DNA of 64,000 nucleotides from Microbacterium barkeri (lineage in GTDB: Bacteria > Actinomycetota > Actinomycetes > Actinomycetales > Microbacteriaceae), in contig NZ_BSEJ01000003.1 of NCBI RefSeq assembly GCF_027921765.1, positions 124,001 to 188,000 of the forward strand, in the 5' to 3' direction. Shown here one piece after another: positions 1 to 64,000 of the stretch (positions are counted from its first letter, which is position 1; every line of letters starts with the position of its first letter). Under the pieces are notes generated by a model. That model saw only the letters and a list, made by a program, of their open reading frames with translations. It was not told where the DNA came from and made no database searches. The position numbers and the translations under genes were made by a program.

Positions 1-111
1 CGCGTGCTCGGGATCTCGCCGGCCGCGTATCGCGCGCGCTTCGCGTGCCCCGAGATGGCAGACGGCGACGAGCGGATGGCCGCAGGGGCCGATCCGCTCG
101 TCGCCGCGTAG
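1..111 (+). CDS. C-terminal fragment of an AraC/GlxA-like transcriptional regulator (partial, 5' end outside window)
   Basis: The reading frame is open from the first base to a TAG at 109-111 and gives 36 residues. It begins RVLGISPAAYRARF, which resembles the end of the second helix-turn-helix of AraC-family regulators, where a (G)xSPxxYRxRF stretch is typical. The remaining tail is short and carries no motif. Only the end of the gene is visible, so the sensing domain and target are unknown. The call rests on one short motif. Confidence 0.5.
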   Translation, partial: RVLGISPAAYRARFACPEMADGDERMAAGADPLVAA

Positions 112-120
112 CGCGGGGCG

Positions 121-660
121 TCAGCTCGCGATCGAGATGATGCCGGTCAGGGCGAGCGTGATGAGGGTCGTCCAGCCGACGATCGCGATGCCCTGCCAGA
201 AGAGGATGCGCGCGCGGCCCACGCCGGCGGCGGCGAGCATCGTCGCGGTGAACTGCGTCGGCAGGAGGAGCGGGCCGAGGAGGCTCACGCCAGGGACGCC
301 GTAGCGCACGAGCGCCCGCTGGAACTTCTCCCTGCGGGGCGACGCAGCGGGGGCCGCGACGGCGGTGCCGCCTTCGGTGATCGCGCCGCCGCCCGCGGCG
401 ACCGCCACGCGCTCGCGGTGCCGCGTCACGATCGCGCGTCGGGTGCCCGAGCCGAGGAGCACGAGCGCGGCGACGCAGAGGAAGTTGCCGATCGCGCCGG
501 CCGCGGCGGCGATCGCCGGGTGGATGCCGCCGATGATGCCGATCGCCGCGGCGCCCTCGCCCTCGATGAACGGGACGGCGCCCGCGAGGGCGACGATGAG
601 CGGCTGGACGAGCTCCGGGACCTGGGCGACGAGGTTCTGGAAGGTCTCGATGAGGTTCAT
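121..660 (-). CDS. Small multidrug export-like membrane protein (Sm_multidrug_ex family)
   Basis: This 179-residue integral membrane protein starts at the ATG at 660, behind a GGAGCAC ribosome site; the reading frame continues upstream but without conserved content. Two hydrophobic hairpins (about residues 18-72 and 120-178) flank a charged cytoplasmic linker of roughly 45 residues. The PFIEGEGAAAIG segment near residue 30 and the GPLLLPTQFT segment are characteristic of the family annotated as putative small multi-drug export proteins. Transport activity is assigned by family name only; no substrate can be inferred. It is divergent from the two-component system at 818-2598, and the 157-bp gap holds the candidate operator at 786-799. 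Confidence 0.75.
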   Translation of the reverse strand: MNLIETFQNLVAQVPELVQPLIVALAGAVPFIEGEGAAAIGIIGGIHPAIAAAAGAIGNFLCVAALVLLGSGTRRAIVTRHRERVAVAAGGGAITEGGTAVAAPAASPRREKFQRALVRYGVPGVSLLGPLLLPTQFTATMLAAAGVGRARILFWQGIAIVGWTTLITLALTGIISIAS

Positions 661-785
661 GCTGTGCTCCTGTCGGCTGTGCTGCGGAGGGGTCTCTCCG
701 GCGATGTCTCCACTCCATCGCGCCGCGGCCGATCGCGGCAGTGCCGAGGTGTCACCGGAGTGCGGGCGAGCTGCACGCGCAGGGG

Positions 786-810
786 GTGACATCTGTCACG
801 GCCGTACTGT
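786..810 (+). promoter_or_regulatory. Palindromic operator candidate and -10 element before the first two-component operon
   Basis: A perfect inverted repeat GTGACA-TC-TGTCAC lies at 786-799. Six bases downstream is TACTGT (805-810), a -10-like hexamer placed 7 bases before the GTG at 818, consistent with a leaderless transcript. The palindrome would cover about -32 to -19. The response regulator encoded by this operon is the obvious candidate ligand, but that is inferred from position only. Confidence 0.45.
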
Positions 811-817
811 GGTGAGA

Positions 818-1999
818 GTGAAGGCGACATCGGGGGACGCGCGTCGGGGCGCGATCGATCTGACGCGCGGCATCGCCGCGACATGGTGGTACACGATCAG
901 CGCGGTGATCTTCTTCGAGGCCGTGATCGCCCTGCTCTGGACGACGACCTGGGCTGTCGCGAGTGGGGCCGCGTGGCAGGGGCTCCTCGCCGGAGCCGTC
1001 GGCGTCGTCTGGGTCGCGTGCACCGTGCCCCTCCTCCTCGTGCATCGGTCGCGCAGCGAGTCGGACCCGCTCGTGGCGAAGCGCCTCGTGCCGCTCGTGC
1101 TCGTCGCGGCCGCATCGGGCGCGGTCCTCGGCGTCCTGACGCACAGCTGGCTCCTCGGCCTCCTGCTCCCCGCGCACGCCGTGGTCCTGCTCAACTGGTC
1201 TCGCGGCGTCCGCCTGCGACTCGTCATGGCGCTGACGGCTGCGCTCGCGGCGGCATGGTGGGTCGACGCGCGCGGCGGCGGGGGCATCCTCGCGGTCGAG
1301 GGGGCGCCGATGCTCGCGGCCTTCTGCGTCATGCTGCCGGGCATGGCCGTCCTGTCGCTGTGGTGGTGGGATGTGCTCGTCGCGCTCGACCGCGCGCGCG
1401 TCGCGGAGTCGCGGCTCGCGGCGACGCAGGAGCGGCTCCGAGTCGCGACCGACGTGCACGACCTCCAGGGGCACCACCTCCAGGTGATCGCGCTGCAGCT
1501 CGAGCTGGCCGAGAAGCTCATGGACCGCGGCGAGACCGGCGCGGCGCTCGAGCAGGTGCGAGCCGCGCGGGTGAGCGTCGCGGATGCCACGCAGGGCACG
1601 CGCGACCTCGCGACGCGCTTCCGGTCGGCGCCGCTGTCGGATGAGCTCGCCAACGCGCGCGACCTCCTGCAGGCCGCGGGGGTCGCGGCGGCGCTCGAGA
1701 TGCCCGCGGATGCCGACGAGGCGCCCGGCGCCGTGCTCGGGCCCGTCATCAGGGAGACCACGACCAACGTCCTGCGGCACGGCGGGGGGCGGATGGCGCG
1801 CCTCTCGCTCGCGCGCGTCGACGGCGCATGGCGCTACGAGATCGCGAACGACCGCGCAGGGGCCGCCGAGGCGCGCGACGGCGCCGGCCTCGAGGGGATC
1901 GGACGCCGTGTCGCCGAGGTCGGCGGGCGTCTCGACGTCCGACGGGACCCCGACGCGTTCGCCGTCGTGGTGGAGGTTCCCGAGGAGGTCGTCCGATGA
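818..1999 (+). CDS. Sensor histidine kinase, DesK/NarX-like (HisKA_3)
   Basis: This is the membrane sensor of a two-component system, 393 residues if started at the GTG at 818; GTGs at 809 and 812 are in frame but would lie inside the -10 hexamer. Hydrophobic segments over about residues 20-190 predict five or six membrane passes with no large external domain. The dimerization and phosphoacceptor region reads DVHDLQGHHLQVIALQ, with the HisKA_3 histidine in VHD and an unusual HH after the glycine. A degenerate HATPase_c follows, with an N-box ETTTNVLRH and a G-box GAGLEGIGRR. The stop overlaps the start of the response regulator. The signal is not predictable; the topology resembles membrane-state sensors such as DesK. 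Confidence 0.88.
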   Translation: MKATSGDARRGAIDLTRGIAATWWYTISAVIFFEAVIALLWTTTWAVASGAAWQGLLAGAVGVVWVACTVPLLLVHRSRSESDPLVAKRLVPLVLVAAASGAVLGVLTHSWLLGLLLPAHAVVLLNWSRGVRLRLVMALTAALAAAWWVDARGGGGILAVEGAPMLAAFCVMLPGMAVLSLWWWDVLVALDRARVAESRLAATQERLRVATDVHDLQGHHLQVIALQLELAEKLMDRGETGAALEQVRAARVSVADATQGTRDLATRFRSAPLSDELANARDLLQAAGVAAALEMPADADEAPGAVLGPVIRETTTNVLRHGGGRMARLSLARVDGAWRYEIANDRAGAAEARDGAGLEGIGRRVAEVGGRLDVRRDPDAFAVVVEVPEEVVR

Positions 2000-2598
2000 T
2001 CCGCGTGCTGCTCGCCGACGACGAGGCGATGATCCGCTCCGCGCTCGCGGCGCTCCTGCGCCTCGAGGACGACATCGAGGTCGTGGCCGAGTGCGCCGAC
2101 GGCTCCGAGGCGGTCGCGGAGGCGCTGCGCGTCGAGCCGGACGTCTGCCTCCTCGACCTCGAGATGCCGGGTCTGGACGGCGTCGAGGTCGCCGCGCAGT
2201 TGAGCCGGCGCATCGCGACGCGGTGCGTGGTCGTCACGCGCCATGCGCGGCCGGGCGTGCTGCGCCGCGCGCTCTCCTCGGGCGTCGCGGGGTTCCTGCC
2301 GAAGTCGCGCGGCGCGGGCGAGGTGGCCCAGGTCATCCGGCGAGTCGCAGCCGGTGGCCGGTACGTCGACCCGGAGATCGCGGCCGACGCCCTCGCGGAC
2401 GAGCGCTGCCCGCTCACCCCGCGCGAGCTCGACGTGCTGCGCGTGGGACGACGCGGCGAGACCACGGGGCAGATCGCGCGCTCGCTGTCTCTCGCGCCGG
2501 GCACGGTCCGGAACCACATCTCGGTGATCCTCGGCAAGCTCGGGGTCGAGACACGGCAGCAGGCCGTGCTCGTCGCCGAGGAGAGCGGCTGGATCTGA
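1996..2598 (+). CDS. NarL/LuxR-type response regulator (DesR-like)
   Basis: This 200-residue protein has an N-terminal receiver domain (acidic pair in LLADDE, phosphoacceptor Asp54 in LLDLEMPGLDG, conserved Thr in VVVTRH, Lys in LPKS) and a C-terminal LuxR helix-turn-helix (LTPRELDVLRV to TVRNHISVILGKLGVETR, about residues 135-190). The ATG overlaps the kinase stop by four bases, so the pair is translationally coupled. Its likely targets are its own promoter and perhaps the divergent export gene. No terminator is obvious before the clpB promoter, 90 bp downstream. Confidence 0.9.
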   Translation: MIRVLLADDEAMIRSALAALLRLEDDIEVVAECADGSEAVAEALRVEPDVCLLDLEMPGLDGVEVAAQLSRRIATRCVVVTRHARPGVLRRALSSGVAGFLPKSRGAGEVAQVIRRVAAGGRYVDPEIAADALADERCPLTPRELDVLRVGRRGETTGQIARSLSLAPGTVRNHISVILGKLGVETRQQAVLVAEESGWI

Positions 2599-2634
2599 GC
2601 CGCGCCCTTCCCCGCGGGTCGGGTGGCTGATAAA

Positions 2635-2677
2635 CTTGAGTCACTTCGACTCAGGTTTAGAGTCACCGTGACTCAGG
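2635..2677 (+). promoter_or_regulatory. Two HspR-type HAIR boxes and promoter of clpB
   Basis: CTTGAGT-N7-ACTCAGG at 2635-2655 differs by one base from the HAIR consensus CTTGAGT-N7-ACTCAAG known for HspR repressors of actinobacterial dnaK and clpB. A second copy with the same spacing, weaker on its left arm (TTAGAGT-N7-ACTCAGG), lies at 2657-2677. The first left arm supplies a -35-like TTGAGT (2636-2641), and TAGAGT at 2658-2663 is a plausible -10 with a 16-bp spacer, so HspR would sit directly on the promoter. The hspR gene is not in this window. Confidence 0.82.
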
Positions 2678-2687
2678 GAGGACAGGA

Positions 2688-4835
<2,148 letters not shown>

Positions 4836-4846
4836 GTCCGGCCGAA

Positions 4847-4892
4847 CGCACGGAGCCGGCCCCGGGAGGATTCCCGGGGCCGGCTCCGTGCG
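4847..4892. terminator. Strong bidirectional terminator between clpB and the nitroreductase gene
   Basis: A perfect 21-bp inverted repeat with a four-base loop (GGAT) lies 11 bases after clpB and 9 bases after the convergent gene. It has no U-tract on the clpB side, as is usual in high-GC actinobacteria. Its position between convergent stops fits a shared terminator. Confidence 0.88.
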
Positions 4893-4901
4893 CTCGTCAG
4901 G

Positions 4902-5492
4902 TCAGCGCGCGTCGACGATGACCGTCTCGGCGAGCGGACGGCGCTCGCGCGGCGCGGTCTCGCGCTCGCGGAGCGCCTCGGGGAGGGCGTCGACGTCGCC
5001 GAGCTCGCCGAGCGCGACCACGGTCGTCGGGGCGAAGCGCGCGTCGAGCGAGAAGCGCTCGCGCACGACCTCGGGGTCGAAGCCGCTCATCTGGTGGACG
5101 ACGAGGCCGTCGTGGTGGGCCTGCACCGAGAGGTGCGCGACGGCCTGGCCCAGGTCGTAGACCGCGTGCGTGTTCGCGCGGCCCTCCTCGTTCGCCGTCT
5201 CGGCGACCGCGACGATGAGGACGGCGGCGTTCGCGGCCCAGAGCTGGTTGAACTCGACGAGCGACTCGACAACCGACGCATGCTCGGCCGTGCCGCGGCG
5301 CGCGACGATGAACCGCCAGGGCTGCACGTTGTAGGCCGACGGGCTCCAGCGGGCGGCCTCGAGGGCGCTCGCGAGCTTGGCCTCGTCGACGGCGCCGGTC
5401 GCGTCGTAGGCGCGCGGGCTCCAGCGGTCGGCGAGGACATCGAGGACGGGGTGGTCGGTGGCCGCGGTGCGGTCGAGGGTCGTGGCGCCCAT
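4902..5492 (-). CDS. Nitroreductase-family FMN oxidoreductase
   Basis: The 196-residue product belongs to the nitroreductase family of FMN-dependent NAD(P)H oxidoreductases, which reduce nitroaromatics, quinones or related acceptors. The N-terminal RWSPRAYD segment (FMN phosphate contact) and SAYNVQPWRFIV (about residues 53-64) are diagnostic; AHLSVQAHHDGL and the C-terminal ETVIVDAR complete the fold. The start at 5492 has an AAGGAG site six bases upstream; the frame extends 39 codons further without conserved content. A TACAAT hexamer on the minus strand at 5566-5571 is a possible -10. The natural substrate is unknown. Confidence 0.88.
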   Translation of the reverse strand: MGATTLDRTAATDHPVLDVLADRWSPRAYDATGAVDEAKLASALEAARWSPSAYNVQPWRFIVARRGTAEHASVVESLVEFNQLWAANAAVLIVAVAETANEEGRANTHAVYDLGQAVAHLSVQAHHDGLVVHQMSGFDPEVVRERFSLDARFAPTTVVALGELGDVDALPEALRERETAPRERRPLAETVIVDAR

Positions 5493-5616
5493 GGCGTGCT
5501 CCTTGCTGGTCGGTGGACTCGGTGGGCGCCGTTGCCCGATGGGAGAGGGAACCTCCGCGGGGACGATTGTATTCCGGCGCATGCTCTTCGCCGCGAGCCG
5601 ACGCAACACGCGGAAA

Positions 5617-5656
5617 CGCGAGACGCCGCCGCCCGCGAGGGCGACGGCGTCTCGCG
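5617..5656 (-). terminator. Terminator after the first ABC exporter operon
   Basis: A 12-bp perfect stem (CGCGAGACGCCG and its complement) with a 16-base loop lies 9 bases beyond the stop of the permease gene. It is placed to end transcription of the 7673-5665 operon. Confidence 0.65.
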
Positions 5657-5664
5657 CGTCGGGC

Positions 5665-6792
5665 TCAGCCCTTCAGAGCGTCCTTGAGCTTGACGCGCGC
5701 GCCCATCCGCAGCAGCGAGTTCTCGTAGATCTTGGCGCCGAGCGCGATCACGAGCACGCACGAGCCGAGCAGCACGACGAGCGAGAGGAGCGGCTCCCAC
5801 CACTGCGCCTCGTTGAAGAAGAGGCGCAGCGGCATCCCGACCGCGGCCGAGAACGGCACGTACGACAGGATCGTCATGACGAGGGGGTTGTCGCCGAGGA
5901 AGATGACGAGGAAGTACGGGATCATCGTCAGGTAGATGAGCGGCGTGAGGGTCGGACCCGAGTCCTCCTGCCGGGAGACGAGCGAGCCCGCAGCGGCGAA
6001 CATGGCCGCGAGCAGGATGAATCCGAAGAGGAAGAACACGGCGAACCAGACCATGGGCGCGCCGAGCCCCTGGAGGAACTCCGTCTGCCCCGTCACGATG
6101 AGGCCCACGACGGCGACCGCGATGAGCACCACGATCTGCGCGAGGGCGAGGATGGTGTTGCCGAGCACCTTCCCCGCGAGCAGCACGCGGGCCGGGATCG
6201 CCGAGATGAGGATCTCGACGACGCGGGTCTGCTTCTCCTCGATCACGCTCTGCGTGATGGGCGTGCCGAACGACATCGCGGCCATGAAGAAGACCATGCC
6301 GAACACGATCCCGAGGATGTAGCGCAGGGGGCTCTCCTCCCCCGCCCCCGCATCCAGCAGCTCGACCGTCGGCGACAGCGACAGCGCCGCGATGACCGAG
6401 GCCGGCGCCTCGCTCTGCGCGATGACGGTGACACCGGTCGGCGACGCGTCGTCCTGCACGGCGGCCGCATCCACCTCCCCCGCCGTGACGAGCTGCTCGG
6501 CCTCGGCTCGATCGTCGACCTCGATGACCTCGAGGCCGTCCGCCGCGCGCAGCTGCGCGGCCACGGCCTGCGTCGCGGCGACCGGCGTCGTGCCCCCTCC
6601 TGCGGCGGAGAAGCCCATCCACAGCACCGCCGCGAGAGCGCCGAGCACGAGGATGGCGGTCGAGATGAGGAACGCCTTGCTGCGCAGCTTCGCGGCGAGC
6701 TCGCGCTCGGCGACGAGCCACACGCTCTGCGCGGTCGTGGGGGCGGGCGCAGGGGTGCGGTGCGTCGACCGCACGCTCGTGGGGGTGCTCAC
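5665..6792 (-). CDS. ABC exporter permease, NatB/ABC2_membrane_3 type
   Basis: This 375-residue membrane subunit pairs with the ATPase encoded just upstream. It has one N-terminal membrane span (AFLISTAILVLGALAAVLW), an extracytoplasmic region of about 100 residues, and a block of five to six spans in the C-terminal half, the usual layout of NatB-like proteins that extrude sodium ions, lipids or drugs. The GTG start at 6792 overlaps the ATPase stop by four bases. The FFMAAMSFGTPITQSVIEEKQTR stretch, seen here in two parts as MAAMSFGTP and VIEEKQTRVVEIL, is the conserved coupling region. The substrate is unknown. Confidence 0.88.
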   Translation of the reverse strand: MSTPTSVRSTHRTPAPAPTTAQSVWLVAERELAAKLRSKAFLISTAILVLGALAAVLWMGFSAAGGGTTPVAATQAVAAQLRAADGLEVIEVDDRAEAEQLVTAGEVDAAAVQDDASPTGVTVIAQSEAPASVIAALSLSPTVELLDAGAGEESPLRYILGIVFGMVFFMAAMSFGTPITQSVIEEKQTRVVEILISAIPARVLLAGKVLGNTILALAQIVVLIAVAVVGLIVTGQTEFLQGLGAPMVWFAVFFLFGFILLAAMFAAAGSLVSRQEDSGPTLTPLIYLTMIPYFLVIFLGDNPLVMTILSYVPFSAAVGMPLRLFFNEAQWWEPLLSLVVLLGSCVLVIALGAKIYENSLLRMGARVKLKDALKG

Positions 6793-7673
6793 TGGATGAC
6801 CTCCTTGAAGATCTGGGAGAGCGAGGGGTGCTGGGGCGCGAAGCTCGCGACCGCCCCGAGGTCGACGGCCTTGCGCAGCACGCGCTGCGCCGTGTCGTCG
6901 GAGTCGACGTCGAAGACCGCGAAGCCGCCCGCGAAGTCGACCACCTGCACGCCGGGCTCGGCGCGGAGCCAGCCGGCATCGCCATCCGACACGAGCTCGT
7001 AGCGGTTCGTCGCGTGCTGCTCGCGGAGGGCATCCCGCCCGCCGGCCGCGCGGATGGTGCCGCCCGCGATGATGACCAGGTCGTCGCACAGGCGCTCGAC
7101 GACGTCGAGCTGATGCGACGAGAACAGCACGGAGACGCCGTCGGCCGCGCGCTGCTGCAGGACCGACGCGACGGTCTCGACCGCGAGCGGATCGAGCCCC
7201 GAGAAGGGCTCGTCGAGGATGAGCACGCGCGGCTCGTGCACGAGCGACGCGGCGATCTGCGCGCGCTGCTGGTTGCCGAGCGAGAGGGTCTCGACGTTGT
7301 CGCCCAGGCGCTCGGCGAGGCCGAGCTGCTCGAGCAGCTCGGTGGCCCTGCGGGTGGCCTCCGCCCTGCCGAAGCCGTGCAGGCGGGCGAGGTAGACGAT
7401 GTGGTCGAGGACCTTCATCTTGGGGTACAGGCCCCGCTCCTCGGGCATGTAGCCGAAGTTGCGGCGCTCCTCCGGCGTGAGCGGCGCGCCGTCGAGCGTG
7501 ACCTCTCCCCCGTCGCGGGCGAGCAGGCCGAGGACGATCCGCATCGTCGTCGTCTTGCCCGCGCCGTTGCCGCCGACGAAGCCCGTGAGGCGGCCGGGCG
7601 CGACGTCGAACGAGACGTCGTCGAGCACCTGCCGCTCGCCGTATCGCTTGGTGATCCCGCGCAGTCTCAGCAT
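6789..7673 (-). CDS. ABC exporter ATP-binding protein, NatA type
   Basis: The 294-residue ATPase carries Walker A GGNGAGKTTTMR, signature LSLGNQQRAQIA, Walker B VLILDEPFSGLDP and the H-loop SSHQ. A C-terminal extension of roughly 80 residues is typical of the DrrA/NatA group. The chosen ATG at 7673 has an AAGGGAG ribosome site nine bases upstream; ten extra in-frame codons upstream contain no conserved sequence. It is translationally coupled to the permease. The divergon-like arrangement with the two-component system upstream on the same strand suggests that the system may control this exporter. Confidence 0.9.
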   Translation of the reverse strand: MLRLRGITKRYGERQVLDDVSFDVAPGRLTGFVGGNGAGKTTTMRIVLGLLARDGGEVTLDGAPLTPEERRNFGYMPEERGLYPKMKVLDHIVYLARLHGFGRAEATRRATELLEQLGLAERLGDNVETLSLGNQQRAQIAASLVHEPRVLILDEPFSGLDPLAVETVASVLQQRAADGVSVLFSSHQLDVVERLCDDLVIIAGGTIRAAGGRDALREQHATNRYELVSDGDAGWLRAEPGVQVVDFAGGFAVFDVDSDDTAQRVLRKAVDLGAVASFAPQHPSLSQIFKEVIQ

Positions 7674-7691
7674 CCGCGCTCCCTTCCTCAT

Positions 7692-7706
7692 CGTGTGCTT
7701 CACACG
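7692..7706 (-). promoter_or_regulatory. Inverted repeat upstream of the ABC exporter genes
   Basis: CGTGTG-CTT-CACACG is a 15-base inverted repeat beginning 19 bases before the ATPase start codon. Its location just upstream of the ribosome site fits an operator. No protein can be assigned to it with confidence. Confidence 0.35.
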
Positions 7707-7719
7707 CTACGGACGGGCG

Positions 7720-7760
7720 CGGAGGCGCGCGTCCCCCGCGGGGAGGAACGCGCGCCTCCG
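7720..7760 (-). terminator. Terminator after the second two-component operon
   Basis: A 13-bp perfect stem (CGGAGGCGCGCGT and its complement) with a 15-base loop lies 33 bases beyond the response-regulator stop. It separates that operon from the exporter operon on the same strand. Confidence 0.65.
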
Positions 7761-7792
7761 TCGCGCGGGGGAGCCGCCTCCCGCGCGAGGCG

Positions 7793-8449
7793 TCAGGTCA
7801 GCCCATGCCGGTGCGCGTATACGACGGCGGCGACACGGTCGCGCGCACCGAGCTTCAGCAGCAGGTTCGACACATGGGTCTTGACGGTCGCCTCGCCGAT
7901 GTACAGCTCCCGGGCGATCTCGCTGTTGCTCATGGCCCGGGCGAGCAGCCGCAGCACCTCGAGCTCGCGCTCCGTGAGACCCGCCGCAGACGGGTCCGCA
8001 GGGCCTGCGAACGCGGCAGGGGCGGACGCCGTGTGCCGCTCGATGACGCGCCGCGTCACCTCGGGAGCGAGCAGAGCGTCGCCTGCGGCGACGACCCGCA
8101 CGGCGCCCACGAGCTCCTCGGGCCCCGCATTCTTGAGCAGGAATCCACTGGCACCGGCGTCGAGCGCGGAGAAGAGGTAGTCGTCGCGGTCGAAGGTCGT
8201 CACGATGACGACCTGAGCCGCCGTTCCGGCCGCGACGATGCGGCGCGTGGCCTCGATGCCGTCCATGTCGGGCATCTGGACATCCATGCAGACGACGTCG
8301 GGGCGCAGCTCGGCCGCGCGGGCGACCGCCTCCTCCCCCGTGGCCGCCTCCCCCGCGACGTCGATCCCCGACGCCTCGAGGATCATCCGGAAGCCGGCGC
8401 GCATCGTGGCGTGATCGTCGACGAGCAGGACGCGGATGGGCGAGGTCAT
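7793..8449 (-). CDS. NarL/LuxR-type response regulator
   Basis: The 218-residue protein has a receiver domain (DD at 11-12, phosphoacceptor Asp56 in CMDVQMPDMDG, Thr in VIVTTFD, Lys in FLLKN) and a C-terminal LuxR-type DNA-binding domain (LTERELEVLRLLAR to TVKTHVSNLLLKLGARDR). Its start overlaps the kinase stop by four bases. A linker rich in Ala and Pro (about residues 135-150) joins the domains. It probably regulates its own operon and the neighbouring ABC exporter; this is inferred from gene order. Confidence 0.92.
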   Translation of the reverse strand: MTSPIRVLLVDDHATMRAGFRMILEASGIDVAGEAATGEEAVARAAELRPDVVCMDVQMPDMDGIEATRRIVAAGTAAQVVIVTTFDRDDYLFSALDAGASGFLLKNAGPEELVGAVRVVAAGDALLAPEVTRRVIERHTASAPAAFAGPADPSAAGLTERELEVLRLLARAMSNSEIARELYIGEATVKTHVSNLLLKLGARDRVAAVVYAHRHGLT

Positions 8450-9765
8450 GACGGCTCCTCCTCTGCGGTGACGGGCGCGGCCAGCGGCACGGTCACGCGC
8501 ACGAGGTAGCCGCCCTGCTCGCGCGGGCGGAGCTCGAGCTGGCCGCCCGAGGCGATCGCGCGCTCGCGCATCCCCAGCTGGCCGAGGCCTGGACGCGCAT
8601 CGAGCGCGACGCGGCCGGTGTTGACGACCTCGAGCTCGACGGCGTCCGGGGTGTAGCGCACGCGCATCTCGGCGCGGGCGTCGGGGCCGCCGTGCCGACG
8701 GGCGTTGGTGAGCGCCTCCTGCGCGATGCGGTACAGGTTGACCTGCACGAGGTCGGGGACGGGCACCGGGTCGCCCACGACGACGTGCCGCGTGGGCGTC
8801 CCCGAGGCGGTCATCACCTCCGCGAGGGCGGGCAGCCCCTCGAGGGTGAGCGTCGAGGGCGCGCCGACCGCGAAGTCGGGATCGCCGTCGAGCGACCGGA
8901 GGGTGTCGAGGAGGTGGCGGAGCTCCGCGATCGCCGAGCGCGCCGACTGCTCGACGACCGAGAGGGCGCGGCGCGCCGCCTCCGGGTCGCGCTCGATCAC
9001 GGTGCGGGCGGCCCCCGCCTGCACGCCCATGGCCGAGACGTGATGGGCGACGACGTCGTGCAGCTCGCGCGCGATCCGCACGCGGTCGAGGGCGACCGCC
9101 TGGGCCGCGGTGAGCTCGCGCTCCTCCTCGAGCTCGCGCGTGCGCCGCTGCAGCACCGCGCGGTCGCGCGCGGCGGCATATGCCCGATTGCCCATATAGT
9201 AGGCGCCGCCGAAATACGCGGCGTTGATGAGCCACATGAGCAGCATGTAGGCGATGTACGGGGAGAGTCCGCCCGGGAAGTTCTCCTGGAGCGCTTCGGT
9301 GTCGGTCGCGCCGACGAAGGTCGTGACGAGCAGCCACACGAACATGCCGACGATGATGACGACGCGCGCGAGCGCGGCCCGGCGTCGATCGTCGACCCAG
9401 GCGCCGATCGTGAACATGCCGATGAACATCGTCACCTGGCTGACGTAGATCTCCGGAACCTGGAACGACGTGGCCACGAAGTACGCGGTGCAGATCACGG
9501 CCGCGACCGTGACGGGAAACCGTCGGCGCAGCGCGAGCGGCAGGGTCATGAACACGCTCGCGAGGAGCGACCACCCCGCGTTCTCGGGCTCCGTGAGGTA
9601 CGCGCCGGAGACGGCGGTCAGGGCGATGCTCACGATGGCCGCACCGAAGAGCGCGACCGCGAGGATCGCGTCCTTGCGCAGGTCCCGTGGCGTGACGCGC
9701 CGATTCAGCGGCTCTGATTCGTCGATCTCCGCCTCGGGCTCGGCGGGCGCGGTCGTGGCGGTCAT
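8446..9765 (-). CDS. Sensor histidine kinase with HisKA_3 domain
   Basis: This 439-residue kinase has a charged N-terminal tail of about 45 residues, four or five membrane spans (residues about 48-200), a coiled region, the phosphoacceptor motif RIARELHDVVAHHVSAM and an HATPase_c domain (N-box IAQEALTNARRHG, G-box GLGQLGMRERA). The ATG at 9765 is preceded on the minus strand by TACGGT (9777-9772) at six bases, matching the leaderless pattern of this window. An in-frame upstream extension of 55 codons contains no domain and crosses the divergent VOC promoter region, so it was not used. The stimulus is unknown. Confidence 0.9.
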   Translation of the reverse strand: MTATTAPAEPEAEIDESEPLNRRVTPRDLRKDAILAVALFGAAIVSIALTAVSGAYLTEPENAGWSLLASVFMTLPLALRRRFPVTVAAVICTAYFVATSFQVPEIYVSQVTMFIGMFTIGAWVDDRRRAALARVVIIVGMFVWLLVTTFVGATDTEALQENFPGGLSPYIAYMLLMWLINAAYFGGAYYMGNRAYAAARDRAVLQRRTRELEEERELTAAQAVALDRVRIARELHDVVAHHVSAMGVQAGAARTVIERDPEAARRALSVVEQSARSAIAELRHLLDTLRSLDGDPDFAVGAPSTLTLEGLPALAEVMTASGTPTRHVVVGDPVPVPDLVQVNLYRIAQEALTNARRHGGPDARAEMRVRYTPDAVELEVVNTGRVALDARPGLGQLGMRERAIASGGQLELRPREQGGYLVRVTVPLAAPVTAEEEPS

Positions 9766-9819
9766 CCCTCCACCGTAGGCATTCTGCGCCGTCCGGACAT
9801 CCGTCGCGAGACGGAAGAA

Positions 9820-9855
9820 CTTGCTCTTGACAAGCGTGCTTGCTTTTAACAAGCT
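9820..9855 (+). promoter_or_regulatory. Promoter with overlapping CTTG/CAAG inverted repeats before the VOC-HxlR operon
   Basis: TTGACA at 9827-9832 is a consensus -35, with a weak -10 candidate CAAGCT at 9850-9855 (17-bp spacer). Several CTTG and CAAG half-sites overlap it: CTTG-A-CAAG (9826-9834), CAAGC-GT-GCTTG (9831-9842) and GCTTG-N7-CAAGC (9838-9854). Such dense dyads within the core promoter are typical of autorepression. The HxlR-family protein of the operon is the natural candidate. Confidence 0.5.
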
Positions 9856-9918
9856 GGTGCCGTGCCGCACAGAGGCGGCGCGAAACCGACCAGAGCGATA
9901 CGCGAGGAGCACACCGTC

Positions 9919-10356
9919 ATGGCCACTCACATCTTCGTCAACCTGCCCGTCACCGACCTCGACCGCGCGAAGGCGTTCTACGAGTCGCTCGGGACGACGA
10001 TCGTCCCCGAGTTCACCGACGAGAACGCCGCGTGCGTGAAGTGGGACGAGAACGTCTTCTTCATGGTCCTCAAGAAGGAGTACTTCGCGACCTTCACGTC
10101 GAAGTCGGTCGTGCTCGGCTCGGAGGGCGCGCAGGTCATCACCGCACTCAGCCGCGACTCCCGCGAGGACGTCGACGCGATCCGCGCGAAGATCCTCGAG
10201 GCCGGCGGATCGGAGAACAAGGATCCCCAGGACTACGGCTTCATGTACTCCGTGAGCATGGCCGACCCGGACGGCAACATCATCGAGTTCCTGTGGATGG
10301 ACCCGGTGGCGGCGGAGAAGGGCCCCGAGGCCTTCTTCGCCGAGCAGGGAGCCTGA
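9919..10356 (+). CDS. VOC-superfamily (glyoxalase/bleomycin-resistance-like) protein
   Basis: This is a 145-residue single vicinal-oxygen-chelate fold: MATHIFVNLPVTDLDRAKAF at the start and MADPDGNIIEFLWMDP at the end are its characteristic strands. A GAGGAGC ribosome site lies ten bases before the ATG at 9919. It precedes the HxlR regulator by four bases, so it is likely a target of that regulator. Members of this family act as lyases, dioxygenases or binding proteins; the residues visible do not settle which. A role in removing a reactive electrophile would fit the regulator type, but this is an inference. Confidence 0.82.
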   Translation: MATHIFVNLPVTDLDRAKAFYESLGTTIVPEFTDENAACVKWDENVFFMVLKKEYFATFTSKSVVLGSEGAQVITALSRDSREDVDAIRAKILEAGGSENKDPQDYGFMYSVSMADPDGNIIEFLWMDPVAAEKGPEAFFAEQGA

Positions 10357-10360
10357 TCGC

Positions 10361-11071
10361 TTGGCAGCACGCAGCTACGGGCAGTACTGCGGCGTGACGA
10401 CGGCCGTCGAGCTGGTCGGGGAGAGGTGGGCGCTGCTCATCATCCGCGACCTGCTCGTCGGCCCTCGGCGCTACACCGATCTCAAGCAGGGCCTGCCCCG
10501 GATCCCCACGAACATCCTCAGCGCGCGGCTCAAGGAGCTGCAGGCGGGGGGCGTCGTGCGTCGCGTGCCCATCGCGCGGTGCGGGCTCGTCTACGAGCTC
10601 ACGCCGTACGGGCGCGAGCTCGAGCCGATCGTGCTCGCGCTGGGGCGCTGGGGATTCCAGAGCATGGGGGAGCCGGAGGAGGGCGACGCCGTGACGCCGG
10701 ATTCGCTCACGATGGCTCTGCGCACCGCGTTCCGACCGGATGTCGCCGAGGCTATTCCGAGCACGGCATATGAGCTGCACGTCGGGGACGTCGTGCTGCG
10801 CGCCGACGTCGCGGGCGGCCAGCTCGCGGTCTCGCAGCTCGCACCGCCTACGCCCCCCGTCGGCGGGGCGACCCCGAGTGGCGAACCGGACGCCGTCATC
10901 GTGGCGGGTCCGGGCATCCGCGGTGTGATCTCGGGCGAGATCGCGCCGCAGGACGCGATCGATCGGCAGATCGCGCACCTCCTCGTGGGCGACGTCTCGC
11001 ACCTCGAGCGCTTCGCGAGGACCTTCCACATCGACCCCGGCCGCTCGACCGCCACGGCGGAGGCGGCCTGA
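10361..11071 (+). CDS. HxlR-family winged-helix regulator with C-terminal SCP2-like domain
   Basis: The 236-residue protein opens with an HxlR DNA-binding domain (YGQYCGVTTAVELVGERWAL, then RDLLVGPRRYTDLKQGLP) and continues with about 110 residues that resemble an SCP2-like sterol-carrier module seen in longer HxlR proteins. Cys10 sits where redox-sensing HxlR proteins such as YodB and HypR carry their reactive cysteine. The start codon is TTG at 10361, with an AGGGAG site nine bases upstream. It probably represses the VOC gene and its own operon through the CTTG/CAAG dyads. Confidence 0.85.
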   Translation: MAARSYGQYCGVTTAVELVGERWALLIIRDLLVGPRRYTDLKQGLPRIPTNILSARLKELQAGGVVRRVPIARCGLVYELTPYGRELEPIVLALGRWGFQSMGEPEEGDAVTPDSLTMALRTAFRPDVAEAIPSTAYELHVGDVVLRADVAGGQLAVSQLAPPTPPVGGATPSGEPDAVIVAGPGIRGVISGEIAPQDAIDRQIAHLLVGDVSHLERFARTFHIDPGRSTATAEAA

Positions 11072-11086
11072 CCCCAGGAGGAGCTC

Positions 11087-11725
11087 ATGGACGAGCAGAC
11101 GAGCACGCGAGGCCGCATCCGCATCGACCTCTTCACGACCCTCGACGGCGTCGCGCAGGCGCCCGGCGGCCCCGAGGAGGACCCCTCGGGTGCGTTCCCC
11201 TTCGGCGGCTGGCAGGCGCCGCTGTTCGACGAGACCGTCGGCCGCGAGGTCGGACAGGCCATCGACGCCATGGATGCGCTGCTGCTCGGCCGGCGCACCT
11301 ACGACATCTTCGCCGGCTACTGGCCGCACCACACGACGGGTGAGAACGGGCCGATCGGGCGGAAGTTCGACGCCGTGCCCAAGTACGTCGCCTCCCGCGG
11401 CGAGCCCGATCTCTCATGGCAGGGGAGCGCGCGCATCGGCGACGATCTGGAGGCCGACATCGCGGCCATCCGCTCGCGTCACGCGCTCACCGCCGTGATC
11501 GGCAGCATCGACTTCGTACAGACGCTGCTCTCGCGTCAGCTCTTCGACGAGCTCTGCCTCTGGGTGTACCCGGTCGTGCTCGGCCGCGGGAAGAAGGTCT
11601 TCCCGGATGGCGCGGCGCCGGCGACCCTGCGGCTCACGGCGCCGCCGGTGGCGGGGGAGAGCGGAGCGGTCCTGCTGCGGTACGCGCCGGTCGATCTCGA
11701 GGTGCGCACCGGGACCTTCGACTGA
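11087..11725 (+). CDS. Dihydrofolate reductase-fold (RibD_C) protein
   Basis: The 212-residue protein has the pattern of the RibD C-terminal/DHFR-like family: RIDLFTTLDGVAQAP at the start, LLLGRRTYDIFAGYWP in the middle and LWVYPVVLGRGKKVFPDG near the end. Members are NADPH-binding reductases of largely unknown substrate. An AGGAGG site lies seven bases before the ATG. It follows the HxlR gene by 15 bases and is probably the third gene of the operon. Confidence 0.85.
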   Translation: MDEQTSTRGRIRIDLFTTLDGVAQAPGGPEEDPSGAFPFGGWQAPLFDETVGREVGQAIDAMDALLLGRRTYDIFAGYWPHHTTGENGPIGRKFDAVPKYVASRGEPDLSWQGSARIGDDLEADIAAIRSRHALTAVIGSIDFVQTLLSRQLFDELCLWVYPVVLGRGKKVFPDGAAPATLRLTAPPVAGESGAVLLRYAPVDLEVRTGTFD

Positions 11726-11759
11726 GTGACCGGAGGGCGCGCGCCGATAGGCTCCTCCG

Positions 11760-12299
11760 GTGGAGTTCACGGCGCGGCGCATCCTCATCGCCGGGGTGTC
11801 CGGCTCGGGCAAGTCGACGCTCGCCGCGCGCATCGCGGAGCGGACGGGCATCCCGCACGTCGAGCTCGACGATCTCCACTGGGGCCCTGGCTGGCAGCCC
11901 CGGCCGACGTTCGCTGCCGATGTCCGCGACCTCGCGGCGCGCGACGCGTGGGTGACGGAGTGGCAGTACGCGGGCGCGCGGCCTGTCCTGCTCGCCCGCG
12001 CGGAGGCGGTGGTCTGGATCGACCTGCCCACGCGCGTCACGATGGCGCGCGTCATCCGCCGGACCATCCGGCGCCGGATCCGGCGCGAGCGCCTGTGGCG
12101 GGCGGGGAACGTCGAGCCGCCGATCCTCTCCGCGCTCGTCGACCCCGACCACATCGTGCGGTGGGCGTGGCGAACACGCGACAAGTACCGCACGGGCGAG
12201 GAGGCGCTGCCCGCGCGCCTGGAGAGCCGACCCGACGTGACGCTCGTGAGGCTGCGCACCGCGCGCGAGGTCGCGGACTGGCTCGACGCGCTCGGCTGA
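11760..12299 (+). CDS. P-loop nucleoside kinase-like protein (FlaR/topology-modulation type)
   Basis: This 179-residue P-loop protein has Walker A GVSGSGKST at residues 12-20, followed by VELDDLHWGPGWQPRPTF and an arginine-rich lid (RRTIRRRIRRERLW). This matches the adenylate-kinase-like proteins annotated as topology modulation protein FlaR, whose real substrate is uncertain. The GTG at 11760 is preceded by TAGGCT (11748-11753) at six bases, so the transcript is probably leaderless and the gene separate from the operon before it. Its stop codon directly abuts the stop of the convergent xth gene. Confidence 0.8.
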   Translation: MEFTARRILIAGVSGSGKSTLAARIAERTGIPHVELDDLHWGPGWQPRPTFAADVRDLAARDAWVTEWQYAGARPVLLARAEAVVWIDLPTRVTMARVIRRTIRRRIRRERLWRAGNVEPPILSALVDPDHIVRWAWRTRDKYRTGEEALPARLESRPDVTLVRLRTAREVADWLDALG

Positions 12300-13142
12300 T
12301 CAGCCGAAGATCATCGGCACGTCGTCGTCCTCCGCAGGAGAGAGGTCGAGGTCCACGACGACGGGCACATGATCGCTCGGGGAGTCGCCCTTGCGCTCCT
12401 CGCGCTCGATGAACGCACCCGTGACGGCGTCGGCGAGCGCCCGGGAGCCGAGGATGAAGTCGATGCGGATTCCCTGGTCACGCGGGAACTTCAGGCGCTG
12501 GTAGTCCCAGTATGTGTAGCCGGAGGGGACGAGCGGGCGGACGACGTCGGAGACGCCGGCGGTCTCGAGCGCGAAGAAGGCGTCGCGCTCGGGCTGCGAG
12601 ACGTGCGTCGAGACGCCCGGCACGATGTCCGGGTCGCCGTTGTCCTCGTCGAACGGGATGATGTTGAAGTCGCCCACGAGCGCGAGCGGGAGGTCGGGCT
12701 CCGCCGCGAGCTGGGCGCGCGTCGCCTCGCGGAGCGCCTCGAGCCACCGCAGCTTGTACTGGTAGTGGGGGTCGTTCAGCGAGCGGCCGTTCGGGACGTA
12801 GAGGCTCCAGACGCGCACGCCTCCGACGAGCGCCGAGATCGCGCGCGCCTCGTGCGGAGCGTCGTCGCCGTCGTACCCCTTCTTGAACCCGGGCATCCCC
12901 GCGAAGGCGTGCTGCACATCCTCGAGGGGCTCTCGACTGGCGATCGCGACGCCGTTCCACTGATTGAGCCCGTGCGCCTCGACGTGGTAGCCCGCCGCCT
13001 CGAACGCGGCGTACGGGAACTGCTCGGGCTTGCACTTGATCTCCTGCATGGCGAGCACGTCGATGTGCTGGCGCTCGGCGAACGACACGATGCGGTCGAC
13101 GCGCGCGCGGATCGAGTTCACGTTCCAGGTGGCAAGGCGCAT
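12300..13142 (-). CDS. xth: Exodeoxyribonuclease III
   Basis: The 280-residue enzyme is an AP endonuclease and 3'-5' exonuclease of base excision repair. All family blocks are present: TWNVNSIRAR, the metal ligand Glu in LAMQEIKC, SLYVPNGRSLND, the catalytic LVGDFNIIP (Asp-Asn), RIDFILGS and the terminal SDHVPVVVDL with catalytic Asp-His. On the minus strand, TAGGCT (13154-13149) lies six bases before the ATG, indicating a leaderless transcript. A short acidic tail (AEDDDVPMIFG) is the only addition to the family length. Confidence 0.93.
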   Translation of the reverse strand: MRLATWNVNSIRARVDRIVSFAERQHIDVLAMQEIKCKPEQFPYAAFEAAGYHVEAHGLNQWNGVAIASREPLEDVQHAFAGMPGFKKGYDGDDAPHEARAISALVGGVRVWSLYVPNGRSLNDPHYQYKLRWLEALREATRAQLAAEPDLPLALVGDFNIIPFDEDNGDPDIVPGVSTHVSQPERDAFFALETAGVSDVVRPLVPSGYTYWDYQRLKFPRDQGIRIDFILGSRALADAVTGAFIEREERKGDSPSDHVPVVVDLDLSPAEDDDVPMIFG

Positions 13143-13502
13143 GCTCCCAGCCTATTTCCCGCCGCGGACACGGCCGTCGCTCGTCGGGGCCGTCGCTTGT
13201 TGGGGGCGCTTGTCGGGGGCGTCGCCCTGTCGGGGTCGCGGTTTGCGTCCGGAATCGGCAGTTGGGGGCCGCCAAGTGCGACCTGGACGGGGGTGGGTGC
13301 TGTCCGGGTCGCGACTTGCGTCCGGAATCGGCAGTTGGGGGCCGCCAAGTGCGACCTGGACGGGGGTGAGTGCCGTTCCGGTCGCGGTTTGCGTCCGGAA
13401 TCGGCGGTTGGGGGCCGCCAACTGCGACCTGGGCGGGGTGGGTGCCGTCAACGGCGCCGTCGCCGTCCTCCGCGGCAGCCCATCGTCTCTAAGCTGGAGC
13501 GC
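13143..13502. other. 360-bp divergent intergenic region between xth and pyrE
   Basis: No convincing gene is present here. The region holds the two outward-facing leaderless -10 hexamers (13149-13154 minus strand, 13490-13495 plus strand), a G-rich stretch with repeated TTGTTGGGGG/TTGTCGGGGG units at about 13195-13235, and three tandem copies of the 50-nt palindromic element described separately. Confidence 0.7.
13234..13429. repeat. Three tandem 50-nt palindromic elements (copies A, B, C; 73-bp period)
   Basis: Copies lie at 13234-13283, 13307-13356 and 13380-13429. Each is exactly 50 bases, starts with GGTCGC and ends with TGCGACC. A and B differ at two positions; C differs from A at two. 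The ends form an imperfect hairpin, and the 23-base spacers are also related (TGGACGGGGGTG). The same element, gap-free, recurs at 62505, 62577 and 63698. The location between divergent promoters makes a terminator role unlikely for this cluster. Confidence 0.92.
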
Positions 13503-14081
13503 ATGGCCATCGCATCCACGCCCGAACTCGAAGCCGACCGCCAGGAGCTCATCCGGCTCATCAAGGAGGACGCGGTCTTCCACGGCGACTTCACGCTCTC
13601 GAGCGGCAAGAAGGCCACGTACTACGTCGACATGCGCAAGCTCACGCTCGATCACCGCGCGGCACCCGCGATCGGCCGCATCATGCTCGACCTCATCCGC
13701 GATATCGACGGCGTCTCGGCGGTCGGCGGGCTCACGCTCGGTGCGGACCCCATCGCCAATGCGGTCGTGCACGCCTCGGTGGCTGCGGGCACGCCCGTCG
13801 ACGCCTTCGTCGTCCGCAAGGAGCCCAAGGACCACGGTCGCGGGCGCCAGATCGAGGGGGCCGAGGTCGAGGGCAAGCGCGTCGTCGTGCTCGATGACAC
13901 GGTGACCACGGGCGGATCGCCGCTCAAGGCCGTCGAGGTGCTGCGCAAGGCGGGCGCCGAGGTGGTCGCGGTCGCGACGATCGTCGACCGGCGGACGGGG
14001 GCGCAGGAGCGCATCGAGGCCGAGGGCCTCCGCTGGCTCGCGGCGATCGACCTCGACGACCTGGGGCTCGAGGCCCAGTAG
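13503..14081 (+). CDS. pyrE: Orotate phosphoribosyltransferase
   Basis: PyrE converts orotate and PRPP to orotidine 5'-phosphate in pyrimidine synthesis. The 192-residue product shows FTLSSGKKATYYVDMRKLTL, the Lys-rich VRKEPKDHGRGRQIEG flexible loop and the PRPP-binding motif VVVLDDTVTTGGS. TAAGCT at 13490-13495 lies seven bases before the ATG at 13503, so a leaderless transcript is likely. No other pyrimidine gene is nearby, which is common for actinobacterial pyrE. Confidence 0.93.
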   Translation: MAIASTPELEADRQELIRLIKEDAVFHGDFTLSSGKKATYYVDMRKLTLDHRAAPAIGRIMLDLIRDIDGVSAVGGLTLGADPIANAVVHASVAAGTPVDAFVVRKEPKDHGRGRQIEGAEVEGKRVVVLDDTVTTGGSPLKAVEVLRKAGAEVVAVATIVDRRTGAQERIEAEGLRWLAAIDLDDLGLEAQ

Positions 14082-14153
14082 TCACAGCGGCGATCGCGGT
14101 CGCCGCTACGCTGTGGGGTGCCCGCGCCTCGGGCCATCCGCAGAGGAGCTCTC

Positions 14154-15059
14154 ATGACCCGCATCGCGCTCGCCGTCGACCTCGGCGGCACCAAGATCGA
14201 CGCCGCGCTCATCGACGACGAGGGCGCGATCCTCGCGCCCAGCCGGAACCGTCGACCCACGGGGCCCGCCATCACGCCCGACGGCCTCCGCGCGGCCGTG
14301 ACCGACGTCGTCTCCCGTGCGCTGGCGCACCTGCCCGAGGGCGCGGAGTTCGCGGGCGCCGGCATCGGCAGCGCAGGGCCGATCGACCTCGCGACCGGCT
14401 CCATCCATCCGGTGAACATGCCCGGCGTGCACGGCTTCGGTCTCGTCGAGGCGGTTCGCGATGCCGTCATCGCCTCGAGCGGGGAGTTCGATCCGATCGT
14501 CCGTCTCCGGCACGACGGCGGATGCCTCGCGCTTGCCGAGTCGTGGCTCGGCGCCGCCGCGGGCGCGCGCGCCTCCCTGTCGCTCGTGGTCTCGACGGGC
14601 GTGGGCGGGGGAGTGGTGATGGGCGGCATCCCCATCGGAGGGGCGTCGGGCAACGCCGGCCACCTCGGCCAGATGCACGTCGGCGAGCTGACCGTCGAGG
14701 AGATCGCGGCGGGCCCCGCGAGCGTCCGCTGGGCGCAGCTGCAGGGATGGCACGGCGAGACCGGCGAGGACCTCGCGCGCTCGGCAGCGGAGGGCGACCG
14801 CATCGCCCGCGCGGCGATCGAGCGGTCGGCGAAGACGGTCGGCCAGGCGCTCGCGGACGCGTCGTCGCTGCTCGACCTCGAGGTCATCGCGATCTCCGGC
14901 GGCTTCTCGAACGTGTCCGACGACTACGTCGACCTCGTCGCGGCGGCGCTGCGCGACTGGGCCGCCCTGCCGTACGCGCAGCGCACCCGTGTCGTCCGCA
15001 GCGCGCTCGGCGGCGATGGGCCGATCATCGGCGCCGCCGCGCTCGTGCTGCGCGCCTGA
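14154..15059 (+). CDS. ROK-family sugar kinase-like protein without the usual zinc motif
   Basis: The 301-residue product begins with the phosphate-1 motif LAVDLGGTKIDAAL of ROK kinases and contains the catalytic-type RHDGGCLALAESWLGAAAG and STGVGGGVVMGG segments. The canonical GE(I/L)GH motif is altered to GNAGHLGQMHV, and the CxCGxxGCxE zinc-binding motif that normally follows is absent (TVEEIAAGPASVRW instead). Some ROK relatives lack it, but substrate and activity are therefore uncertain. The ATG at 14154 has an AGAGGAG site six bases upstream; a GTG at 14118 close to TACGCT (14107-14112) is an alternative start with no conserved content. Confidence 0.83.
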   Translation: MTRIALAVDLGGTKIDAALIDDEGAILAPSRNRRPTGPAITPDGLRAAVTDVVSRALAHLPEGAEFAGAGIGSAGPIDLATGSIHPVNMPGVHGFGLVEAVRDAVIASSGEFDPIVRLRHDGGCLALAESWLGAAAGARASLSLVVSTGVGGGVVMGGIPIGGASGNAGHLGQMHVGELTVEEIAAGPASVRWAQLQGWHGETGEDLARSAAEGDRIARAAIERSAKTVGQALADASSLLDLEVIAISGGFSNVSDDYVDLVAAALRDWAALPYAQRTRVVRSALGGDGPIIGAAALVLRA

Positions 15060-15067
15060 CCCGTACG

Positions 15068-15142
15068 CGGAATCGGAGTGCTGGGGCTGGTGTAGACCCG
15101 CGGGACCGACACGCGCACACGCGCCCCGGCCATCCGATTCCG
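15068..15142. repeat. Long imperfect palindrome, dispersed element family 2, copy 1
   Basis: The ends CGGAATCGG (15068-15076) and CCGATTCCG (15134-15142) are exact complements, and internal GGGGC/GCCCC and GTGT/ACAC blocks extend the stem. It lies between the convergent ROK kinase and membrane-protein genes and may act as their terminator. The first 54 bases align without gaps to 30627-30680 (44 identities by hand count). Confidence 0.8.
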
Positions 15143-15159
15143 GTGACGCCGCGACCCGC

Positions 15160-15639
15160 TCAGGCCCGGCGGTAGGCGGCGCGCATGCGCGGCGTCGTCA
15201 GGAGCACGCCCACGCCGAGCATGAGAGCGGCGAAGGCGAGCTGCTCGACGGTCATCCAGAGCGGGTAGATCCCGGGGATGGCGGCGATCGCCAGGGTGAC
15301 GCACGGGAAGATGAACGAGAACAGGCGCATGCGCGAGTGGGCCCAGTACCAGCCCTGCTCGGCGCGGAACGAGAAGTAGCCGAGCCCGCCGGTGAGTCCG
15401 AGCACGACCGCGCTGCGCATCCACACCATGAACGGCTCCGGCATGCCCTGCATGGTGAGCCAGAAGGCGATCCCGAGCGCGCTCACGCCGAGCATGATCG
15501 CGACCCCGAGGAGCACGCGCACGACGAGCCAGTCGCGGTGCAGGGTCGGATCGGCGAGGCGCACGGCGGGCACGCGGATGTCGCGCTGGCGCCCGGCTGC
15601 GAGTCGGTCGATGCGCAGCAGCACCTCGTTCAGACTCAC
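15160..15639 (-). CDS. Four-pass membrane protein of unknown function
   Basis: I do not recognise this 159-residue protein. After a charged N-terminus (about 38 residues, SLNEVLLRIDRLAAGRQRD) there are four predicted membrane segments, including VRVLLGVAIMLGVSALGIAF and MRLFSFIFPCVTLAIAAIPG. The C-terminus RMRAAYRRA is basic and probably cytoplasmic. The GTG at 15639 is preceded on the minus strand by TACGAT (15652-15647) at seven bases, the leaderless pattern. It is divergent from the XRE-cupin gene with 86 bp between them. Confidence 0.65.
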   Translation of the reverse strand: MSLNEVLLRIDRLAAGRQRDIRVPAVRLADPTLHRDWLVVRVLLGVAIMLGVSALGIAFWLTMQGMPEPFMVWMRSAVVLGLTGGLGYFSFRAEQGWYWAHSRMRLFSFIFPCVTLAIAAIPGIYPLWMTVEQLAFAALMLGVGVLLTTPRMRAAYRRA

Positions 15640-15725
15640 GTCTGAGATCGTACCCGCGGGTCTGCGGCGGACCCCGGGAGGAGCCTCGACGTCGAGACGC
15701 CGCCGCGCCGCCTAGTCTGTGGAGC

Positions 15726-16331
15726 ATGAGCGACCCGCACGCCCGCGAGCCCGTGGCCGCCGACTCCCGCCTGGAGCGGACGGTCGGCAATCGCGTGCGG
15801 CACCATCGGCTCGCCGCCGGCCTCACGGCGAGCGACCTCGCCGCGCGCTCGGGCCTGTCGCCCGCGATGATCTCCCGCATCGAGTCGGCGACCACCTCCG
15901 CAAGCCTCACGACCATCCATCGCCTCGCTCGCGCCCTCGAGGTGCCCGTCGCCTCGCTCTTCCGCGGCGCGGACGCACCGCGCGCCGCGATCGTCGTCAA
16001 GGCAGGTGGGGGCACGGAGTCTGTGCGTGCGGGAAGCCGCCAGGGGCACCGCTACGCGAGCCTGGGAAACCTGCTGTCGACGAGCGGACCCTCCCTCGAG
16101 CCGGTCATCGTGACGCTCAACGCCGAGGCGGCCGAGTTCCCTCTCTACGAGCACGCCGGAATCGAGTTCCTCTACATGCTCGAGGGCGCTGTCCTCTTCC
16201 GCCACGGTGACGACGAGCACGTGCTCGAGGCGGGGGATTCCATCCTCCTCGACGCCGAGACCCCGCACGGCCCGACGGCCGTGATCGCCGGCCCTGCTCG
16301 CTTTCTGTCGGTCAATCCGGCAGGCGCCTGA
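15726..16331 (+). CDS. XRE-family regulator with C-terminal cupin domain
   Basis: The 201-residue protein has an N-terminal helix-turn-helix (about residues 20-75: NRVRHHRLAAGLTASDLAAR, SPAMISRIESATTSASLTT) and a C-terminal cupin_2 barrel (YEHAGIEFLYMLEGAVLFRHG, then LEAGDSILLDAETPHGP). Such proteins usually control the adjacent catabolic or uptake operon and sense a small molecule through the cupin. TAGTCT at 15713-15718 is seven bases before the ATG, consistent with leaderless expression. The operon downstream, 16455-22752, is the likely target through the dyad at 16355-16369. Confidence 0.88.
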   Translation: MSDPHAREPVAADSRLERTVGNRVRHHRLAAGLTASDLAARSGLSPAMISRIESATTSASLTTIHRLARALEVPVASLFRGADAPRAAIVVKAGGGTESVRAGSRQGHRYASLGNLLSTSGPSLEPVIVTLNAEAAEFPLYEHAGIEFLYMLEGAVLFRHGDDEHVLEAGDSILLDAETPHGPTAVIAGPARFLSVNPAGA

Positions 16332-16354
16332 CACACGCGTGTAACACCGGACGT

Positions 16355-16369
16355 TTTACTGTCGGTAAA
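16355..16369 (+). promoter_or_regulatory. AT-rich dyad before the amidohydrolase-ABC operon, operator candidate
   Basis: TTTAC-TGTCG-GTAAA is a perfect inverted repeat inside an AT-rich patch that stands out from the surrounding sequence. It overlaps TAAATT (16366-16371), a possible -10. It lies between the regulator gene and the operon, about 85 bases before the GTG of the first gene, where the XRE-cupin protein would be expected to bind. Confidence 0.5.
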
Positions 16370-16454
16370 TTAGTTGCGTTGGCCGCAAGATGGCAGACGC
16401 GCATGCGACGGACCCACCCTGTCCGACGACGACCGATCGTCCTCTGGAGCACCC

Positions 16455-17657
16455 GTGCCCGAAAGCACCCTGTCCCGCGTCGCCATCTGGGACGGCACCC
16501 GCCCCCTGGGCGCCGGTCGCCTGTCGTGGAACGGCGACGAGATCATTGCCGTCGAGGCCGAAGCGGCGGACGAGACCCCGCGCTTCGCGGTCATCCCCGG
16601 GCTCATCGACACGCACGTCCACCTCGGCGGCTACGCCGGCCCGGGCGAGCAGCCGTGGGGATCTCCCTGGTCGCTCGTCACACCCGATGCCGAGAAGGTC
16701 TTCCACATCGCGGCACAGGCTCAGCGCGCGATGCGCGCGGGCGTCACGACCGTGCGGGACCTCGCGGGCGACGCGCTGCAGCTCGCCGTGAGCCGGGTCT
16801 TCGACGACGGGGTGCAGATCGGCCCGCGCGTGCGGGTCCACGGCCAGGTCGGCATGACGGCCGGGCACGGCGACCTCTTCATCCCGCCTCACTACCCGCA
16901 TCGCCCTCCCGTGGCCGACAGCCCAGACGAATGCCGCAAACTCGTGCGCCAGTGGGCTCGCCAGGGCGCGCACGGCATCAAGATCTACGCGTCGGGCGGC
17001 GTGCTCTCGATGGGGGACCGGGTCGGATGGCGGAATCAGACCGACGAGGAGATCCGCACGGTCATCGACGAGGCGCACGCACTCGCGATGCCCGTCGCGG
17101 CGCACAGCCATGACGCCGCGAGCGCACGCCGCGCGCTCGAGGCCGGCGTCGACTCGATCGAGCACGGCACGGGGCTCGTGCCGGAGCTGTGGCCCCTGGT
17201 CACCGGCCGCGACGTGCCCGTCGCCCCGACGCTGCTGATCAACGACCGGCTCGCGGATGGCACGGTGCCGGTGAGCGCCGAGGCGCGCGAGAAGGCGGCG
17301 GCGGTCGTCGCCGAGCGCGACGCGAACTTCGCGGACGCCGCCCAGGCGGGCGTGCGCTTCGTGCTCGGCACCGATGCGAACGGCGTCATGGTGCGCTTCG
17401 GCGAGCAGCACGCCGAGGTGCGTCTGATGGCGCGCATGTTCGGCTGGTCTGCTGAGCGCGCCCTCGTGTCCGCGACGAGCGACGCGGCCGACGCGATCGG
17501 GATGGGTGACCGCATCGGCCGTCTGCGGCCCGGTTTCGCCGCCGACTTCGTCGTGGTCGACGGCCGTCCGTGGGAGGACGCCTCGCACATCGACGTCGAC
17601 CGCATCGTCGCCGTCGTCTCCCGCGGACGCCTCGTCGCCGGCTCCCTGCCCTCCTGA
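16455..17657 (+). CDS. Amidohydrolase-family metallohydrolase (prolidase/imidazolonepropionase-like)
   Basis: This 400-residue enzyme has the amidohydrolase barrel: HxH metal ligands at residues 54 and 56 (GLIDTHVHLGG), a Lys in GIKIYASGGVLS that could be the carboxylated bridging residue, His in VAAHSHD, His in SIEHGTG and the catalytic Asp in LGTDANGV. The GIGRLRPGFAADFVVVDG ending, here MGDRIGRLRPGFAADF, is typical of the group of Xaa-Pro dipeptidase-like and carbamate-type hydrolases. A GGAG site lies six bases before the GTG at 16455. It leads a peptide-type ABC importer operon, so the substrate probably enters through that importer and is hydrolysed in the cytoplasm. Confidence 0.85.
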   Translation: MPESTLSRVAIWDGTRPLGAGRLSWNGDEIIAVEAEAADETPRFAVIPGLIDTHVHLGGYAGPGEQPWGSPWSLVTPDAEKVFHIAAQAQRAMRAGVTTVRDLAGDALQLAVSRVFDDGVQIGPRVRVHGQVGMTAGHGDLFIPPHYPHRPPVADSPDECRKLVRQWARQGAHGIKIYASGGVLSMGDRVGWRNQTDEEIRTVIDEAHALAMPVAAHSHDAASARRALEAGVDSIEHGTGLVPELWPLVTGRDVPVAPTLLINDRLADGTVPVSAEAREKAAAVVAERDANFADAAQAGVRFVLGTDANGVMVRFGEQHAEVRLMARMFGWSAERALVSATSDAADAIGMGDRIGRLRPGFAADFVVVDGRPWEDASHIDVDRIVAVVSRGRLVAGSLPS

Positions 17658-17692
17658 CCCCCCTGCACCACCTCCCCTCGAGAGGATCCACC

Positions 17693-19285
17693 GTGAACTC
17701 ATCACCTACGCGCCGCGTGGCGCTCGTCGCCGGCTCCGTCTTCGCGCTCGGCGCGCTCCTCGCCGGCTGCGCCGCGGGCGGCTCTGAGTCCCAGGGCGGC
17801 GGCACGCTCGTCTTCGCCGTCGAGACCGACCCGAGCTGCATCGACCCCCAGCAGCCCACGGTGACCCAGGCGCTCTACATCGGGCGCCAGGTCGTCGACT
17901 CGCTCGTCGACCAGGATCCCGAGACGGGCGAGATCGTCCCGTGGCTCGCGGAGTCGTACGAGTCGGCCGACGACATGACCTCCTTCACGTTCACCCTGCG
18001 CGACGACGTCACCTTCAGCGATGGGACGGCGCTCACGAGCGACGTCGTCAAGGCGAACTTCGACGCGATCGTCGAGATGTCGGCGGACGGCTCGACGGCG
18101 ACGCTCGCCGGCCAGTACCTCGCGGGGTACAGCGGCACGGAGGTCTCCGATGACCAGACGTTCACCGTGTCGTTCGACGCTCCCAACGCCGCGTTCCTGC
18201 AGGGAGCGAGCACGATGAGCCTCGCCATCGTGTCTCTCGCCACCACGGAAGAGACGCCGGAGGCGCGCTGCCAGGATGGCGTGATCGGCACCGGGCCGTT
18301 CGTCTACGACTCCTACGCACCCAACAGCGAGGTCTCGATGGATCGTCGCGAGGGCTACGCCTGGGCGTCCCCGCTGCGCGGTCACGAGGGCGACGCCTAC
18401 CTCGACCGCATCGAGTTCGCCGTCGTCACGGAGGACAGCGTGCGCGTGGGCGGGCTGCAGTCGGGCGAGTTCGACATCGTCGGAGAGCTGCCGTACGCCG
18501 ATGAGCCCCGCATCTCGGAGGAGGGCTACTCGATCTACGCGAAGGCGAACCCGGGCATCCCGACGAGCCTCATCCCCAACCTCGAGAGCGCCGTCCTCGC
18601 CGACGACGCCGTGCGCCAGGCCATCCAGCTCGGCATCGATCGCTCCGAGATCACCGAGACGCTCGGCTATGCCGGCGGTGACGTCCCGACCAGTGCGCTC
18701 TCGAGCGGCACCTCCGGATACTCGAGCCAGTCGGATGCTCTCGCCTATGACCCGGACGCCGCCATCGCGGTGCTCGAGGCGGCAGGCTGGACGGAGGGAG
18801 CGGACGGCATCCGCGAGAAGGACGGCCAGCGTCTCACCTTCACGGCGACCGGCTTCTATGAGCAGCAGATGATGGAGCTCATCCAGCTGCAGCTGAAGGA
18901 GATCGGCGTCGACATGCAGATCGACTTCACCGACGCAGGCGGGTTCTTCGGCGCGATTGCGGAGCGCAGTTACGACGTGCTGTTCGCGGCGCTCACGCGC
19001 ACCGGCCCCGACGCGCTCGCCGTGATGTTCGAGCAGGCAGCGCCGTCGCACTGGGCCGTCGTGGACGACGCCGACCTGGAGGCGATGCTCGTCTCGCAGG
19101 CGGCGACGAGCGACGAGACCGCGCGTCAGGCCATCCTCGACGACATCCAGGCGACCGTGATCGACCAGGGCTACCTCTTCCCGATCCTCGAGGTCTATCA
19201 GCTGCACGCGTCCCAGCCGGAGGTGACGGGCTTCGCGTTCGACTCGGCGTCGCGCTTCCACCTCTACGATGTGGAGCTCGGCTGA
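17693..19285 (+). CDS. Substrate-binding lipoprotein of a peptide/nickel-type ABC importer (SBP family 5)
   Basis: The 530-residue protein starts with a lipoprotein signal (RRVALVAGSVFALGALLAGC, lipobox LLAGC) and is anchored outside the membrane. Family 5 features follow: LAESYESADDMTSFTFTLRD, FSDGTALTSDVVKANFDAI, QAIQLGIDRSEITETLGYAG and LIQLQLKEIGVDMQIDF. The family binds di- and oligopeptides, opines, nickel or similar cargo. The GTG at 17693 has a GAGAGGA site seven bases upstream. An upstream in-frame extension overlaps the amidohydrolase gene and is not coding. Confidence 0.92.
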   Translation: MNSSPTRRVALVAGSVFALGALLAGCAAGGSESQGGGTLVFAVETDPSCIDPQQPTVTQALYIGRQVVDSLVDQDPETGEIVPWLAESYESADDMTSFTFTLRDDVTFSDGTALTSDVVKANFDAIVEMSADGSTATLAGQYLAGYSGTEVSDDQTFTVSFDAPNAAFLQGASTMSLAIVSLATTEETPEARCQDGVIGTGPFVYDSYAPNSEVSMDRREGYAWASPLRGHEGDAYLDRIEFAVVTEDSVRVGGLQSGEFDIVGELPYADEPRISEEGYSIYAKANPGIPTSLIPNLESAVLADDAVRQAIQLGIDRSEITETLGYAGGDVPTSALSSGTSGYSSQSDALAYDPDAAIAVLEAAGWTEGADGIREKDGQRLTFTATGFYEQQMMELIQLQLKEIGVDMQIDFTDAGGFFGAIAERSYDVLFAALTRTGPDALAVMFEQAAPSHWAVVDDADLEAMLVSQAATSDETARQAILDDIQATVIDQGYLFPILEVYQLHASQPEVTGFAFDSASRFHLYDVELG

Positions 19286-19286
19286 C

Positions 19287-20339
19287 ATGACCGCGGCGGG
19301 AACGTCACGGGGCGCCGACCTCCTCAGGCGGATCGGCGCGCCCCTCCTCCAGTTCGTCTTCGTGGTCTGGGCGACCTACACCGTGACGTTCCTGCTCATC
19401 CGCGTCCTGCCCGGCGATCCCGTGCTCGCCGCGCTCGCGGTGCAGTCGGGAGATGCGACGACCGTCGACCCCGAGCAGCTCGCGGCGCTGCGTGAGGAGG
19501 CCGGGCTCGCGGGCGGCCTCCTCGAGCAGTACCTCTCGCAGCTCGGCGGACTCCTCACGGGAGACCTCGGCACGTCGCTCGCCACGGGGCGGCCGGTCGC
19601 GCAGATGATCGCGGACGTCGTGCCGGGCACACTCGTCGTCGCGGCGCTCGCGCTCGTCATCGGGGTCGCGATGTCATTGGTCATCGGCTTCCTCGCGTAC
19701 CTCTCGCCGTGGCGCTGGCTGCGCGAGACCCTCGTCCAGCTGCCGCCCCTCGGCGTCGCCGTGCCTGCGTTCGTCACGGGGCTCGTGCTCATCAGCGTGT
19801 TCTCGTTCGGGCTCGGATGGCTGCCCGCCTCGGGCGCGCGCTCGCCGCTCAGCGTCGTGCTTCCCGCCGTCACGCTCGCCCTCCCCGTCGGCGCCATCTT
19901 CTTCCAGGTCTTCTCCGCGGCCATCCGCGAGGCCGAGTCGAGCGCGTACGTCTTCACGGCCGATGTGAAGGGCCTCTCGCGACTCGCCGTCTTCGGGCGG
20001 CACATCCTGCGGAACGCGCTGCTGCCGTCGGTGACGAGCATCGGCCTGCTCATCGGCTTCCTCGCCGGTGGAACGGCGGTCGTCGAGACAGTGTTCTCGC
20101 GCGACGGCATCGGGCGCGTCGTCGTCGCCGCCGTGCAGGCGCGCGACGTCAACGTCATCCAGGGCGTCATCATCGTCGTCGCGGTGGTCTACGCGCTCAC
20201 GGCGCTGCTCGTCGACCTGTCGTACCCGCTGCTCGATCCGCGGCTGCGCCCCCGCGGGCGGACACGCTCCGTGCGCGCGGAGCCGGCTTCCGCGGTCGCC
20301 GCGGTCGACACCCCCGCTCGGAAGGAGGAGCTCCGATGA
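19287..20339 (+). CDS. ABC importer permease (DppB-like)
   Basis: The 350-residue integral membrane protein follows the binding protein by one base. It begins with FVVWATYTVTFLLIRVLPGDPV, the standard DppB N-terminus with RVLPGDP, and contains the EAA-loop region IREAESSAYVFTADVKGLSR with RHILRNALLPSVTS. Six membrane spans are visible. The C-terminal tail of about 35 residues is charged. It pairs with the next permease to form the transmembrane channel. Confidence 0.92.
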   Translation: MTAAGTSRGADLLRRIGAPLLQFVFVVWATYTVTFLLIRVLPGDPVLAALAVQSGDATTVDPEQLAALREEAGLAGGLLEQYLSQLGGLLTGDLGTSLATGRPVAQMIADVVPGTLVVAALALVIGVAMSLVIGFLAYLSPWRWLRETLVQLPPLGVAVPAFVTGLVLISVFSFGLGWLPASGARSPLSVVLPAVTLALPVGAIFFQVFSAAIREAESSAYVFTADVKGLSRLAVFGRHILRNALLPSVTSIGLLIGFLAGGTAVVETVFSRDGIGRVVVAAVQARDVNVIQGVIIVVAVVYALTALLVDLSYPLLDPRLRPRGRTRSVRAEPASAVAAVDTPARKEELR

Positions 20340-21148
20340 GGGCCCGCCTGCTGCGTCCGACGACGCTCCTTTCTCTCGCGATCGTCGCGCTCGCCGCGGT
20401 CATGGCCCTTGCGCCGCAGCTGCTCGCGCCCGGCGATCCGCTCGCGGGAGATCCGTCCGTCCGTCTCCTCGCGCCGGGCGGCGGGCACCTCTTCGGCACC
20501 GACGCGCTCGGCCGAGACGTCTACACGCGCGTCGTGCACGGGGCCTTCCTGTCGCTCGCGGCCGCGACGGCCGCGGTGCTCGTGGGAGGTCTCGTCGGGG
20601 GAGCGGTCGGCCTCGTGTGCGGCGCCCTGCGCGGACGCGTCGGGCGCGTCGTCGACTTCATCGTCATGCGGTTCGTCGACGTGCTCATCGCCGTGCCCGG
20701 CATCCTGCTCGCTCTCATCGTCGTCGCCACGCTGGGGTTCGGCGCGTGGAGCATCGCGCTCGGCGTCGGCCTCGGCGCCGCCGGCAGCTTCGCCCGCGTC
20801 ATGCGCGCGCAGGTGCTGCGCGTGCGCGGCGAGGAGTACGTCGAGGCGGCGTCGACGCTCGGCGTGAGCCCTCTCGCCGTCCTCGGCCGGCACATCCTGC
20901 CGAATGCGATGCGTCCTGTGCTCGCGATGGCCGCACTCGAGCTGGGCACGGCCATCCTGTCGGTCTCGACGATCAGCTTCCTCGGGTTCGGCGCGCAGCC
21001 GCCCGCGCCGGAGTGGGGCGCTCTTGTCAGCGACGGCCGCGACTACATCGCCACCGCCTGGTGGCTGACGGTGCTCCCGGGTGCCGTCATCGTCTGCGTG
21101 GTGCTCGCCGTCACCCGCATCGCGCGCGTGATCGGAGTGGAACGATGA
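20336..21148 (+). CDS. ABC importer permease (DppC-like)
   Basis: This 270-residue permease overlaps the previous gene by four bases. HLFGTDALGRDVYTRVVHGA is the DppC-type signature, and RVRGEEYVEAASTLGVSP with GRHILPNAMRPVL is the EAA loop that contacts the ATPase. Five to six membrane spans are present. The N-terminal domain common in longer DppC proteins is reduced. Confidence 0.92.
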   Translation: MRARLLRPTTLLSLAIVALAAVMALAPQLLAPGDPLAGDPSVRLLAPGGGHLFGTDALGRDVYTRVVHGAFLSLAAATAAVLVGGLVGGAVGLVCGALRGRVGRVVDFIVMRFVDVLIAVPGILLALIVVATLGFGAWSIALGVGLGAAGSFARVMRAQVLRVRGEEYVEAASTLGVSPLAVLGRHILPNAMRPVLAMAALELGTAILSVSTISFLGFGAQPPAPEWGALVSDGRDYIATAWWLTVLPGAVIVCVVLAVTRIARVIGVER

Positions 21149-22752
21149 GCGACGACATCCTCCGGGTAGAGGGCCTCCAGGTCGCCTACCGCACCGGGCG
21201 GCGCGAGGTGGAGGCGGTGCGCGGCGTCGATCTACGCGTGCCGCGGGGAGGCATCGTCGCGCTCGTGGGCGAGTCGGGCTCGGGCAAGAGCAGCGTCTCG
21301 CAGGCGCTCGTGCGCCGACTGCCGGAGAACGGACGGATCGCGGGCGGTGCGGTGCGCTTCGCGGGCCTCGACCTCGCGCGGGTGCGCGAGCGAGAGCTGC
21401 GGCGCATCCGCGGCGGACGCATCGGCTTCGTGCCACAGGACCCCAACGCCTCTCTCAACCCCGTCCTGCGCATCGGCGAGCAGATCGCCGAGGGCCTGCG
21501 CCTGCACGTGCGGATGACTCGGGCGGATGCCGCCGCGCGCGCCGTCGAGATCCTCGGCGAGGTGGGTCTGTCGCGGCCGGAGCTGCGCGCGCGCCAGTAC
21601 CCGCATGAGCTGTCGGGCGGCATGAAGCAGCGCGTGCTCATCGGCATGGCGTGGAGCTGCGACCCGGAGCTCGTCATCGCCGACGAGCCCACGAGCGCCC
21701 TCGATGTCACCGTGCAGCGTCGCGTGCTCGACCAGATCGAGGAGCTCGCGGCATCTCGCGGCACCGCCGTGCTGCTCGTGACGCACGACCTCGGCGTCGC
21801 GAAGGACCGCGCTGACCGCGTCGTCGTGATGCAGCAGGGGCTCGTCGTCGACGAGGGCACGACCGACGAGGTGCTGGGATCCCCGCGCACCGGCTACACG
21901 CGCGAGCTCGTCGCGGCGGCGCCGGGGCTCACCAGTCGTCGCCTCGAGCCGACGATCGTCGGCGACTCGACGCCGGCGCCCGACGGGCCGCCGCTCCTCG
22001 AGATCGAGGGCCTGCGGAAGACGTTCGGCGACGTCGTCGCAGCCGACGGCGTCTCCTTCGCGGTGCCGGAGGGCGAGACGGTCGCACTCGTGGGCGAGTC
22101 GGGATCGGGCAAGACGACGACGGCGCGTATGGCCGCGCGCATTGTCGACGCCGACGGCGGGCGGATCCTCTTCCGAGGCGCTGACATCACGGCCCTTCGC
22201 GGCGCGGGGCTGCGCGAGTGGCGGCGCGAGGTGCAGGTCGTCTATCAGAACCCGTTCGGCAGCCTCGACCCGCGGATGAGCATCGAGCGGATCGTCTCCG
22301 AGCCGCTGCGCGCCTTCGGCATCGGCAGCAGGGCGGAGCAGGCTCGGCGCGTGCGCGACCTCCTCGCCTCCGTGCGGCTCCCCGGTGACGTGGCCGAGCG
22401 CCTGCCGGCCGAGCTCTCGGGGGGACAGCGGCAGCGGGTCGCGATCGCCCGGGCGCTCGCGCTGCAGCCGAAGATGCTCGTGCTCGACGAGCCCGTCTCG
22501 GCACTCGACGTCTCGGTGCAGACGCAGATCCTGCAGGTTCTCGTCGACCTGCAGGCGCAGCTCGGGCTCGGCTACCTGTTCATCACGCACGACTTCGGCG
22601 TCGTCCGGCAGATCGCCGACCATGTCGTGGTGATGCGGGCGGGGCGCGTCGTCGAGCAGGGACCCGCGTCCCGAATGCTCGTGACTCCTGGTTCGGATTA
22701 TGCCCGCGAGCTGCTCGAGGCGGTGCCGGGGAGCGTGCCGTCGCGACGATGA
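21145..22752 (+). CDS. Fused two-domain ATPase of the peptide-type ABC importer (DppD-DppF fusion)
   Basis: The 535-residue protein carries two complete nucleotide-binding domains. The first has Walker A GESGSGKSS, signature LSGGMKQRV and Walker B VIADEPTSALD; the second has GESGSGKTT, LSGGQRQRVAIA and VLDEPVSALD. Both have the H-loop (VTHD and ITHD). This corresponds to the DppD and DppF subunits fused, a common arrangement. It overlaps the permease gene by four bases and ends the operon. Confidence 0.93.
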   Translation: MSDDILRVEGLQVAYRTGRREVEAVRGVDLRVPRGGIVALVGESGSGKSSVSQALVRRLPENGRIAGGAVRFAGLDLARVRERELRRIRGGRIGFVPQDPNASLNPVLRIGEQIAEGLRLHVRMTRADAAARAVEILGEVGLSRPELRARQYPHELSGGMKQRVLIGMAWSCDPELVIADEPTSALDVTVQRRVLDQIEELAASRGTAVLLVTHDLGVAKDRADRVVVMQQGLVVDEGTTDEVLGSPRTGYTRELVAAAPGLTSRRLEPTIVGDSTPAPDGPPLLEIEGLRKTFGDVVAADGVSFAVPEGETVALVGESGSGKTTTARMAARIVDADGGRILFRGADITALRGAGLREWRREVQVVYQNPFGSLDPRMSIERIVSEPLRAFGIGSRAEQARRVRDLLASVRLPGDVAERLPAELSGGQRQRVAIARALALQPKMLVLDEPVSALDVSVQTQILQVLVDLQAQLGLGYLFITHDFGVVRQIADHVVVMRAGRVVEQGPASRMLVTPGSDYARELLEAVPGSVPSRR

Positions 22753-22762
22753 CCTGAGGCGC

Positions 22763-22867
22763 TCAGTCGTCGTCGCGGTTGCGGCGGATGTACTGCCAGA
22801 CGAACGCGACGAGGGTGCCGGCCGTGATGACGAACGTCGCGGCGAAGAGCAGGTCGCGCTCGGACAT
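22763..22867 (-). CDS. Small single-span membrane protein, 34 residues
   Basis: The frame from the ATG at 22867 to a TGA encodes MSERDLLFAATFVITAGTLV followed by AFVWQYIRRNRDDD: a hydrophobic helix of about 20 residues with a basic then acidic cytoplasmic end. It starts two bases after the stop of the HAD gene on the same strand, with GAGG just before the ATG, so it is probably translated by coupling. I do not know a family for it. The amino-acid pattern, rather than length, is what makes it credible. Confidence 0.5.
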   Translation of the reverse strand: MSERDLLFAATFVITAGTLVAFVWQYIRRNRDDD

Positions 22868-22869
22868 CC

Positions 22870-23688
22870 TCAGACCCCCGCGTCGAGCTCGGCGCCGCCC
22901 TCGCCCTCGACCTCGGGGTCGAGCAGCTCCGCGACCGAGGTGACGATCTCGTCGGGCCGGAACGGGTACTGCTCGATCGAGGTCCGCGTACTGATGCCGG
23001 TCATGACGAGCACGGTGTGCAGCCCCGCCTCGATGCCCGCGACGATGTCGGTGTCCATGCGGTCGCCGATCATGCCCGTGTTCTCGCTGTGCGCGCCGAC
23101 CCGGTTGAGGGCCGACCGGAACATCATCGGGTTGGGCTTGCCGACGATGTAGGGCTCCTTGCCGGTCGCCTTCGTGATGAGCGCGTTGATCGCGCCCGTC
23201 GCGGGCAGCACGCCCTCAGCGCTCGGCCCGGTCGCGTCGGGGTTCGTCGAGATGAAGCGGGCGCCGTTGTTGATGAGGCGCACGGCCTTCGTGAGCGCCT
23301 CGAACGAGTAGTTCCGGGTCTCGCCGACGACGACGTAGTCGGGATTCGTCTCGGTCATGATGAACCCGGCCTCGTGCATCGCCGTGAGGATGCCGGCCTC
23401 GCCGATGACGAACGCCGAGCCGCCGGGGCTCTGCTGCTTGAGGAACGCCGCCGTCGCGAGGGCGCTCGTCCAGATGTGCTCCTCGGGGACGTCGATGCCC
23501 GAGCCGCGCAGACGGGCCGCGAGGTCGCGGGGCGTGAAGATCGAGTTGTTCGTGAGCACGAGGAACGGCGTGCCGGTGTCGCGCCACTGCGCGAGCAGCT
23601 CGGACGCGCCGGGGATGGGCTGCTCCTCGTGCACGAGGACGCCGTCCATGTCGGTCAGCCAGCACTCGATCTCGTCGCGTCGCGCCAT
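22870..23688 (-). CDS. HAD-superfamily IIA phosphatase, NagD-like
   Basis: The 272-residue enzyme shows the HAD motifs: DMDGVLVHEE (nucleophile and acid Asp), LTNNSIFTPRDL, KPNPMMFRSAL with the motif III Lys, and MIGDRMDTDIVAG with the motif IV acids. The subclass IIA cap lies between motifs II and III. NagD-like proteins dephosphorylate nucleotides or sugar phosphates such as p-nitrophenyl phosphate analogues in vitro; the natural substrate cannot be read from sequence. TAGGCT (23700-23695, minus strand) is six bases before the ATG, so it is probably leaderless. Confidence 0.88.
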   Translation of the reverse strand: MARRDEIECWLTDMDGVLVHEEQPIPGASELLAQWRDTGTPFLVLTNNSIFTPRDLAARLRGSGIDVPEEHIWTSALATAAFLKQQSPGGSAFVIGEAGILTAMHEAGFIMTETNPDYVVVGETRNYSFEALTKAVRLINNGARFISTNPDATGPSAEGVLPATGAINALITKATGKEPYIVGKPNPMMFRSALNRVGAHSENTGMIGDRMDTDIVAGIEAGLHTVLVMTGISTRTSIEQYPFRPDEIVTSVAELLDPEVEGEGGAELDAGV

Positions 23689-23804
23689 GGCATCAGCCTA
23701 GAGAGCGCGCGGCTCGGCCGCGACGCTCCGCGCGCCGGACGCGGTTTCCGGCGCGCGCTCGCGGCATGCTCCCGAAGGCATGCCGTTCGGCGTATCTTCG
23801 TCTC

Positions 23805-24794
23805 GTGACCGAACACGCGCCCCGGAGCTGGGATCCGGCGCGCCTGCCGGATCAGACCGGCCGCACCTACCTCATCACGGGCGCCAACGCGGGTCTCGGC
23901 TACTTCGCGAGCGAGCAGCTCGCGCGCGCAGGCGCTCACGTCATCCTCAGCGGGCGCAGCCCCAACAAGCTCGCCGCGGCGCACGACGCACTCGAGGCTC
24001 GGGTGCCCGATGCCTCGGTCCAGACTCTCCTCCTCGACGTGAGCAACACCGGGTCGATCCGCGCGGCGGCCGCGAGCGTGCGCGGCGGCCTCTTCAAGCG
24101 GCAGCGCCTCGACGGCGTGCTGCTGAACGCGGGCATCGTCCACACCCCGCGGCAGCGGGAGACGACCCGCGACGGCCGCGAGCTCGTCCTCGCGACGAAC
24201 GCCCTCGGGCACTTCGTGCTCGCCGCCGAGCTGCTGACGACGCTGTCGAAGTCGGCGAGCCGCACCTGGACGCCGCGCATGGTGTGGCTCGGCAGCATGT
24301 CGACGCGCATGGGCGCATACGACCCCGTCGACATCCAGCTCGAGCGCGGGTACCACGCGTATCGCGCCTATGTGCAGTCGAAGGTCGTCGTCCAGGCGCT
24401 CGGAATCGAGGCCGACGTCCGCCTGCGCGACGCCGGCGTGCCCGTCGAGAGCGTCGTCGCGCATCCCGGGTACTCGATCGGCGGACGCACGCCGCGCGTG
24501 CAGGGCGTGAACGAGCCGAGTGCGTGGAAGCGCTTCAAGGACGGCCTCCAGGCCCCGATCGCGCAGTCCAAGGAGCGCGGGGCGGCCTCGCTCGTGCGCG
24601 CGCTCGTCGACCCCGCCATCACGGGCGGCGAGTACTGGGGGCCGCGGCTCATCACGCGGGGTGAGCCCACCCGGCAGCAGCCCTCGCGCACGTCGTCGGA
24701 CCCCGAGGTGCGTCAGCGGATCTGGGAGACGTGCGAGCGGCTCTCGGGCATGGAGTGGCCCTTCGCGCGCGCGGCGCGCGTGGCCGGCCGCTGA
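23805..24794 (+). CDS. Short-chain dehydrogenase/reductase
   Basis: The 329-residue protein has the SDR cofactor motif TGANAGLGYFASEQLARAG, GRSPNKL (a basic residue after the second strand suggests NADP(H)), the NAG of LLNAGIVHTP and a catalytic YxxxK in AYVQSKV. It is longer than classical SDRs at the C-terminus, like retinol-dehydrogenase-type or light-dependent protochlorophyllide-reductase-like members. The GTG at 23805 is preceded by TATCTT at six bases (23793-23798), the leaderless pattern. The substrate is unknown. It ends four bases before the convergent response-regulator gene. Confidence 0.87.
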   Translation: MTEHAPRSWDPARLPDQTGRTYLITGANAGLGYFASEQLARAGAHVILSGRSPNKLAAAHDALEARVPDASVQTLLLDVSNTGSIRAAAASVRGGLFKRQRLDGVLLNAGIVHTPRQRETTRDGRELVLATNALGHFVLAAELLTTLSKSASRTWTPRMVWLGSMSTRMGAYDPVDIQLERGYHAYRAYVQSKVVVQALGIEADVRLRDAGVPVESVVAHPGYSIGGRTPRVQGVNEPSAWKRFKDGLQAPIAQSKERGAASLVRALVDPAITGGEYWGPRLITRGEPTRQQPSRTSSDPEVRQRIWETCERLSGMEWPFARAARVAGR

Positions 24795-24798
24795 CGCG

Positions 24799-25455
24799 TC
24801 AGCTGCCCGCGATCCCGGCCTCGTAGGCGAGGATCACGAGCTGCACGCGATCACGCGCCCCGAGCTTCTGCAGAAGCCGCCCGATGTGCGTCTTCACGGT
24901 CGACGACGCGAGGTAGAACCGCGCGGCGATCTCGTCGTTCGTGAGGCCCTCGGCGATGGCCGCGAAGATCTCGCGCTCTCGCGGCGTCAGCGCATCGAGC
25001 TCGGCGGATGGCCGCGGTGCGGCGTGCGCGGTGAACTGCTCGATCATCCGGCGGGTGACGCTCGGCGCGAGCGCGGCGTCGCCCGCGTGCACGGCGCGGA
25101 TCGCGCCGAGGAGGTCGGCCGGCAGCGCGTCCTTGAGGAGGAAGCCGCTCGCGCCTGCGCGCAGGGCAGCGAACGCGTACTCGTCGAGGTCGAAGGTCGT
25201 GAGCACGAGCACCCGGGGGAGGGGCCCCGCGGCCGCGATCCGCTCGGTCGCCGCGATCCCGTCGAGCCGCGGCATGCGCACGTCCATGAGGATGACGTCG
25301 ACCCCGCCGTCGCTGGCCACGGCCACGGCGTGCTCGCCGTCCTCGGCCTCGGCGACCACCTCGATGTCGGGCTGGGCGTCGAGCACCATCCGCAGCCCCA
25401 TCCGCACGAGCTGCTGGTCGTCGGCGATCGCGACGCGGATCCGCTCCCCGGTCAT
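24799..25455 (-). CDS. NarL/LuxR-type response regulator
   Basis: The 218-residue protein has receiver motifs (DD at 12-13, phosphoacceptor Asp58 in ILMDVRMPRLDG, Thr in LVLTTFD, Lys in FLLKD) and a C-terminal LuxR domain (LTPREREIFAAIAEGL, TVKTHIGRLLQKLGARDR). An AGGAG site precedes the ATG at 25455, and the start overlaps the kinase stop by four bases. It closely resembles the regulator at 7793-8449, so the two systems look like paralogues. Confidence 0.92.
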   Translation of the reverse strand: MTGERIRVAIADDQQLVRMGLRMVLDAQPDIEVVAEAEDGEHAVAVASDGGVDVILMDVRMPRLDGIAATERIAAAGPLPRVLVLTTFDLDEYAFAALRAGASGFLLKDALPADLLGAIRAVHAGDAALAPSVTRRMIEQFTAHAAPRPSAELDALTPREREIFAAIAEGLTNDEIAARFYLASSTVKTHIGRLLQKLGARDRVQLVILAYEAGIAGS

Positions 25456-26717
25456 CCCTGCTCCTCCTTCAGCTGCGCGCGCAGCAGCCATCCGCCATCC
25501 GCCGTCGGCCCCGCGTCCACGTGACCCGCGTACAGAGCGGCGCGCTCCCGCACCCCGATGATGCCCGTCCCGCGCCCGGGAGGCGCTGTGCTCTGCCGCG
25601 CGGGCGCGTCGTTGCGCACCTCGACGGTCACGATCCCGTCCTCGCGGCGGATGGTCACGGCCGCGTACCGCGCGCCCGGCGCGTGCCGGAGGGCGTTCGT
25701 GAGGCCCTCCTGGACGATGCGGAAGACCGCGAGCTGCAGCGCGCGGTCGGCGATCGGCGTGCCGATCCGCGTGAGGCGGACGGGGAGGCCCGTCTCGCGG
25801 AAGCGCTCGGCGAGGACCTCGAGATCCGCGTCGCCCGGCTGCGGGGCGAGCTGCGCCGCCTGGTCGGGGGCGCGCAGGACGCCGAGCAGACGTCGCATCT
25901 CGGCGAGCGACGACCGGCCGGTCTCAGCCACGAGGCGCATGGCTTCGGCGGCGCGCGGCCCGCCCGTCTCGGCCTGCGCCGCCGCCCCCTCGGACAGGGT
26001 CACCATCACCGTGAGACTGTGCGAGACGATGTCGTGCATCTCCCGCGCGATGCGCGCCCGCTCGTCTGCGACCGCGAGCTGCGCGCGCTGGTCGCGCTCG
26101 CGCGCGAGGTCGGCGGCCCGCGCGATGATCGCGTCGATGTACCGGCGGCGGTTGCCGACCGAGAGCCCGAGCAGGGTCGGGACGAGGTAGACGATCGCGT
26201 TCGGGACGGCCGTGGCCGCGGGGCTGATGTCGGGGTCCTCCGGGAGCACGGCACCCGAGAGGGTGAGCCACGTCGCCACGCCGGAGACGATCACCGTCAC
26301 CGCCGCCACGATCCCGTAGCCGATCCAGGTGCGCCGCGGGGTGCTGTGGACGCCCAGCGCGTAGAGCGCGACGAAGACGGCGAGATGGCCGCCCATGCTG
26401 AAGGGGAGCGGCAGGACGGCCAGGCTGCCGCACACGATCGCGGCGATAAGGGGGCGCTCGCGCCGCACCACGAGCGCGACCGAGCCGACGGCGATGGAGG
26501 AGGCGGCGCCCGCTGCCGACCATCCGTCGAGGGGGAAGTCCTCCGGGACCGCGGCCGCGAGGACGAGCGTGAGCAGGGCCGGCGCGATCTGGCACGTGAA
26601 GACGATGAGGACGTCGACGATCCGCGGATGGCGATCGACCCATCGCCGGATGACGCCGGGAGGGCGGGGGAGGGCGAGGTCCAGCCCGCCCGTCCTCGTC
26701 CCCTCTGCGCTGCTCAC
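25452..26717 (-). CDS. Sensor histidine kinase with HisKA_3 domain
   Basis: The 421-residue kinase has four or five membrane spans (about residues 35-190), the phosphoacceptor motif RIAREMHDIVSHSLTVMV and an HATPase_c domain (VQEGLTNALRHA, GTGIIGVRERAAL). The GTG at 26717 is preceded on the minus strand by TAGGGT (26730-26725) at seven bases, so a leaderless mRNA is likely. An ATG 48 bases further upstream would run through the terminator palindrome at 26735-26766 and was rejected. The ABC exporter immediately upstream on the same strand is a plausible partner. Confidence 0.9.
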   Translation of the reverse strand: MSSAEGTRTGGLDLALPRPPGVIRRWVDRHPRIVDVLIVFTCQIAPALLTLVLAAAVPEDFPLDGWSAAGAASSIAVGSVALVVRRERPLIAAIVCGSLAVLPLPFSMGGHLAVFVALYALGVHSTPRRTWIGYGIVAAVTVIVSGVATWLTLSGAVLPEDPDISPAATAVPNAIVYLVPTLLGLSVGNRRRYIDAIIARAADLARERDQRAQLAVADERARIAREMHDIVSHSLTVMVTLSEGAAAQAETGGPRAAEAMRLVAETGRSSLAEMRRLLGVLRAPDQAAQLAPQPGDADLEVLAERFRETGLPVRLTRIGTPIADRALQLAVFRIVQEGLTNALRHAPGARYAAVTIRREDGIVTVEVRNDAPARQSTAPPGRGTGIIGVRERAALYAGHVDAGPTADGGWLLRAQLKEEQG

Positions 26718-26734
26718 GTCTCCGACCCTATGCG

Positions 26735-26766
26735 GATGGCCCCGTCCCGCGCGGGACGGGGCCATC
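26735..26766 (-). terminator. Perfect 32-base palindrome ending the second ABC exporter operon
   Basis: GATGGCCCCGTCCCGC is followed immediately by its exact reverse complement, with no unpaired loop in the repeat. It lies 18 bases beyond the permease stop and just upstream of the kinase promoter. As RNA it would form a 14-bp stem with a tetraloop. Confidence 0.75.
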
Positions 26767-26784
26767 GGCCCGATGAGCGGATGG

Positions 26785-27603
26785 TCACGCGTCGCGGCGG
26801 CGGACCACGGCCATCCCGGCGACGAGTGCCGCGATCGGCCACGCGAAGGCGATCGCGATGTCGCGGACGGTCTCGCCGTCGACGTCTGCGTTCGGCGTCA
26901 TGAGGGCGTCGCCGGCGGGTGCCATGAGCGCGTCGTGGATCGTCGGCGCCCATTCGAACGGCAGCGTCAGCAGCACGGTCGGGAGCACGAGGAGGAACAC
27001 GAGCACGAGCGTGACCGACCAGGTCTCGGAGCGCAGGAGCGCCGCGACGCCGAGGGACAGCACGCCGACGAGCGCCGTGAACAGCGCCGCGCCGACGATC
27101 GGCAGCAGGATGGCCGTGAGCGCGTCGTCGAGGGCGGGCTCGACGCCCCAGACGGCGCCGACGGCGACGACGCCCGCGAACGACAGGAGCAGCGAGGCGA
27201 GCGACCACGCGAACGTGCTCACGGCGACGACCACGGCCTTCGCGCCGACCGTCGCGACGCGGCGCGGTGCCGCGGCCAGCTGGGTGCGGAGCGAACCCGT
27301 CGCGTGCTCCTTCGCGAAGACGCCCACGCCCACGAGCACGGCGATGATCTGCGCGACGGTCGCGGCACCGAGGGTCATCATGAGCGCGGGCGGCGCGCCC
27401 GCCGGGTCGCCGTTCACGGCGAGGAGCAGGGCGGTCATGCCGACCGAGACGGCGAGCACGAGCACGGTCCCGACGACGAGCGAGGCGATCGTGCCGCGCA
27501 GACTCGTCAGGCCGATCCACTCGGCGCGGACGAGGCGGGAGAAGGTCAGGCGCGGGGCGCCGAGAGAGGCGGTGCGGCGCGGAGCCGCGGCAATGGCGGT
27601 CAT
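26785..27603 (-). CDS. ABC-2 type exporter permease
   Basis: The 272-residue membrane protein has six predicted spans, starting after a basic N-terminus (FSRLVRAEWIGLTSLRG, a segment typical of ABC-2 permeases coupled to antibiotic or lantibiotic-type ATPases). KEHATGSLRTQLAAAPRR is the cytoplasmic coupling loop. A CGGAG site precedes the ATG at 27603. It follows the ATPase gene by 11 bases. Cargo is unknown. Confidence 0.87.
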   Translation of the reverse strand: MTAIAAAPRRTASLGAPRLTFSRLVRAEWIGLTSLRGTIASLVVGTVLVLAVSVGMTALLLAVNGDPAGAPPALMMTLGAATVAQIIAVLVGVGVFAKEHATGSLRTQLAAAPRRVATVGAKAVVVAVSTFAWSLASLLLSFAGVVAVGAVWGVEPALDDALTAILLPIVGAALFTALVGVLSLGVAALLRSETWSVTLVLVFLLVLPTVLLTLPFEWAPTIHDALMAPAGDALMTPNADVDGETVRDIAIAFAWPIAALVAGMAVVRRRDA

Positions 27604-27614
27604 GGGAACTCCGT

Positions 27615-28535
27615 TCAGGCCGCGAGAGCGGCGGGGTCGCTGCGGTACTCGACGGCGTCGCCGGTGAGAGCCAGGTAGGCCTCCTCGAGCGAGCCGCGCA
27701 GGGGGACGAGCTCGTGCACGTCGATGTCGGCGTTCACAGCGACGCGCGTGATCTGCGCCGCGGGCAGGCCCTCGACGTCGAGCGTGTCGGCGGCCGCCTG
27801 GGTGATGGCGACGCCCGGGTCGGCGAGGAGAAGCCCCAGCCGGCGCGCGTCGGACGAGCGGACGCGCGTGCGCTCGCGCTCGGATCCGCGCAGGAAGTCG
27901 CCCACGGGCGCGTCCGCGAGGATGCGGCCCTTGCCCAGGACGATGATGTGGTCGGCGGTCTGCGCCATCTCGCTCATGAGGTGCGAGGAGAGGAAGATCG
28001 CGCGCCCCTCGGCCGCGAGGGAGCGGACGAACCCGCGCACCCAGTGCACGCCCTCGGGGTCGAGGCCGTTGACGGGCTCGTCGAGGATGAGCGTGTGCGG
28101 GTCGCCGAGCATGGTCGCGGCGATCCCGAGGCGCTGGTGCATGCCGAGCGAGAAGCCGCCGATGCGACGCCTCGCGACTCCGGCGATGCCCGTGAGCTCC
28201 ATGACCTCGGCGACCCGGGCCATCCCGATGCCGTGCGTCGCGGCGAGCATGCGCAGGTGCGCCTCCGCCGTGCGCCCCGGGTGCACGGCCTTCGCGTCGA
28301 GGAGCGCTCCGACCTCGGTCATGGGAGCGGCGTGCTGCGCGAACGGGCGCCCGTTCACCGTGACCGAGCCGGCGTCTGGCCGGTCGAGGCCGACGATCAT
28401 GCGCATGGTGGTCGACTTGCCCGCGCCGTTGGGCCCGAGGAAGCCGGTGACCTGCCCCGGCCGCACCTCGAACGAGATGCCGTCGACGGCGGTCTTGGCG
28501 CCGAAGCGCTTCGTGAGGTTCTCTGCCGTGATCAT
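27615..28535 (-). CDS. ABC exporter ATP-binding protein (DrrA/BcrA-like)
   Basis: The 306-residue ATPase has Walker A GPNGAGKSTTMRM, signature FSLGMHQRLGIA, Walker B LILDEPVNGLDPEG and H-loop SSHLM. A C-terminal extension of about 90 residues is typical of daunorubicin- or bacitracin-resistance-type ATPases. The ATG at 28535 is preceded by TAGCGT (28548-28543, minus strand) at seven bases, with the dyad CCTCCG-N6-CGGAGG overlapping that hexamer. Confidence 0.9.
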   Translation of the reverse strand: MITAENLTKRFGAKTAVDGISFEVRPGQVTGFLGPNGAGKSTTMRMIVGLDRPDAGSVTVNGRPFAQHAAPMTEVGALLDAKAVHPGRTAEAHLRMLAATHGIGMARVAEVMELTGIAGVARRRIGGFSLGMHQRLGIAATMLGDPHTLILDEPVNGLDPEGVHWVRGFVRSLAAEGRAIFLSSHLMSEMAQTADHIIVLGKGRILADAPVGDFLRGSERERTRVRSSDARRLGLLLADPGVAITQAAADTLDVEGLPAAQITRVAVNADIDVHELVPLRGSLEEAYLALTGDAVEYRSDPAALAA

Positions 28536-28536
28536 G

Positions 28537-28554
28537 CCTCCGACGCTACGGAGG
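28537..28554 (-). promoter_or_regulatory. Dyad overlapping the -10 of the second ABC exporter
   Basis: CCTCCG-ACGCTA-CGGAGG is a perfect inverted repeat whose centre is the -10 hexamer (TAGCGT on the minus strand). A protein bound here would block the leaderless promoter. The proximal arm could also form a Shine-Dalgarno-like GGAGG, so the symmetry may be partly accidental. Confidence 0.4.
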
Positions 28555-28616
28555 ACAGGTGCCCTGCCGCGTCGGCGCGGAGGCGGATGTTCGCGGGGCG
28601 GTGCGGTACTGCGGTA

Positions 28617-29249
28617 CTACGCCGTCAGCCAGATCACGTCGGCCGCACCTTCGGGCAGCACGACGTCGTCGCCGTCGAGCAGCACGCCGCGCTCGGTGAC
28701 CGCCACCTCGCGGCCGACGTCGATGCCGGCGCCCTCGATCTCGCGCAGGAGCTCGGGGTCGCGGTCGCGCACGCGCAGCACCCGGCCGACGTGCCCGACC
28801 GGAGCATCCGCGAGCAGGACGAAGGCCTCGCGCTCGATCTGGCCCTCGGCATCCGGGATCTTGTCGCCGTGCGGGTCGAGCGACGGGCGCCCGAGGCGCT
28901 CGTCGATCCGCTCGAGCAGCCGGTCGCTCAGCGCGTGCTCGAGGACCTCGGCCTCGTCGTGCACCTCGTCCCAGCCGTAGCCCATCTCGCGCACGAGCCA
29001 CGTCTCGATGAGACGGTGCCGGCGGATGATGCCGATCGCGCGACGCTCGCCCTCCTCCGTGAGCCGCACGGCGCCGTAGGGCACATGCGAGACAAGGCCG
29101 GCCGCCGCGAGCTTCTTCACCATCTCGGTCACGCTCGACGGGGCGACGCCGAGCTTCCCGGCGAGCACCGACGGCGTGATGGGGTCGTCCTGCCACTCGG
29201 TGTGCGAGTACACCGTCTTGAGGTAGTCGTCCGCCGCGGGTGAAGCCAC
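28617..29249 (-). CDS. DtxR-family metal-dependent regulator, manganese-type (MntR-like)
   Basis: The 210-residue protein has the DtxR winged helix (DDYLKTVYSHTEW, LAGKLGVAPSSVTEMVKKLA), the dimerization and metal-binding domain (RHRLIETWLV, DEVHDEAEVLEHALSDRLLE) and a C-terminal FeoA/SH3-like domain. The DtxR metal site uses Cys in DEACRWEH; here the corresponding residue is Glu (DEAEVLEH), as in manganese-sensing MntR. A role in Mn(II) homeostasis is therefore more likely than iron control. TAGGCT (29261-29256) lies six bases before the GTG at 29249. No manganese transporter gene is in the window. Confidence 0.88.
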   Translation of the reverse strand: MASPAADDYLKTVYSHTEWQDDPITPSVLAGKLGVAPSSVTEMVKKLAAAGLVSHVPYGAVRLTEEGERRAIGIIRRHRLIETWLVREMGYGWDEVHDEAEVLEHALSDRLLERIDERLGRPSLDPHGDKIPDAEGQIEREAFVLLADAPVGHVGRVLRVRDRDPELLREIEGAGIDVGREVAVTERGVLLDGDDVVLPEGAADVIWLTA

Positions 29250-29296
29250 GCGATCAGCCTACGGCGACGCGCGGACGTGCTGAAAGAGCTAATGTC

Positions 29297-29325
29297 TTGA
29301 CAAAAGGGATGAGCATTCGTAGCGT
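29297..29325 (+). promoter_or_regulatory. Consensus-like vegetative promoter for the Gfo/Idh gene
   Basis: TTGACA (29297-29302) and TAGCGT (29320-29325) are separated by 17 bases. Transcription would start near 29332, giving a leader of about 47 bases before the ATG at 29379. It is the best full -35/-10 pair in the window. Confidence 0.7.
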
Positions 29326-29378
29326 GGTGTGGTCCCGTTCCCGCGACGTCGTCGTCGCCCGTGCCCCGGAGGTCGTCG

Positions 29379-30572
29379 ATGACCGCATCCCCCGTCCGCG
29401 AGATCGGCGTCGGACTCGTCAGCGTCGGCTGGATGGGCCGACTGCACAGTCGCGCCTACCGGTCGGTCCCCTTCGTCTACCCCGAGCTCGGTCTGCGGCC
29501 GCGCCTCGTCCAGGCCGCGGATACCGCGGAGGCGGGCCGCTCGTACGCGACGGATGTGCTGGGCTACGAGAGCGCCGTGGCGGACTATCGCGAGGTGCTC
29601 GCGAACCCCGACGTCGACGTCGTCTCGATCTGCGCGCCGAACTTCCTGCATGCCGAGGTGGGCGTCGCGGCCGCGCGGGCGGGCAAGCACATCTGGATCG
29701 AGAAGCCCGCGGGCCGCGGCGCGCACGAGACCGCGGCCATCCGCGACGCCGTCGTCGACGCGGGCGTGCAGTCGGCCGTCGGCTTCAACTACCGCCAGCC
29801 GCCGGCCATCCAGCGGGCGCGCCAGCTGATCGGGGAGGGCGCCCTCGGCCGGATCACGAACGTGCGCGGTCGCTTCTTCGGCGGCTTCAGCGCCGACCCG
29901 CAGTCGCCGCGCGCATGGCGCTTCGTGCGCGAGACGAGCGGATCCGGCGTGCTCGGCGACCTCATGGGCCATCTCGTCGACCTCGTGCACTTCCTGCTCG
30001 GCCCGATCGGCTCGGTGACCGCGTCGACCGGCACGTTCATCACGGAGCGCCCGGGCCTTGCCGGGACGCCCGACGAGGGGCGGATGCTCCCGGTCGAGAA
30101 CGACGACTACGCGAACATGCTGCTGCGCTTCGACGACTCCGCGCTCGCCGCGGGTGCGCTCGGCACGCTCGACGCCTCGTGGCTCGCGGTCGGACCCAAG
30201 GCCGAGTACGCGATCGAGGTGTTCGGCACCGAGGGCTCGCTGCGCTGGGACTTCGAGCGCCTCAACGAGCTCGAGCTCGCCATCCGCCGCCCCGGCGAGA
30301 GCCTCGGGTACACCCGGCTGCTCGCCGACGAGACCTTCCCCGAGTTCGCGCGCTTCCAGCCGGGGTCCGGGACGTCGATGGGCTACGACGATCTCAAGAC
30401 GATCGAGGCGAAGAAGTTCCTGCTCGCGGTGGCGGGTCAGCCATCCGATACTTCGACCATCCACGACGGGCTCGCGTCGGCGCAGGTGCTGACCGCGGCC
30501 GAGGAGTCGGCCGCCTCGGGGCAGTGGGTCGAGACCCCCGTCGTCCCTGGACACACGGGTCACGTGCGCTGA
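29379..30572 (+). CDS. Gfo/Idh/MocA-family NAD(P)-dependent oxidoreductase
   Basis: The 397-residue product has an N-terminal Rossmann fold (GVGLVSVGWMGRLHSRAY), the family EKP motif (WIEKPAGRGAHE) with its catalytic-type Lys, and GDLMGHLVDLVHFLLG with the conserved His in the C-terminal domain. The family oxidises or reduces sugars, inositols and related compounds. The ATG at 29379 has a CGGAGG site seven bases upstream; an earlier GTG at 29361 adds six unlikely residues. No sugar transporter is adjacent, so the substrate is open. Confidence 0.9.
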   Translation: MTASPVREIGVGLVSVGWMGRLHSRAYRSVPFVYPELGLRPRLVQAADTAEAGRSYATDVLGYESAVADYREVLANPDVDVVSICAPNFLHAEVGVAAARAGKHIWIEKPAGRGAHETAAIRDAVVDAGVQSAVGFNYRQPPAIQRARQLIGEGALGRITNVRGRFFGGFSADPQSPRAWRFVRETSGSGVLGDLMGHLVDLVHFLLGPIGSVTASTGTFITERPGLAGTPDEGRMLPVENDDYANMLLRFDDSALAAGALGTLDASWLAVGPKAEYAIEVFGTEGSLRWDFERLNELELAIRRPGESLGYTRLLADETFPEFARFQPGSGTSMGYDDLKTIEAKKFLLAVAGQPSDTSTIHDGLASAQVLTAAEESAASGQWVETPVVPGHTGHVR

Positions 30573-30626
30573 GCGGGCTCGGGCAGCGGCCCGTGTTGCG
30601 TGGGTGTGCGTGTGCGTGTCCGTGTG

Positions 30627-30696
30627 CGGATTCGGATGGCTGGGGCTGGTGTCGCCGGGTGGGGTCGACACGCGCACACGAGCCCCACGAGCCCGA
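30627..30696. repeat. Imperfect palindrome, dispersed element family 2, copy 2
   Basis: This copy shares CTGGGGCTGGTGT and CGACACGCGCACACG, at identical spacing, with 15068-15142. Internal arms TCGG, GGGGCT and TGTCG pair with CGACA, AGCCCC and CCGA. It lies after the Gfo/Idh gene and before the trmH-like gene, both on the plus strand. A run of alternating GTGTGCG precedes it (30604-30627). Confidence 0.8.
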
Positions 30697-30750
30697 CAGG
30701 AGGACCGGGCGCCGGGGCCGTGTTGCGCTGACACCCGGTAGCCTCGTCCG

Positions 30751-31389
30751 GTGACGGACCCGCAGCCCGAGCCCCACCGCGAGGCGTCGACGCACGGCGT
30801 CGGGCCCTGGCCCGGCGCGTGGCCCGAGGGCGATCACTACGACCCCGAGCTCCTCGCGAACGGCGATTCGCGCAATGTCGTCGACCGGTACCGCTACTGG
30901 CGCATGGAGGCGATCGTCGCCGACCTGGACACGCGCCGCCATCCGTTCCATGTCGCGATCGAGAACTGGCAGCACGACATGAACATCGGGTCGATCGTGC
31001 GCAGCGCCAACGCGTTCCTCGCCGAGTCGGTGCACATCATCGGCCGCAAGCGCTGGAACCGGCGCGGCGCGATGGTGACCGACCGCTACCAGCACGTGGT
31101 CCACCATCCGGATGTCGCGTCGTTCGCGGCCTGGGCCGCGAAGGAGGGGCTCCCGATCATCGCGGTCGACAACGTGGGCGACGCCGTGCCCGTCGACAGG
31201 GCCGAGCTGCCAGAGCGCTGCGTGCTCCTCTTCGGCCAGGAGGGGCCGGGTCTGACGGACGAGGCGCTCGCCGCGGCGTCGGGGCACATCGAGATCACGC
31301 AGTACGGCTCGACGCGCTCGATCAACGCCTCCGCGGCCGGCGCGATCGTGATGTACGAGTGGGCCCGGCGATACGCGCGTGACGCGTGA
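30751..31389 (+). CDS. TrmH/SpoU-family RNA 2'-O-methyltransferase
   Basis: The 212-residue protein has the three SPOUT motifs: NIGSIVRSANAF (motif 1, with Asn and Arg), LLFGQEGPGLT (motif 2) and GSTRSINASAAGAIVMYEW (motif 3). These enzymes methylate ribose 2'-OH groups in tRNA or rRNA using S-adenosylmethionine bound in a trefoil knot. The target nucleotide cannot be predicted. TAGCCT at 30739-30744 lies six bases before the GTG at 30751, giving a leaderless transcript. Confidence 0.9.
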   Translation: MTDPQPEPHREASTHGVGPWPGAWPEGDHYDPELLANGDSRNVVDRYRYWRMEAIVADLDTRRHPFHVAIENWQHDMNIGSIVRSANAFLAESVHIIGRKRWNRRGAMVTDRYQHVVHHPDVASFAAWAAKEGLPIIAVDNVGDAVPVDRAELPERCVLLFGQEGPGLTDEALAAASGHIEITQYGSTRSINASAAGAIVMYEWARRYARDA

Positions 31390-31466
31390 TGCCACCCCTC
31401 GACGCGACCCGCGCGCGGGCGTAGCGTGAGCGGCGTCAGCGACCGTCGACGCCGAAGGAGTCCGAA

Positions 31467-31934
31467 ATGGCCGAGCTCGCCCGCATCCAGCCGTGCCTGT
31501 GGTTCGACGACAACGCGCGGGAGGCGATGGAGTACTACGTCTCCGTCTTCCCGAACTCGCGCATCCGAAGCATCGAGGAGTACCCCGACGAGAAGCTCGA
31601 CGCCCACTTCACGGGCATGAGCGGGAAGGTCCTCAACGGGCAGTTCACGCTCAACGGGGTCGACTTCGTGTGCCTCGACGGCGGACCGCTCTTCACCTTC
31701 AACGAGGCCGTCTCGTTCGTCGTCTCGTGCGACGGGCAGGAGGAGATCGACCGCTACTGGGAGGCGCTGTCGCACGTGCCCGAGGCCGAGCAGTGCGGAT
31801 GGTGCAAGGACCGGTTCGGGGTCAGCTGGCAGATCATCCCGCGCAACATGGGCGAGCTCGTGAGCAGCCCCGCGGCCATCCAGGTGATGATGCAGCAGAA
31901 GAAGGTCGTGATCGCCGAGCTCGAGAGCGCCTGA
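31467..31934 (+). CDS. PhnB-like VOC protein
   Basis: The 155-residue protein matches the PhnB/3-demethylubiquinone-methyltransferase-like group of VOC folds: IQPCLWFDDNAREAMEYYVS at the start, FTLNGVDFVCLDGGPLF in the middle, and CGWCKDRFGVSWQIIPRNM near the end. The group name is historical; most members have no known reaction. An AAGGAG site lies six bases before the ATG. TAGCGT at 31422-31427 may be the -10. It stops one base before the convergent MATE gene. Confidence 0.85.
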   Translation: MAELARIQPCLWFDDNAREAMEYYVSVFPNSRIRSIEEYPDEKLDAHFTGMSGKVLNGQFTLNGVDFVCLDGGPLFTFNEAVSFVVSCDGQEEIDRYWEALSHVPEAEQCGWCKDRFGVSWQIIPRNMGELVSSPAAIQVMMQQKKVVIAELESA

Positions 31935-31935
31935 G

Positions 31936-33258
31936 CTACGCGGCCTGCTCCATCCAGGCCCGGCCGCGGATGCGCGCGCCGAGCGTGACGCCGCGCGCGA
32001 GCATGTAGACCCCGTAGTAGGTCGCGGAGAGCCACGCGAGCGCTCCCGGTCCGGATGGCGAGAGCCACGCGAGCGCGATGAGCGCGGGCAGGTAGGGGAG
32101 GAGGTTCAGGCCTCCCGCGATCGCGAGGTAGCGTGCGTCGTTCGCGCCCATGAGCACGCCGTCGAGCACGAACACGAAGGCGCCGATCGGCTGCGAGACC
32201 GCGAGCACGAGGAGCGCGGGCTGGATGTCGGCGGCCACCTCCGCGTCGCCCGTGAAGACGACGCCGATGACGCCCGACAGCGCCGCGATGACGACTCCGG
32301 CCGCCACGCCGCCCCACACGCCCCACAGCACGGTCCGGCCGAGCACGGCGCGCACCTGCCGCGGGTCCCTCTCGCCGAGCGCCTTGCCGACGAGCGCCTG
32401 CGCGGCGATCGCGAGCGCGTCGAGCGCGAACGCCGTCGTGGAGAAGATCGTGAAGACGACCTGCCATCCGGCGAGCTCGCGCGTGCCGAGGTCGGTCGCC
32501 ACCCAGACCGTGCCGAGCGTCGCGACGCGCAGGCTCACGGTGCGCAGGAACATCCATCCGCCCGAGCGGGCGGAGCCGCCGAGCCCCTCGCGGTGCGGAC
32601 GGATCGTCGCGCGGTGGCGTCGCGCGAGCCGCCCGATGACGACGACGTAGGCGCCGACCATGCCCCACTGCACGAGGACGGTTCCGGCCGCCGACCCGGC
32701 GACGCCCCATCCGAGCCCGTAGATGAGCAGCCAGTTCACCCCGGCGTTGAGCGTGAAGCCCGCGCCCGCGATCCATAGCGGCACGATCGTGTTCTGCAGC
32801 CCGCGCAGGAGGCCCGTCGCGGCGAACACGATGAGCATCGCGGGAAGACCCCACATCGAGATCCCGAGGTACGCCTCGGCGTGCCCGGCGACCGCGGCGT
32901 CCGGCGAGAACGCCGCGACGAGCGCGGGGACGGCGAAGGTCCCGGCGACTGCGAGGACGGCGCCGATGCCGAGCGCGAGCCACATGCCGTCGATGCCGAC
33001 CGAGACGGCCGCGCGGACGTCTCCCGCGCCGAAGCGGCGCGCGACCGCGGGGGTCGTGGAGTACGCGAGAAACACCATGAGGCCCACGATCGTGGTGAGG
33101 ACCGCGGACGCGATGCCGAGGCCCGCGAGCTCGTCGATGCCGAGGTGCCCGACCATGGCGGCATCCACCGCGAGGAAGAGCGGCTCGGCGATGAGCGAGC
33201 CGAGAGCGGGGAACGCGAGCCGCAGGATGTCGCGGTCGAGGGAGCGGCGGGCGGTCAC
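31936..33258 (-). CDS. MATE-family efflux transporter (DinF-like)
   Basis: This protein of 440 residues has twelve predicted membrane spans in two pseudo-symmetric halves. It begins DRDILRLAFPALGSLIAEPL and contains VDAAMVGHLG, the characteristic first-helix region of MATE exporters, and FVFVLDGVLMGANDARY. MATE proteins export drugs or metabolites using proton or sodium gradients. The start is placed at the GTG at 33258 because TAGGCT (33270-33265) precedes it by six bases; the ATG three bases upstream is the alternative. It is divergent from the M13 peptidase gene. Confidence 0.9.
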   Translation of the reverse strand: MTARRSLDRDILRLAFPALGSLIAEPLFLAVDAAMVGHLGIDELAGLGIASAVLTTIVGLMVFLAYSTTPAVARRFGAGDVRAAVSVGIDGMWLALGIGAVLAVAGTFAVPALVAAFSPDAAVAGHAEAYLGISMWGLPAMLIVFAATGLLRGLQNTIVPLWIAGAGFTLNAGVNWLLIYGLGWGVAGSAAGTVLVQWGMVGAYVVVIGRLARRHRATIRPHREGLGGSARSGGWMFLRTVSLRVATLGTVWVATDLGTRELAGWQVVFTIFSTTAFALDALAIAAQALVGKALGERDPRQVRAVLGRTVLWGVWGGVAAGVVIAALSGVIGVVFTGDAEVAADIQPALLVLAVSQPIGAFVFVLDGVLMGANDARYLAIAGGLNLLPYLPALIALAWLSPSGPGALAWLSATYYGVYMLARGVTLGARIRGRAWMEQAA

Positions 33259-33330
33259 CATCCGAGCCTAGGACGGAGGCGGGACGCGAGCGCGGCGCCC
33301 GCGTCCGGGGCTGTGCATACGATGGAGCGC

Positions 33331-35298
33331 ATGACGGCTGCATCCCTCCCCTCCGGTATCGCCCTCGACGAGCTCAGTGAGGAGATCCGGCCGCAGGACG
33401 ACCTGTACCGCCACGTCAACGGCGCCTGGATCGATCGCACGGAGATCCCGGGCGACAAGGCGCGCTGGGGCGCCTTCCACCAGCTCGCCGAGCAGGCCGA
33501 GAAGGACGTGCGCGCGATCGTCGAGGAGGCGCAGGCCGCCGAGCCCGGCACCGAGACGCGCAAGGTGGGCGACCTCTACTCGAGCTTCATGGACACCGAG
33601 CGCATCGCCGCGCTCGGGGCCGCTCCGCTCGTCCCGCTCCTCGAGCGCGTCGACGCGGTCTCCGACGTGGCATCGCTCCTGCGCACCGCGGGCGAGTTCG
33701 ACCGCGAGGGTCTGGGCGGCCCGATCGGCGTGTTCGTCGAGCCCGACCCGGGCGACCCCACGCGCTACGTCCCGTTCCTCGTCCAGTCGGGCATCTCGCT
33801 CCCCGACGAGAGCTACTTCCGCCTCGAGAACTTCGAGGGCACGCGCGCGGCGTTCCGCCGTCACGTGGAGCGCCTGCTCGAGCTCGCGGGCGTCGACGAC
33901 GCCGCGGGCCAGGCCGAGCGCCTCTACGCGCTGCAGAAGGACATCGCGTCGCATCACTGGGACAACGTCCGCAGCCGCGACGCCGTCGCGACCTACAACC
34001 TGAAGTCGTGGGACGAGATCCAGCAGCTCGCGGGCGTCGACCTCGCGCCGTGGCGCGACGCGGTCGCGCCGGGCAGGCCCGAGGTGTTCGCCGAGGCGGT
34101 CGTCTACCAGCCCTCGGCGCTCGAGGGCCTCGGCTCGCTCCTCGTCGCCGAGCGCCTCGACGACTGGAAGGCGTGGCTGCGGTTCCAGGTCGTGCACGCC
34201 CTCGCGCCGTACCTGTCCGACGACTTCGTCGATGAGAACTTCGCCTTCTACGGCACCGAGCTCACCGGCGTGCCGACCATCCGCGAGCGCTGGAAGCGCG
34301 GTGTGTCGCTCGCGGAGGGAGCGCTGGGCGACGCGATCGGCCGCGTCTACGTCGAGCGGCACTTCCCGCCGAGCGCGAAGACCGCGATGGACGAGCTCGT
34401 CGCGAACCTCACCGAGGCGTACCGCCAGAGCATCTCGACGCTCGAGTGGATGAGCCCTGCGACGCGCGAGAAGGCGCTCGAGAAGCTCGACACCTTCACC
34501 CCGAAGATCGGCTATCCCGCGAAGTGGCGCGACTACGACGCCGTCGAGATCACCGCGACCGATCTCATCGGCAACGTCCGCCGCACGAACATCGCCGAGC
34601 ACGACCGGCAGCTCGGCAAGGTCGGCAAGCCGATCGACCGCGACGAGTGGTTCATGACGCCGATGACCGTGAACGCGTACTACAACCCGCTCATGAACGA
34701 GATCGTCTTCCCCGCGGCGATCCTGCAGCCGCCGTTCTTCGACGCCGATCGCGACCCCGCGGCGAACTACGGCGGCATCGGCGGCGTCATCGGGCACGAG
34801 ATCGGCCACGGGTTCGACGACCAGGGGAGCCGCTACGACGGGACCGGGGCGCTCAACGACTGGTGGACCGAGGAGGACCGCGCCGCCTTCGAGGAGCGCA
34901 CCCGGTCGCTCATCGAGCAGTACAACGCCCTCGTCCCGCAGGGCCTCGACGCGTCGCACACCGTCAACGGAGCGCTCACGATCGGCGAGAACATCGGCGA
35001 CCTCGGCGGTCTCGGCATCGCCCTCAAGGCCTACGAGCTCTCGCTCGGCGGCGAGGAGGCGCCGATCGTCGACGGCCTGACCGGTGTACAGCGCCTTCTG
35101 CTGTCGTGGGCGCAGGTGTGGCAGCAGAAGTCGCGCGAGGCCGAGACCATCCGCCTCCTCACGATCGACCCGCACTCGCCCAACGAGTTCCGGTGCAACC
35201 AGATCGTGCGCAATGTGGACGCGTTCTACGCCGCCTTCGACGTCCAGCCGAGCGACGCGCTGTGGCTCCCCGAGGACCAGCGCGTGACGATCTGGTGA
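33331..35298 (+). CDS. pepO: M13-family (neprilysin-like) zinc metallopeptidase
   Basis: The 655-residue protein is a soluble M13 peptidase: it lacks the N-terminal membrane anchor of eukaryotic neprilysin and has no signal peptide, so it probably acts in the cytoplasm on oligopeptides. The N-terminal half has [20 protein letters not shown]; the catalytic half has [15 protein letters not shown], the zinc motif HEIGH at about 489-493, and ENIGDLGG (third ligand Glu near 553). The C-terminal [13 protein letters not shown] precedes a non-canonical end (the family CxxW is missing, as in other bacterial members). TACGAT at 33318-33323 lies seven bases before the ATG at 33331. Confidence 0.92.
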
Positions 35299-35423
35299 GA
35301 GTTCGCTGAGGGCGGCTCCCGCGCGGGCATAATCGAGACACACCTGCATCCATCGCGGAGCGGGCGTCGCCGAGAGCCCCCCGACGTCGCCGCTCGCGGG
35401 TGCGAGCGGATGGGAAGGGACCC

Positions 35424-36335
35424 GTGGCCATCGAGCCTCAGAAGGAAGCCGTCTCGCTGCGCGGCGAGCGTCGGGAGGCGCGCCGCCTGCGTCGCCGTGC
35501 CATCCTGCAGCCGACCTTCACCGCGACGCTCCGCTCGATCGAGGCCCTCGTCGCGGCGGACGCCCGTGCCGGCGTGCACGTCGTCGACCTCGACCGCGAG
35601 ACGGTGCTGCTGAGCGGAGACGACCACGTGACCCTGCCGGTCGGCGGCGTGGGCACGGTGCCGCTGCTCATCGAGGCCGCCGCGCAGTTCGACGCCGGAG
35701 AGCTGGATCCCGACGAGATCGTCGCGCGGGATCCGCTCGACCCCGTGCGGATGTCAGGGGTGTGGCGGCACCTGCGCACGCGCGAGCTCCCCGCCGGCGA
35801 CCTCGCGATCCTCGCCGCCACGACCGACGACGCGCTCGCCGCGAACGCCCTGCTGGACCGGGTCGGGCACGAGAGGGTGACCCGGCGCTTCGTCTCACTC
35901 GGGATGCCGCGGTCGGCTCTGCTCGACCACTTCCGCGAACGGCGAGGGCCGGATGATGCCCCGCACGTCGCGCTCGGAACGGCGCGCGAGTTCGCGCGGC
36001 TCTTCGCCGACATCGTGTCGGGTCGCGTCGTGAACGCCGCGGTGAGCGCGCAGGTCGCGGAATGGCTGACGCAGGGTCACGATCTCAGCCTCGTGGGCAG
36101 CGCGACGGGGCTCGACCCGTTCGCTCACGACGACGACCCCCACGGGCTCCTCTTCCTCAATCGCACGGGCAGGGCGCCCGACGTGCGCGCCGAGGCCGGC
36201 GTGCTCGCGGGAGCGCGCGGCGCCGTGGCCTACGCGCTCTTCGTCGAGTTCGACGACGCCGGGATCCTGCACCGCGACCGTGCGCACGAGGCGTTCCGGG
36301 CACTCGGCCGCGAGCTCATGGAGTACGTCGTCTGA
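35424..36335 (+). CDS. Class A beta-lactamase-fold protein lacking the catalytic residues
   Basis: The 303-residue protein aligns along its length with class A beta-lactamase/serine-hydrolase folds: VPLLIEAAAQFDAGELDPDE, SGVWRHLRTRELPAGDLAIL, ANALLDRVGHERVTRRFVSL and a terminal strand with RTG. The catalytic positions are altered: the SxxK motif before VPLL reads GVGT, SDN reads TDD, and KTG reads RTG. No signal peptide is present. It is therefore probably non-enzymatic, perhaps a binding or scaffold protein. The GTG at 35424 follows GAAGGGA. CATAAT at 35328-35333 is a possible -10, leaving a leader of about 85 bases with hairpin potential. Confidence 0.72.
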   Translation: MAIEPQKEAVSLRGERREARRLRRRAILQPTFTATLRSIEALVAADARAGVHVVDLDRETVLLSGDDHVTLPVGGVGTVPLLIEAAAQFDAGELDPDEIVARDPLDPVRMSGVWRHLRTRELPAGDLAILAATTDDALAANALLDRVGHERVTRRFVSLGMPRSALLDHFRERRGPDDAPHVALGTAREFARLFADIVSGRVVNAAVSAQVAEWLTQGHDLSLVGSATGLDPFAHDDDPHGLLFLNRTGRAPDVRAEAGVLAGARGAVAYALFVEFDDAGILHRDRAHEAFRALGRELMEYVV

Positions 36336-36400
36336 GGCACTCCCGTCGCCTGACGGCCCCGCGCGCACCGGGAGTTCACCGACATCCGTAGGCTGGACGG

Positions 36401-38272
36401 GTGCGGTTCGAATCGGGTGCCCCTGACGTCCGGCCCTTCCAGGTCGATCTCCGCGGGGTCGTCGACCTCCTGAGCCGCCACATCTACTCCAGCCCCCAGG
36501 TCTTCCTGCGCGAGCTGCTCCAGAACGGCCGGGACGCCATCCGGGCGCGCCGCGACCTCGACGGAGGAGCTCCCGCCGGCATGCTCGAGATCGAGCCGGC
36601 CGCCTCCGGACGTCCCTTCCGCTTCCGCGACAACGGCGTGGGCCTCACGGCCGAGGAGGCCGCCGAGCTGCTGTCGACCGTGGGGCGCTCGTCGAAGCGC
36701 GACGACCTCCTGCAGGCCCGACGCGCGGACTACCTCGGCCAGTTCGGCATCGGCCTGCTGAGCTGCTTCATGGTGGCCGACCGGATCGTGGTGCGCAGCC
36801 GATCGGCGAAGGGCGCGCCCGCGATCGAGTGGATCGGCGACGCATCGGGGCAGTTCGGCATCCGGGAGCTCGACCCGGAGGAGACCGCGCGGATGGCCGT
36901 GGGCACCGAGATCGTGCTGGAGCCGCGCCCCGACGACGCGGCTCTGCTCGCGCCCGACCGCGTCCGGGCCCTCGCGACGCGCTTCGGGCAGTACCTGCCG
37001 GTCTCGGTCGCCATCCGCAACGACGACGCCACGCTCGACACCGTCACCCGCACGCCCGTCTTCCTCGGGGCCGCGGCGGATGAGCCGTCCGACGAGCTCC
37101 TCGCGCTGGGCACGGAGCTGCTCGGCCGGCGGCCGCTCGACGTCATCCCGCTCTCCGTCCCGGGGACGGGGACGGAGGGTGTGGCGTTCGTGCTCCCGTT
37201 CGCGCCGCCGCCCGGTGCGCGCCAGGCGAGCACGGTGCACCTGGGTCGGATGCTCGTGAGCGAGCACCTGGACGGCCTGCTGCCCGACTGGGCCTTCTTC
37301 GCCCGATGCGTGCTCGACACGACGGGGCTCTCGCCGACCGCGAGCCGCGAGGCCTTCGTGGAGGACCCCGCGCTCGAGCACACGCGCGAGCAGCTGGGTG
37401 CCGCCATCCGCGCGTGGATCCTGCGGCAGGCGACCACCCGGCCGTGGAAGTTCCAGGAGTTCCTCGCCGTGCACCAGCTCGCGCTCAAGGCGATGGCGGC
37501 TCACGACGACGAGCTCGCGCGCACGGTGCTGCCGTGGCTGACCGTCGAGACGTCGGCGGGCGACATGACCATCGCCGACCTGACCCGGCGGCACGACGCG
37601 GCGCGCTACGCCGAGACGGTCGACGAATTCCGCCAGGTCGCGGCGATCGTGCCGTCCGACGCTCCCGTCGTGAACGGCGGATACGCGTACGACGCCGCGC
37701 TGCTGCGGCGGCTGCCCGAGCTGCTGGACTTCCCCGTCTCGCGGGTCACCGCGAGCGAGCTCCTCGACGAGCTCACGCCGCCTCCGCTCGCCGAGCGGGC
37801 GAGGGCCGTCGCGCTCGAGGAGCGGGCCACGGCCGCGCTGGCCGAGGTGGGCTGCTCGGTCTCGGCTCGCGGGTTCGCTCCCGCTGAGCTGTCCGCGCTC
37901 TGCGTCGTGGATCCCGAGGTCGTGCGCCGCATCGAGCGCGACAGCGCGCGCGAGGTCGCATCCGGCGGGATCTGGGGCGACGTGCTCGGCGACGTGAGCG
38001 CCCTCATCGAGGAGCGCCGTCGCGAGGACGGCAGGGAGGCCGCGACCGTGCGCCTCTGCCTGAACTGGACGAGCCCGCTCGTCGCGCGCCTCGCGGCGCT
38101 CGGCGACGACCTCGTCTTCGACCGCACGGTCAAGCTGCTGTACGTGCAGGCGCTGCTCGCGTCGCATCGGCCGCTCACCGCGGCCGATCGCCGGATGCTG
38201 ACGTCGGCGATGAACGACATGGTGACCCTGAGCGTCGGGATCGCCGGAGACCTCGAAGGGGAACAGGCATGA
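36401..38272 (+). CDS. Hsp90/HtpG-like ATPase
   Basis: The 623-residue protein has the length and domain order of HtpG. The GHKL ATPase domain retains Glu38 and Asn42 (FLRELLQNGRDAI), Asp77 in FRDNGVG and the GQFGIGLLS lid-hinge motif at 113-121. The middle domain keeps LPDWAFFARCVLDTTGLSPT followed by the Arg-containing SRE loop. A divergent C-terminal part of about 250 residues follows. Sequence elsewhere is distant from standard HtpG, so it is better called a paralogue. TAGGCT (36389-36394) lies six bases before the GTG at 36401. The downstream TPR gene overlaps by four bases, indicating joint action. Confidence 0.87.
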   Translation: MRFESGAPDVRPFQVDLRGVVDLLSRHIYSSPQVFLRELLQNGRDAIRARRDLDGGAPAGMLEIEPAASGRPFRFRDNGVGLTAEEAAELLSTVGRSSKRDDLLQARRADYLGQFGIGLLSCFMVADRIVVRSRSAKGAPAIEWIGDASGQFGIRELDPEETARMAVGTEIVLEPRPDDAALLAPDRVRALATRFGQYLPVSVAIRNDDATLDTVTRTPVFLGAAADEPSDELLALGTELLGRRPLDVIPLSVPGTGTEGVAFVLPFAPPPGARQASTVHLGRMLVSEHLDGLLPDWAFFARCVLDTTGLSPTASREAFVEDPALEHTREQLGAAIRAWILRQATTRPWKFQEFLAVHQLALKAMAAHDDELARTVLPWLTVETSAGDMTIADLTRRHDAARYAETVDEFRQVAAIVPSDAPVVNGGYAYDAALLRRLPELLDFPVSRVTASELLDELTPPPLAERARAVALEERATAALAEVGCSVSARGFAPAELSALCVVDPEVVRRIERDSAREVASGGIWGDVLGDVSALIEERRREDGREAATVRLCLNWTSPLVARLAALGDDLVFDRTVKLLYVQALLASHRPLTAADRRMLTSAMNDMVTLSVGIAGDLEGEQA

Positions 38273-41076
38273 GCGCACCCGGAAGCCGCAAGGCGCGGAA
38301 GATCGAGCGGCTTCTCGAGGAGGCGGCGGAGCTTCCGGTCGGACCGGAGGAGCGCGCGCTGCTCGACGAGGCCGTGCGGCTCGCCGACGAGGCGGGCGAG
38401 GAGGAGCTCGCCTATCGCGCGCGCATGCACCTCACCCCGTCGGCGCACATGGCGGGCGACACCGACACGATGCTCGCGTCGTTCGGATGGTGCGTCGGCA
38501 AGCACGATGCGGACCCCGTGCGCTTTCCGATCGACCCCGGCGTGCACGTCGACCTGCTGTTCCAGTACAAGTGGATGGCCGGGCGGCTCGCGAGCAACAG
38601 CCGGTTCCCGCGGGAGCGCGTCACCGCGCTGCACGCCGACATGGAGCGGCGCTATCGCGAGGCCGGCGTCGGCCAGACCGGCGTCCTGCAGTCCCGACAC
38701 GACGTCGCGCTGCTGCTCGGCGACCCGGATGCGGCCGCGCGCTTCCTCATCGAGCGCGACGGACTCGAGCGAGACGACTACTCGCACTGCGAGGCGTGCG
38801 TGCGCTCGAGCGACGCGACCTTCGCCCAGCTGCGGGGAGACGATGCCGAGGCCATCCGGCTGTGGGAGGAGATCCTCGAGCAGGGCCTCTCGTGCGGGGA
38901 GGAGCCCGAGTTCGCCGAGTCGGAGGCGCTGCTCCCGCTTCTGAGGGCGGGGCGCGTCGAGGAGGCGCTCGCCGCCCACGCCCGCAGCTACCGCGCGGCC
39001 CGGACCAACCCGGACGGCTTCCCCATCATCGCCAACCACCTCGTCTTCTGCGCGGTGACCGGCAACCTCGCGCGCGGGCTCCAGCTGCTCGAGCGGCACA
39101 TCGACGGGCTCGCGCACGACCCCTTCCACGAGGCGAACCACTTCTCGGGACTCGCCGCCGTCGGCGTCCTCCTCGACGCGGTCGTCGAGGCGGGGGAGGG
39201 AGCGACCCGGGTGCGCGGCTCCGACCATCCGACCCTCGAGCCGCTCCTGGGCGCCGCGGACGGGCCGCGGACCGCGGGCGAGCTGCGGGATGCGGCGTGG
39301 TCGGCCGCCGAGACGATCGCGGCGCGCTTCGACGCGCGCAACGGGAACGACTGGTTCGCCCGCACGCTGGCCGGCAAGCGGGCCCTGAGCGCGCAGCGCT
39401 GGGAGGCGCCGTTCGGCGGTGAGAGCTACGCGCCGCCCGTCGTCGACGACGCGGAGCCCGCTGACGCGGCCGGATGGCTGACGCGCGCCCGTCGGCGCCT
39501 CTTCGCGGCCGACCTCGATGGCGTGCGGGCGGCCGTCGCCGCAGGCCTCGCGCTCGGAGAGGGCGACCACGATGCCGAGCTGCATCGCGTGCTCCTCTAC
39601 GCGCAGCTCGAGAGCGGCGACGACGAGGCCGCCCGGGCCACTCTGGCCCTGCGGACCGCGGCCCTGCGCGCCCACGGTCTCACCGAGCACGCGGACCTCG
39701 AGGAGCGTCTCGGCCTGCTGCTGCTCGGCCGGTGCACCCCCGACGACATCCCGACGCTCGAGGCGGAGATCGAGCGCGCACGCGCCGCGCACCTGCCGGC
39801 GACGGTCGTCGCCGACCTGCTCATCACGATCGGCGCCGCCCGCCTGCGCGCCGCGCAGCCCGAGGCCGCGCTCGCCGCTCTCGACGAGGCGGAGGTGCTT
39901 CTCCCCGCCGACGACCCGCTCCTGCTGCGCCACGCGCTCGAGAGCGAGCGGCTCCAGGCGCTCATCCAGCTCGGACGAGCGGAAGAGGCCGACGCGCTCG
40001 CCGCGTCGCGCATCGACGACCGCGCGAACGCCGGGTGGCCGCTGTTCTCCGAGCTACGCCTGCGCGCCCAGGTGCTCGGCGGTCAGGGGCGCTTCGACGA
40101 GGCGCTGGGCTTCGCGGAGCGGCTTCTCGCGGAGTCGGTCGCGATCGACGTCGCGGGCCTCATCGCGTCGTCGGCACAGCTCACCGCCATGATCCTCAGC
40201 GACCTCGGGAGGCCCGAGGAGGCCGCGGCGCGCATCGAGTTCGCCCTGCGCCATGCCGAGCGGGCTGAGCTGCCCACGGTCGGCCTGCGGTTCAACCTCG
40301 CGCGCATCCAGCTCGAGGCGGGTCAGGCGGCCGCCGGCCTGGAGAACCTCGAGACGGTCTACCTCGAGGAGAAGGCGACGGGCGCTGCTCCCGAGGCGGT
40401 GGCCGAGACCGGTCTCCATCTCGGGCACGCCGCCCTCGCGAACGACGAGCCGGGGATGGCGTATCGCGCATGGAGCGAGGCGATCGACCTCGCGGAAGGG
40501 GCGGAGGCCTTCGGGCTGGCCGCCGAGGCGGGCTCCGCACTCGGCGAGCTGCTGCTCCGCTTCGGCGACCCCGACGCGCGCGACGTGTTCGAGCGCGCGC
40601 TCGAGCACGGGCGGCGCGTCGAGGGCTTCCGGGGGATGCCCGCGCTCCTGCACGGGATGGGCCGCGCGCGGCTGATGGGCGGCGACGAGGCGGGATTCGC
40701 GGACCTCGACGCGGCGACCGCCCAGGCGGAGGCCGAGGACGCGGTCTGGTACGCCGCGAACGTGCAGGACACGAAGGGGCGCTTCCTCGTCGACGCCGGC
40801 CGCCTCGACGAGGGCGTGCGCGTCCTCCTCGCCTCGGCCGACGTGCTCGCGCGCGAGGGCGACGTCATGACGGCAGCGGGCGGCGAGGTGTACGCCGCGC
40901 GCGGTCTGGCGGCGGCCGACCGCGCGGACGAGGCCGTCGCGGTGATGGCGAGCGCCCGCGATCGGGTGTCCGTCGGCACGGCAGCGCACACGGGGATCAG
41001 CCTCGAGCTCGCCGACCTGCTCGACGGGCTGGGCCGCGGCGCCGAGGCGGCGCAGGTGCGCGCGAGCGTCGCGTAG
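38269..41076 (+). CDS. Large TPR-like helical-repeat protein, probable partner of the Hsp90-like ATPase
   Basis: The 935-residue protein is composed almost entirely of paired helices with the spacing of tetratricopeptide repeats, for example YRARMHLTPSAHMAGDTDTM, EEALAAHARSYRAARTNPDG, LRAAQPEAALAALDEAEVLL and DEALGFAERLLAESVAIDV. There is no signal peptide, membrane span or catalytic motif. Its start codon overlaps the Hsp90-like stop, so both are made in fixed ratio. By analogy to eukaryotic TPR co-chaperones it may present clients or regulate the ATPase; bacterial Hsp90 lacks the MEEVD tail, and this one ends LEGEQA, so the contact would be different. Confidence 0.78.
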   Translation: MSAPGSRKARKIERLLEEAAELPVGPEERALLDEAVRLADEAGEEELAYRARMHLTPSAHMAGDTDTMLASFGWCVGKHDADPVRFPIDPGVHVDLLFQYKWMAGRLASNSRFPRERVTALHADMERRYREAGVGQTGVLQSRHDVALLLGDPDAAARFLIERDGLERDDYSHCEACVRSSDATFAQLRGDDAEAIRLWEEILEQGLSCGEEPEFAESEALLPLLRAGRVEEALAAHARSYRAARTNPDGFPIIANHLVFCAVTGNLARGLQLLERHIDGLAHDPFHEANHFSGLAAVGVLLDAVVEAGEGATRVRGSDHPTLEPLLGAADGPRTAGELRDAAWSAAETIAARFDARNGNDWFARTLAGKRALSAQRWEAPFGGESYAPPVVDDAEPADAAGWLTRARRRLFAADLDGVRAAVAAGLALGEGDHDAELHRVLLYAQLESGDDEAARATLALRTAALRAHGLTEHADLEERLGLLLLGRCTPDDIPTLEAEIERARAAHLPATVVADLLITIGAARLRAAQPEAALAALDEAEVLLPADDPLLLRHALESERLQALIQLGRAEEADALAASRIDDRANAGWPLFSELRLRAQVLGGQGRFDEALGFAERLLAESVAIDVAGLIASSAQLTAMILSDLGRPEEAAARIEFALRHAERAELPTVGLRFNLARIQLEAGQAAAGLENLETVYLEEKATGAAPEAVAETGLHLGHAALANDEPGMAYRAWSEAIDLAEGAEAFGLAAEAGSALGELLLRFGDPDARDVFERALEHGRRVEGFRGMPALLHGMGRARLMGGDEAGFADLDAATAQAEAEDAVWYAANVQDTKGRFLVDAGRLDEGVRVLLASADVLAREGDVMTAAGGEVYAARGLAAADRADEAVAVMASARDRVSVGTAAHTGISLELADLLDGLGRGAEAAQVRASVA

Positions 41077-41135
41077 GGGCCGCTGCGCACGGGTGCCCAG
41101 GTACCGCTCAAGGCCTGCGTGGCAGGATGGAGCGA

Positions 41136-43097
41136 ATGAGCGGAACTGAGAAGAGCCGCCGTGAGCAGAGCGCGCCCCTGAAGCCATCGGGGCCCGCCGA
41201 CGCGGCGAAGAGAATCGTCCGTGACATCGCCGACCCGGCACCGCAGGGAGTCCACCCGGCGCTCATCCCCGGCATCGGGGTCGAGCAGACCGGCCGTGAT
41301 TTCCGGACGGACCGGGTCGTCTTCGGTGCGGCGATCGTCGTCACGATCGCGTTCATCGTCTGGGGCGTTGCGGCAGGAGACAACCTCGCGGGCACCGCCT
41401 CGAGCGTGCTGTCGTGGGTCATCGAGTACGTCGGGGTGTTCTTCACCGTCATCGCGACGGTGGTCCTGGCCTTCATGCTGTACATCGGCTTCAGCCGGTT
41501 CGGCCGCATCCGGCTGGGGCGCGATGACGAGGAGCCCGAGTTCTCGGTGTTCTCCTGGATCTCGATGCTCTTCGCCGCCGGGATGGGCATCGGCCTCGTC
41601 TTCTGGGGCGCAGCCGAGCCGCTGACCTTCTTCGAGTCGCCTCCTCCGAACACGGCGGAGGCGGGCACCGTCGAGGCGATGCACACGGCCCTGACCCAGG
41701 TGCTCTACCACTGGGGCCCGCAGGCCTGGTCGTTCTACGCGCTCGTCGGCGGCGCGATCGCGTACGGCGCGTATCGCCGCGGGCGCACGCCCCTCATCTC
41801 GTCGATCTTCGCGCCGCTCCTCGGCGAGCGGCGGACGACGGGTCCGGTCGGACGCACGATCGACGTCTTCGCGATCATCGTCACGCTGTTCGGGACGGCC
41901 GCGTCGCTGGGCCTCGGCGCGCTGCAGATCGGCCACGGCGTCGAGCTCATCTCGGGCATCGGCGAGGTCGGCAACGGCCTCCTCATCGGCGTGATCGCGG
42001 TGCTCACGGCGGCCTTCATCGCTTCGGCGGTGTCGGGCGTCTCGCGCGGCATCCGCGCGCTCTCGAACATCAACGCCGTCGTCGCGCTGCTCCTGGCGTT
42101 CTTCGTCTTCTTCGTCGGCCCGACGATGCTCATCATCAACATCATCCCGTCGGTCGCCGCGCAGTTCCTCACCGACTTCACGACGATGGCCGCGCGCTCG
42201 GGCTCGCAGGGGCCCGAGGTGCAGGCGTTCCTCTCGGGCTGGACGATCTTCTACTGGGCCTGGTGGATCTCGTGGTCGCCCTTCGTGGGCATGTTCATCG
42301 CGAAGATCTCGCGCGGCCGCACGCTGCGCCAGTTCGTGTCGGTCGTCGTCGTGGTGCCGTCGGTCATCTCGTTCATCTGGTTCGCGATCTTCGGGACGAC
42401 CGCGATCGACCAGCAGATGAACGGCGCCGGGCTCGAGGTCTCGCCGCCCGAGAGCGTGCTCTTCGGCGTGCTCGGCAACCTCCCTCTCGCGGGCGTGACG
42501 ACGGTCATCCTCGCGGTGCTCGTCGCGATCTTCTTCGTGACCGGCGCCGATTCCGCCTCCCTCGTGATGGGAACGCTGTCGCAGCGCGGCAACCCCGAGC
42601 CGACGCGCTGGGTGACGATCGTCTGGGGCGCCCTCGTCGGCGTCATCGCGGCCATCCTCCTCGTGTCGGGCGAGGAGGGGAGCGGCCTGACCGCCCTGCA
42701 GAACGTGACGATCATCGCCGCGCTGCCGTTCGCGGTCATCATGGCGCTCATGATGGTGGCGTTCATGAAGGACCTGCACCGCGACCCGCTCATCCTCCGC
42801 GACGAGTACGCCGAGCGCGCCGTCCGCCACAGCGTGCGCACGGGTCTCGAGGAGTACGGCGACGACTTCGCGCTCGTCCCCGCGCCGTACGACCACTCGA
42901 GCGACGACCTCGCGTGGGTCGAGCCGGTCGTGGACGAGGAGTTCACGGAGCTCTACGCCAAGACCGAGGCGATGCCGATCGTCTCCGGCGAGAGCGAGCC
43001 CGATCTCGGGGGCTCGGCCGCGCCGGGCGGCGACCGCCTTCCCGAGGACGAGCGCGACGAGGAGCGCGACGACGAGGAGCGCAGGGCGGGGGTCTGA
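41136..43097 (+). CDS. BCCT-family transporter (betaine/choline/carnitine type)
   Basis: The 653-residue protein has twelve predicted membrane spans and the BCCT signatures: GMGIGLVFWGAAEPLTFF and WAWWISWSPFVGMFIAKISR. The GMGIG sequence is the form found in sodium-coupled betaine carriers such as BetP. Cytoplasmic ends are long: about 65 residues at the N-terminus and about 110 acidic residues at the C-terminus, which in relatives take part in osmosensing. The likely substrate is a quaternary ammonium solute. The ATG at 41136 follows AGGATGGAG; CAGGAT is also seven bases upstream, a weaker version of the leaderless pattern. Confidence 0.92.
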   Translation: MSGTEKSRREQSAPLKPSGPADAAKRIVRDIADPAPQGVHPALIPGIGVEQTGRDFRTDRVVFGAAIVVTIAFIVWGVAAGDNLAGTASSVLSWVIEYVGVFFTVIATVVLAFMLYIGFSRFGRIRLGRDDEEPEFSVFSWISMLFAAGMGIGLVFWGAAEPLTFFESPPPNTAEAGTVEAMHTALTQVLYHWGPQAWSFYALVGGAIAYGAYRRGRTPLISSIFAPLLGERRTTGPVGRTIDVFAIIVTLFGTAASLGLGALQIGHGVELISGIGEVGNGLLIGVIAVLTAAFIASAVSGVSRGIRALSNINAVVALLLAFFVFFVGPTMLIINIIPSVAAQFLTDFTTMAARSGSQGPEVQAFLSGWTIFYWAWWISWSPFVGMFIAKISRGRTLRQFVSVVVVVPSVISFIWFAIFGTTAIDQQMNGAGLEVSPPESVLFGVLGNLPLAGVTTVILAVLVAIFFVTGADSASLVMGTLSQRGNPEPTRWVTIVWGALVGVIAAILLVSGEEGSGLTALQNVTIIAALPFAVIMALMMVAFMKDLHRDPLILRDEYAERAVRHSVRTGLEEYGDDFALVPAPYDHSSDDLAWVEPVVDEEFTELYAKTEAMPIVSGESEPDLGGSAAPGGDRLPEDERDEERDDEERRAGV

Positions 43098-43108
43098 CGA
43101 CCCCGAAT

Positions 43109-43144
43109 GCGACAGGGGCTCGGCTTCGGCCGGGCCCCTGTCGC
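43109..43144. terminator. Terminator between the BCCT and acyl-CoA ligase genes
   Basis: An 11-bp perfect stem (GCGACAGGGGC and its complement), extended by wobble pairs, encloses a short loop. It lies between convergent stops at 43097 and 43159 and probably serves both. Confidence 0.75.
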
Positions 43145-43158
43145 GTTCCGGAGGTGCG

Positions 43159-44859
43159 CTACGGGCGCGCTCCGACCATCCGCTCGCGCACCTCGCGCCG
43201 CAGGACCTTTCCGACGAGCGAGCGCGGCAGCTCGTCGACGACGTCGATGCGCCGCGGCACCTTGTAGGCGGCGAGGTGCGTGCGGCAGAAGTCGCGCAGC
43301 GCCTCGGGCTCCGCGGCCGCGCCCTCGCGCAGCACGACCGATGCGCCCACGGACTCCCCGCCCTGCCCGCGCGGGAGCGACACGACCGCCGCGTCGACGA
43401 CGTCGGGATGCGACAGGAGCGTCTCCTCGACCTCGCTCGGCGAGACGTTGAACCCGCCCGTGATGATGAGCTCCTTGAGCCGGTCGACGATCGTCACGAA
43501 CCCGTCAGGCGAGACGGTCGCGATGTCGCCCGTGCGCAGCCATCCGCCCTCGAGCAGCGCCGCGCGCGTCTCGGCGGGGCGCTGCCAGTAGCCCGAGAAC
43601 ACCTGCGGCCCGCGCAGGAGCAGCTCGCCCGCCTCGCCCGGAGGCAGGTCCTTCGTCGGGTCGTCGGGGTCGACGACGCGGATGTCGGTGCTCGGGAACG
43701 GGACGCCGACCGTCCCGGGGCGGCGCGTGGGTCCCATCGGGTTGCCGAGCGCGACGGGGGAGGACTCCGTCATGCCGTAGCCCTCGACGAGCACGCCGCC
43801 GCTGATCTCCTCCCAGCGGCGGACGGTCGCCGTCGGCAGGCTCATGGCACCCGAGATGGCGAAGCGGATCGAGCGGAGGTCGATCGCGCCCTGCGCGGCC
43901 GCGCGCGCGAGACGGTCGTAGATCGGCGGAACCGCCGGCAGGAACGTCGGCGGGCTCGTGCGCGCGGCCTTCGTGACGAGGTCGACGTCGAACGTCGGGA
44001 AGAGCACGAGGCGCGCGCCGATGCTCATCGCGAAGGTGAGGCAGAGCGTCATGCCGTACGCGTGGAACAGGGGGAGGACCCCGTAGAACGTCTCCGCACC
44101 CGGTCGGAGCCCTGGCACCCACGCCTCGCCCTGCATCGCGTTCGCGCGGAGGTTCCGGTGCGTGAGCATGGCGCCCTTGGGCGAGCCGGTCGTGCCGCTC
44201 GTGTACTGCAGGAGCGCGATGTCGTCGAGCGCGGGGCGGGGCGTCCGCCGCGACAGGCGGCGCGCGCCGACGATCGACTCCCAGGTCGTCACCCGGCGGG
44301 CGGATGGCCGGTGCGTAAGCTTCGCGCGGGCGGCGCGTGCCGACGGGAGGGGAAGGCGGAGGCCCAGCCGCATCGCGAACGGGAGCGCGCGCGTCAGGTC
44401 GACGCTCACGATGCCCTCGACGCGCACGTCGTCGGGGAACCCCGCGACGGTGTCGTGCACCCTGTCCCACACGATCGCGAAGCGCGCGCCGTGGTCCTCG
44501 AACTGATGACGCAACTCGCGCGCGGTGTACAGCGGGTTGTGCTCGACGACGATGGCTCCCAGACGCAGCAGCGCGTAGAACGCGACCACGTGCTGCGGGC
44601 AGTTCGGCAGGACGATCGCGACGCGGTCTCCGCGTCGCACGCCGAGACGGCGCAGGCCCTCGGCCGCGCGCTCGATCTGCTCGCCGAGCTCGCGGTAGCT
44701 CGTCTCGGCGCCGAAGAACTCGAGCGCGGTCCGGCGTCCGAAGGCGGCGACGCTCGCGTCCATCATGTCGACGAGGGTCTGGGTGACCTCGCCGATCTCG
44801 TGCGGCACCTCCGGCGGATACGCGGACAGCCAGGGCCGGGAGTCGTACGGAGACGTCAT
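43159..44859 (-). CDS. Long-chain fatty acid-CoA ligase-like adenylate-forming enzyme
   Basis: The 566-residue enzyme has all acyl-CoA synthetase blocks: the P-loop YTSGTTGSPKGAML, EGYGMTESSPVA, GWLRTGDIATVSPDGF, DRLKELIITGGFNVSP and the C-terminal catalytic Lys in PRSLVGKVLRRE. It activates a carboxylic acid, probably a medium- or long-chain fatty acid, to an acyl-AMP and then a CoA thioester. TAGCGT (44871-44866, minus strand) is six bases before the ATG at 44859. Three tandem 18-bp repeats lie 36 bases upstream of the start and may be binding sites for a fatty-acid-responsive repressor. Confidence 0.92.
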   Translation of the reverse strand: MTSPYDSRPWLSAYPPEVPHEIGEVTQTLVDMMDASVAAFGRRTALEFFGAETSYRELGEQIERAAEGLRRLGVRRGDRVAIVLPNCPQHVVAFYALLRLGAIVVEHNPLYTARELRHQFEDHGARFAIVWDRVHDTVAGFPDDVRVEGIVSVDLTRALPFAMRLGLRLPLPSARAARAKLTHRPSARRVTTWESIVGARRLSRRTPRPALDDIALLQYTSGTTGSPKGAMLTHRNLRANAMQGEAWVPGLRPGAETFYGVLPLFHAYGMTLCLTFAMSIGARLVLFPTFDVDLVTKAARTSPPTFLPAVPPIYDRLARAAAQGAIDLRSIRFAISGAMSLPTATVRRWEEISGGVLVEGYGMTESSPVALGNPMGPTRRPGTVGVPFPSTDIRVVDPDDPTKDLPPGEAGELLLRGPQVFSGYWQRPAETRAALLEGGWLRTGDIATVSPDGFVTIVDRLKELIITGGFNVSPSEVEETLLSHPDVVDAAVVSLPRGQGGESVGASVVLREGAAAEPEALRDFCRTHLAAYKVPRRIDVVDELPRSLVGKVLRREVRERMVGARP

Positions 44860-44894
44860 GACCCCACGCTAGCCGCGGCCCCTCTGCGCCACCC

Positions 44895-44948
44895 GGGTCT
44901 TGACAGGCGGCAGGGTCTTGACAGGCGGCCGGGTCTTGACACACGGCC
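44895..44948. repeat. Three tandem 18-bp repeats upstream of the acyl-CoA ligase gene
   Basis: Copies at 44895-44912, 44913-44930 and 44931-44948 read GGGTCTTGACAGGCGGCA, GGGTCTTGACAGGCGGCC and GGGTCTTGACACACGGCC. On the ligase strand each presents TGTCAAGACCC. The array ends 23 bases before the -10 hexamer of the ligase gene, so it covers the -35 region and beyond. Each plus-strand copy also contains TTGACA, but no -10 is positioned for plus-strand transcription. Confidence 0.85.
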
Positions 44949-44956
44949 GAGTCGCG

Positions 44957-45610
44957 TCAGTCGCGGGACGTCACCCAGCGCGCGAGCTGCGCGAAGAGCG
45001 CGCGGTGGCCATCCGATGCCCACGACCGCTCGTCGTGGCCGAGCGCGTCGACGGCGACCCGCGACGCGCCGTGCGCGCGCACCCACGCGGTCGGCTGGCT
45101 CTCGCCCTCCGTCTCGTGCCGCGCCACGACCATCCGCTCGCCGAAGGCCTGCAGACGTGTGTAGCGCTCGTCCTCGACGTCGAAGTCGTCGATCCGCGTG
45201 CCGTCGGGCAGCGCGTCGCCCGCGATGCGCACGCGGTCGAGGGGCGGATGCCACGAGATGCCCGGCACCCACATCCCGCCGATCGCGCCCGGCCAGTCGG
45301 GGTAGTCGCGCAGCGAGGAGAGCGCCGCGTGCACGGCGATGACGCCGATCCCGCGCTCGAGCGCGGCATGCAGGCCGTCGACGGAGGCCCCGGGGAGCGG
45401 CTCGGTCGTCTCGGATCGCCACGGGTCGCCCGCGTTCACGACGAGCAGGTCGACGCCCTCGAGCCGGGTCATCGCGCCGTCGACGTCCTCGTCGATCTCG
45501 ACGTCGAAGCCCGCCTCGCGCAGGACATCCGCGATGAGCGGGCTGGTCTTCGTGTACGGATGCCAGGGGTCGGCGTAGCGGCCCGTTCCGGTGGCGATGA
45601 GCGCGCGCAT
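44957..45610 (-). CDS. ThuA-like protein (class I glutamine amidotransferase-like fold)
   Basis: The 217-residue protein matches the ThuA family: MRALIATGTGRYADPWHPYT at the start, VDLLVVNAGDP, GIGVIAVHAALSSLRDYPDW and GGMWVPGISWHPP. ThuA of rhizobia takes part in trehalose breakdown and other members are linked to sugar metabolism; the reaction here is unknown. The ATG at 45610 is preceded by AAGGAG at four bases. The frame extends upstream 14 codons without conserved sequence. It ends just before the 18-bp repeats. Confidence 0.83.
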   Translation of the reverse strand: MRALIATGTGRYADPWHPYTKTSPLIADVLREAGFDVEIDEDVDGAMTRLEGVDLLVVNAGDPWRSETTEPLPGASVDGLHAALERGIGVIAVHAALSSLRDYPDWPGAIGGMWVPGISWHPPLDRVRIAGDALPDGTRIDDFDVEDERYTRLQAFGERMVVARHETEGESQPTAWVRAHGASRVAVDALGHDERSWASDGHRALFAQLARWVTSRD

Positions 45611-45673
45611 GGGTCTCCTTCGTGTCCAGCCCGATGCTATCGGCCCGCCCACGTTGGAGCAGAGAGCTCACCG

Positions 45674-45724
45674 TGTCTCACTCGCCGCGGGAATGGCGGC
45701 GGGATTCCCGCGGCGAGTGAGACA
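45674..45724 (-). terminator. Terminator after purU
   Basis: A perfect 20-bp stem with an 11-base loop starts 35 bases beyond the purU stop and ends 64 bases before the ThuA-like start, both on the minus strand. It is placed to end purU transcription. Confidence 0.82.
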
Positions 45725-45758
45725 TGCAGAGGGGGCAGAAGACCCGGGGGTCAGAGGG

Positions 45759-46634
<876 letters not shown>

Positions 46635-46703
46635 GCCCTCCATTCTCTCAGCGCCTCTCCGGGCATCCGTGCAGCGGCGGCTCGCCGGATCCGCTACCGT
46701 GCC

Positions 46704-46722
46704 TTAGGTTAGCCAACCCTAA
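46704..46722 (+). promoter_or_regulatory. DtxR/IdeR-type iron box upstream of the siderophore operon
   Basis: TTAGGTTAGCCAACCCTAA matches the 19-bp DtxR/IdeR consensus TTAGGTTAGGCTAACCTAA at 16 positions and is nearly palindromic. It lies 29 bases before the start codon of the first biosynthetic gene. Iron-loaded DtxR/IdeR would repress the operon here. The iron regulator gene is not in this window. Confidence 0.9.
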
Positions 46723-46751
46723 GTAACAGACGAGCATGGAGGATCACGCGA

Positions 46752-48329
46752 ATGGCACGAGTTCTGCCGGAGACGAGCGGGAGCGCCGCGGGGGAGACAG
46801 CCGGTGCGACCGCGCTGCTGACGGATCGGACCGCGGACGAGTACGCGCGGCTCGTGCACGGCGTCGTCGACGCCGTCGCGGCGCGGTTCCGGACGACGAC
46901 CGCCCCGTCCTCGGGCGCCGAGCGGCGGGAGCTCGAGGCGCTCGTCGATGCCGTCGCGCTCGACGACGACGGCATCGGCAGCGCGGCGGCCCTCCGCGAG
47001 GCCGACGAGCTCTACGCGCAGCACGCGGTCTGGTTCCACCACCCGGCCTACGCCGCGCACCTCAACTGCCCGGTCGTCCTCCCGGCCGTCGCCGCCGAGG
47101 CGATGCTCGCGGCGATCAACACCTCGGTCGACACGTACGACCAGTCGCTCGTCGCGACGCTCATGGAGCGGCGCCTCGTCGCCTGGACGGCGGAGCGGAT
47201 CGGATTCGCCGACGGCGACGGGATCTTCACCTCCGGCGGCACGCAGTCGAACCTGCAGGCGCTCTTCCTCGCGCGGGAGAAGGCGCTGCGCGGGGTCGAC
47301 GACCGCGGACGCGCGATGGCGCGGCTGCGCGTGCTCACGACCGCCGCGAGTCACTTCTCCGTCGCCCGGTCCGCGCACCTTCTCGGGCTCTCGGCCGACG
47401 CGGTCGTGCCGGTCGGGGTCGACGCGGACGGGCGGATGGATCCCGCGGCGCTCGCGCGGGCGCTCGCGGAGACGACGGGCGCGGGCGGGGTCGTCATGGC
47501 CGTCGTCGTCACCGCGGGCACGACCGACCGCGGCATCGTCGACCCCATCCGTCCGGCGGCCGGTCTCTGTGACGCATACGGCGTGTGGCTGCACGTCGAC
47601 GCGGCATACGGCGGGGGCCTGCTCGTGTCGCCCACACGGCGCGGGCTGCTGGACGGGATCGAGCGTGCGAGCTCGGTCACGGTCGACTTCCACAAGACGT
47701 TCTTCCAGCCCGTGTCCTCGAGCGCGCTCATCGTGCGCGAGGCGACCGACCTCCTCGCCGCCGCATGGCACGCCGACTACCTGAACCCCGCCGAGGAGGC
47801 GCGGGCCGACGACGCCGACCCGAACCAGGTCGACCGCTCGCTGCAGACCACGCGGCGCTTCGACGCGCTCAAGCTGTGGACGACCCTGCGCGCGCTGGGC
47901 CCCGACCGGGTGGGGCGGATGTTCGACGACGTCTGCGCGCTCGCCCGCCGCGTGCGCGAGCGCCTCGACGCCGACCCCGAGCTGCGGCCCGTCGGCACGA
48001 CCGATCTCAGCACGGTGCTGTTCCGCTACCAGCCGGATGGCGTCGACGACGCGACCGCCGACCGGCTCGTCCCGCTCGTGCGCCGCGTGCTCTTCCAGTC
48101 GGGCCGTGCCATGGTCGCCCGGACGGTCATCGACGGCGTCCCGTGTCTCAAGCTGACGCTTCTGAATCCCGACGCCACTCTGGCGGACATCGAGGCCGTG
48201 CTCGACCTCGTGCGCGCGACGGCGCACGGGCTCCTCGCCGGCGACGCGCTCGCGACGCGCGCCGATCCGCCGTGCCGCGACGTCCATCCGCGCCTCCCGC
48301 GCCTGACCGCCGAGGAGGACGGCCGATGA
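46752..48329 (+). CDS. desA: PLP-dependent decarboxylase of hydroxamate siderophore synthesis (DesA-like)
   Basis: The 525-residue group II decarboxylase probably converts lysine to cadaverine (or ornithine to putrescine) as the first step of a desferrioxamine-type pathway. Visible motifs are FTSGGTQSNLQALFLAREKA, TAGTTDRG, LHVDAAYGGG and the PLP-binding Lys in DFHKTFFQ. A GGAGG site lies nine bases before the ATG at 46752. The iron box upstream and the overlap with an N-hydroxylase gene give the role; decarboxylase substrate (lysine versus diaminobutyrate or ornithine) is not certain from sequence. Confidence 0.88.
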   Translation: MARVLPETSGSAAGETAGATALLTDRTADEYARLVHGVVDAVAARFRTTTAPSSGAERRELEALVDAVALDDDGIGSAAALREADELYAQHAVWFHHPAYAAHLNCPVVLPAVAAEAMLAAINTSVDTYDQSLVATLMERRLVAWTAERIGFADGDGIFTSGGTQSNLQALFLAREKALRGVDDRGRAMARLRVLTTAASHFSVARSAHLLGLSADAVVPVGVDADGRMDPAALARALAETTGAGGVVMAVVVTAGTTDRGIVDPIRPAAGLCDAYGVWLHVDAAYGGGLLVSPTRRGLLDGIERASSVTVDFHKTFFQPVSSSALIVREATDLLAAAWHADYLNPAEEARADDADPNQVDRSLQTTRRFDALKLWTTLRALGPDRVGRMFDDVCALARRVRERLDADPELRPVGTTDLSTVLFRYQPDGVDDATADRLVPLVRRVLFQSGRAMVARTVIDGVPCLKLTLLNPDATLADIEAVLDLVRATAHGLLAGDALATRADPPCRDVHPRLPRLTAEEDGR

Positions 48330-49675
48330 GCGCGGTCCGCGATCTCGTCGGGATCGGCATCGGCCCGTTCGGACTCGGGCTCGCCGCCCTCGCGCAGCCG
48401 CTGCCCGACGTCGATGCCGTCTTCCTCGACCGGGCCGACGGCTTCCGGTGGCATCCGGGCATGATGATCGACGGCGCAACCATCCAGGTGCCGTTCCTCG
48501 CGGACCTCGTGACGATGGCCGACCCGACCTCGCCCTACTCGTTCCTCGCGTTCCTGAAGGCGACGGGGCGGCTCTACCCGTTCTACATCCGCGAGTCCTT
48601 CTATCCGCTGCGCTCGGAGTACGACGCCTACTGCCGCTGGGTCGCGGCGCAGCTGCCGACGCTGCGCTGGCGCCGCCGTGTCGTCGCCGTGGAGGAGGCC
48701 GGAGACCTGCTCCGCGTCCGCGCCGAGGTGCGCGGGCCGGATGGCGGGGTGCGCGGCATCGAGGAGCATCTCGCGCGGCACGTCGTCCTGGCCGTCGGCA
48801 CGCGGCCCGTGCTGCCGTCGGCTCTCCAGGGGCTGTCCGGCGCGGGCGCAGGCCCGGTCGTCCACTCCGCCGAGTACCTCCCGAACCGCGCAGCGCTCCT
48901 CGCGAGCGGCGCGGTGACGGTCGTCGGCAGCGGGCAGTCCGCCGCCGAGGTCTACCGAGACCTGCTCGAGGCGCGCGAGGGGCGGGTGGACTGGGTCACG
49001 CGCTCGCCGCGGTTCTTCCCGATGGAGTACACCAAGCTCACGCTCGAGATGACGTCGCCCGAGTACACCGACCACTACCGCTCCCTTCCCGAGGAGCTGC
49101 GCGAGCGTCTCGGCCGCGAGCAGCGCGGGCTCTACAAGGGCATCAGCGCGGACCTCGTCGACGAGATCTACGACACCCTCTACCGGCTGTCGAGCGCGGA
49201 CGGCACGGTGCCGTCCACGCTGCTCACCGACACCGAGGTCGTCGACGCGCGCCATGATGTCGAGACGGGCGAGCACGTGCTCACCCTGCGCCACGCGCAG
49301 CTCGATCGGACGCACGAGCACCGCACGAGGGCCGTGGTCGCCGCAACCGGCTACCGCGCCGAGGTCCCCGACTTCCTCGACCCGGTCGCGCATCGCGTGC
49401 GCAGGGATCGCCGCGGCCGCCTCGACGTCGCGCGGACGTACGCCGTCGACGACGCCGAGCGCATCCACGTCGTCGGGGGCGAGGAGCACACGCACGGCGT
49501 GACGGCGCCCGACCTCGGGTTCGGGCCCTGGCGGGCGTCGGTCGTGCTCGCCGCCATCACGGGCCGTGAGCCGTACCCGATCGAGCGGAGGATCGCCTTC
49601 CAGACCTTCGGCGTCCCCGGTGACGGCGCGGCGACGGATGGCGCGGCGCGCGTGCTCGAGGAGGCGGCGCGATGA
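48326..49675 (+). CDS. desB: Lysine/ornithine N-monooxygenase-type flavoenzyme (DesB-like)
   Basis: The 449-residue flavoprotein N-hydroxylates an amine with NADPH and O2. It has the FAD-binding GIGIGPFGLGLAAL, the family stretch LVTMADPTSPYSFLAFLKAT, the NADPH-binding VVGSGQSAAEV and the ATGYRAEVPDFL motif. It is coupled by a four-base overlap to the decarboxylase gene, with an AGGAGG site before the ATG. With a decarboxylase upstream, the expected substrate is cadaverine, as for DesB, rather than free lysine. Confidence 0.92.
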   Translation: MSAVRDLVGIGIGPFGLGLAALAQPLPDVDAVFLDRADGFRWHPGMMIDGATIQVPFLADLVTMADPTSPYSFLAFLKATGRLYPFYIRESFYPLRSEYDAYCRWVAAQLPTLRWRRRVVAVEEAGDLLRVRAEVRGPDGGVRGIEEHLARHVVLAVGTRPVLPSALQGLSGAGAGPVVHSAEYLPNRAALLASGAVTVVGSGQSAAEVYRDLLEAREGRVDWVTRSPRFFPMEYTKLTLEMTSPEYTDHYRSLPEELRERLGREQRGLYKGISADLVDEIYDTLYRLSSADGTVPSTLLTDTEVVDARHDVETGEHVLTLRHAQLDRTHEHRTRAVVAATGYRAEVPDFLDPVAHRVRRDRRGRLDVARTYAVDDAERIHVVGGEEHTHGVTAPDLGFGPWRASVVLAAITGREPYPIERRIAFQTFGVPGDGAATDGAARVLEEAAR

Positions 49676-52035
49676 GCGCGACGGCCGTCTCCGCCCGGCT
49701 CGCCGTCGAGATCGAGCCGATCGACCCCGCGCGCGACGCAGCGCGCCTGCAGCGGTGGCTCGCGCATCCGCGCTCGCGCTTCTGGGAGATGGCGGACCTC
49801 GACGTCGCGCAGGTCCGCGCGTACCTCGAGACGATCGCGGATGACGCGAGGCGCGGGGGATGGCTCGGGCGCGTCGACGGGGAGGCCGCGTTCTACGTCG
49901 AGACCTACGAGCCCGACACGCTGCTCCCGCCGGACGTGTTCCGCGCCGAGCACGGCGACATCGGCATGCATCTCCTCATCGCGCCGCCTGCGGGCGACCC
50001 GACGACGGGCTTCACGTCGGCCGTCATGCGCGGGGTGATGCGCTTCTGCCTCGGCACGGCGCAGGAGGGCGGACTCGGCCGGAGCCGGGTCGTCGTCGAG
50101 CCCGACGTGCGCAACGAGCCGATCCTCGCGAAGAACGCCGCCGCCGGCTTCCGGGTGCTCGGGGAGGTCGACCTCCTCGCGGAGGGGCGGGTCAAGCGCG
50201 CCGCGCTCAGCGTCTGCACGCGCGACGACTTCGCGGCGAGTCCGCTGGGCGCCGGATGGGCGGGGGAGCGCTCGCCGCTGCCGCACCTCACCGCCGACCT
50301 GGCGGCGCACGCGCATCGGCACCTCGTCGTGAAGGCGCTCTCGGAGCTCTCCCACGAGCGGCTCATCGCGCCGACGCCGCTCGCGGACGGGCGGTGGGAG
50401 GTGGCCGAGGGCGACGTGCGCTACACCTTCCGCGCCCGCCTGCTCCCCCTCGAGCACTGGGCGATCGACCCCGCGAGCGTGCGGCGCGAGCGCGACGGCG
50501 CCGAGCTCGAGCTCGACGTGCTCGAGCTGATCCTCGAGCTCCAGCCGCGCCTGGGCATCCCCGATCAGCTCGTGTCGGTGTACCTCGAGGAGCTCTCGTC
50601 GACGCTCGCGAGCGCGGCCGGCAAGCGCCGGCGCGCTCTGGACGGCGCGGCGCCGACCGCCGAGGGCCTGCTCGAGGCGAGCTTCCCCGAGACGGAGGCG
50701 GCGATGACGGAGGGGCATCCGGGCTTCCTCGCCAACAACGGGCGCATCGGGTTCTCGCACGCGGACTGGAGCGCGTTCGCGCCCGAGAACGGCCGCCGCA
50801 CGCGCCTCGTGTGGGTCGCGGCTGCCCGCGAGCACACGCACCTGTCGCTCGGGCGCGGTCTCGACGAGGTGACGCACCTCGAGCAGGCGCTCACGGCCGA
50901 CGAGCGGCGCGCCTTCGCGGAGCGCCTCGCCGACGCGGGGCACGACCCCGCGGGCTTCCACCTCCTCCCGCTCCACCCCTGGCAGGCGGAGCACCGTCTC
51001 CCGGTCACCTTCGCCGCGGACGTCGCGCGCGGTCACCTCGTCCTCCTCGGGCGGAGCGCCGACGAGTACCAGGCGCAGCAGTCCATCCGGACGTTCCTCA
51101 ACCTCACGCGACCCGGCGCTCCCTATGTCAAGGTGGCCCTGGCCATCCAGAACATGGGCTTCCTGCGCGGGCTCTCGCCCGCGTACATGCGCGACACCCC
51201 CGCGATCAACGACTGGGTCGCCGACACCGTCGCGTCGGACGCGACCTTCGCGGAGTCCGGCTTCGCCGTGCTGCGCGAGCGTGCGGCGATCGGGTACACG
51301 GGCGACGTCTACCACCGCACGCCGACCCCGAGCCCCCACCGGAAGATGCTCGCGGCGCTGTGGCGGGAGAGCCCCGTGCCGCTCATCGGCCCGGGGGAGC
51401 GGCTCGTCACGATGGCCGCCCTGCTCCACCGCGATCACGAGGGCTCCGCCTACGCGACGACTCTCATCCGGGCGTCGGGTCGATCGCCCGAGGAGTGGCT
51501 GCGGGCCTACCTCCACGCGTACCTGCGGCCGCTCGTGCACGGCGTGCTCGGCCACGATCTCGCGTTCATGCCGCACGGCGAGAACCTCATCCTCGTGCTG
51601 CGCGAGCACACCGTCGCGCGCGCGTTCATGAAGGACATCGGCGAGGAGGTCGCCGTGCTCGGTCCGCGCGGCCTGCCGCCGGAGGTCGAGCGCATCCGCG
51701 CTGAGGCGCCGGGGAGCGAGAAGGCCCTCGCGATCTTCACCGACGTGTTCGACGGCGTCCTGCGACACCTCGCGGCGATCCTCGATGCGGACGGGCTCCT
51801 TCCTGCGCAGGCGTTCTGGCGGCTCGTGGCCGAGTGCCTCGACCGCTACGAGGGCGACCACCCCGACCTCGCGCGCGGGCTCGCGGGCGACGTCGACCTG
51901 AGGGCCGGGTCCTTCGCGCACTCGTGCCTCAACCGCCTCCAACTGCGCAACACGCTCCAGATGGTCGACCTCGCCAACCAGGCGGAGTCGCTGCTGTACG
52001 CGGGCGAGATGCCGAACCCGGTCGCGCGCGTCTGA
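49672..52035 (+). CDS. Fused N-acyltransferase and IucA/IucC siderophore synthetase (DesC-DesD fusion)
   Basis: The 787-residue protein joins two steps. Residues about 1-190 are a GNAT-type acyltransferase of the IucB/DesC kind (RFWEMADLDVAQVRAYLETI, GDIGMHLLIAPP, VVEPDVRNEPILAKNAAAGF). Residues about 195-787 are a NIS synthetase: EGHPGFLANNGRIGFS, LLPLHPWQAEH, QQSIRTFLNLT and FMPHGENLILVL. The first would acylate the N-hydroxyamine and the second would condense units to an oligomeric or macrocyclic hydroxamate. In Streptomyces DesC and DesD are separate. The gene overlaps desB by four bases and ends the operon; no exporter or receptor follows. Confidence 0.9.
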   Translation: MSATAVSARLAVEIEPIDPARDAARLQRWLAHPRSRFWEMADLDVAQVRAYLETIADDARRGGWLGRVDGEAAFYVETYEPDTLLPPDVFRAEHGDIGMHLLIAPPAGDPTTGFTSAVMRGVMRFCLGTAQEGGLGRSRVVVEPDVRNEPILAKNAAAGFRVLGEVDLLAEGRVKRAALSVCTRDDFAASPLGAGWAGERSPLPHLTADLAAHAHRHLVVKALSELSHERLIAPTPLADGRWEVAEGDVRYTFRARLLPLEHWAIDPASVRRERDGAELELDVLELILELQPRLGIPDQLVSVYLEELSSTLASAAGKRRRALDGAAPTAEGLLEASFPETEAAMTEGHPGFLANNGRIGFSHADWSAFAPENGRRTRLVWVAAAREHTHLSLGRGLDEVTHLEQALTADERRAFAERLADAGHDPAGFHLLPLHPWQAEHRLPVTFAADVARGHLVLLGRSADEYQAQQSIRTFLNLTRPGAPYVKVALAIQNMGFLRGLSPAYMRDTPAINDWVADTVASDATFAESGFAVLRERAAIGYTGDVYHRTPTPSPHRKMLAALWRESPVPLIGPGERLVTMAALLHRDHEGSAYATTLIRASGRSPEEWLRAYLHAYLRPLVHGVLGHDLAFMPHGENLILVLREHTVARAFMKDIGEEVAVLGPRGLPPEVERIRAEAPGSEKALAIFTDVFDGVLRHLAAILDADGLLPAQAFWRLVAECLDRYEGDHPDLARGLAGDVDLRAGSFAHSCLNRLQLRNTLQMVDLANQAESLLYAGEMPNPVARV

Positions 52036-52041
52036 TCGCCG

Positions 52042-52077
52042 CGCGAGGGAGGGGAGCGCCCGAGCCCCTCCCTCGCG
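52042..52077 (+). terminator. Terminator after the siderophore operon
   Basis: A 13-bp perfect stem (CGCGAGGGAGGGG and its complement) with a 10-base loop starts seven bases after the stop codon of the synthetase gene. Confidence 0.75.
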
Positions 52078-52148
52078 TGACGGGCCGTTCCCAGGGGCGG
52101 GTTCCCTAGACTGGACGTGTCCCTTCGCACGCACGAGGTCCCATCACC

Positions 52149-52811
52149 ATGCCCGCACGTCAGCCGTTCGCCCCGAGCACGCGCCACGTCCAGCTGCTGC
52201 GCGCGCTCATCGCGGCGCTGGCGGCCCTCATGGTGACCTTCTCGCCCGATCACTCGGCCGCGGTCGGGCTCTCGGTCTTCAGCGGGTGGGCGATCGCGAC
52301 CGCCGTCGTGCTGGGGCTCGGCACCTGGATGGTCACGCCCGCGGGGCAGCGCGTCCTGCCTGCCCTGCTGGCCTTCGCGCACCTCTTCGCCGGCATGGCC
52401 GCGGGCATCACGAGCCTGCGCGGCCCCGCTCTCTACTTCGTCGTCATCCCCGTGTGGGCGTTCGTCGCAGGAGCGCTCGAGACCGGCCTCGGCGTCGCCC
52501 AGCGCCGCCGAGGGGAGAGGGTCGTCGCGCGCGACACCCTCACGATCGGCGTGCTGACCCTCGTCATCGGCGCGGCGACGCTGCTCGTGCCCTCGGGATA
52601 CGCGCTCGACTACTTCATCGAGGACGCCGGACGCACCTTCACCCTCACCGGCGAGATCATCGCGGTCGGCCTCTTCGGCGGCTACGCGGCGATCGTCGCG
52701 GTGTTCCTCGCGATCGCCGGGTTCTCGCCCGCGTCGCCGTCCGCCGCGTCGGCGGAGACCGCAGCACCCATCAGCGGGGGCGACCCCCGCACCTCGGAGG
52801 ACCGTCCGTGA
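52149..52811 (+). CDS. Membrane protein of unknown function
   Basis: I do not assign a function to this 220-residue protein. Six hydrophobic segments are visible: LLRALIAALAALMVTFSP, VGLSVFSGWAIATAVVLGLG, VLPALLAFAHLFAGMAAGIT, ALYFVVIPVWAFVAGALETG, TIGVLTLVIGAATLLV and IIAVGLFGGYAAIVAVFLAI. The tail is Ala/Ser-rich and polar. TAGACT at 52107-52112 is a likely -10, giving a leader of about 30 bases. Its stop overlaps the start of a second small membrane protein, so the two probably act together. Confidence 0.7.
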   Translation: MPARQPFAPSTRHVQLLRALIAALAALMVTFSPDHSAAVGLSVFSGWAIATAVVLGLGTWMVTPAGQRVLPALLAFAHLFAGMAAGITSLRGPALYFVVIPVWAFVAGALETGLGVAQRRRGERVVARDTLTIGVLTLVIGAATLLVPSGYALDYFIEDAGRTFTLTGEIIAVGLFGGYAAIVAVFLAIAGFSPASPSAASAETAAPISGGDPRTSEDRP

Positions 52812-53107
52812 CCGACAAGCCCACCCGACGCGCGCTCATGCGCCCTGTCCAGCTGCTCGCGATCGCCTTCGGGTCGGCCGTGTTCGCGCTGCTCGTGGGC
52901 GCCATGTCGATGGGGGCGTTCACGCAGCAGCCCATCGAGGTCATCTCCCAGGCGTGGACGGTCGCCTCGATCATCGCGGGCATCGTCTTCATCGTCGTGC
53001 TGCTCGTCGTCGCGATGCTGCTCCTCGTGGTCGACCCGGCCGATGTGACGAAGACGATCGACCGCCCCGTGCTCCTCCCCGACGAGGACGAGCCGGAGGC
53101 GAAGTAG
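52808..53107 (+). CDS. Small two-span membrane protein
   Basis: The 99-residue product, started at the GTG at 52808, has two hydrophobic helices (VQLLAIAFGSAVFALLVGAM and ASIIAGIVFIVVLLVVAMLL) and an acidic C-terminus (LLPDEDEPEAK). It overlaps the preceding membrane-protein gene by four bases. I recognise no family; the tight coupling suggests a two-subunit membrane complex. Confidence 0.7.
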   Translation: MTDKPTRRALMRPVQLLAIAFGSAVFALLVGAMSMGAFTQQPIEVISQAWTVASIIAGIVFIVVLLVVAMLLLVVDPADVTKTIDRPVLLPDEDEPEAK

Positions 53108-53170
53108 CCCCCCGCCCCGCGCCACCGCCTCGCCGCGCCCCGCGCCCTGCCGCGCCCCGCGCCACCGCCG

Positions 53171-53243
53171 AGCGCAGGAGAATCGCGCGGCAGCAGGACG
53201 TCGTCGCCGAATCCATCCTGCTGTGGGTGGATTCTCCTGCTCT
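53171..53243. repeat. Nested inverted repeat between convergent genes
   Basis: Outer arms AGCGCAGGAGAATC (53171-53184) and GATTCTCCTGCTCT (53230-53243) pair except for one position, and inner arms CAGCAGGA (53191-53198) and TCCTGCTG (53216-53223) pair exactly. It could be a terminator for the converging transcripts, though it is larger than needed. The flanks on the left (53108-53170) are CGCC/CCGCGCC-rich without a gene. Confidence 0.65.
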
Positions 53244-53261
53244 GGCGCGCGGTCCGCGTGC

Positions 53262-54731
53262 TCAGAACCGGGACGAGCTGCCGGAGCCTGAGAAGCTCCC
53301 GCCGCTCGAGCCGTACCCGGTCGTGCTGCCTCCGCTCGAGAACGAGGACGACGACGCGGCGCTGCGGTCGCTCTCGACCTGCGTGACGCCGGCCGAGTAG
53401 CCGGCGCTGAAGGCCACGGGGCTCCAGTACTGCCCCGGCGTCGACACCGTGTCGAGGATCGAGCCCGTGCGGGCGCGGTTCGTCTGGCGCTCGCGCTCGA
53501 GCTCGGCCTCCATCGCCTCGCGCTCGGAGTCGGCCTGCGCGAACGCCGCGATGAGGGCGCGCGAGTGATCGGCGAGCAGGTCCGAGAGCCGCGCGCGCAG
53601 CGCCTCCAGCGCCGCGAGCGCATCGCCCGGTTCGAGGGAGCCTGCGCGCAGTCCGGCGCCGAGCCGCTCGAGCTCGGCCTCGGCCTCCGCCCGGAAGGCC
53701 GTGAGCGCGTGGGCGGTCGCGAGCTCAGCCGCCGCGGGGTCCTCCACGAGCGCCGTGATCCCCGCGAGGTCCTCGCGCACCGGATCGACCTGCGCAGCCC
53801 ACGCGCGCTCCCACGTGTGCGACTTCGTGAGGAGCGCCGCGGCGTGCACGATCGCGTCGTCGACGAAGTCCATCTCGGCCGTGTCGTCGGCGAACCGGCG
53901 CGCGGCCTCCACGGCGTCGGCGCGCGAGCGCTCCTTCTTCGTGAGCGCCTCGATGCGGCGCTGCTCCTCGAGGGCACGGTGGTAGCGGGCCCAGAAGTCG
54001 TGGAAGCGCTGGTCGAGCCGCTGCGCGTACGGCGAGTCCGACGGCAGCGTGCGCGCCGCGAGCTCGGTCGTGTCGAGGTCCATCGTCACGCGGGTGAGAT
54101 GCTCGCCGCCGCGCGTGAGCGCCGCCGCGACCTTCTCACGGCGGCTCGCGCGGACGCCGAGGGCGATGAGCCACGCGCCCACAGCCGCGCCCCCGCCCAC
54201 CCAGCCTGTGACGATGACGGCGGGCGAGGCGTACCAGGGGCGCTCGATGATCCCTGCGGCGGCCTCGACGCCGTCGATCACCCCGCCCGTCCAGTCGCCC
54301 GCGCGGAACGCGTCCTTCGTCGCGTCCTGGATGGCCGCCTGGTCGTCGAGCGACACGGCGCGGTCCTCGCCGAAGTACGTCCCGACCTGTCGGCCCTCGG
54401 GGTCCAGAGCGAGGAGGAACAGCCCGTCGGCCCACTTCTGGCCGTCGTCGGTGATCCACTCGGGATGGGTCTCGCGCGCGTACGCGAGGACGCGCTCGTT
54501 CATCTCATCGGAGGCCTCGCCCTCGTAGGTGTAGATCGCGACGGTGGTGGGCGCGTAGAAGTCGATCTCGTCGAGCGCGTCCTCGAGCTGCGGCAGGTAG
54601 AGGCGGCCGGCGGTGTCCTCGACGACGAGGTCGCCGTCATCGACCGAGACGGCCTGCGCGGCGGTCGCGCCGCCGAGCGCGGTCAGGGCGAGGATGGCGG
54701 TCGCGACCGCCGCGCGCATCCATCGGGACAT
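53262..54731 (-). CDS. Membrane-anchored TPM-like protein with Ser/Gly-rich tail (DUF5129-like)
   Basis: The 489-residue protein has a signal peptide (RAAVATAILALTALGGATAA), an extracytoplasmic TPM-like domain (DTAGRLYLPQLEDALDEIDF, ADGLFLLALDPEGRQVGTYF), a membrane span near residue 175 (VIVTGWVGGGAAVGAWLIAL), a long helical cytoplasmic region rich in Glu and Arg, and a low-complexity end of Ser, Gly and Phe. TPM domains occur in photosystem repair and phosphatase-like proteins; a specific role here is unknown. A GGAGG site lies four bases before the ATG at 54731. Confidence 0.75.
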   Translation of the reverse strand: MSRWMRAAVATAILALTALGGATAAQAVSVDDGDLVVEDTAGRLYLPQLEDALDEIDFYAPTTVAIYTYEGEASDEMNERVLAYARETHPEWITDDGQKWADGLFLLALDPEGRQVGTYFGEDRAVSLDDQAAIQDATKDAFRAGDWTGGVIDGVEAAAGIIERPWYASPAVIVTGWVGGGAAVGAWLIALGVRASRREKVAAALTRGGEHLTRVTMDLDTTELAARTLPSDSPYAQRLDQRFHDFWARYHRALEEQRRIEALTKKERSRADAVEAARRFADDTAEMDFVDDAIVHAAALLTKSHTWERAWAAQVDPVREDLAGITALVEDPAAAELATAHALTAFRAEAEAELERLGAGLRAGSLEPGDALAALEALRARLSDLLADHSRALIAAFAQADSEREAMEAELERERQTNRARTGSILDTVSTPGQYWSPVAFSAGYSAGVTQVESDRSAASSSSFSSGGSTTGYGSSGGSFSGSGSSSRF

Positions 54732-54805
54732 GGGACCTCCCCGGTCGTCGTCGTGACCACCCTAGGCGCGCGCCCCGGCCGCGCGGATCCGCCGCACGAC
54801 GGAGG

Positions 54806-55558
54806 TCAGCACCCCTGCGCGAGATCCTCCGGGGCCGTCACCGCGACGTCCTCGCCCCATCCCGCGAACGAGAAGCGGCCGTCGCCGGAGCCGTCTCCCG
54901 CGAGGAACTCGAGAGGGAGCGGCGCGCCCACGGCCGCGACGGTCAGGTGCCCGGTCGGGCTCTCGCTGCCGCCCATCACGAGCTCGGCCGTCTCGGCGTC
55001 GGCCGCGGGCGGCATGACGGCGACCTCCTCGGCGCTGCGCAGGAGCTGCTCGACGAGCAGCGACGGATCCAGCAGCGGCTGCCAGTCGTCGAGCGCGCTC
55101 GCGGAGGCGAGGCACACGAAGCCGTCCCGCGCCGCCGCGAGCCCGCTCCGCTGCGCGAACGCGTCGTTGCCGCGGACGTACGCGGCGCCCTCGGCGACGA
55201 CGACGTCGAGCGCGAGGTCGCCGGCCGCGAGACTCGCCTCGTACGACTCGGGGTCGCCCGCGAACGTCACCGACACCGTGCGCCCGGGCGAGGGCGGCGT
55301 CTCGGGATCGTCGTGCACGACGAGCTCGGTGTACGACCCCTCGTAGCGCACGTCGCCCGCGGCGCGCACCGCCTCCGCGATCTCCGCGATCGCCTGCTCT
55401 CCGGGGATGAGCCAGAGTCCGTTCCCCGGGTGCGCGGGGTCGTAGGCGCCGAGGTCCACGCCCTCGAGCGGCTCCGCCTCGACCCCCGCGGCGCCCGAGC
55501 ATCCGGCGAGCGCGAGCGCAGTCGCCGTGAGCACGAGGGCGGCGGAGGGCCGTCTCAT
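54806..55558 (-). CDS. Lipoprotein of unknown function
   Basis: The 250-residue product has a lipoprotein signal with lipobox LALAGC near residue 20, so the mature protein is anchored to the outer face of the membrane. The rest contains VRAAGDVRYEGSYTELV and DLALDVVVAEGAAYVRGNDA but no catalytic motif; LppX/LprG-like folds are a possibility that I cannot support. Its start overlaps the stop of the upstream membrane-protein gene by four bases. The ATG at 55558 is chosen so that the signal peptide begins MRRPSAAL. Confidence 0.7.
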   Translation of the reverse strand: MRRPSAALVLTATALALAGCSGAAGVEAEPLEGVDLGAYDPAHPGNGLWLIPGEQAIAEIAEAVRAAGDVRYEGSYTELVVHDDPETPPSPGRTVSVTFAGDPESYEASLAAGDLALDVVVAEGAAYVRGNDAFAQRSGLAAARDGFVCLASASALDDWQPLLDPSLLVEQLLRSAEEVAVMPPAADAETAELVMGGSESPTGHLTVAAVGAPLPLEFLAGDGSGDGRFSFAGWGEDVAVTAPEDLAQGC

Positions 55559-56103
55559 CGCTTCGCCTGCGCCACGCACACGCTCTGCGCGCCCTCACGG
55601 GCGAGGGCCGCCGCGTCGAGCGCGACGGGCTGGTCGGCGAAGGCCGCTGCGCGCACGACGAAGCACGTGTCGCTCTCGAACGCGCCCGTCGACTGCGGCA
55701 GCCAGACCTCGGTGCTCTCGATCACGAACTGGCTGAGGTCGGTCGCCGTGCCGTCGCCGTGCACGGCGTAGACCGAGTACGCCGCGTCGGGGCCCTCCCA
55801 GTCGAGGTGGGCGTTGCCATCCTGCACGGTGAGCGCGATGTCCGAGACGACGACGTCGCTCGAGAGCATCGCGCTGACGACCATCCACGCGGCCATCCCG
55901 AGCATCGCGAGGATCGTGAGGATGGCCGAGACGAGGAAAGCGGGGTGCCGCCACCACCGCTTGGGGCGCTGCTGGCGCGCGGTCAGCTCGGGGAGCGGCC
56001 ATCCGCCGCGTCCGAGAGGCGGCTTCGGGCCGTCGGCGCGCAGGCGGGTCTGCCCGGCGTCGGTTCCGATCGCGGGCGGCGGGGCTGCGGATGGCGCGTT
56101 CAT
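55555..56103 (-). CDS. Single-span membrane protein with extracytoplasmic domain, unknown function
   Basis: The 182-residue protein has a proline-rich cytoplasmic N-terminus (about 50 residues), a membrane helix (AFLVSAILTILAMLGMAAWM) and an outer domain with a beta-rich pattern (VVSDIALTVQDGNAHLDWEG, AYSVYAVHGDGTATDL) and two cysteines that could form a disulfide. The outer part resembles fibronectin-like modules. It is cotranscribed with the lipoprotein gene and divergent from the T7SS-like operon, suggesting an envelope function; this is inference. Confidence 0.65.
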   Translation of the reverse strand: MNAPSAAPPPAIGTDAGQTRLRADGPKPPLGRGGWPLPELTARQQRPKRWWRHPAFLVSAILTILAMLGMAAWMVVSAMLSSDVVVSDIALTVQDGNAHLDWEGPDAAYSVYAVHGDGTATDLSQFVIESTEVWLPQSTGAFESDTCFVVRAAAFADQPVALDAAALAREGAQSVCVAQAKR

Positions 56104-56238
56104 GGGATCCCGTCGATTCTCGCGCACGACCGGATGGGCGGAGGTGGGGAGTACTGCCCCCAACGACACCGGGCAGCCCGACCTAGCATGGGAAGCCGCC
56201 GCGTCCGCGCGCGGCGAGGCGACGGAGAGGAGCGACGC

Positions 56239-57408
56239 ATGCGCCGCAGCCTCGCCGTCCTCGCCCTCGCCGCGGCCTCTGCCGCGAGCCTCGTCGCGCC
56301 GGCCGCCGCCTACAGCGGGCCGAACGCGATCGCCATCCCGTATCTCGATGAGAAGGCGGTGAACACGCCGGAGGGCTGGACCGTGACGGACTGCGCGCCC
56401 GTGCTGGCCGCGTCCGACCTCGTCGTCGCGTGCGCGGCGGACGGGTTCCTCCTGCGCGCGGAGGAGTACGACCCCGACTACGGCAGCGACATCGTGCCGG
56501 TGCCCATGACGAACGGGCGCACGACGACGACCATGGAGTACGTCGTGTCTCTCGAGGCGCCCGAGGCTCCGTCGGTCCCGTCGGCCGCCTACCCGCATCC
56601 GGTCGCGGCCGGCGGCACCCTGCTCCTCCCCGTGAGCGACCTCGGGGCGACGTGCCTCGTCTGCGGGGGAGGCGGTCGCCTGGAGGTCTTCTCCGTCTCG
56701 CCGTCCGATGTCGCCGAGGTCACGGCCACGGAGACGCACCTCGTGATCCGCCCGAAGGCCTCGTTCGACGGCCCGCTCGAGGTCACGGTGCGGATGGCCG
56801 ACCAGTACGGCACCTGGTCGGAGCCCGCGACCATCACGGTGCCGGTGTACCGCGCCGAGCGGCCGCCCGTGGCGCAGTCCGTGCATGCGCCGCTCACGCC
56901 CGGGGAGGTCTCCGAGTTCGATCTCGCGGGGCTCGTGGCGACCGACCCCGGTGCACGTCTGTCTCTCGTCTCGTGCGGCGACGCCGTGCACGGGACGGTG
57001 GTGTGCGGCGCCGACGGCATCGCGCGCTATCTGCCCCGCGACGGCGCGCGCGCCGATCAGTTCAGCTTCCACATCGCGCAGGGCGGCGCGCAGGCGACCG
57101 GCTCCGTGACGCTCTCGCTCCCCGACGGCGACCTGCCCACGGAGGGCCTCGTGTCCGCCCAGCCGGTCGAGCCCGCCGAGCGGGTGCCGCGCGCCGAGCT
57201 CGAGGCCGCGCAGCAGGCGCAGCGCGACAAGGAGGTCGAGGCCGCGGAGGCGCGCGGCGAGGAGCCGCCGGCAGAGGACGAGGACGTCGAGCTCGTCGGC
57301 CTGCGCGTGCCCCTGCGTCTCGCGCCGGCGACGCCCGTGGAATCGGAGCGCTCGGCGGGCGTCTTCCGACCGCTCGGCGCGCTGCTCGACCGGGTGGGCG
57401 CCCGATGA
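56239..57408 (+). CDS. Secreted protein with Ig-like repeats, first gene of the T7SS-like operon
   Basis: The 389-residue product has a signal peptide (SLAVLALAAASAASLVAPAA) and then two or three beta-sandwich modules of about 95 residues (for instance AAYPHPVAAGGTLLLPVSDL and GEVSEFDLAGLVATDPGARL, followed by YLPRDGARADQFSFHIAQGG). Four cysteines are spread through the modules. A charged segment near residue 310 (AQQAQRDKEVEAAEARGEEP) precedes the C-terminus; there is no clear membrane anchor. An AGAGGAG site precedes the ATG. It is coupled to the EccC-like gene, so it may be a surface part of that system. Confidence 0.7.
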   Translation: MRRSLAVLALAAASAASLVAPAAAYSGPNAIAIPYLDEKAVNTPEGWTVTDCAPVLAASDLVVACAADGFLLRAEEYDPDYGSDIVPVPMTNGRTTTTMEYVVSLEAPEAPSVPSAAYPHPVAAGGTLLLPVSDLGATCLVCGGGGRLEVFSVSPSDVAEVTATETHLVIRPKASFDGPLEVTVRMADQYGTWSEPATITVPVYRAERPPVAQSVHAPLTPGEVSEFDLAGLVATDPGARLSLVSCGDAVHGTVVCGADGIARYLPRDGARADQFSFHIAQGGAQATGSVTLSLPDGDLPTEGLVSAQPVEPAERVPRAELEAAQQAQRDKEVEAAEARGEEPPAEDEDVELVGLRVPLRLAPATPVESERSAGVFRPLGALLDRVGAR

Positions 57409-57449
57409 CCCCGAAGACCCCGAACGACCGAGAGGACGCGAGCCGATGA
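57405..57449 (+). CDS. Possible 14-codon coupling minicistron
   Basis: An ATG at 57405 overlaps the stop of the secreted-protein gene (ATGA), encodes MTPKTPNDREDASR and ends with a TGA that overlaps the ATG of the EccC-like gene (ATGA). Two back-to-back four-base overlaps would let a ribosome pass from one large gene to the next through this short frame. The peptide itself is not expected to have a function. It may be chance. Confidence 0.25.
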   Translation: MTPKTPNDREDASR

Positions 57450-60400
57450 GCGTGCGCCTGACCCTGCAGACGACGCCCGCGCAGGCCGATTCCTGGCTGC
57501 TCGACGTCGACGAGGCGACGACGGTCGGCGAGGTCGCCGAGTCGCTCGGCGTGAGCCCGCAGCTGCTCGCGGGCGGCGCAGACCCGGCGACGCCGCTCGC
57601 CGGGGCCGGTCTGCTCTCCGGCGCGGTCATCCCCGACCGGGCTGCGCCCGAGCCCGACCCGCGCACCGTGCGCCTGGAGATCGTCGGCGGCCCGTTCGCG
57701 GGCCAGATCGTCCCCGTCGAGCGCGGGCAGGCGCTCACCGTCGGCTCGGGCGAGGGCGACGACGTGCGCGTCGCCGACCCGGCGATCGCACCCGCCCATC
57801 TGACGATCCAGATCGCCCTCGGCGGGCCATCCGACCCCCTTCTCGCGACGATCACCCCGGCCGCCGGGGCGAACACGCTCGTCAACGATGTCGCGATCAC
57901 CGCGCCCGAGCGCATCGTGCCGGCCGACCTCGTCCAGATCGGCAGCCTCGTGCTCCGCATCGGCATGGCGCCGCACGCCGACGCCGACCTCACCGACACG
58001 ATCGGGGGCCGGGGATTCAACCGCCCGTCGCGCGTCCCCGCGCGCGCGGTGCAGCCGTCCATCCAGCTCCCGGGCGACAAGCCGGACGACCCCGATCAGT
58101 CGCCTCTGCCGTGGCTGTCGGCCGTCATCCCCGTCGTGCTCGGCGTGACCATGGCCATCCTCTTCCAGCGGCCCGTCATGCTGCTCATGGCCGCGGCGAG
58201 CCCGATCATGGTGATCGGCTCGTTCCTCACGCAGCGCAAGCTCGCCCAGAAGAAGGGACTGAAGACCGAGCAGCAGTGGATCGACGAGGTCCGCGTCGCG
58301 GGCGAGCGCATCCGCGATCTCGTCAAGCGCCAGCGCCTGGCCGCCTGGTACCGGCTGCCCGATCCCGTGGTCGTGCGCGACATCGTCCTGCGCCCGCTCT
58401 CGCGTCTGTGGGAGCGGCGCAAGGCCGACGACGACGCCATGGCGCTGCGCGTGGGCGTGACCGAGATCGACCTCGACGTGCGCTTCGAGGGCGGCGGCCG
58501 CGACCGCGGCGCCGAGCAGCGCGTCGGCGTCGGGCCCGCGCCCGTGGCCGTCGACTGCCGCGCGGGCGTCGTGGGCGTGGCGGGGCCGGCCGACGCCGTG
58601 CGGTCGCTCGCGCGCTCGATGGTGCTGTCGTTCGCGGCGCTGCGCAGCCCCCGCGACGCCGAGGTCATCGTGCTGTGCGACGACGGCGCGGAGGCCGAGT
58701 GGGGGTGGACGAGCTGGCTCCCGCACGCGCACACCGCCGAGCACGTGCCCGCCCTCATCGGCAACGACGACGACACGCGCCGCGAGCGGCTGCGGGAGAT
58801 CGCCGTCGCCCTCGACGTGCGCATGCGGATGGCCGGCCAGCGCGGCTACGAGGCGCCCACCGACGTGCTCGTCGTCGTCGACGGGGCGCGCCGCTTCCGC
58901 ATGCTGCCCGGCATGGTGCCGCTGCTCGAGCACGGAGCGCAGCACGGCATCCACGTCCTCGCGCTCGACAGCGACCGATCGCGCCTGCCCGAGGAGGCGA
59001 CGAGCGTCGTGGTCGTCGACCCGTCGGATCCGTCGATGGCGTCGCTCGAGCGGCCGGGCGGCTACTTCCCGTCGGTGCTGCTCGACGGCGTCTCGGTGCC
59101 GCAGTGCGAGCGGATGGCCAGAGCGCTGTGCTCGCTCGAGCACGTCTCGGGGGTGGGCGACGAGGCGATGCTGCCGACGAGCGTGCGGATGGTCGACCTC
59201 CTCGGGATCGACCTCGAGGATCCGTCGCCGCTCGTGCGCCGCTGGAACGCGCAGCCGCGCAACACCTACGTCGTGGTCGGCGCGAACGCCGACGGGGAGT
59301 TCGCCCTCGACATCTCGCGCGACGGCCCGCACGCCCTCGTGGCGGGAACGACCGGATCGGGCAAGTCGGAGTTCCTGCAGGCGCTCGTCGTGGGCCTCGC
59401 GATGGCCAACCGGCCGGACGCGCTCAACTTCGTGCTCATCGACTACAAGGGCGGGTCGGCGTTCGCCGACTGCGAGCGCCTGCCGCACACCGTCGGCATG
59501 GTCACGAACCTCGACGCGCGCGAGACCGAGCGCGCGCTCGCGTCGCTCGACGCCGAGCTCAAGCGGCGCGAGCAGGTGCTCCGCGAGATGGGCGCGAAGG
59601 ACGTGGACGCCGCGTGGGCGAAGGATGCCGAGACGGCAGCCCGGCGCGGCCTCGCGCGCCTCATGCTCGTGATCGACGAGTTCGCCGAGCTCCGCACCGA
59701 GCTGCCGGAGTTCATCGACGGCCTCGTGCGGATCGCCCGCGTCGGCCGCTCGCTCGGCGTCAACCTCGTGCTGGCGACCCAGCGGCCATCCGGCGTCGTC
59801 ACGCCCGAGATGCAGTCGAACATCAACCTCCGCGTCGCCCTGCGCGTGACCGATCGCAACGACTCGTCCGACGTGCTCGGCTCGGGCGAGGCCGCGCTCA
59901 TCAGCCCGTCGACCCCCGGGCGCGGCTTCGTGCGCCTGGGGCCGTCGGCGGCGCCGATGGGCTTCCAGACGGCGCGCGTCGCGGGCATCCGCCCCGGCGC
60001 CGTGCGCGCGACGAAGGTGCTGCCGCCCAAGGCGCCGATCACGTGGGATGCGCTCGGCTTCCCCGTGAAGTACCCGCCCGCTGCCGCGCACGCCGAGAAC
60101 CACGACCACGACGACACGGATCTGCGCGCGCTCGTGAACCTCATCACGGCCGCGTCGGACCAGCTCGGCATCGCGAAGAATCCGAGCCCGTGGCTCGTCC
60201 CGCTGCCGGTGACGCTTCCGGTCGAGCGGTTCGAGGGGGAGGCGCTGCGGGAGACCGAGATCGTCCTCGGCCTGGAGGACGTGCCGAAGGCGCAGGCGCA
60301 GCGCACGCTCACGTGGGACATCGCGACCGGCTCGCACCTGCTCTTCGCGGGCGGGGCCCTGTCGGGTCGCACGACGGCGCTGCGCACGGTGCTCGCGCAG

Positions 60401-61750
60401 GTGGTCGAGCGGGTCGACCCGGGCGACGTGCACCTCTACATCGCCGACTTCGGCAACGGCGCCCTCCTGCCGCTCGCGGACGCCCCGCACTGCGGCGCGG
60501 TCGTCACCCAGCTCGACAGCGACCGGCTGCCGCGCCTCATGCAGCGCCTCCTCGAGGACCTCCAGCGCCGCCAGACGGTGCTCTCCAGCGCGGGCGTCGG
60601 GCACATCTCCGAGCAGCGGCGGAACGCGCCGGAGGCCGCGCTGCCCTTCGCGATCGTCGCGGTCGACGGCTGGGAGCGCCTGCTCTCGTCGATGGGTCCC
60701 GACCAGCTCCTCGCCTTCCGCGAGCAGTTCATCCGACTCCTGCGAGAGGGCCCCGCCGTGGGTGTGCGCGTCGTGATGACGGGCGACCGCGGCGTCTTCG
60801 GCGACAAGGTCACGAACTTCGTCGACACGCAGTACGTGCTGCCGGTGCGCGACATCGCGGACTATCGCGCGGCGGGCATCCACGCGAAGGATGTCCCGAC
60901 CGATCTCCCGCAGGGACGCGTGCTCTTCGGCGCCGAGGCAGCGGAGGCGCAGCTGGCCGTGCTCGGGCGCGACACGAGCGGCGAGGCCCAGACGACCGCG
61001 CTGCGGCGCATCGTCGAGCGCGTGCGCGACGCGTTCGACGAGCGCGGGGGAGCGACCGGCCCCGAGCCGTTCCGCGTCGACCCGCTGCCGAAGTACATCG
61101 CGCTGTCGGCCGTGCGCGACCTCCCCGTGGCGGAGGGCGACGACCCCGATGGCATCGTCGTCGCCGTCGGCGGCGACCGACTCGCGCGCTGCACGCTCAC
61201 GTGGCCGGGCGACGGCGGCTTCGTCGTCTCGGGCACGCGGCGCTCGGGGCGCTCGTCGACGCTCGCCGTCGTCCTGCGCCAGCTCGCCGAGCGCGGCGAC
61301 CACGCGGTCGTCGTCGCGCCCCGGCCCTCGCCGCTCAGCGAGCTCGCGCGCGACATGGGTGTGCCGGTCATCGAGAACACGGCACTCACCCCGCTCGAGC
61401 TCGACGAGGTGCTCGCGCCCTTCCCCGGGGTCGTGACGTTCGTGGTCGACGACGTCGAGCAGCTCAAGAACGCCCCGCTCGACCACGCCCTCACGGGCGT
61501 GCGGCACCGTGCCGTCTTCATCGTGGCCGTCGACGCCGAGTCGACGTCGACCCTCTTCGGCGGTCCGTTCGTCGACGCCAAGCGCTCGCGGCGCGCGATC
61601 GTGCTCCGCCCGGAGGCCGCGCTGTACGGCACCCAGGCCGCGGGCGCGGCCATCCCGAAGTTCATGCTCGGGCAGGTGCCGATCGGCGGCGGGGTGCTCT
61701 CCACACCCCGCGGCTGGCTGCCCGTCCGCGTTCCCGACATCCGCCAGTGA
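57446..61750 (+). CDS. eccC: Type VII secretion-like FtsK/SpoIIIE ATPase with N-terminal FHA domain (EccC/EssC-like)
   Basis: This 1434-residue protein is the motor of a type VII-like secretion system. Order of domains: ubiquitin-like/FHA region (about residues 1-170, TVGSGEGDDVRVADPAIAPAH), two membrane helices (about 219-262), a linker, and three tandem FtsK/SpoIIIE ATPase modules. Module 1 is intact (Walker A AGTTGSGKSEF near 634, LIDYKGGSAF, Walker B LMLVIDEFAEL near 740). In modules 2 and 3 the P-loop Lys is Arg (GGALSGRTT near 969, GTRRSGRSS near 1262), so they are probably not hydrolytic. The FHA part resembles EssC of Firmicutes. No WXG100 gene is in the window. Confidence 0.9.
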   Translation: MSVRLTLQTTPAQADSWLLDVDEATTVGEVAESLGVSPQLLAGGADPATPLAGAGLLSGAVIPDRAAPEPDPRTVRLEIVGGPFAGQIVPVERGQALTVGSGEGDDVRVADPAIAPAHLTIQIALGGPSDPLLATITPAAGANTLVNDVAITAPERIVPADLVQIGSLVLRIGMAPHADADLTDTIGGRGFNRPSRVPARAVQPSIQLPGDKPDDPDQSPLPWLSAVIPVVLGVTMAILFQRPVMLLMAAASPIMVIGSFLTQRKLAQKKGLKTEQQWIDEVRVAGERIRDLVKRQRLAAWYRLPDPVVVRDIVLRPLSRLWERRKADDDAMALRVGVTEIDLDVRFEGGGRDRGAEQRVGVGPAPVAVDCRAGVVGVAGPADAVRSLARSMVLSFAALRSPRDAEVIVLCDDGAEAEWGWTSWLPHAHTAEHVPALIGNDDDTRRERLREIAVALDVRMRMAGQRGYEAPTDVLVVVDGARRFRMLPGMVPLLEHGAQHGIHVLALDSDRSRLPEEATSVVVVDPSDPSMASLERPGGYFPSVLLDGVSVPQCERMARALCSLEHVSGVGDEAMLPTSVRMVDLLGIDLEDPSPLVRRWNAQPRNTYVVVGANADGEFALDISRDGPHALVAGTTGSGKSEFLQALVVGLAMANRPDALNFVLIDYKGGSAFADCERLPHTVGMVTNLDARETERALASLDAELKRREQVLREMGAKDVDAAWAKDAETAARRGLARLMLVIDEFAELRTELPEFIDGLVRIARVGRSLGVNLVLATQRPSGVVTPEMQSNINLRVALRVTDRNDSSDVLGSGEAALISPSTPGRGFVRLGPSAAPMGFQTARVAGIRPGAVRATKVLPPKAPITWDALGFPVKYPPAAAHAENHDHDDTDLRALVNLITAASDQLGIAKNPSPWLVPLPVTLPVERFEGEALRETEIVLGLEDVPKAQAQRTLTWDIATGSHLLFAGGALSGRTTALRTVLAQVVERVDPGDVHLYIADFGNGALLPLADAPHCGAVVTQLDSDRLPRLMQRLLEDLQRRQTVLSSAGVGHISEQRRNAPEAALPFAIVAVDGWERLLSSMGPDQLLAFREQFIRLLREGPAVGVRVVMTGDRGVFGDKVTNFVDTQYVLPVRDIADYRAAGIHAKDVPTDLPQGRVLFGAEAAEAQLAVLGRDTSGEAQTTALRRIVERVRDAFDERGGATGPEPFRVDPLPKYIALSAVRDLPVAEGDDPDGIVVAVGGDRLARCTLTWPGDGGFVVSGTRRSGRSSTLAVVLRQLAERGDHAVVVAPRPSPLSELARDMGVPVIENTALTPLELDEVLAPFPGVVTFVVDDVEQLKNAPLDHALTGVRHRAVFIVAVDAESTSTLFGGPFVDAKRSRRAIVLRPEAALYGTQAAGAAIPKFMLGQVPIGGGVLSTPRGWLPVRVPDIRQ

Positions 61751-61759
61751 GGAGCTGAC

Positions 61760-62368
61760 ATGGCATCGGCACGCTGCGCGTACTGCGCTGCGACACTCGA
61801 ACCCAGCAGCATGTACTGCCTCGCCTGCGGGCAGCTCGTCCTCACCACGCGGGCCGACCGCGCCGCCGACGACGGGTGGGAGCCGACGGAGCGCTCGGCG
61901 GCGCCGGCACCCGTGCCGCCCGCGGAGCCGGCCGCGGATTCGAGGGCCGGCACCGCGCCATCCGCCCCCTCCTGGACGCCGCCCGACATCGCACCCCCCG
62001 CGACCCGTGCCGCGGCCCGGGCGCGCGAGGCCTGGGGCGAGCGGGTCCGACTCGTCTTCTCGACAGGGGAGGACGTCATCGTCTCGGGCAGCGCGGTCAT
62101 CGGGCGGCGACCCGAGCAGACCGCGGCGACCCTCGGGGCACAGGCCGTGGAGGTCGCCGACACGACCCGGTCGATGTCGCGCGTGCACCTGTACCTCGAG
62201 CTCGAGCGGGGCACCCTGCGGGCCGGCGACGCCGGTTCCGGAAACGGCTCATCGCTGCGCCGCGGCGACCGGACCATCCCGCTCCCCGTGGGCGAGGAGC
62301 GGGTCGAGGTGCGCCCGGGCGACGCCCTCCGCGTCGGCGACGTCGAGATCGCGCTGTCGCCGGCCTGA
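61760..62368 (+). CDS. Zinc-ribbon and FHA-domain protein
   Basis: The 202-residue protein has an N-terminal zinc ribbon with two CxxC pairs (CAYCAATLEP, YCLACGQLV), a Pro/Ala-rich linker of about 60 residues, and a C-terminal FHA domain (VIGRRPEQ, SMSRVHLYLELERG, DAGSGNGSSLRRG). FHA domains bind phosphothreonine, so a Ser/Thr kinase probably controls this system. GGAG precedes the ATG by six bases. It follows the EccC-like gene by nine bases and is likely a regulatory part of the secretion machine. Confidence 0.83.
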   Translation: MASARCAYCAATLEPSSMYCLACGQLVLTTRADRAADDGWEPTERSAAPAPVPPAEPAADSRAGTAPSAPSWTPPDIAPPATRAAARAREAWGERVRLVFSTGEDVIVSGSAVIGRRPEQTAATLGAQAVEVADTTRSMSRVHLYLELERGTLRAGDAGSGNGSSLRRGDRTIPLPVGEERVEVRPGDALRVGDVEIALSPA

Positions 62369-62389
62369 GCCGGAGGCGGTGCGGGTGGC

Positions 62390-62510
62390 GGCGGCTGCCG
62401 GTGGTGGGGGCGGCTGTTGGGGTCGGCGCAGGTGGTGGGGGGCGGTTGTTGGGGTCGGCGCCGGTGGTGGCGCGGCGCCGGTGGCGGGGCGGTGCGGCTG
62501 TTGGGGTCGC
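62390..62510. repeat. G-rich direct repeats downstream of the FHA gene
   Basis: Imperfect units of about 33 bases recur, built around GGCTGTTGGGGTCGGCGC and GGTGGTGG (near 62410, 62443 and 62490). The plus strand is strongly G-rich with many GGGG runs and could form G-quadruplexes. The last unit runs directly into the first 50-nt palindrome (GTTGGGGTCGC). A similar G-rich lead precedes the pyrE-side array. No gene is seen here. Confidence 0.6.
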
Positions 62511-62626
62511 AGTTTGCGGCCGTGTTCGGCCGTTTGAGGCCGGGAAGTGCGACCGGGGTGGTGGCGCAGCTGCCGGGGTCGCACTTTGCGGCTGTATTCG
62601 GCCGTTTGGGGCCGGGAAGTGCGACC
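62505..62626. repeat. Two tandem 50-nt palindromic elements (copies D, E)
   Basis: Copy D is 62505-62554 and copy E is 62577-62626, a period of 72 bases. Both begin GGTCGCA and end AAGTGCGACC and align gap-free to copies A-C and F. In copy E the outer ten base pairs of the stem are all Watson-Crick. Copy E ends four bases before the stop codon of the convergent DUF559-like gene. A terminator role is possible for this pair. Confidence 0.9.
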
Positions 62627-62630
62627 GGGA

Positions 62631-63596
62631 TCAGGCGCGACGGCCGCCGAGCGCGTGACGCACGCGTCGGACGAGCTCGCGCGGATTCGCCAGCAGCGGT
62701 GCGGTGACCTCGACGACCGTCCATCCCGCTGCGCGCAGTGACGCGATGCGCTCCGCGTCGCGGGCCCACGAGGCGCCGTGCAGCATCCCGAGGTACTCGA
62801 TCGCCACGCGCTCGCGGCGGTAGAGCATGTCGACGCAGGCGAGGAATCGTCCGGAATCGTCGAACACGTCGCCGTTGAGCTCCGGCTCCGGCAGTCCGCC
62901 GCAGACGAGCTCGAACCGGACGCGCGATTCCTTGGGCGACCAGGCATCGGGACGGATCCATCCGACCGCCTCGCGCAGCCTGACGATTCCCTGCCACCGG
63001 CCGGTCGCGAGCGCGGCCTCGAGCTGCGCGACGGTGGCGAGCGGAGGCCGTCCGGGCGTCGGCCGGCCGACGCCTTCGCGCCAGACTCGGCAGAAGAAGT
63101 CGCCGAGGGCGATGAGATCCGGCAGCGGAAGCGTTCCGAGGCCGGCCCAGGTCGTCGCCGGCGAGGTCACGAGCAGGCCGGCGTGCTCGCGGAGCGACGT
63201 CATCTTCGCCTGCGCGCGGTGCCGGATGACGCCTCGAGCGCGAGGAAGCGCCGTCGGTCCGATCACACCCACGTGGACGCCGAGGTGCGTCTCGTCCGCG
63301 ACAGCTCCGCCCGGCGTGAACACGAGGGGCAGCGGAGCGCCCCAGACCGACGCTGCCGTCTCGCGGCAGAAGAAGTGGCCCGGGTGCAGGCGATGCGCGT
63401 ACGCCCTGGCGAGTCGGAGCCGCTGCTGCCGCTGCCGTTCGTAAGGGTCCTCGACCTCGCACGGAGCCAGGTCGACCGTGCGGATGCCGCGAAACGGGCG
63501 CCCGAGATCGGCCGCGCGCAGGCGCTTCTCACCGACGCCCAGCGCGCGTGCGTCGCGCACGGCGAAGGTGTCGCCGAGATCCTGCGGGAGGTTCAT
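62631..63596 (-). CDS. AbiEi-like/DUF559 protein with VSR-type nuclease fold
   Basis: The 321-residue protein begins with a winged-helix-like segment (FAVRDARALGVGEKRLRAAD, then GRPFRGIRTVDL) similar to AbiEi-type antitoxin N-domains. Its last 110 residues (ELNGDVFDDSGRFLACVDML, RRERVAIEYLGMLHG, ERIASLRAAGWTVVEVTAPL) follow the DUF559/VSR restriction-endonuclease-like fold, with Asp in CVD and Glu in IEY as possible metal ligands. Such genes are frequent orphans in Microbacteriaceae. The start may be the ATG at 63596 or the ATG at 63611; upstream in-frame sequence crosses repeat F and is not coding. 50-nt palindromes lie on both sides. Confidence 0.75.
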   Translation of the reverse strand: MNLPQDLGDTFAVRDARALGVGEKRLRAADLGRPFRGIRTVDLAPCEVEDPYERQRQQRLRLARAYAHRLHPGHFFCRETAASVWGAPLPLVFTPGGAVADETHLGVHVGVIGPTALPRARGVIRHRAQAKMTSLREHAGLLVTSPATTWAGLGTLPLPDLIALGDFFCRVWREGVGRPTPGRPPLATVAQLEAALATGRWQGIVRLREAVGWIRPDAWSPKESRVRFELVCGGLPEPELNGDVFDDSGRFLACVDMLYRRERVAIEYLGMLHGASWARDAERIASLRAAGWTVVEVTAPLLANPRELVRRVRHALGGRRA

Positions 63597-63697
63597 CCGG
63601 TGCCGGCCCATCTCCTCACCGTCGCACCAGCGCGCAGAGGCGCGTCCGCGCTCTCCACAGCCACCGCGACCTCTGGCTCGCGGTCCACGAACGTTCC

Positions 63698-63747
63698 GGT
63701 CGCAGTTCGCGGCCCCCATCGTCGATTTGGGGCCGCAAACTGCGACC
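63698..63747. repeat. 50-nt palindromic element, copy F (best hairpin)
   Basis: This copy has the longest stem of the family: 18 of 19 outer positions pair (GGTCGCAGTTCGCGGCCCC with GGGGCCGCAAACTGCGACC), with a 12-base loop. It lies about 90-100 bases upstream of the possible starts of the DUF559-like gene, on the side opposite copies D and E. Confidence 0.9.
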
Positions 63748-63958
63748 TGGGCGGTGGTGGCGGTCGTCCCGGGGGCGGATCCCGGCGGGGCCCGCCGGAT
63801 CCCGGGCGGGTGCCGGCGCGTCGACGGCGGCGCTGTGCAGAGGGCGTCGAGGGGCGTCCGGGAGACGCCCTTCGCGTCGGCGCCGGCGACATCCCTGCCG
63901 CGTTCCCGTCGGCTGCGCTTGGGCACTCCTCCCCACAGACGGATTTCGGGCCCGCGGC

Positions 63959-63990
63959 TAGCGTGGAGGCGACCCCGATCATCTGGGGTC
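63959..63990 (+). promoter_or_regulatory. Candidate promoter and dyad for a gene starting beyond the window
   Basis: TAGCGT at 63959-63964 matches the -10 form used often in this window. It is followed by the dyad GACCCC-N8-GGGGTC (63971-63990) and AGGGGG, a possible ribosome site, seven bases from the end. A plus-strand gene probably starts just past 64000. Confidence 0.35.
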
Positions 63991-64000
63991 AGGGGGCACG

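Follow-up and report, generated by a model that had tools for sequence, protein, structure and literature searches.

A conserved pair of genes for a non-canonical Hsp90 and an adjoining TPR-type protein in Actinomycetota

The question raised by this locus is whether bacteria possess an Hsp90 with a dedicated TPR partner. Eukaryotic Hsp90 works with TPR co-chaperones such as Hop, FKBP51/52 and PP5. According to the accessible text of a 2013 study, no obligate Hsp90 co-chaperone had been identified in bacteria by that time (PMC3708813). In the window analysed here, a stretch of 64,000 nucleotides (C3:124001-188000 of the 3.5-Mb genome G000), an Hsp90 gene is directly followed by a gene for a TPR-type protein (Table 1), and a preliminary description of this DNA had proposed that the two constitute a dedicated bacterial Hsp90–TPR pair.

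Table 1. Positions within the window of the features of the hsp90–tpr gene pair
Feature	Position	Strand	Remark
TAGGCT, possible -10 element of a leaderless promoter	36389..36394	+	pattern only; 6 bases before GTG
Hsp90 gene, NF010683/PRK14083 family	36401..38272	+	GTG start; 623 aa; N-M-C architecture
Glu38, invariant GHKL catalytic glutamate	36512..36514	+	alignment of 42 members
Arg316, invariant, on middle-domain S-R-E	37346..37348	+	alignment of 42 members and phmmer alignment to TRAP1
ATGA, hsp90 stop overlapping tpr start	38269..38272	+	four bases common to both genes
TPR partner gene tpr, predicted all-helical solenoid	38269..41076	+	ATG start; 935 aa
Conserved partner core, residues about 1-382	38269..39414	+	Listeria and Paenibacillus partners consist of this part
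C174-x2-C177 motif	38788..38799	+	each Cys in 58/61 rows and 5/5 further rows
C209 of the C-x3-P motif	38893..38895	+	58/61 rows and 5/5 further rows
D355-x-R357-N358 motif	39331..39342	+	D 61/61, R 60/61, N 59/61, and 5/5 further rows
Variable C-terminal TPR superhelix, residues 400-935	39466..41073	+	absent in three Bacillota pair records

The Hsp90 of the window and its relation to HtpG

The Hsp90 of the window scored 692.5 bits against the profile NF010683 (PRK14083, 'HSP90 family protein'; cut-off 455), with residues 11–613 covered, and 151.8 bits against the HtpG profile NF003555 (cut-off 371), confirming the previously noted distance from ordinary HtpG. The match to NF010683 extends over the whole length and reveals no difference for the Hsp90 itself, but the one-line description of that model makes no mention of an adjoining TPR protein. 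A structure search with the AlphaFold2 model (pLDDT 88.8, pTM 0.82) showed that TRAP1 and other Hsp90s superpose with it across the N-terminal, middle and C-terminal domains, the full-length TRAP1 chain 7kcl_B being matched over 535 residues (Z 29.6, 5.3 Å). The N-M-C fold is also common to canonical HtpG, and E. coli HtpG chains can be aligned with the N-terminal domain. In an alignment of 42 family members, Glu38, Asn42, Asp77, Gly79, Gly81, Thr169 and Arg316 were invariant, as was Gly113-x-Phe115-Gly116-x-Gly118; the GHKL catalytic residues and GxxG motifs that had been pointed out in the window protein are thereby retained in all of these relatives. Judged from these alignments, the ATPase residues of the window Hsp90 are intact, including the GHKL motifs and the middle-domain Arg.

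Phylogenetic analysis placed ten rows labelled canonical HtpG, five of which scored as HtpG by profile, in a group apart from the paired lineage with support of 100/100 in a tree that includes long branches, and the nearest named relatives of the window Hsp90, both in the tree and among its relatives, were Microbacteriaceae. The preliminary description had asked for a canonical htpG elsewhere in the window genome; a search of this genome recovered no Hsp90 besides the window protein. Since no second Hsp90 was found, the objection that this protein is simply the only HtpG of the organism holds literally for the window genome alone, but its score does not make the protein an HtpG, and in each of six other pair-bearing genomes (G023, G235, G246, G466, G469, G539) the companion Hsp90 is a canonical HtpG (729–773 bits). 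Divergent second HTPG copies have been reported, for example in Streptomyces coelicolor (638 and 615 aa), and the accessible text of that work, which deals with HTPG Groups A–C, describes second copies with no partner gene mentioned (Chen et al. 2006, PMC1525184). A link to the HtpG of Streptomyces hygroscopicus (PMC3603443) was considered and rejected, because its E88G differs from the NF010683-family residue at that position (aligned by eye).

Two further Hsp90-like proteins were encountered. An 807-aa protein of G452 (L147:7053-9476, minus strand) represents a third Hsp90-like kind that falls under both family cut-offs and sits on a very long branch. On a Pseudanabaena plasmid (L154:5213-10795), an 877-aa Hsp90-like protein is encoded near TIR-domain, DEAD/DEAH helicase and TPR genes, and this stretch is possibly a defence island.

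As for expression, a leaderless promoter with the element TAGGCT had been suggested for hsp90. The element is present as a pattern, and the two closest relatives (L003 and L075) carry the similar TAGATT and CAGATT 7 bases upstream of the start, which fits a leaderless start of hsp90, the promoter function of the element being putative. The described lack of an HspR box extends to the family: in the 300 bases preceding 91 family genes, neither an HspR (HAIR) box with fewer than four mismatches (best site, 4 mismatches) nor a CIRCE operator (best site, 5 mismatches) was found. HAIR-like sites with up to three mismatches occur in the whole window only at 2635, 2657 and 3522; the one at 2635-2655 has a single mismatch and lies far from hsp90.

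The TPR partner and the conservation of the pair

The AlphaFold2 model of the partner (mean pLDDT 94.6, pTM 0.87) comprises 47 helices, with no strand of at least three residues listed, and in the structure search residues 629–935 matched the TPR domain of LGN over 304 residues (Z 26.2, 2.4 Å), a TPR superhelix. The partner is hence predicted to be a TPR solenoid, a protein-binding fold, and the earlier reading of a protein made only of TPR-like helix pairs agrees with the predicted helices, the LGN match being limited to residues 629–935. Because the structure matches fall mainly on residues 511–935 and hardly cover the N-terminal half, claims of a known fold leave out the N-terminal core. 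Searches against NCBIfam, Pfam and PADLOC profiles at E 0.01 gave no match for the window partner, not even to Pfam TPR; the Listeria partners do match TPR models, one of them above the cut-off.

Sequence comparison identifies the first ~320–370 residues as the conserved core. As the partners of Listeria and Paenibacillus have only 320–353 aa, the essential part should lie in these residues, and the C-terminal TPR array seems to be an extension of the actinobacterial partners. K101, C174, C177, C209, P213, D355, R357 and N358 are kept in at least 57 of 61 partner rows and in all five further rows, namely four from Bacillota and one Actinomyces orphan. The CxxC...CxxxP and DxRN motifs of the core are not known from Hop, FKBP51/52 or PP5. 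A zinc site formed by the three Cys and C261 was discarded as a candidate, given that C261, His237 and His257 are kept in none of the four Bacillota rows and only three Cys remain.

The pair was followed through several samples of Actinomycetota. Among the best 80 of 82 confirmed relatives of the window Hsp90, a partner homologue lay directly downstream in 78 loci, and the other two (L069 and L071) end inside hsp90. The gap from hsp90 to the first possible partner start is small in most loci and amounts to 61 to 162 bases in L008, L028 and L037. A phylum survey of 296 genomes yielded 12 Hsp90 copies above the NF010683 cut-off in 10 genomes, each with the partner core beside it; a class survey of 394 genomes yielded 53 copies in 46 genomes, with the partner beside 52 by comparison of coordinates. 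These 46 genomes include the ten of the phylum survey, and the other 36 were searched together with 44 chosen negatives. Of 14 control genomes, two also exceeded the NF010683 cut-off. Four of 12 same-genus genomes carry an NF010683-type Hsp90. In all seven two-copy genomes (G023, G161, G461, G478, G531, G624, G648) both copies adjoin a partner, and none of the 20 sub-cut-off Hsp90 loci (L093–L112) showed a partner core within their short flanks. The assembled set contains 131 pairs (126 without near-copies; a small number of loci taken from different collections may stem from one genome), and the four-base overlap that had been noted between the two window genes is possible in 69 of the 131.

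The exception to the pairing is an NF010683-type Hsp90 without a partner in G419 (L146:7593-9479). Its membership of NF010683 is borderline (479 bits as a protein, 454 for the main piece in the genome survey), its C-terminal domain matches poorly, and in the tree, where long branches are placed unsurely, it forms a long branch adjoining Microbacteriaceae. The placement is as would be expected after partner loss, with a C-terminal domain that looks as if relaxed by the loss. One hsp90 of a Micromonosporaceae metagenome assembly (L034:3061-8370) has two partner genes in tandem behind it, as in one Listeria record. The candidate hsp90–tpr gene fusion was rejected, because the sole fused ORF (L062) results from an hsp90 frameshift and the remaining Hsp90 profile matches another frame.

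The gene neighbourhood was counted within 6 kb at 77 loci, which represent 24 lineages at 75% Hsp90 identity; gene calling relied on a simple rule of G+C by codon position. Beside the pair, no further gene proved to be widely conserved, and the best neighbour family occurred in 5 of the 24 lineages. Within the window's own family the position of the pair differs between genomes: it adjoins ORFs read by eye as secE–nusG in G438 and G457 and an ORF read by eye as a NagD-like phosphatase in G474 and G483. In the window, the characterised neighbours are a beta-lactamase-family gene and a BCCT transporter. The expectation that the genes would part company in relatives, set beforehand as the finding that would overturn the proposal, failed in the 78 of 80 loci, in the 52 of 53 class copies and in Paenibacillus and Listeria, and the pairing is not due to chance; that the genes form a conserved two-gene unit is strongly supported.

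The partner beyond Actinomycetota and away from Hsp90

The evidence from Bacillota consists of three plasmid-collection records, some of which are chromosome-sized or chromosome-like. In Paenibacillus cellulosilyticus, hsp90 is followed by a 353-aa partner with a 4-base overlap; one Listeria record contains hsp90 with tandem partners of 324 and 320 aa, and another hsp90 with a single partner. The partner core profile scored 184–215 bits in the Bacillota records. The Listeria partner is presumably lmo0941, as judged from gene order. In the accessible text of one study, lmo0941 shows signatures of selection and is listed as having no known function (PMC6901971). A Priestia plasmid encodes a distant relative of the core (71 bits), with no Hsp90 match within the 12.5 kb covered. 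A whole Hsp90–TPR pair with an ATGA overlap is also present at L170:1915-6488 on a 6.6-kb faecal contig putatively labelled 'Bacteriophage sp.', which may be bacterial DNA. A search for the partner core in viral contigs gave 18 pattern matches, none of which was confirmed.

The core also occurs as an orphan. Partner-only genomes were counted solely in the phylum survey and among the 44 chosen negatives: two strong orphan cores (G171 and G204) were found among the 286 phylum genomes lacking an NF010683 Hsp90, and one (G641) among the 44 negatives. Weak core matches, eight of 18–30 bits in the phylum survey and one of 20 bits in the 36 and 44 genomes, were taken as chance. Extra partner-core copies away from an NF010683 Hsp90 are present in G655 and G466, and another orphan resides on an Actinomyces oris plasmid. 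Directly upstream of the G171 orphan is an IS110-like transposase (by eye).

Several orphans are associated with YbjN. A YbjN domain forms the C-terminal end of the orphan partner in G204 and G466; the G204 orphan comes after a YbjN gene with a 4-base overlap, a similar ORF lies upstream in G466 (by eye), and two YbjN-type genes, one under the Pfam cut-off, precede the A. oris orphan. The YbjN fold resembles that of type III secretion chaperones. The linkage of orphan cores to YbjN, together with this resemblance, suggests that the core may be a general partner of chaperone-like proteins. The positions of the YbjN-linked orphan cores are L129:8532-10609, L145:7939-10019 and L151:4262-8979; each of these three is preceded by YbjN or YbjN-like genes, and the L129 and L145 orphans have a C-terminal YbjN domain of their own.

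Possible roles of the pair and a distant pair in Pseudomonas

Bacteria had been described as lacking the MEEVD tail through which eukaryotic Hsp90 works with TPR co-chaperones. Indeed, among 89 family genes whose stop codon lies within the locus, including the frameshifted L062, no encoded Hsp90 ends in EEVD, in contrast to the eukaryotic system. At the sequence level, an MEEVD contact is excluded as a feature of the NF010683 family, and any contact between Hsp90 and partner must use another surface. With shuffles within coarse clusters, the top-20 and top-100 covariation means exceeded every shuffle in all three settings and the top pair did so in one of three; with 70%-identity clusters and gaps filtered more strictly, the top-20 mean (0.335) stayed below the largest null value (0.338). 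Covariation was dropped as evidence of contact, since the top-20 mean lies within the null under these clusters.

We lean modestly towards the TPR partner being a dedicated, MEEVD-independent co-chaperone or client adaptor of the Hsp90. In such a two-gene chaperone module, the non-canonical Hsp90 would run the usual dimeric ATP-driven clamp cycle, and the TPR protein, probably made from the same message, would serve it as co-chaperone or adaptor; the conserved first ~320–370 residues would dock on the Hsp90 or regulate its ATPase with no need of an MEEVD tail, and in Actinomycetota the variable C-terminal superhelix might recruit clients or other factors. If the two proteins bind, the pair would work like the eukaryotic Hsp90 with its TPR co-chaperones. 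Strict linkage, the absence of a third gene, the TPR fold and the invariant catalytic residues count for a co-chaperone; the partner core without an NF010683 Hsp90, the G419 Hsp90 without a partner and the top-20 covariation within the null for 70%-identity clusters count against it. Of the dedicated pair first proposed, the conserved two-gene unit stands, and Hsp90 binding, a specific client and a stress role are properties it may have.

The strict one-to-one linkage with hsp90 first, the long and variable C-terminal repeats and the presence of only 1 in 53 Hsp90 copies without a partner would also suit a TPR protein that is the dedicated client, with the Hsp90 maintained for folding or stabilising a single long repeat protein as the real effector; this is quite unlikely in view of the small 320–353-aa partner domain in Bacillota and the orphan partners that persist without an NF010683 Hsp90. 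The operon might instead mean co-regulation only, the two proteins acting in the same pathway without touching, as the covariation, which differed from the null in coarse clusters only, and the linkage of the core to YbjN genes at a few loci would allow; however, the pair changes its neighbourhood and yet has no third pathway gene as a widespread companion, and we consider this unlikely.

A module for stress defence or against phages, for instance an Hsp90-like ATPase sensor with a TPR effector or adaptor, would fit the patchy occurrence (46 of the 394 genomes of the class, 4 of 12 in the same genus), the PADLOC matches on the Hsp90 ATPase domain (TmtA/REase models) and the distant Hsp90-like plasmid protein beside TIR and helicase genes. 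It is nevertheless very unlikely, because the PADLOC matches span only about 110–130 Hsp90 residues, short of the whole protein, with none on the TPR protein, and the two characterised neighbours in the window are a beta-lactamase-family protein and a BCCT transporter. That the protein is the organism's ordinary HtpG with an unrelated TPR neighbour is hardly credible: the sole Hsp90 found in the window genome speaks for it, but the score far under the HtpG cut-off, the separate clade, the coexistence with HtpG elsewhere and a partner conserved across phyla speak against it.

Beyond the single pair, we propose tentatively, at somewhat less than an even chance, that the partner core represents a new kind of chaperone-partner domain in bacteria, which acts without MEEVD as the obligate co-chaperone of a non-HtpG Hsp90 lineage in Actinomycetota and Bacillota and in a few lineages also serves YbjN proteins. 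If true, this would constitute a bacterial Hsp90–TPR machine of an origin separate from the eukaryotic one. One partner kept beside one Hsp90 lineage in two phyla is a concrete, testable co-chaperone candidate, and the pair could show whether Hsp90–TPR cooperation arose more than once and explain the role of second Hsp90s where bacteria possess HtpG as well.

In Pseudomonas and Xanthomonas, a gene for a TPR-like protein (764 or 774 aa) comes after a distant Hsp90-like gene, the same order as in the window. The Pseudomonas pair, which we take to be PA1068/PA1069 from the numbers of neighbouring genes, differs in its Hsp90-like protein, which reached 293 bits with NF010683 (cut-off 455), and PA1069 is a distant Pseudomonas case outside this family. 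In hhalign, the window partner core and the Pseudomonas/Xanthomonas partner were related with a probability of 5% (E 0.008); an A1b-profile match (E 0.61) reaches the CxxC stretch, and a Nonomuraea relative of the TPR-like protein is without that CxxC. The loci concerned are L172:5914-10155, L178:5971-10194 and L179:5995-8271 (Pseudomonas, Xanthomonas and the Nonomuraea relative), and the 14-kb stretch of the last contains no Hsp90 match. Literature searches, within the accessible texts, found the conserved pair nowhere described save for the remark that PA1069 appears operonic with Hsp90 (PMC4053335); 'PA1068' in PMC9995270 proved to be a strain name and not the gene. On heat, according to the accessible part of another report, PA1069 changed by -1.98 (log2) and htpG by +2.83 (PMC4957987).
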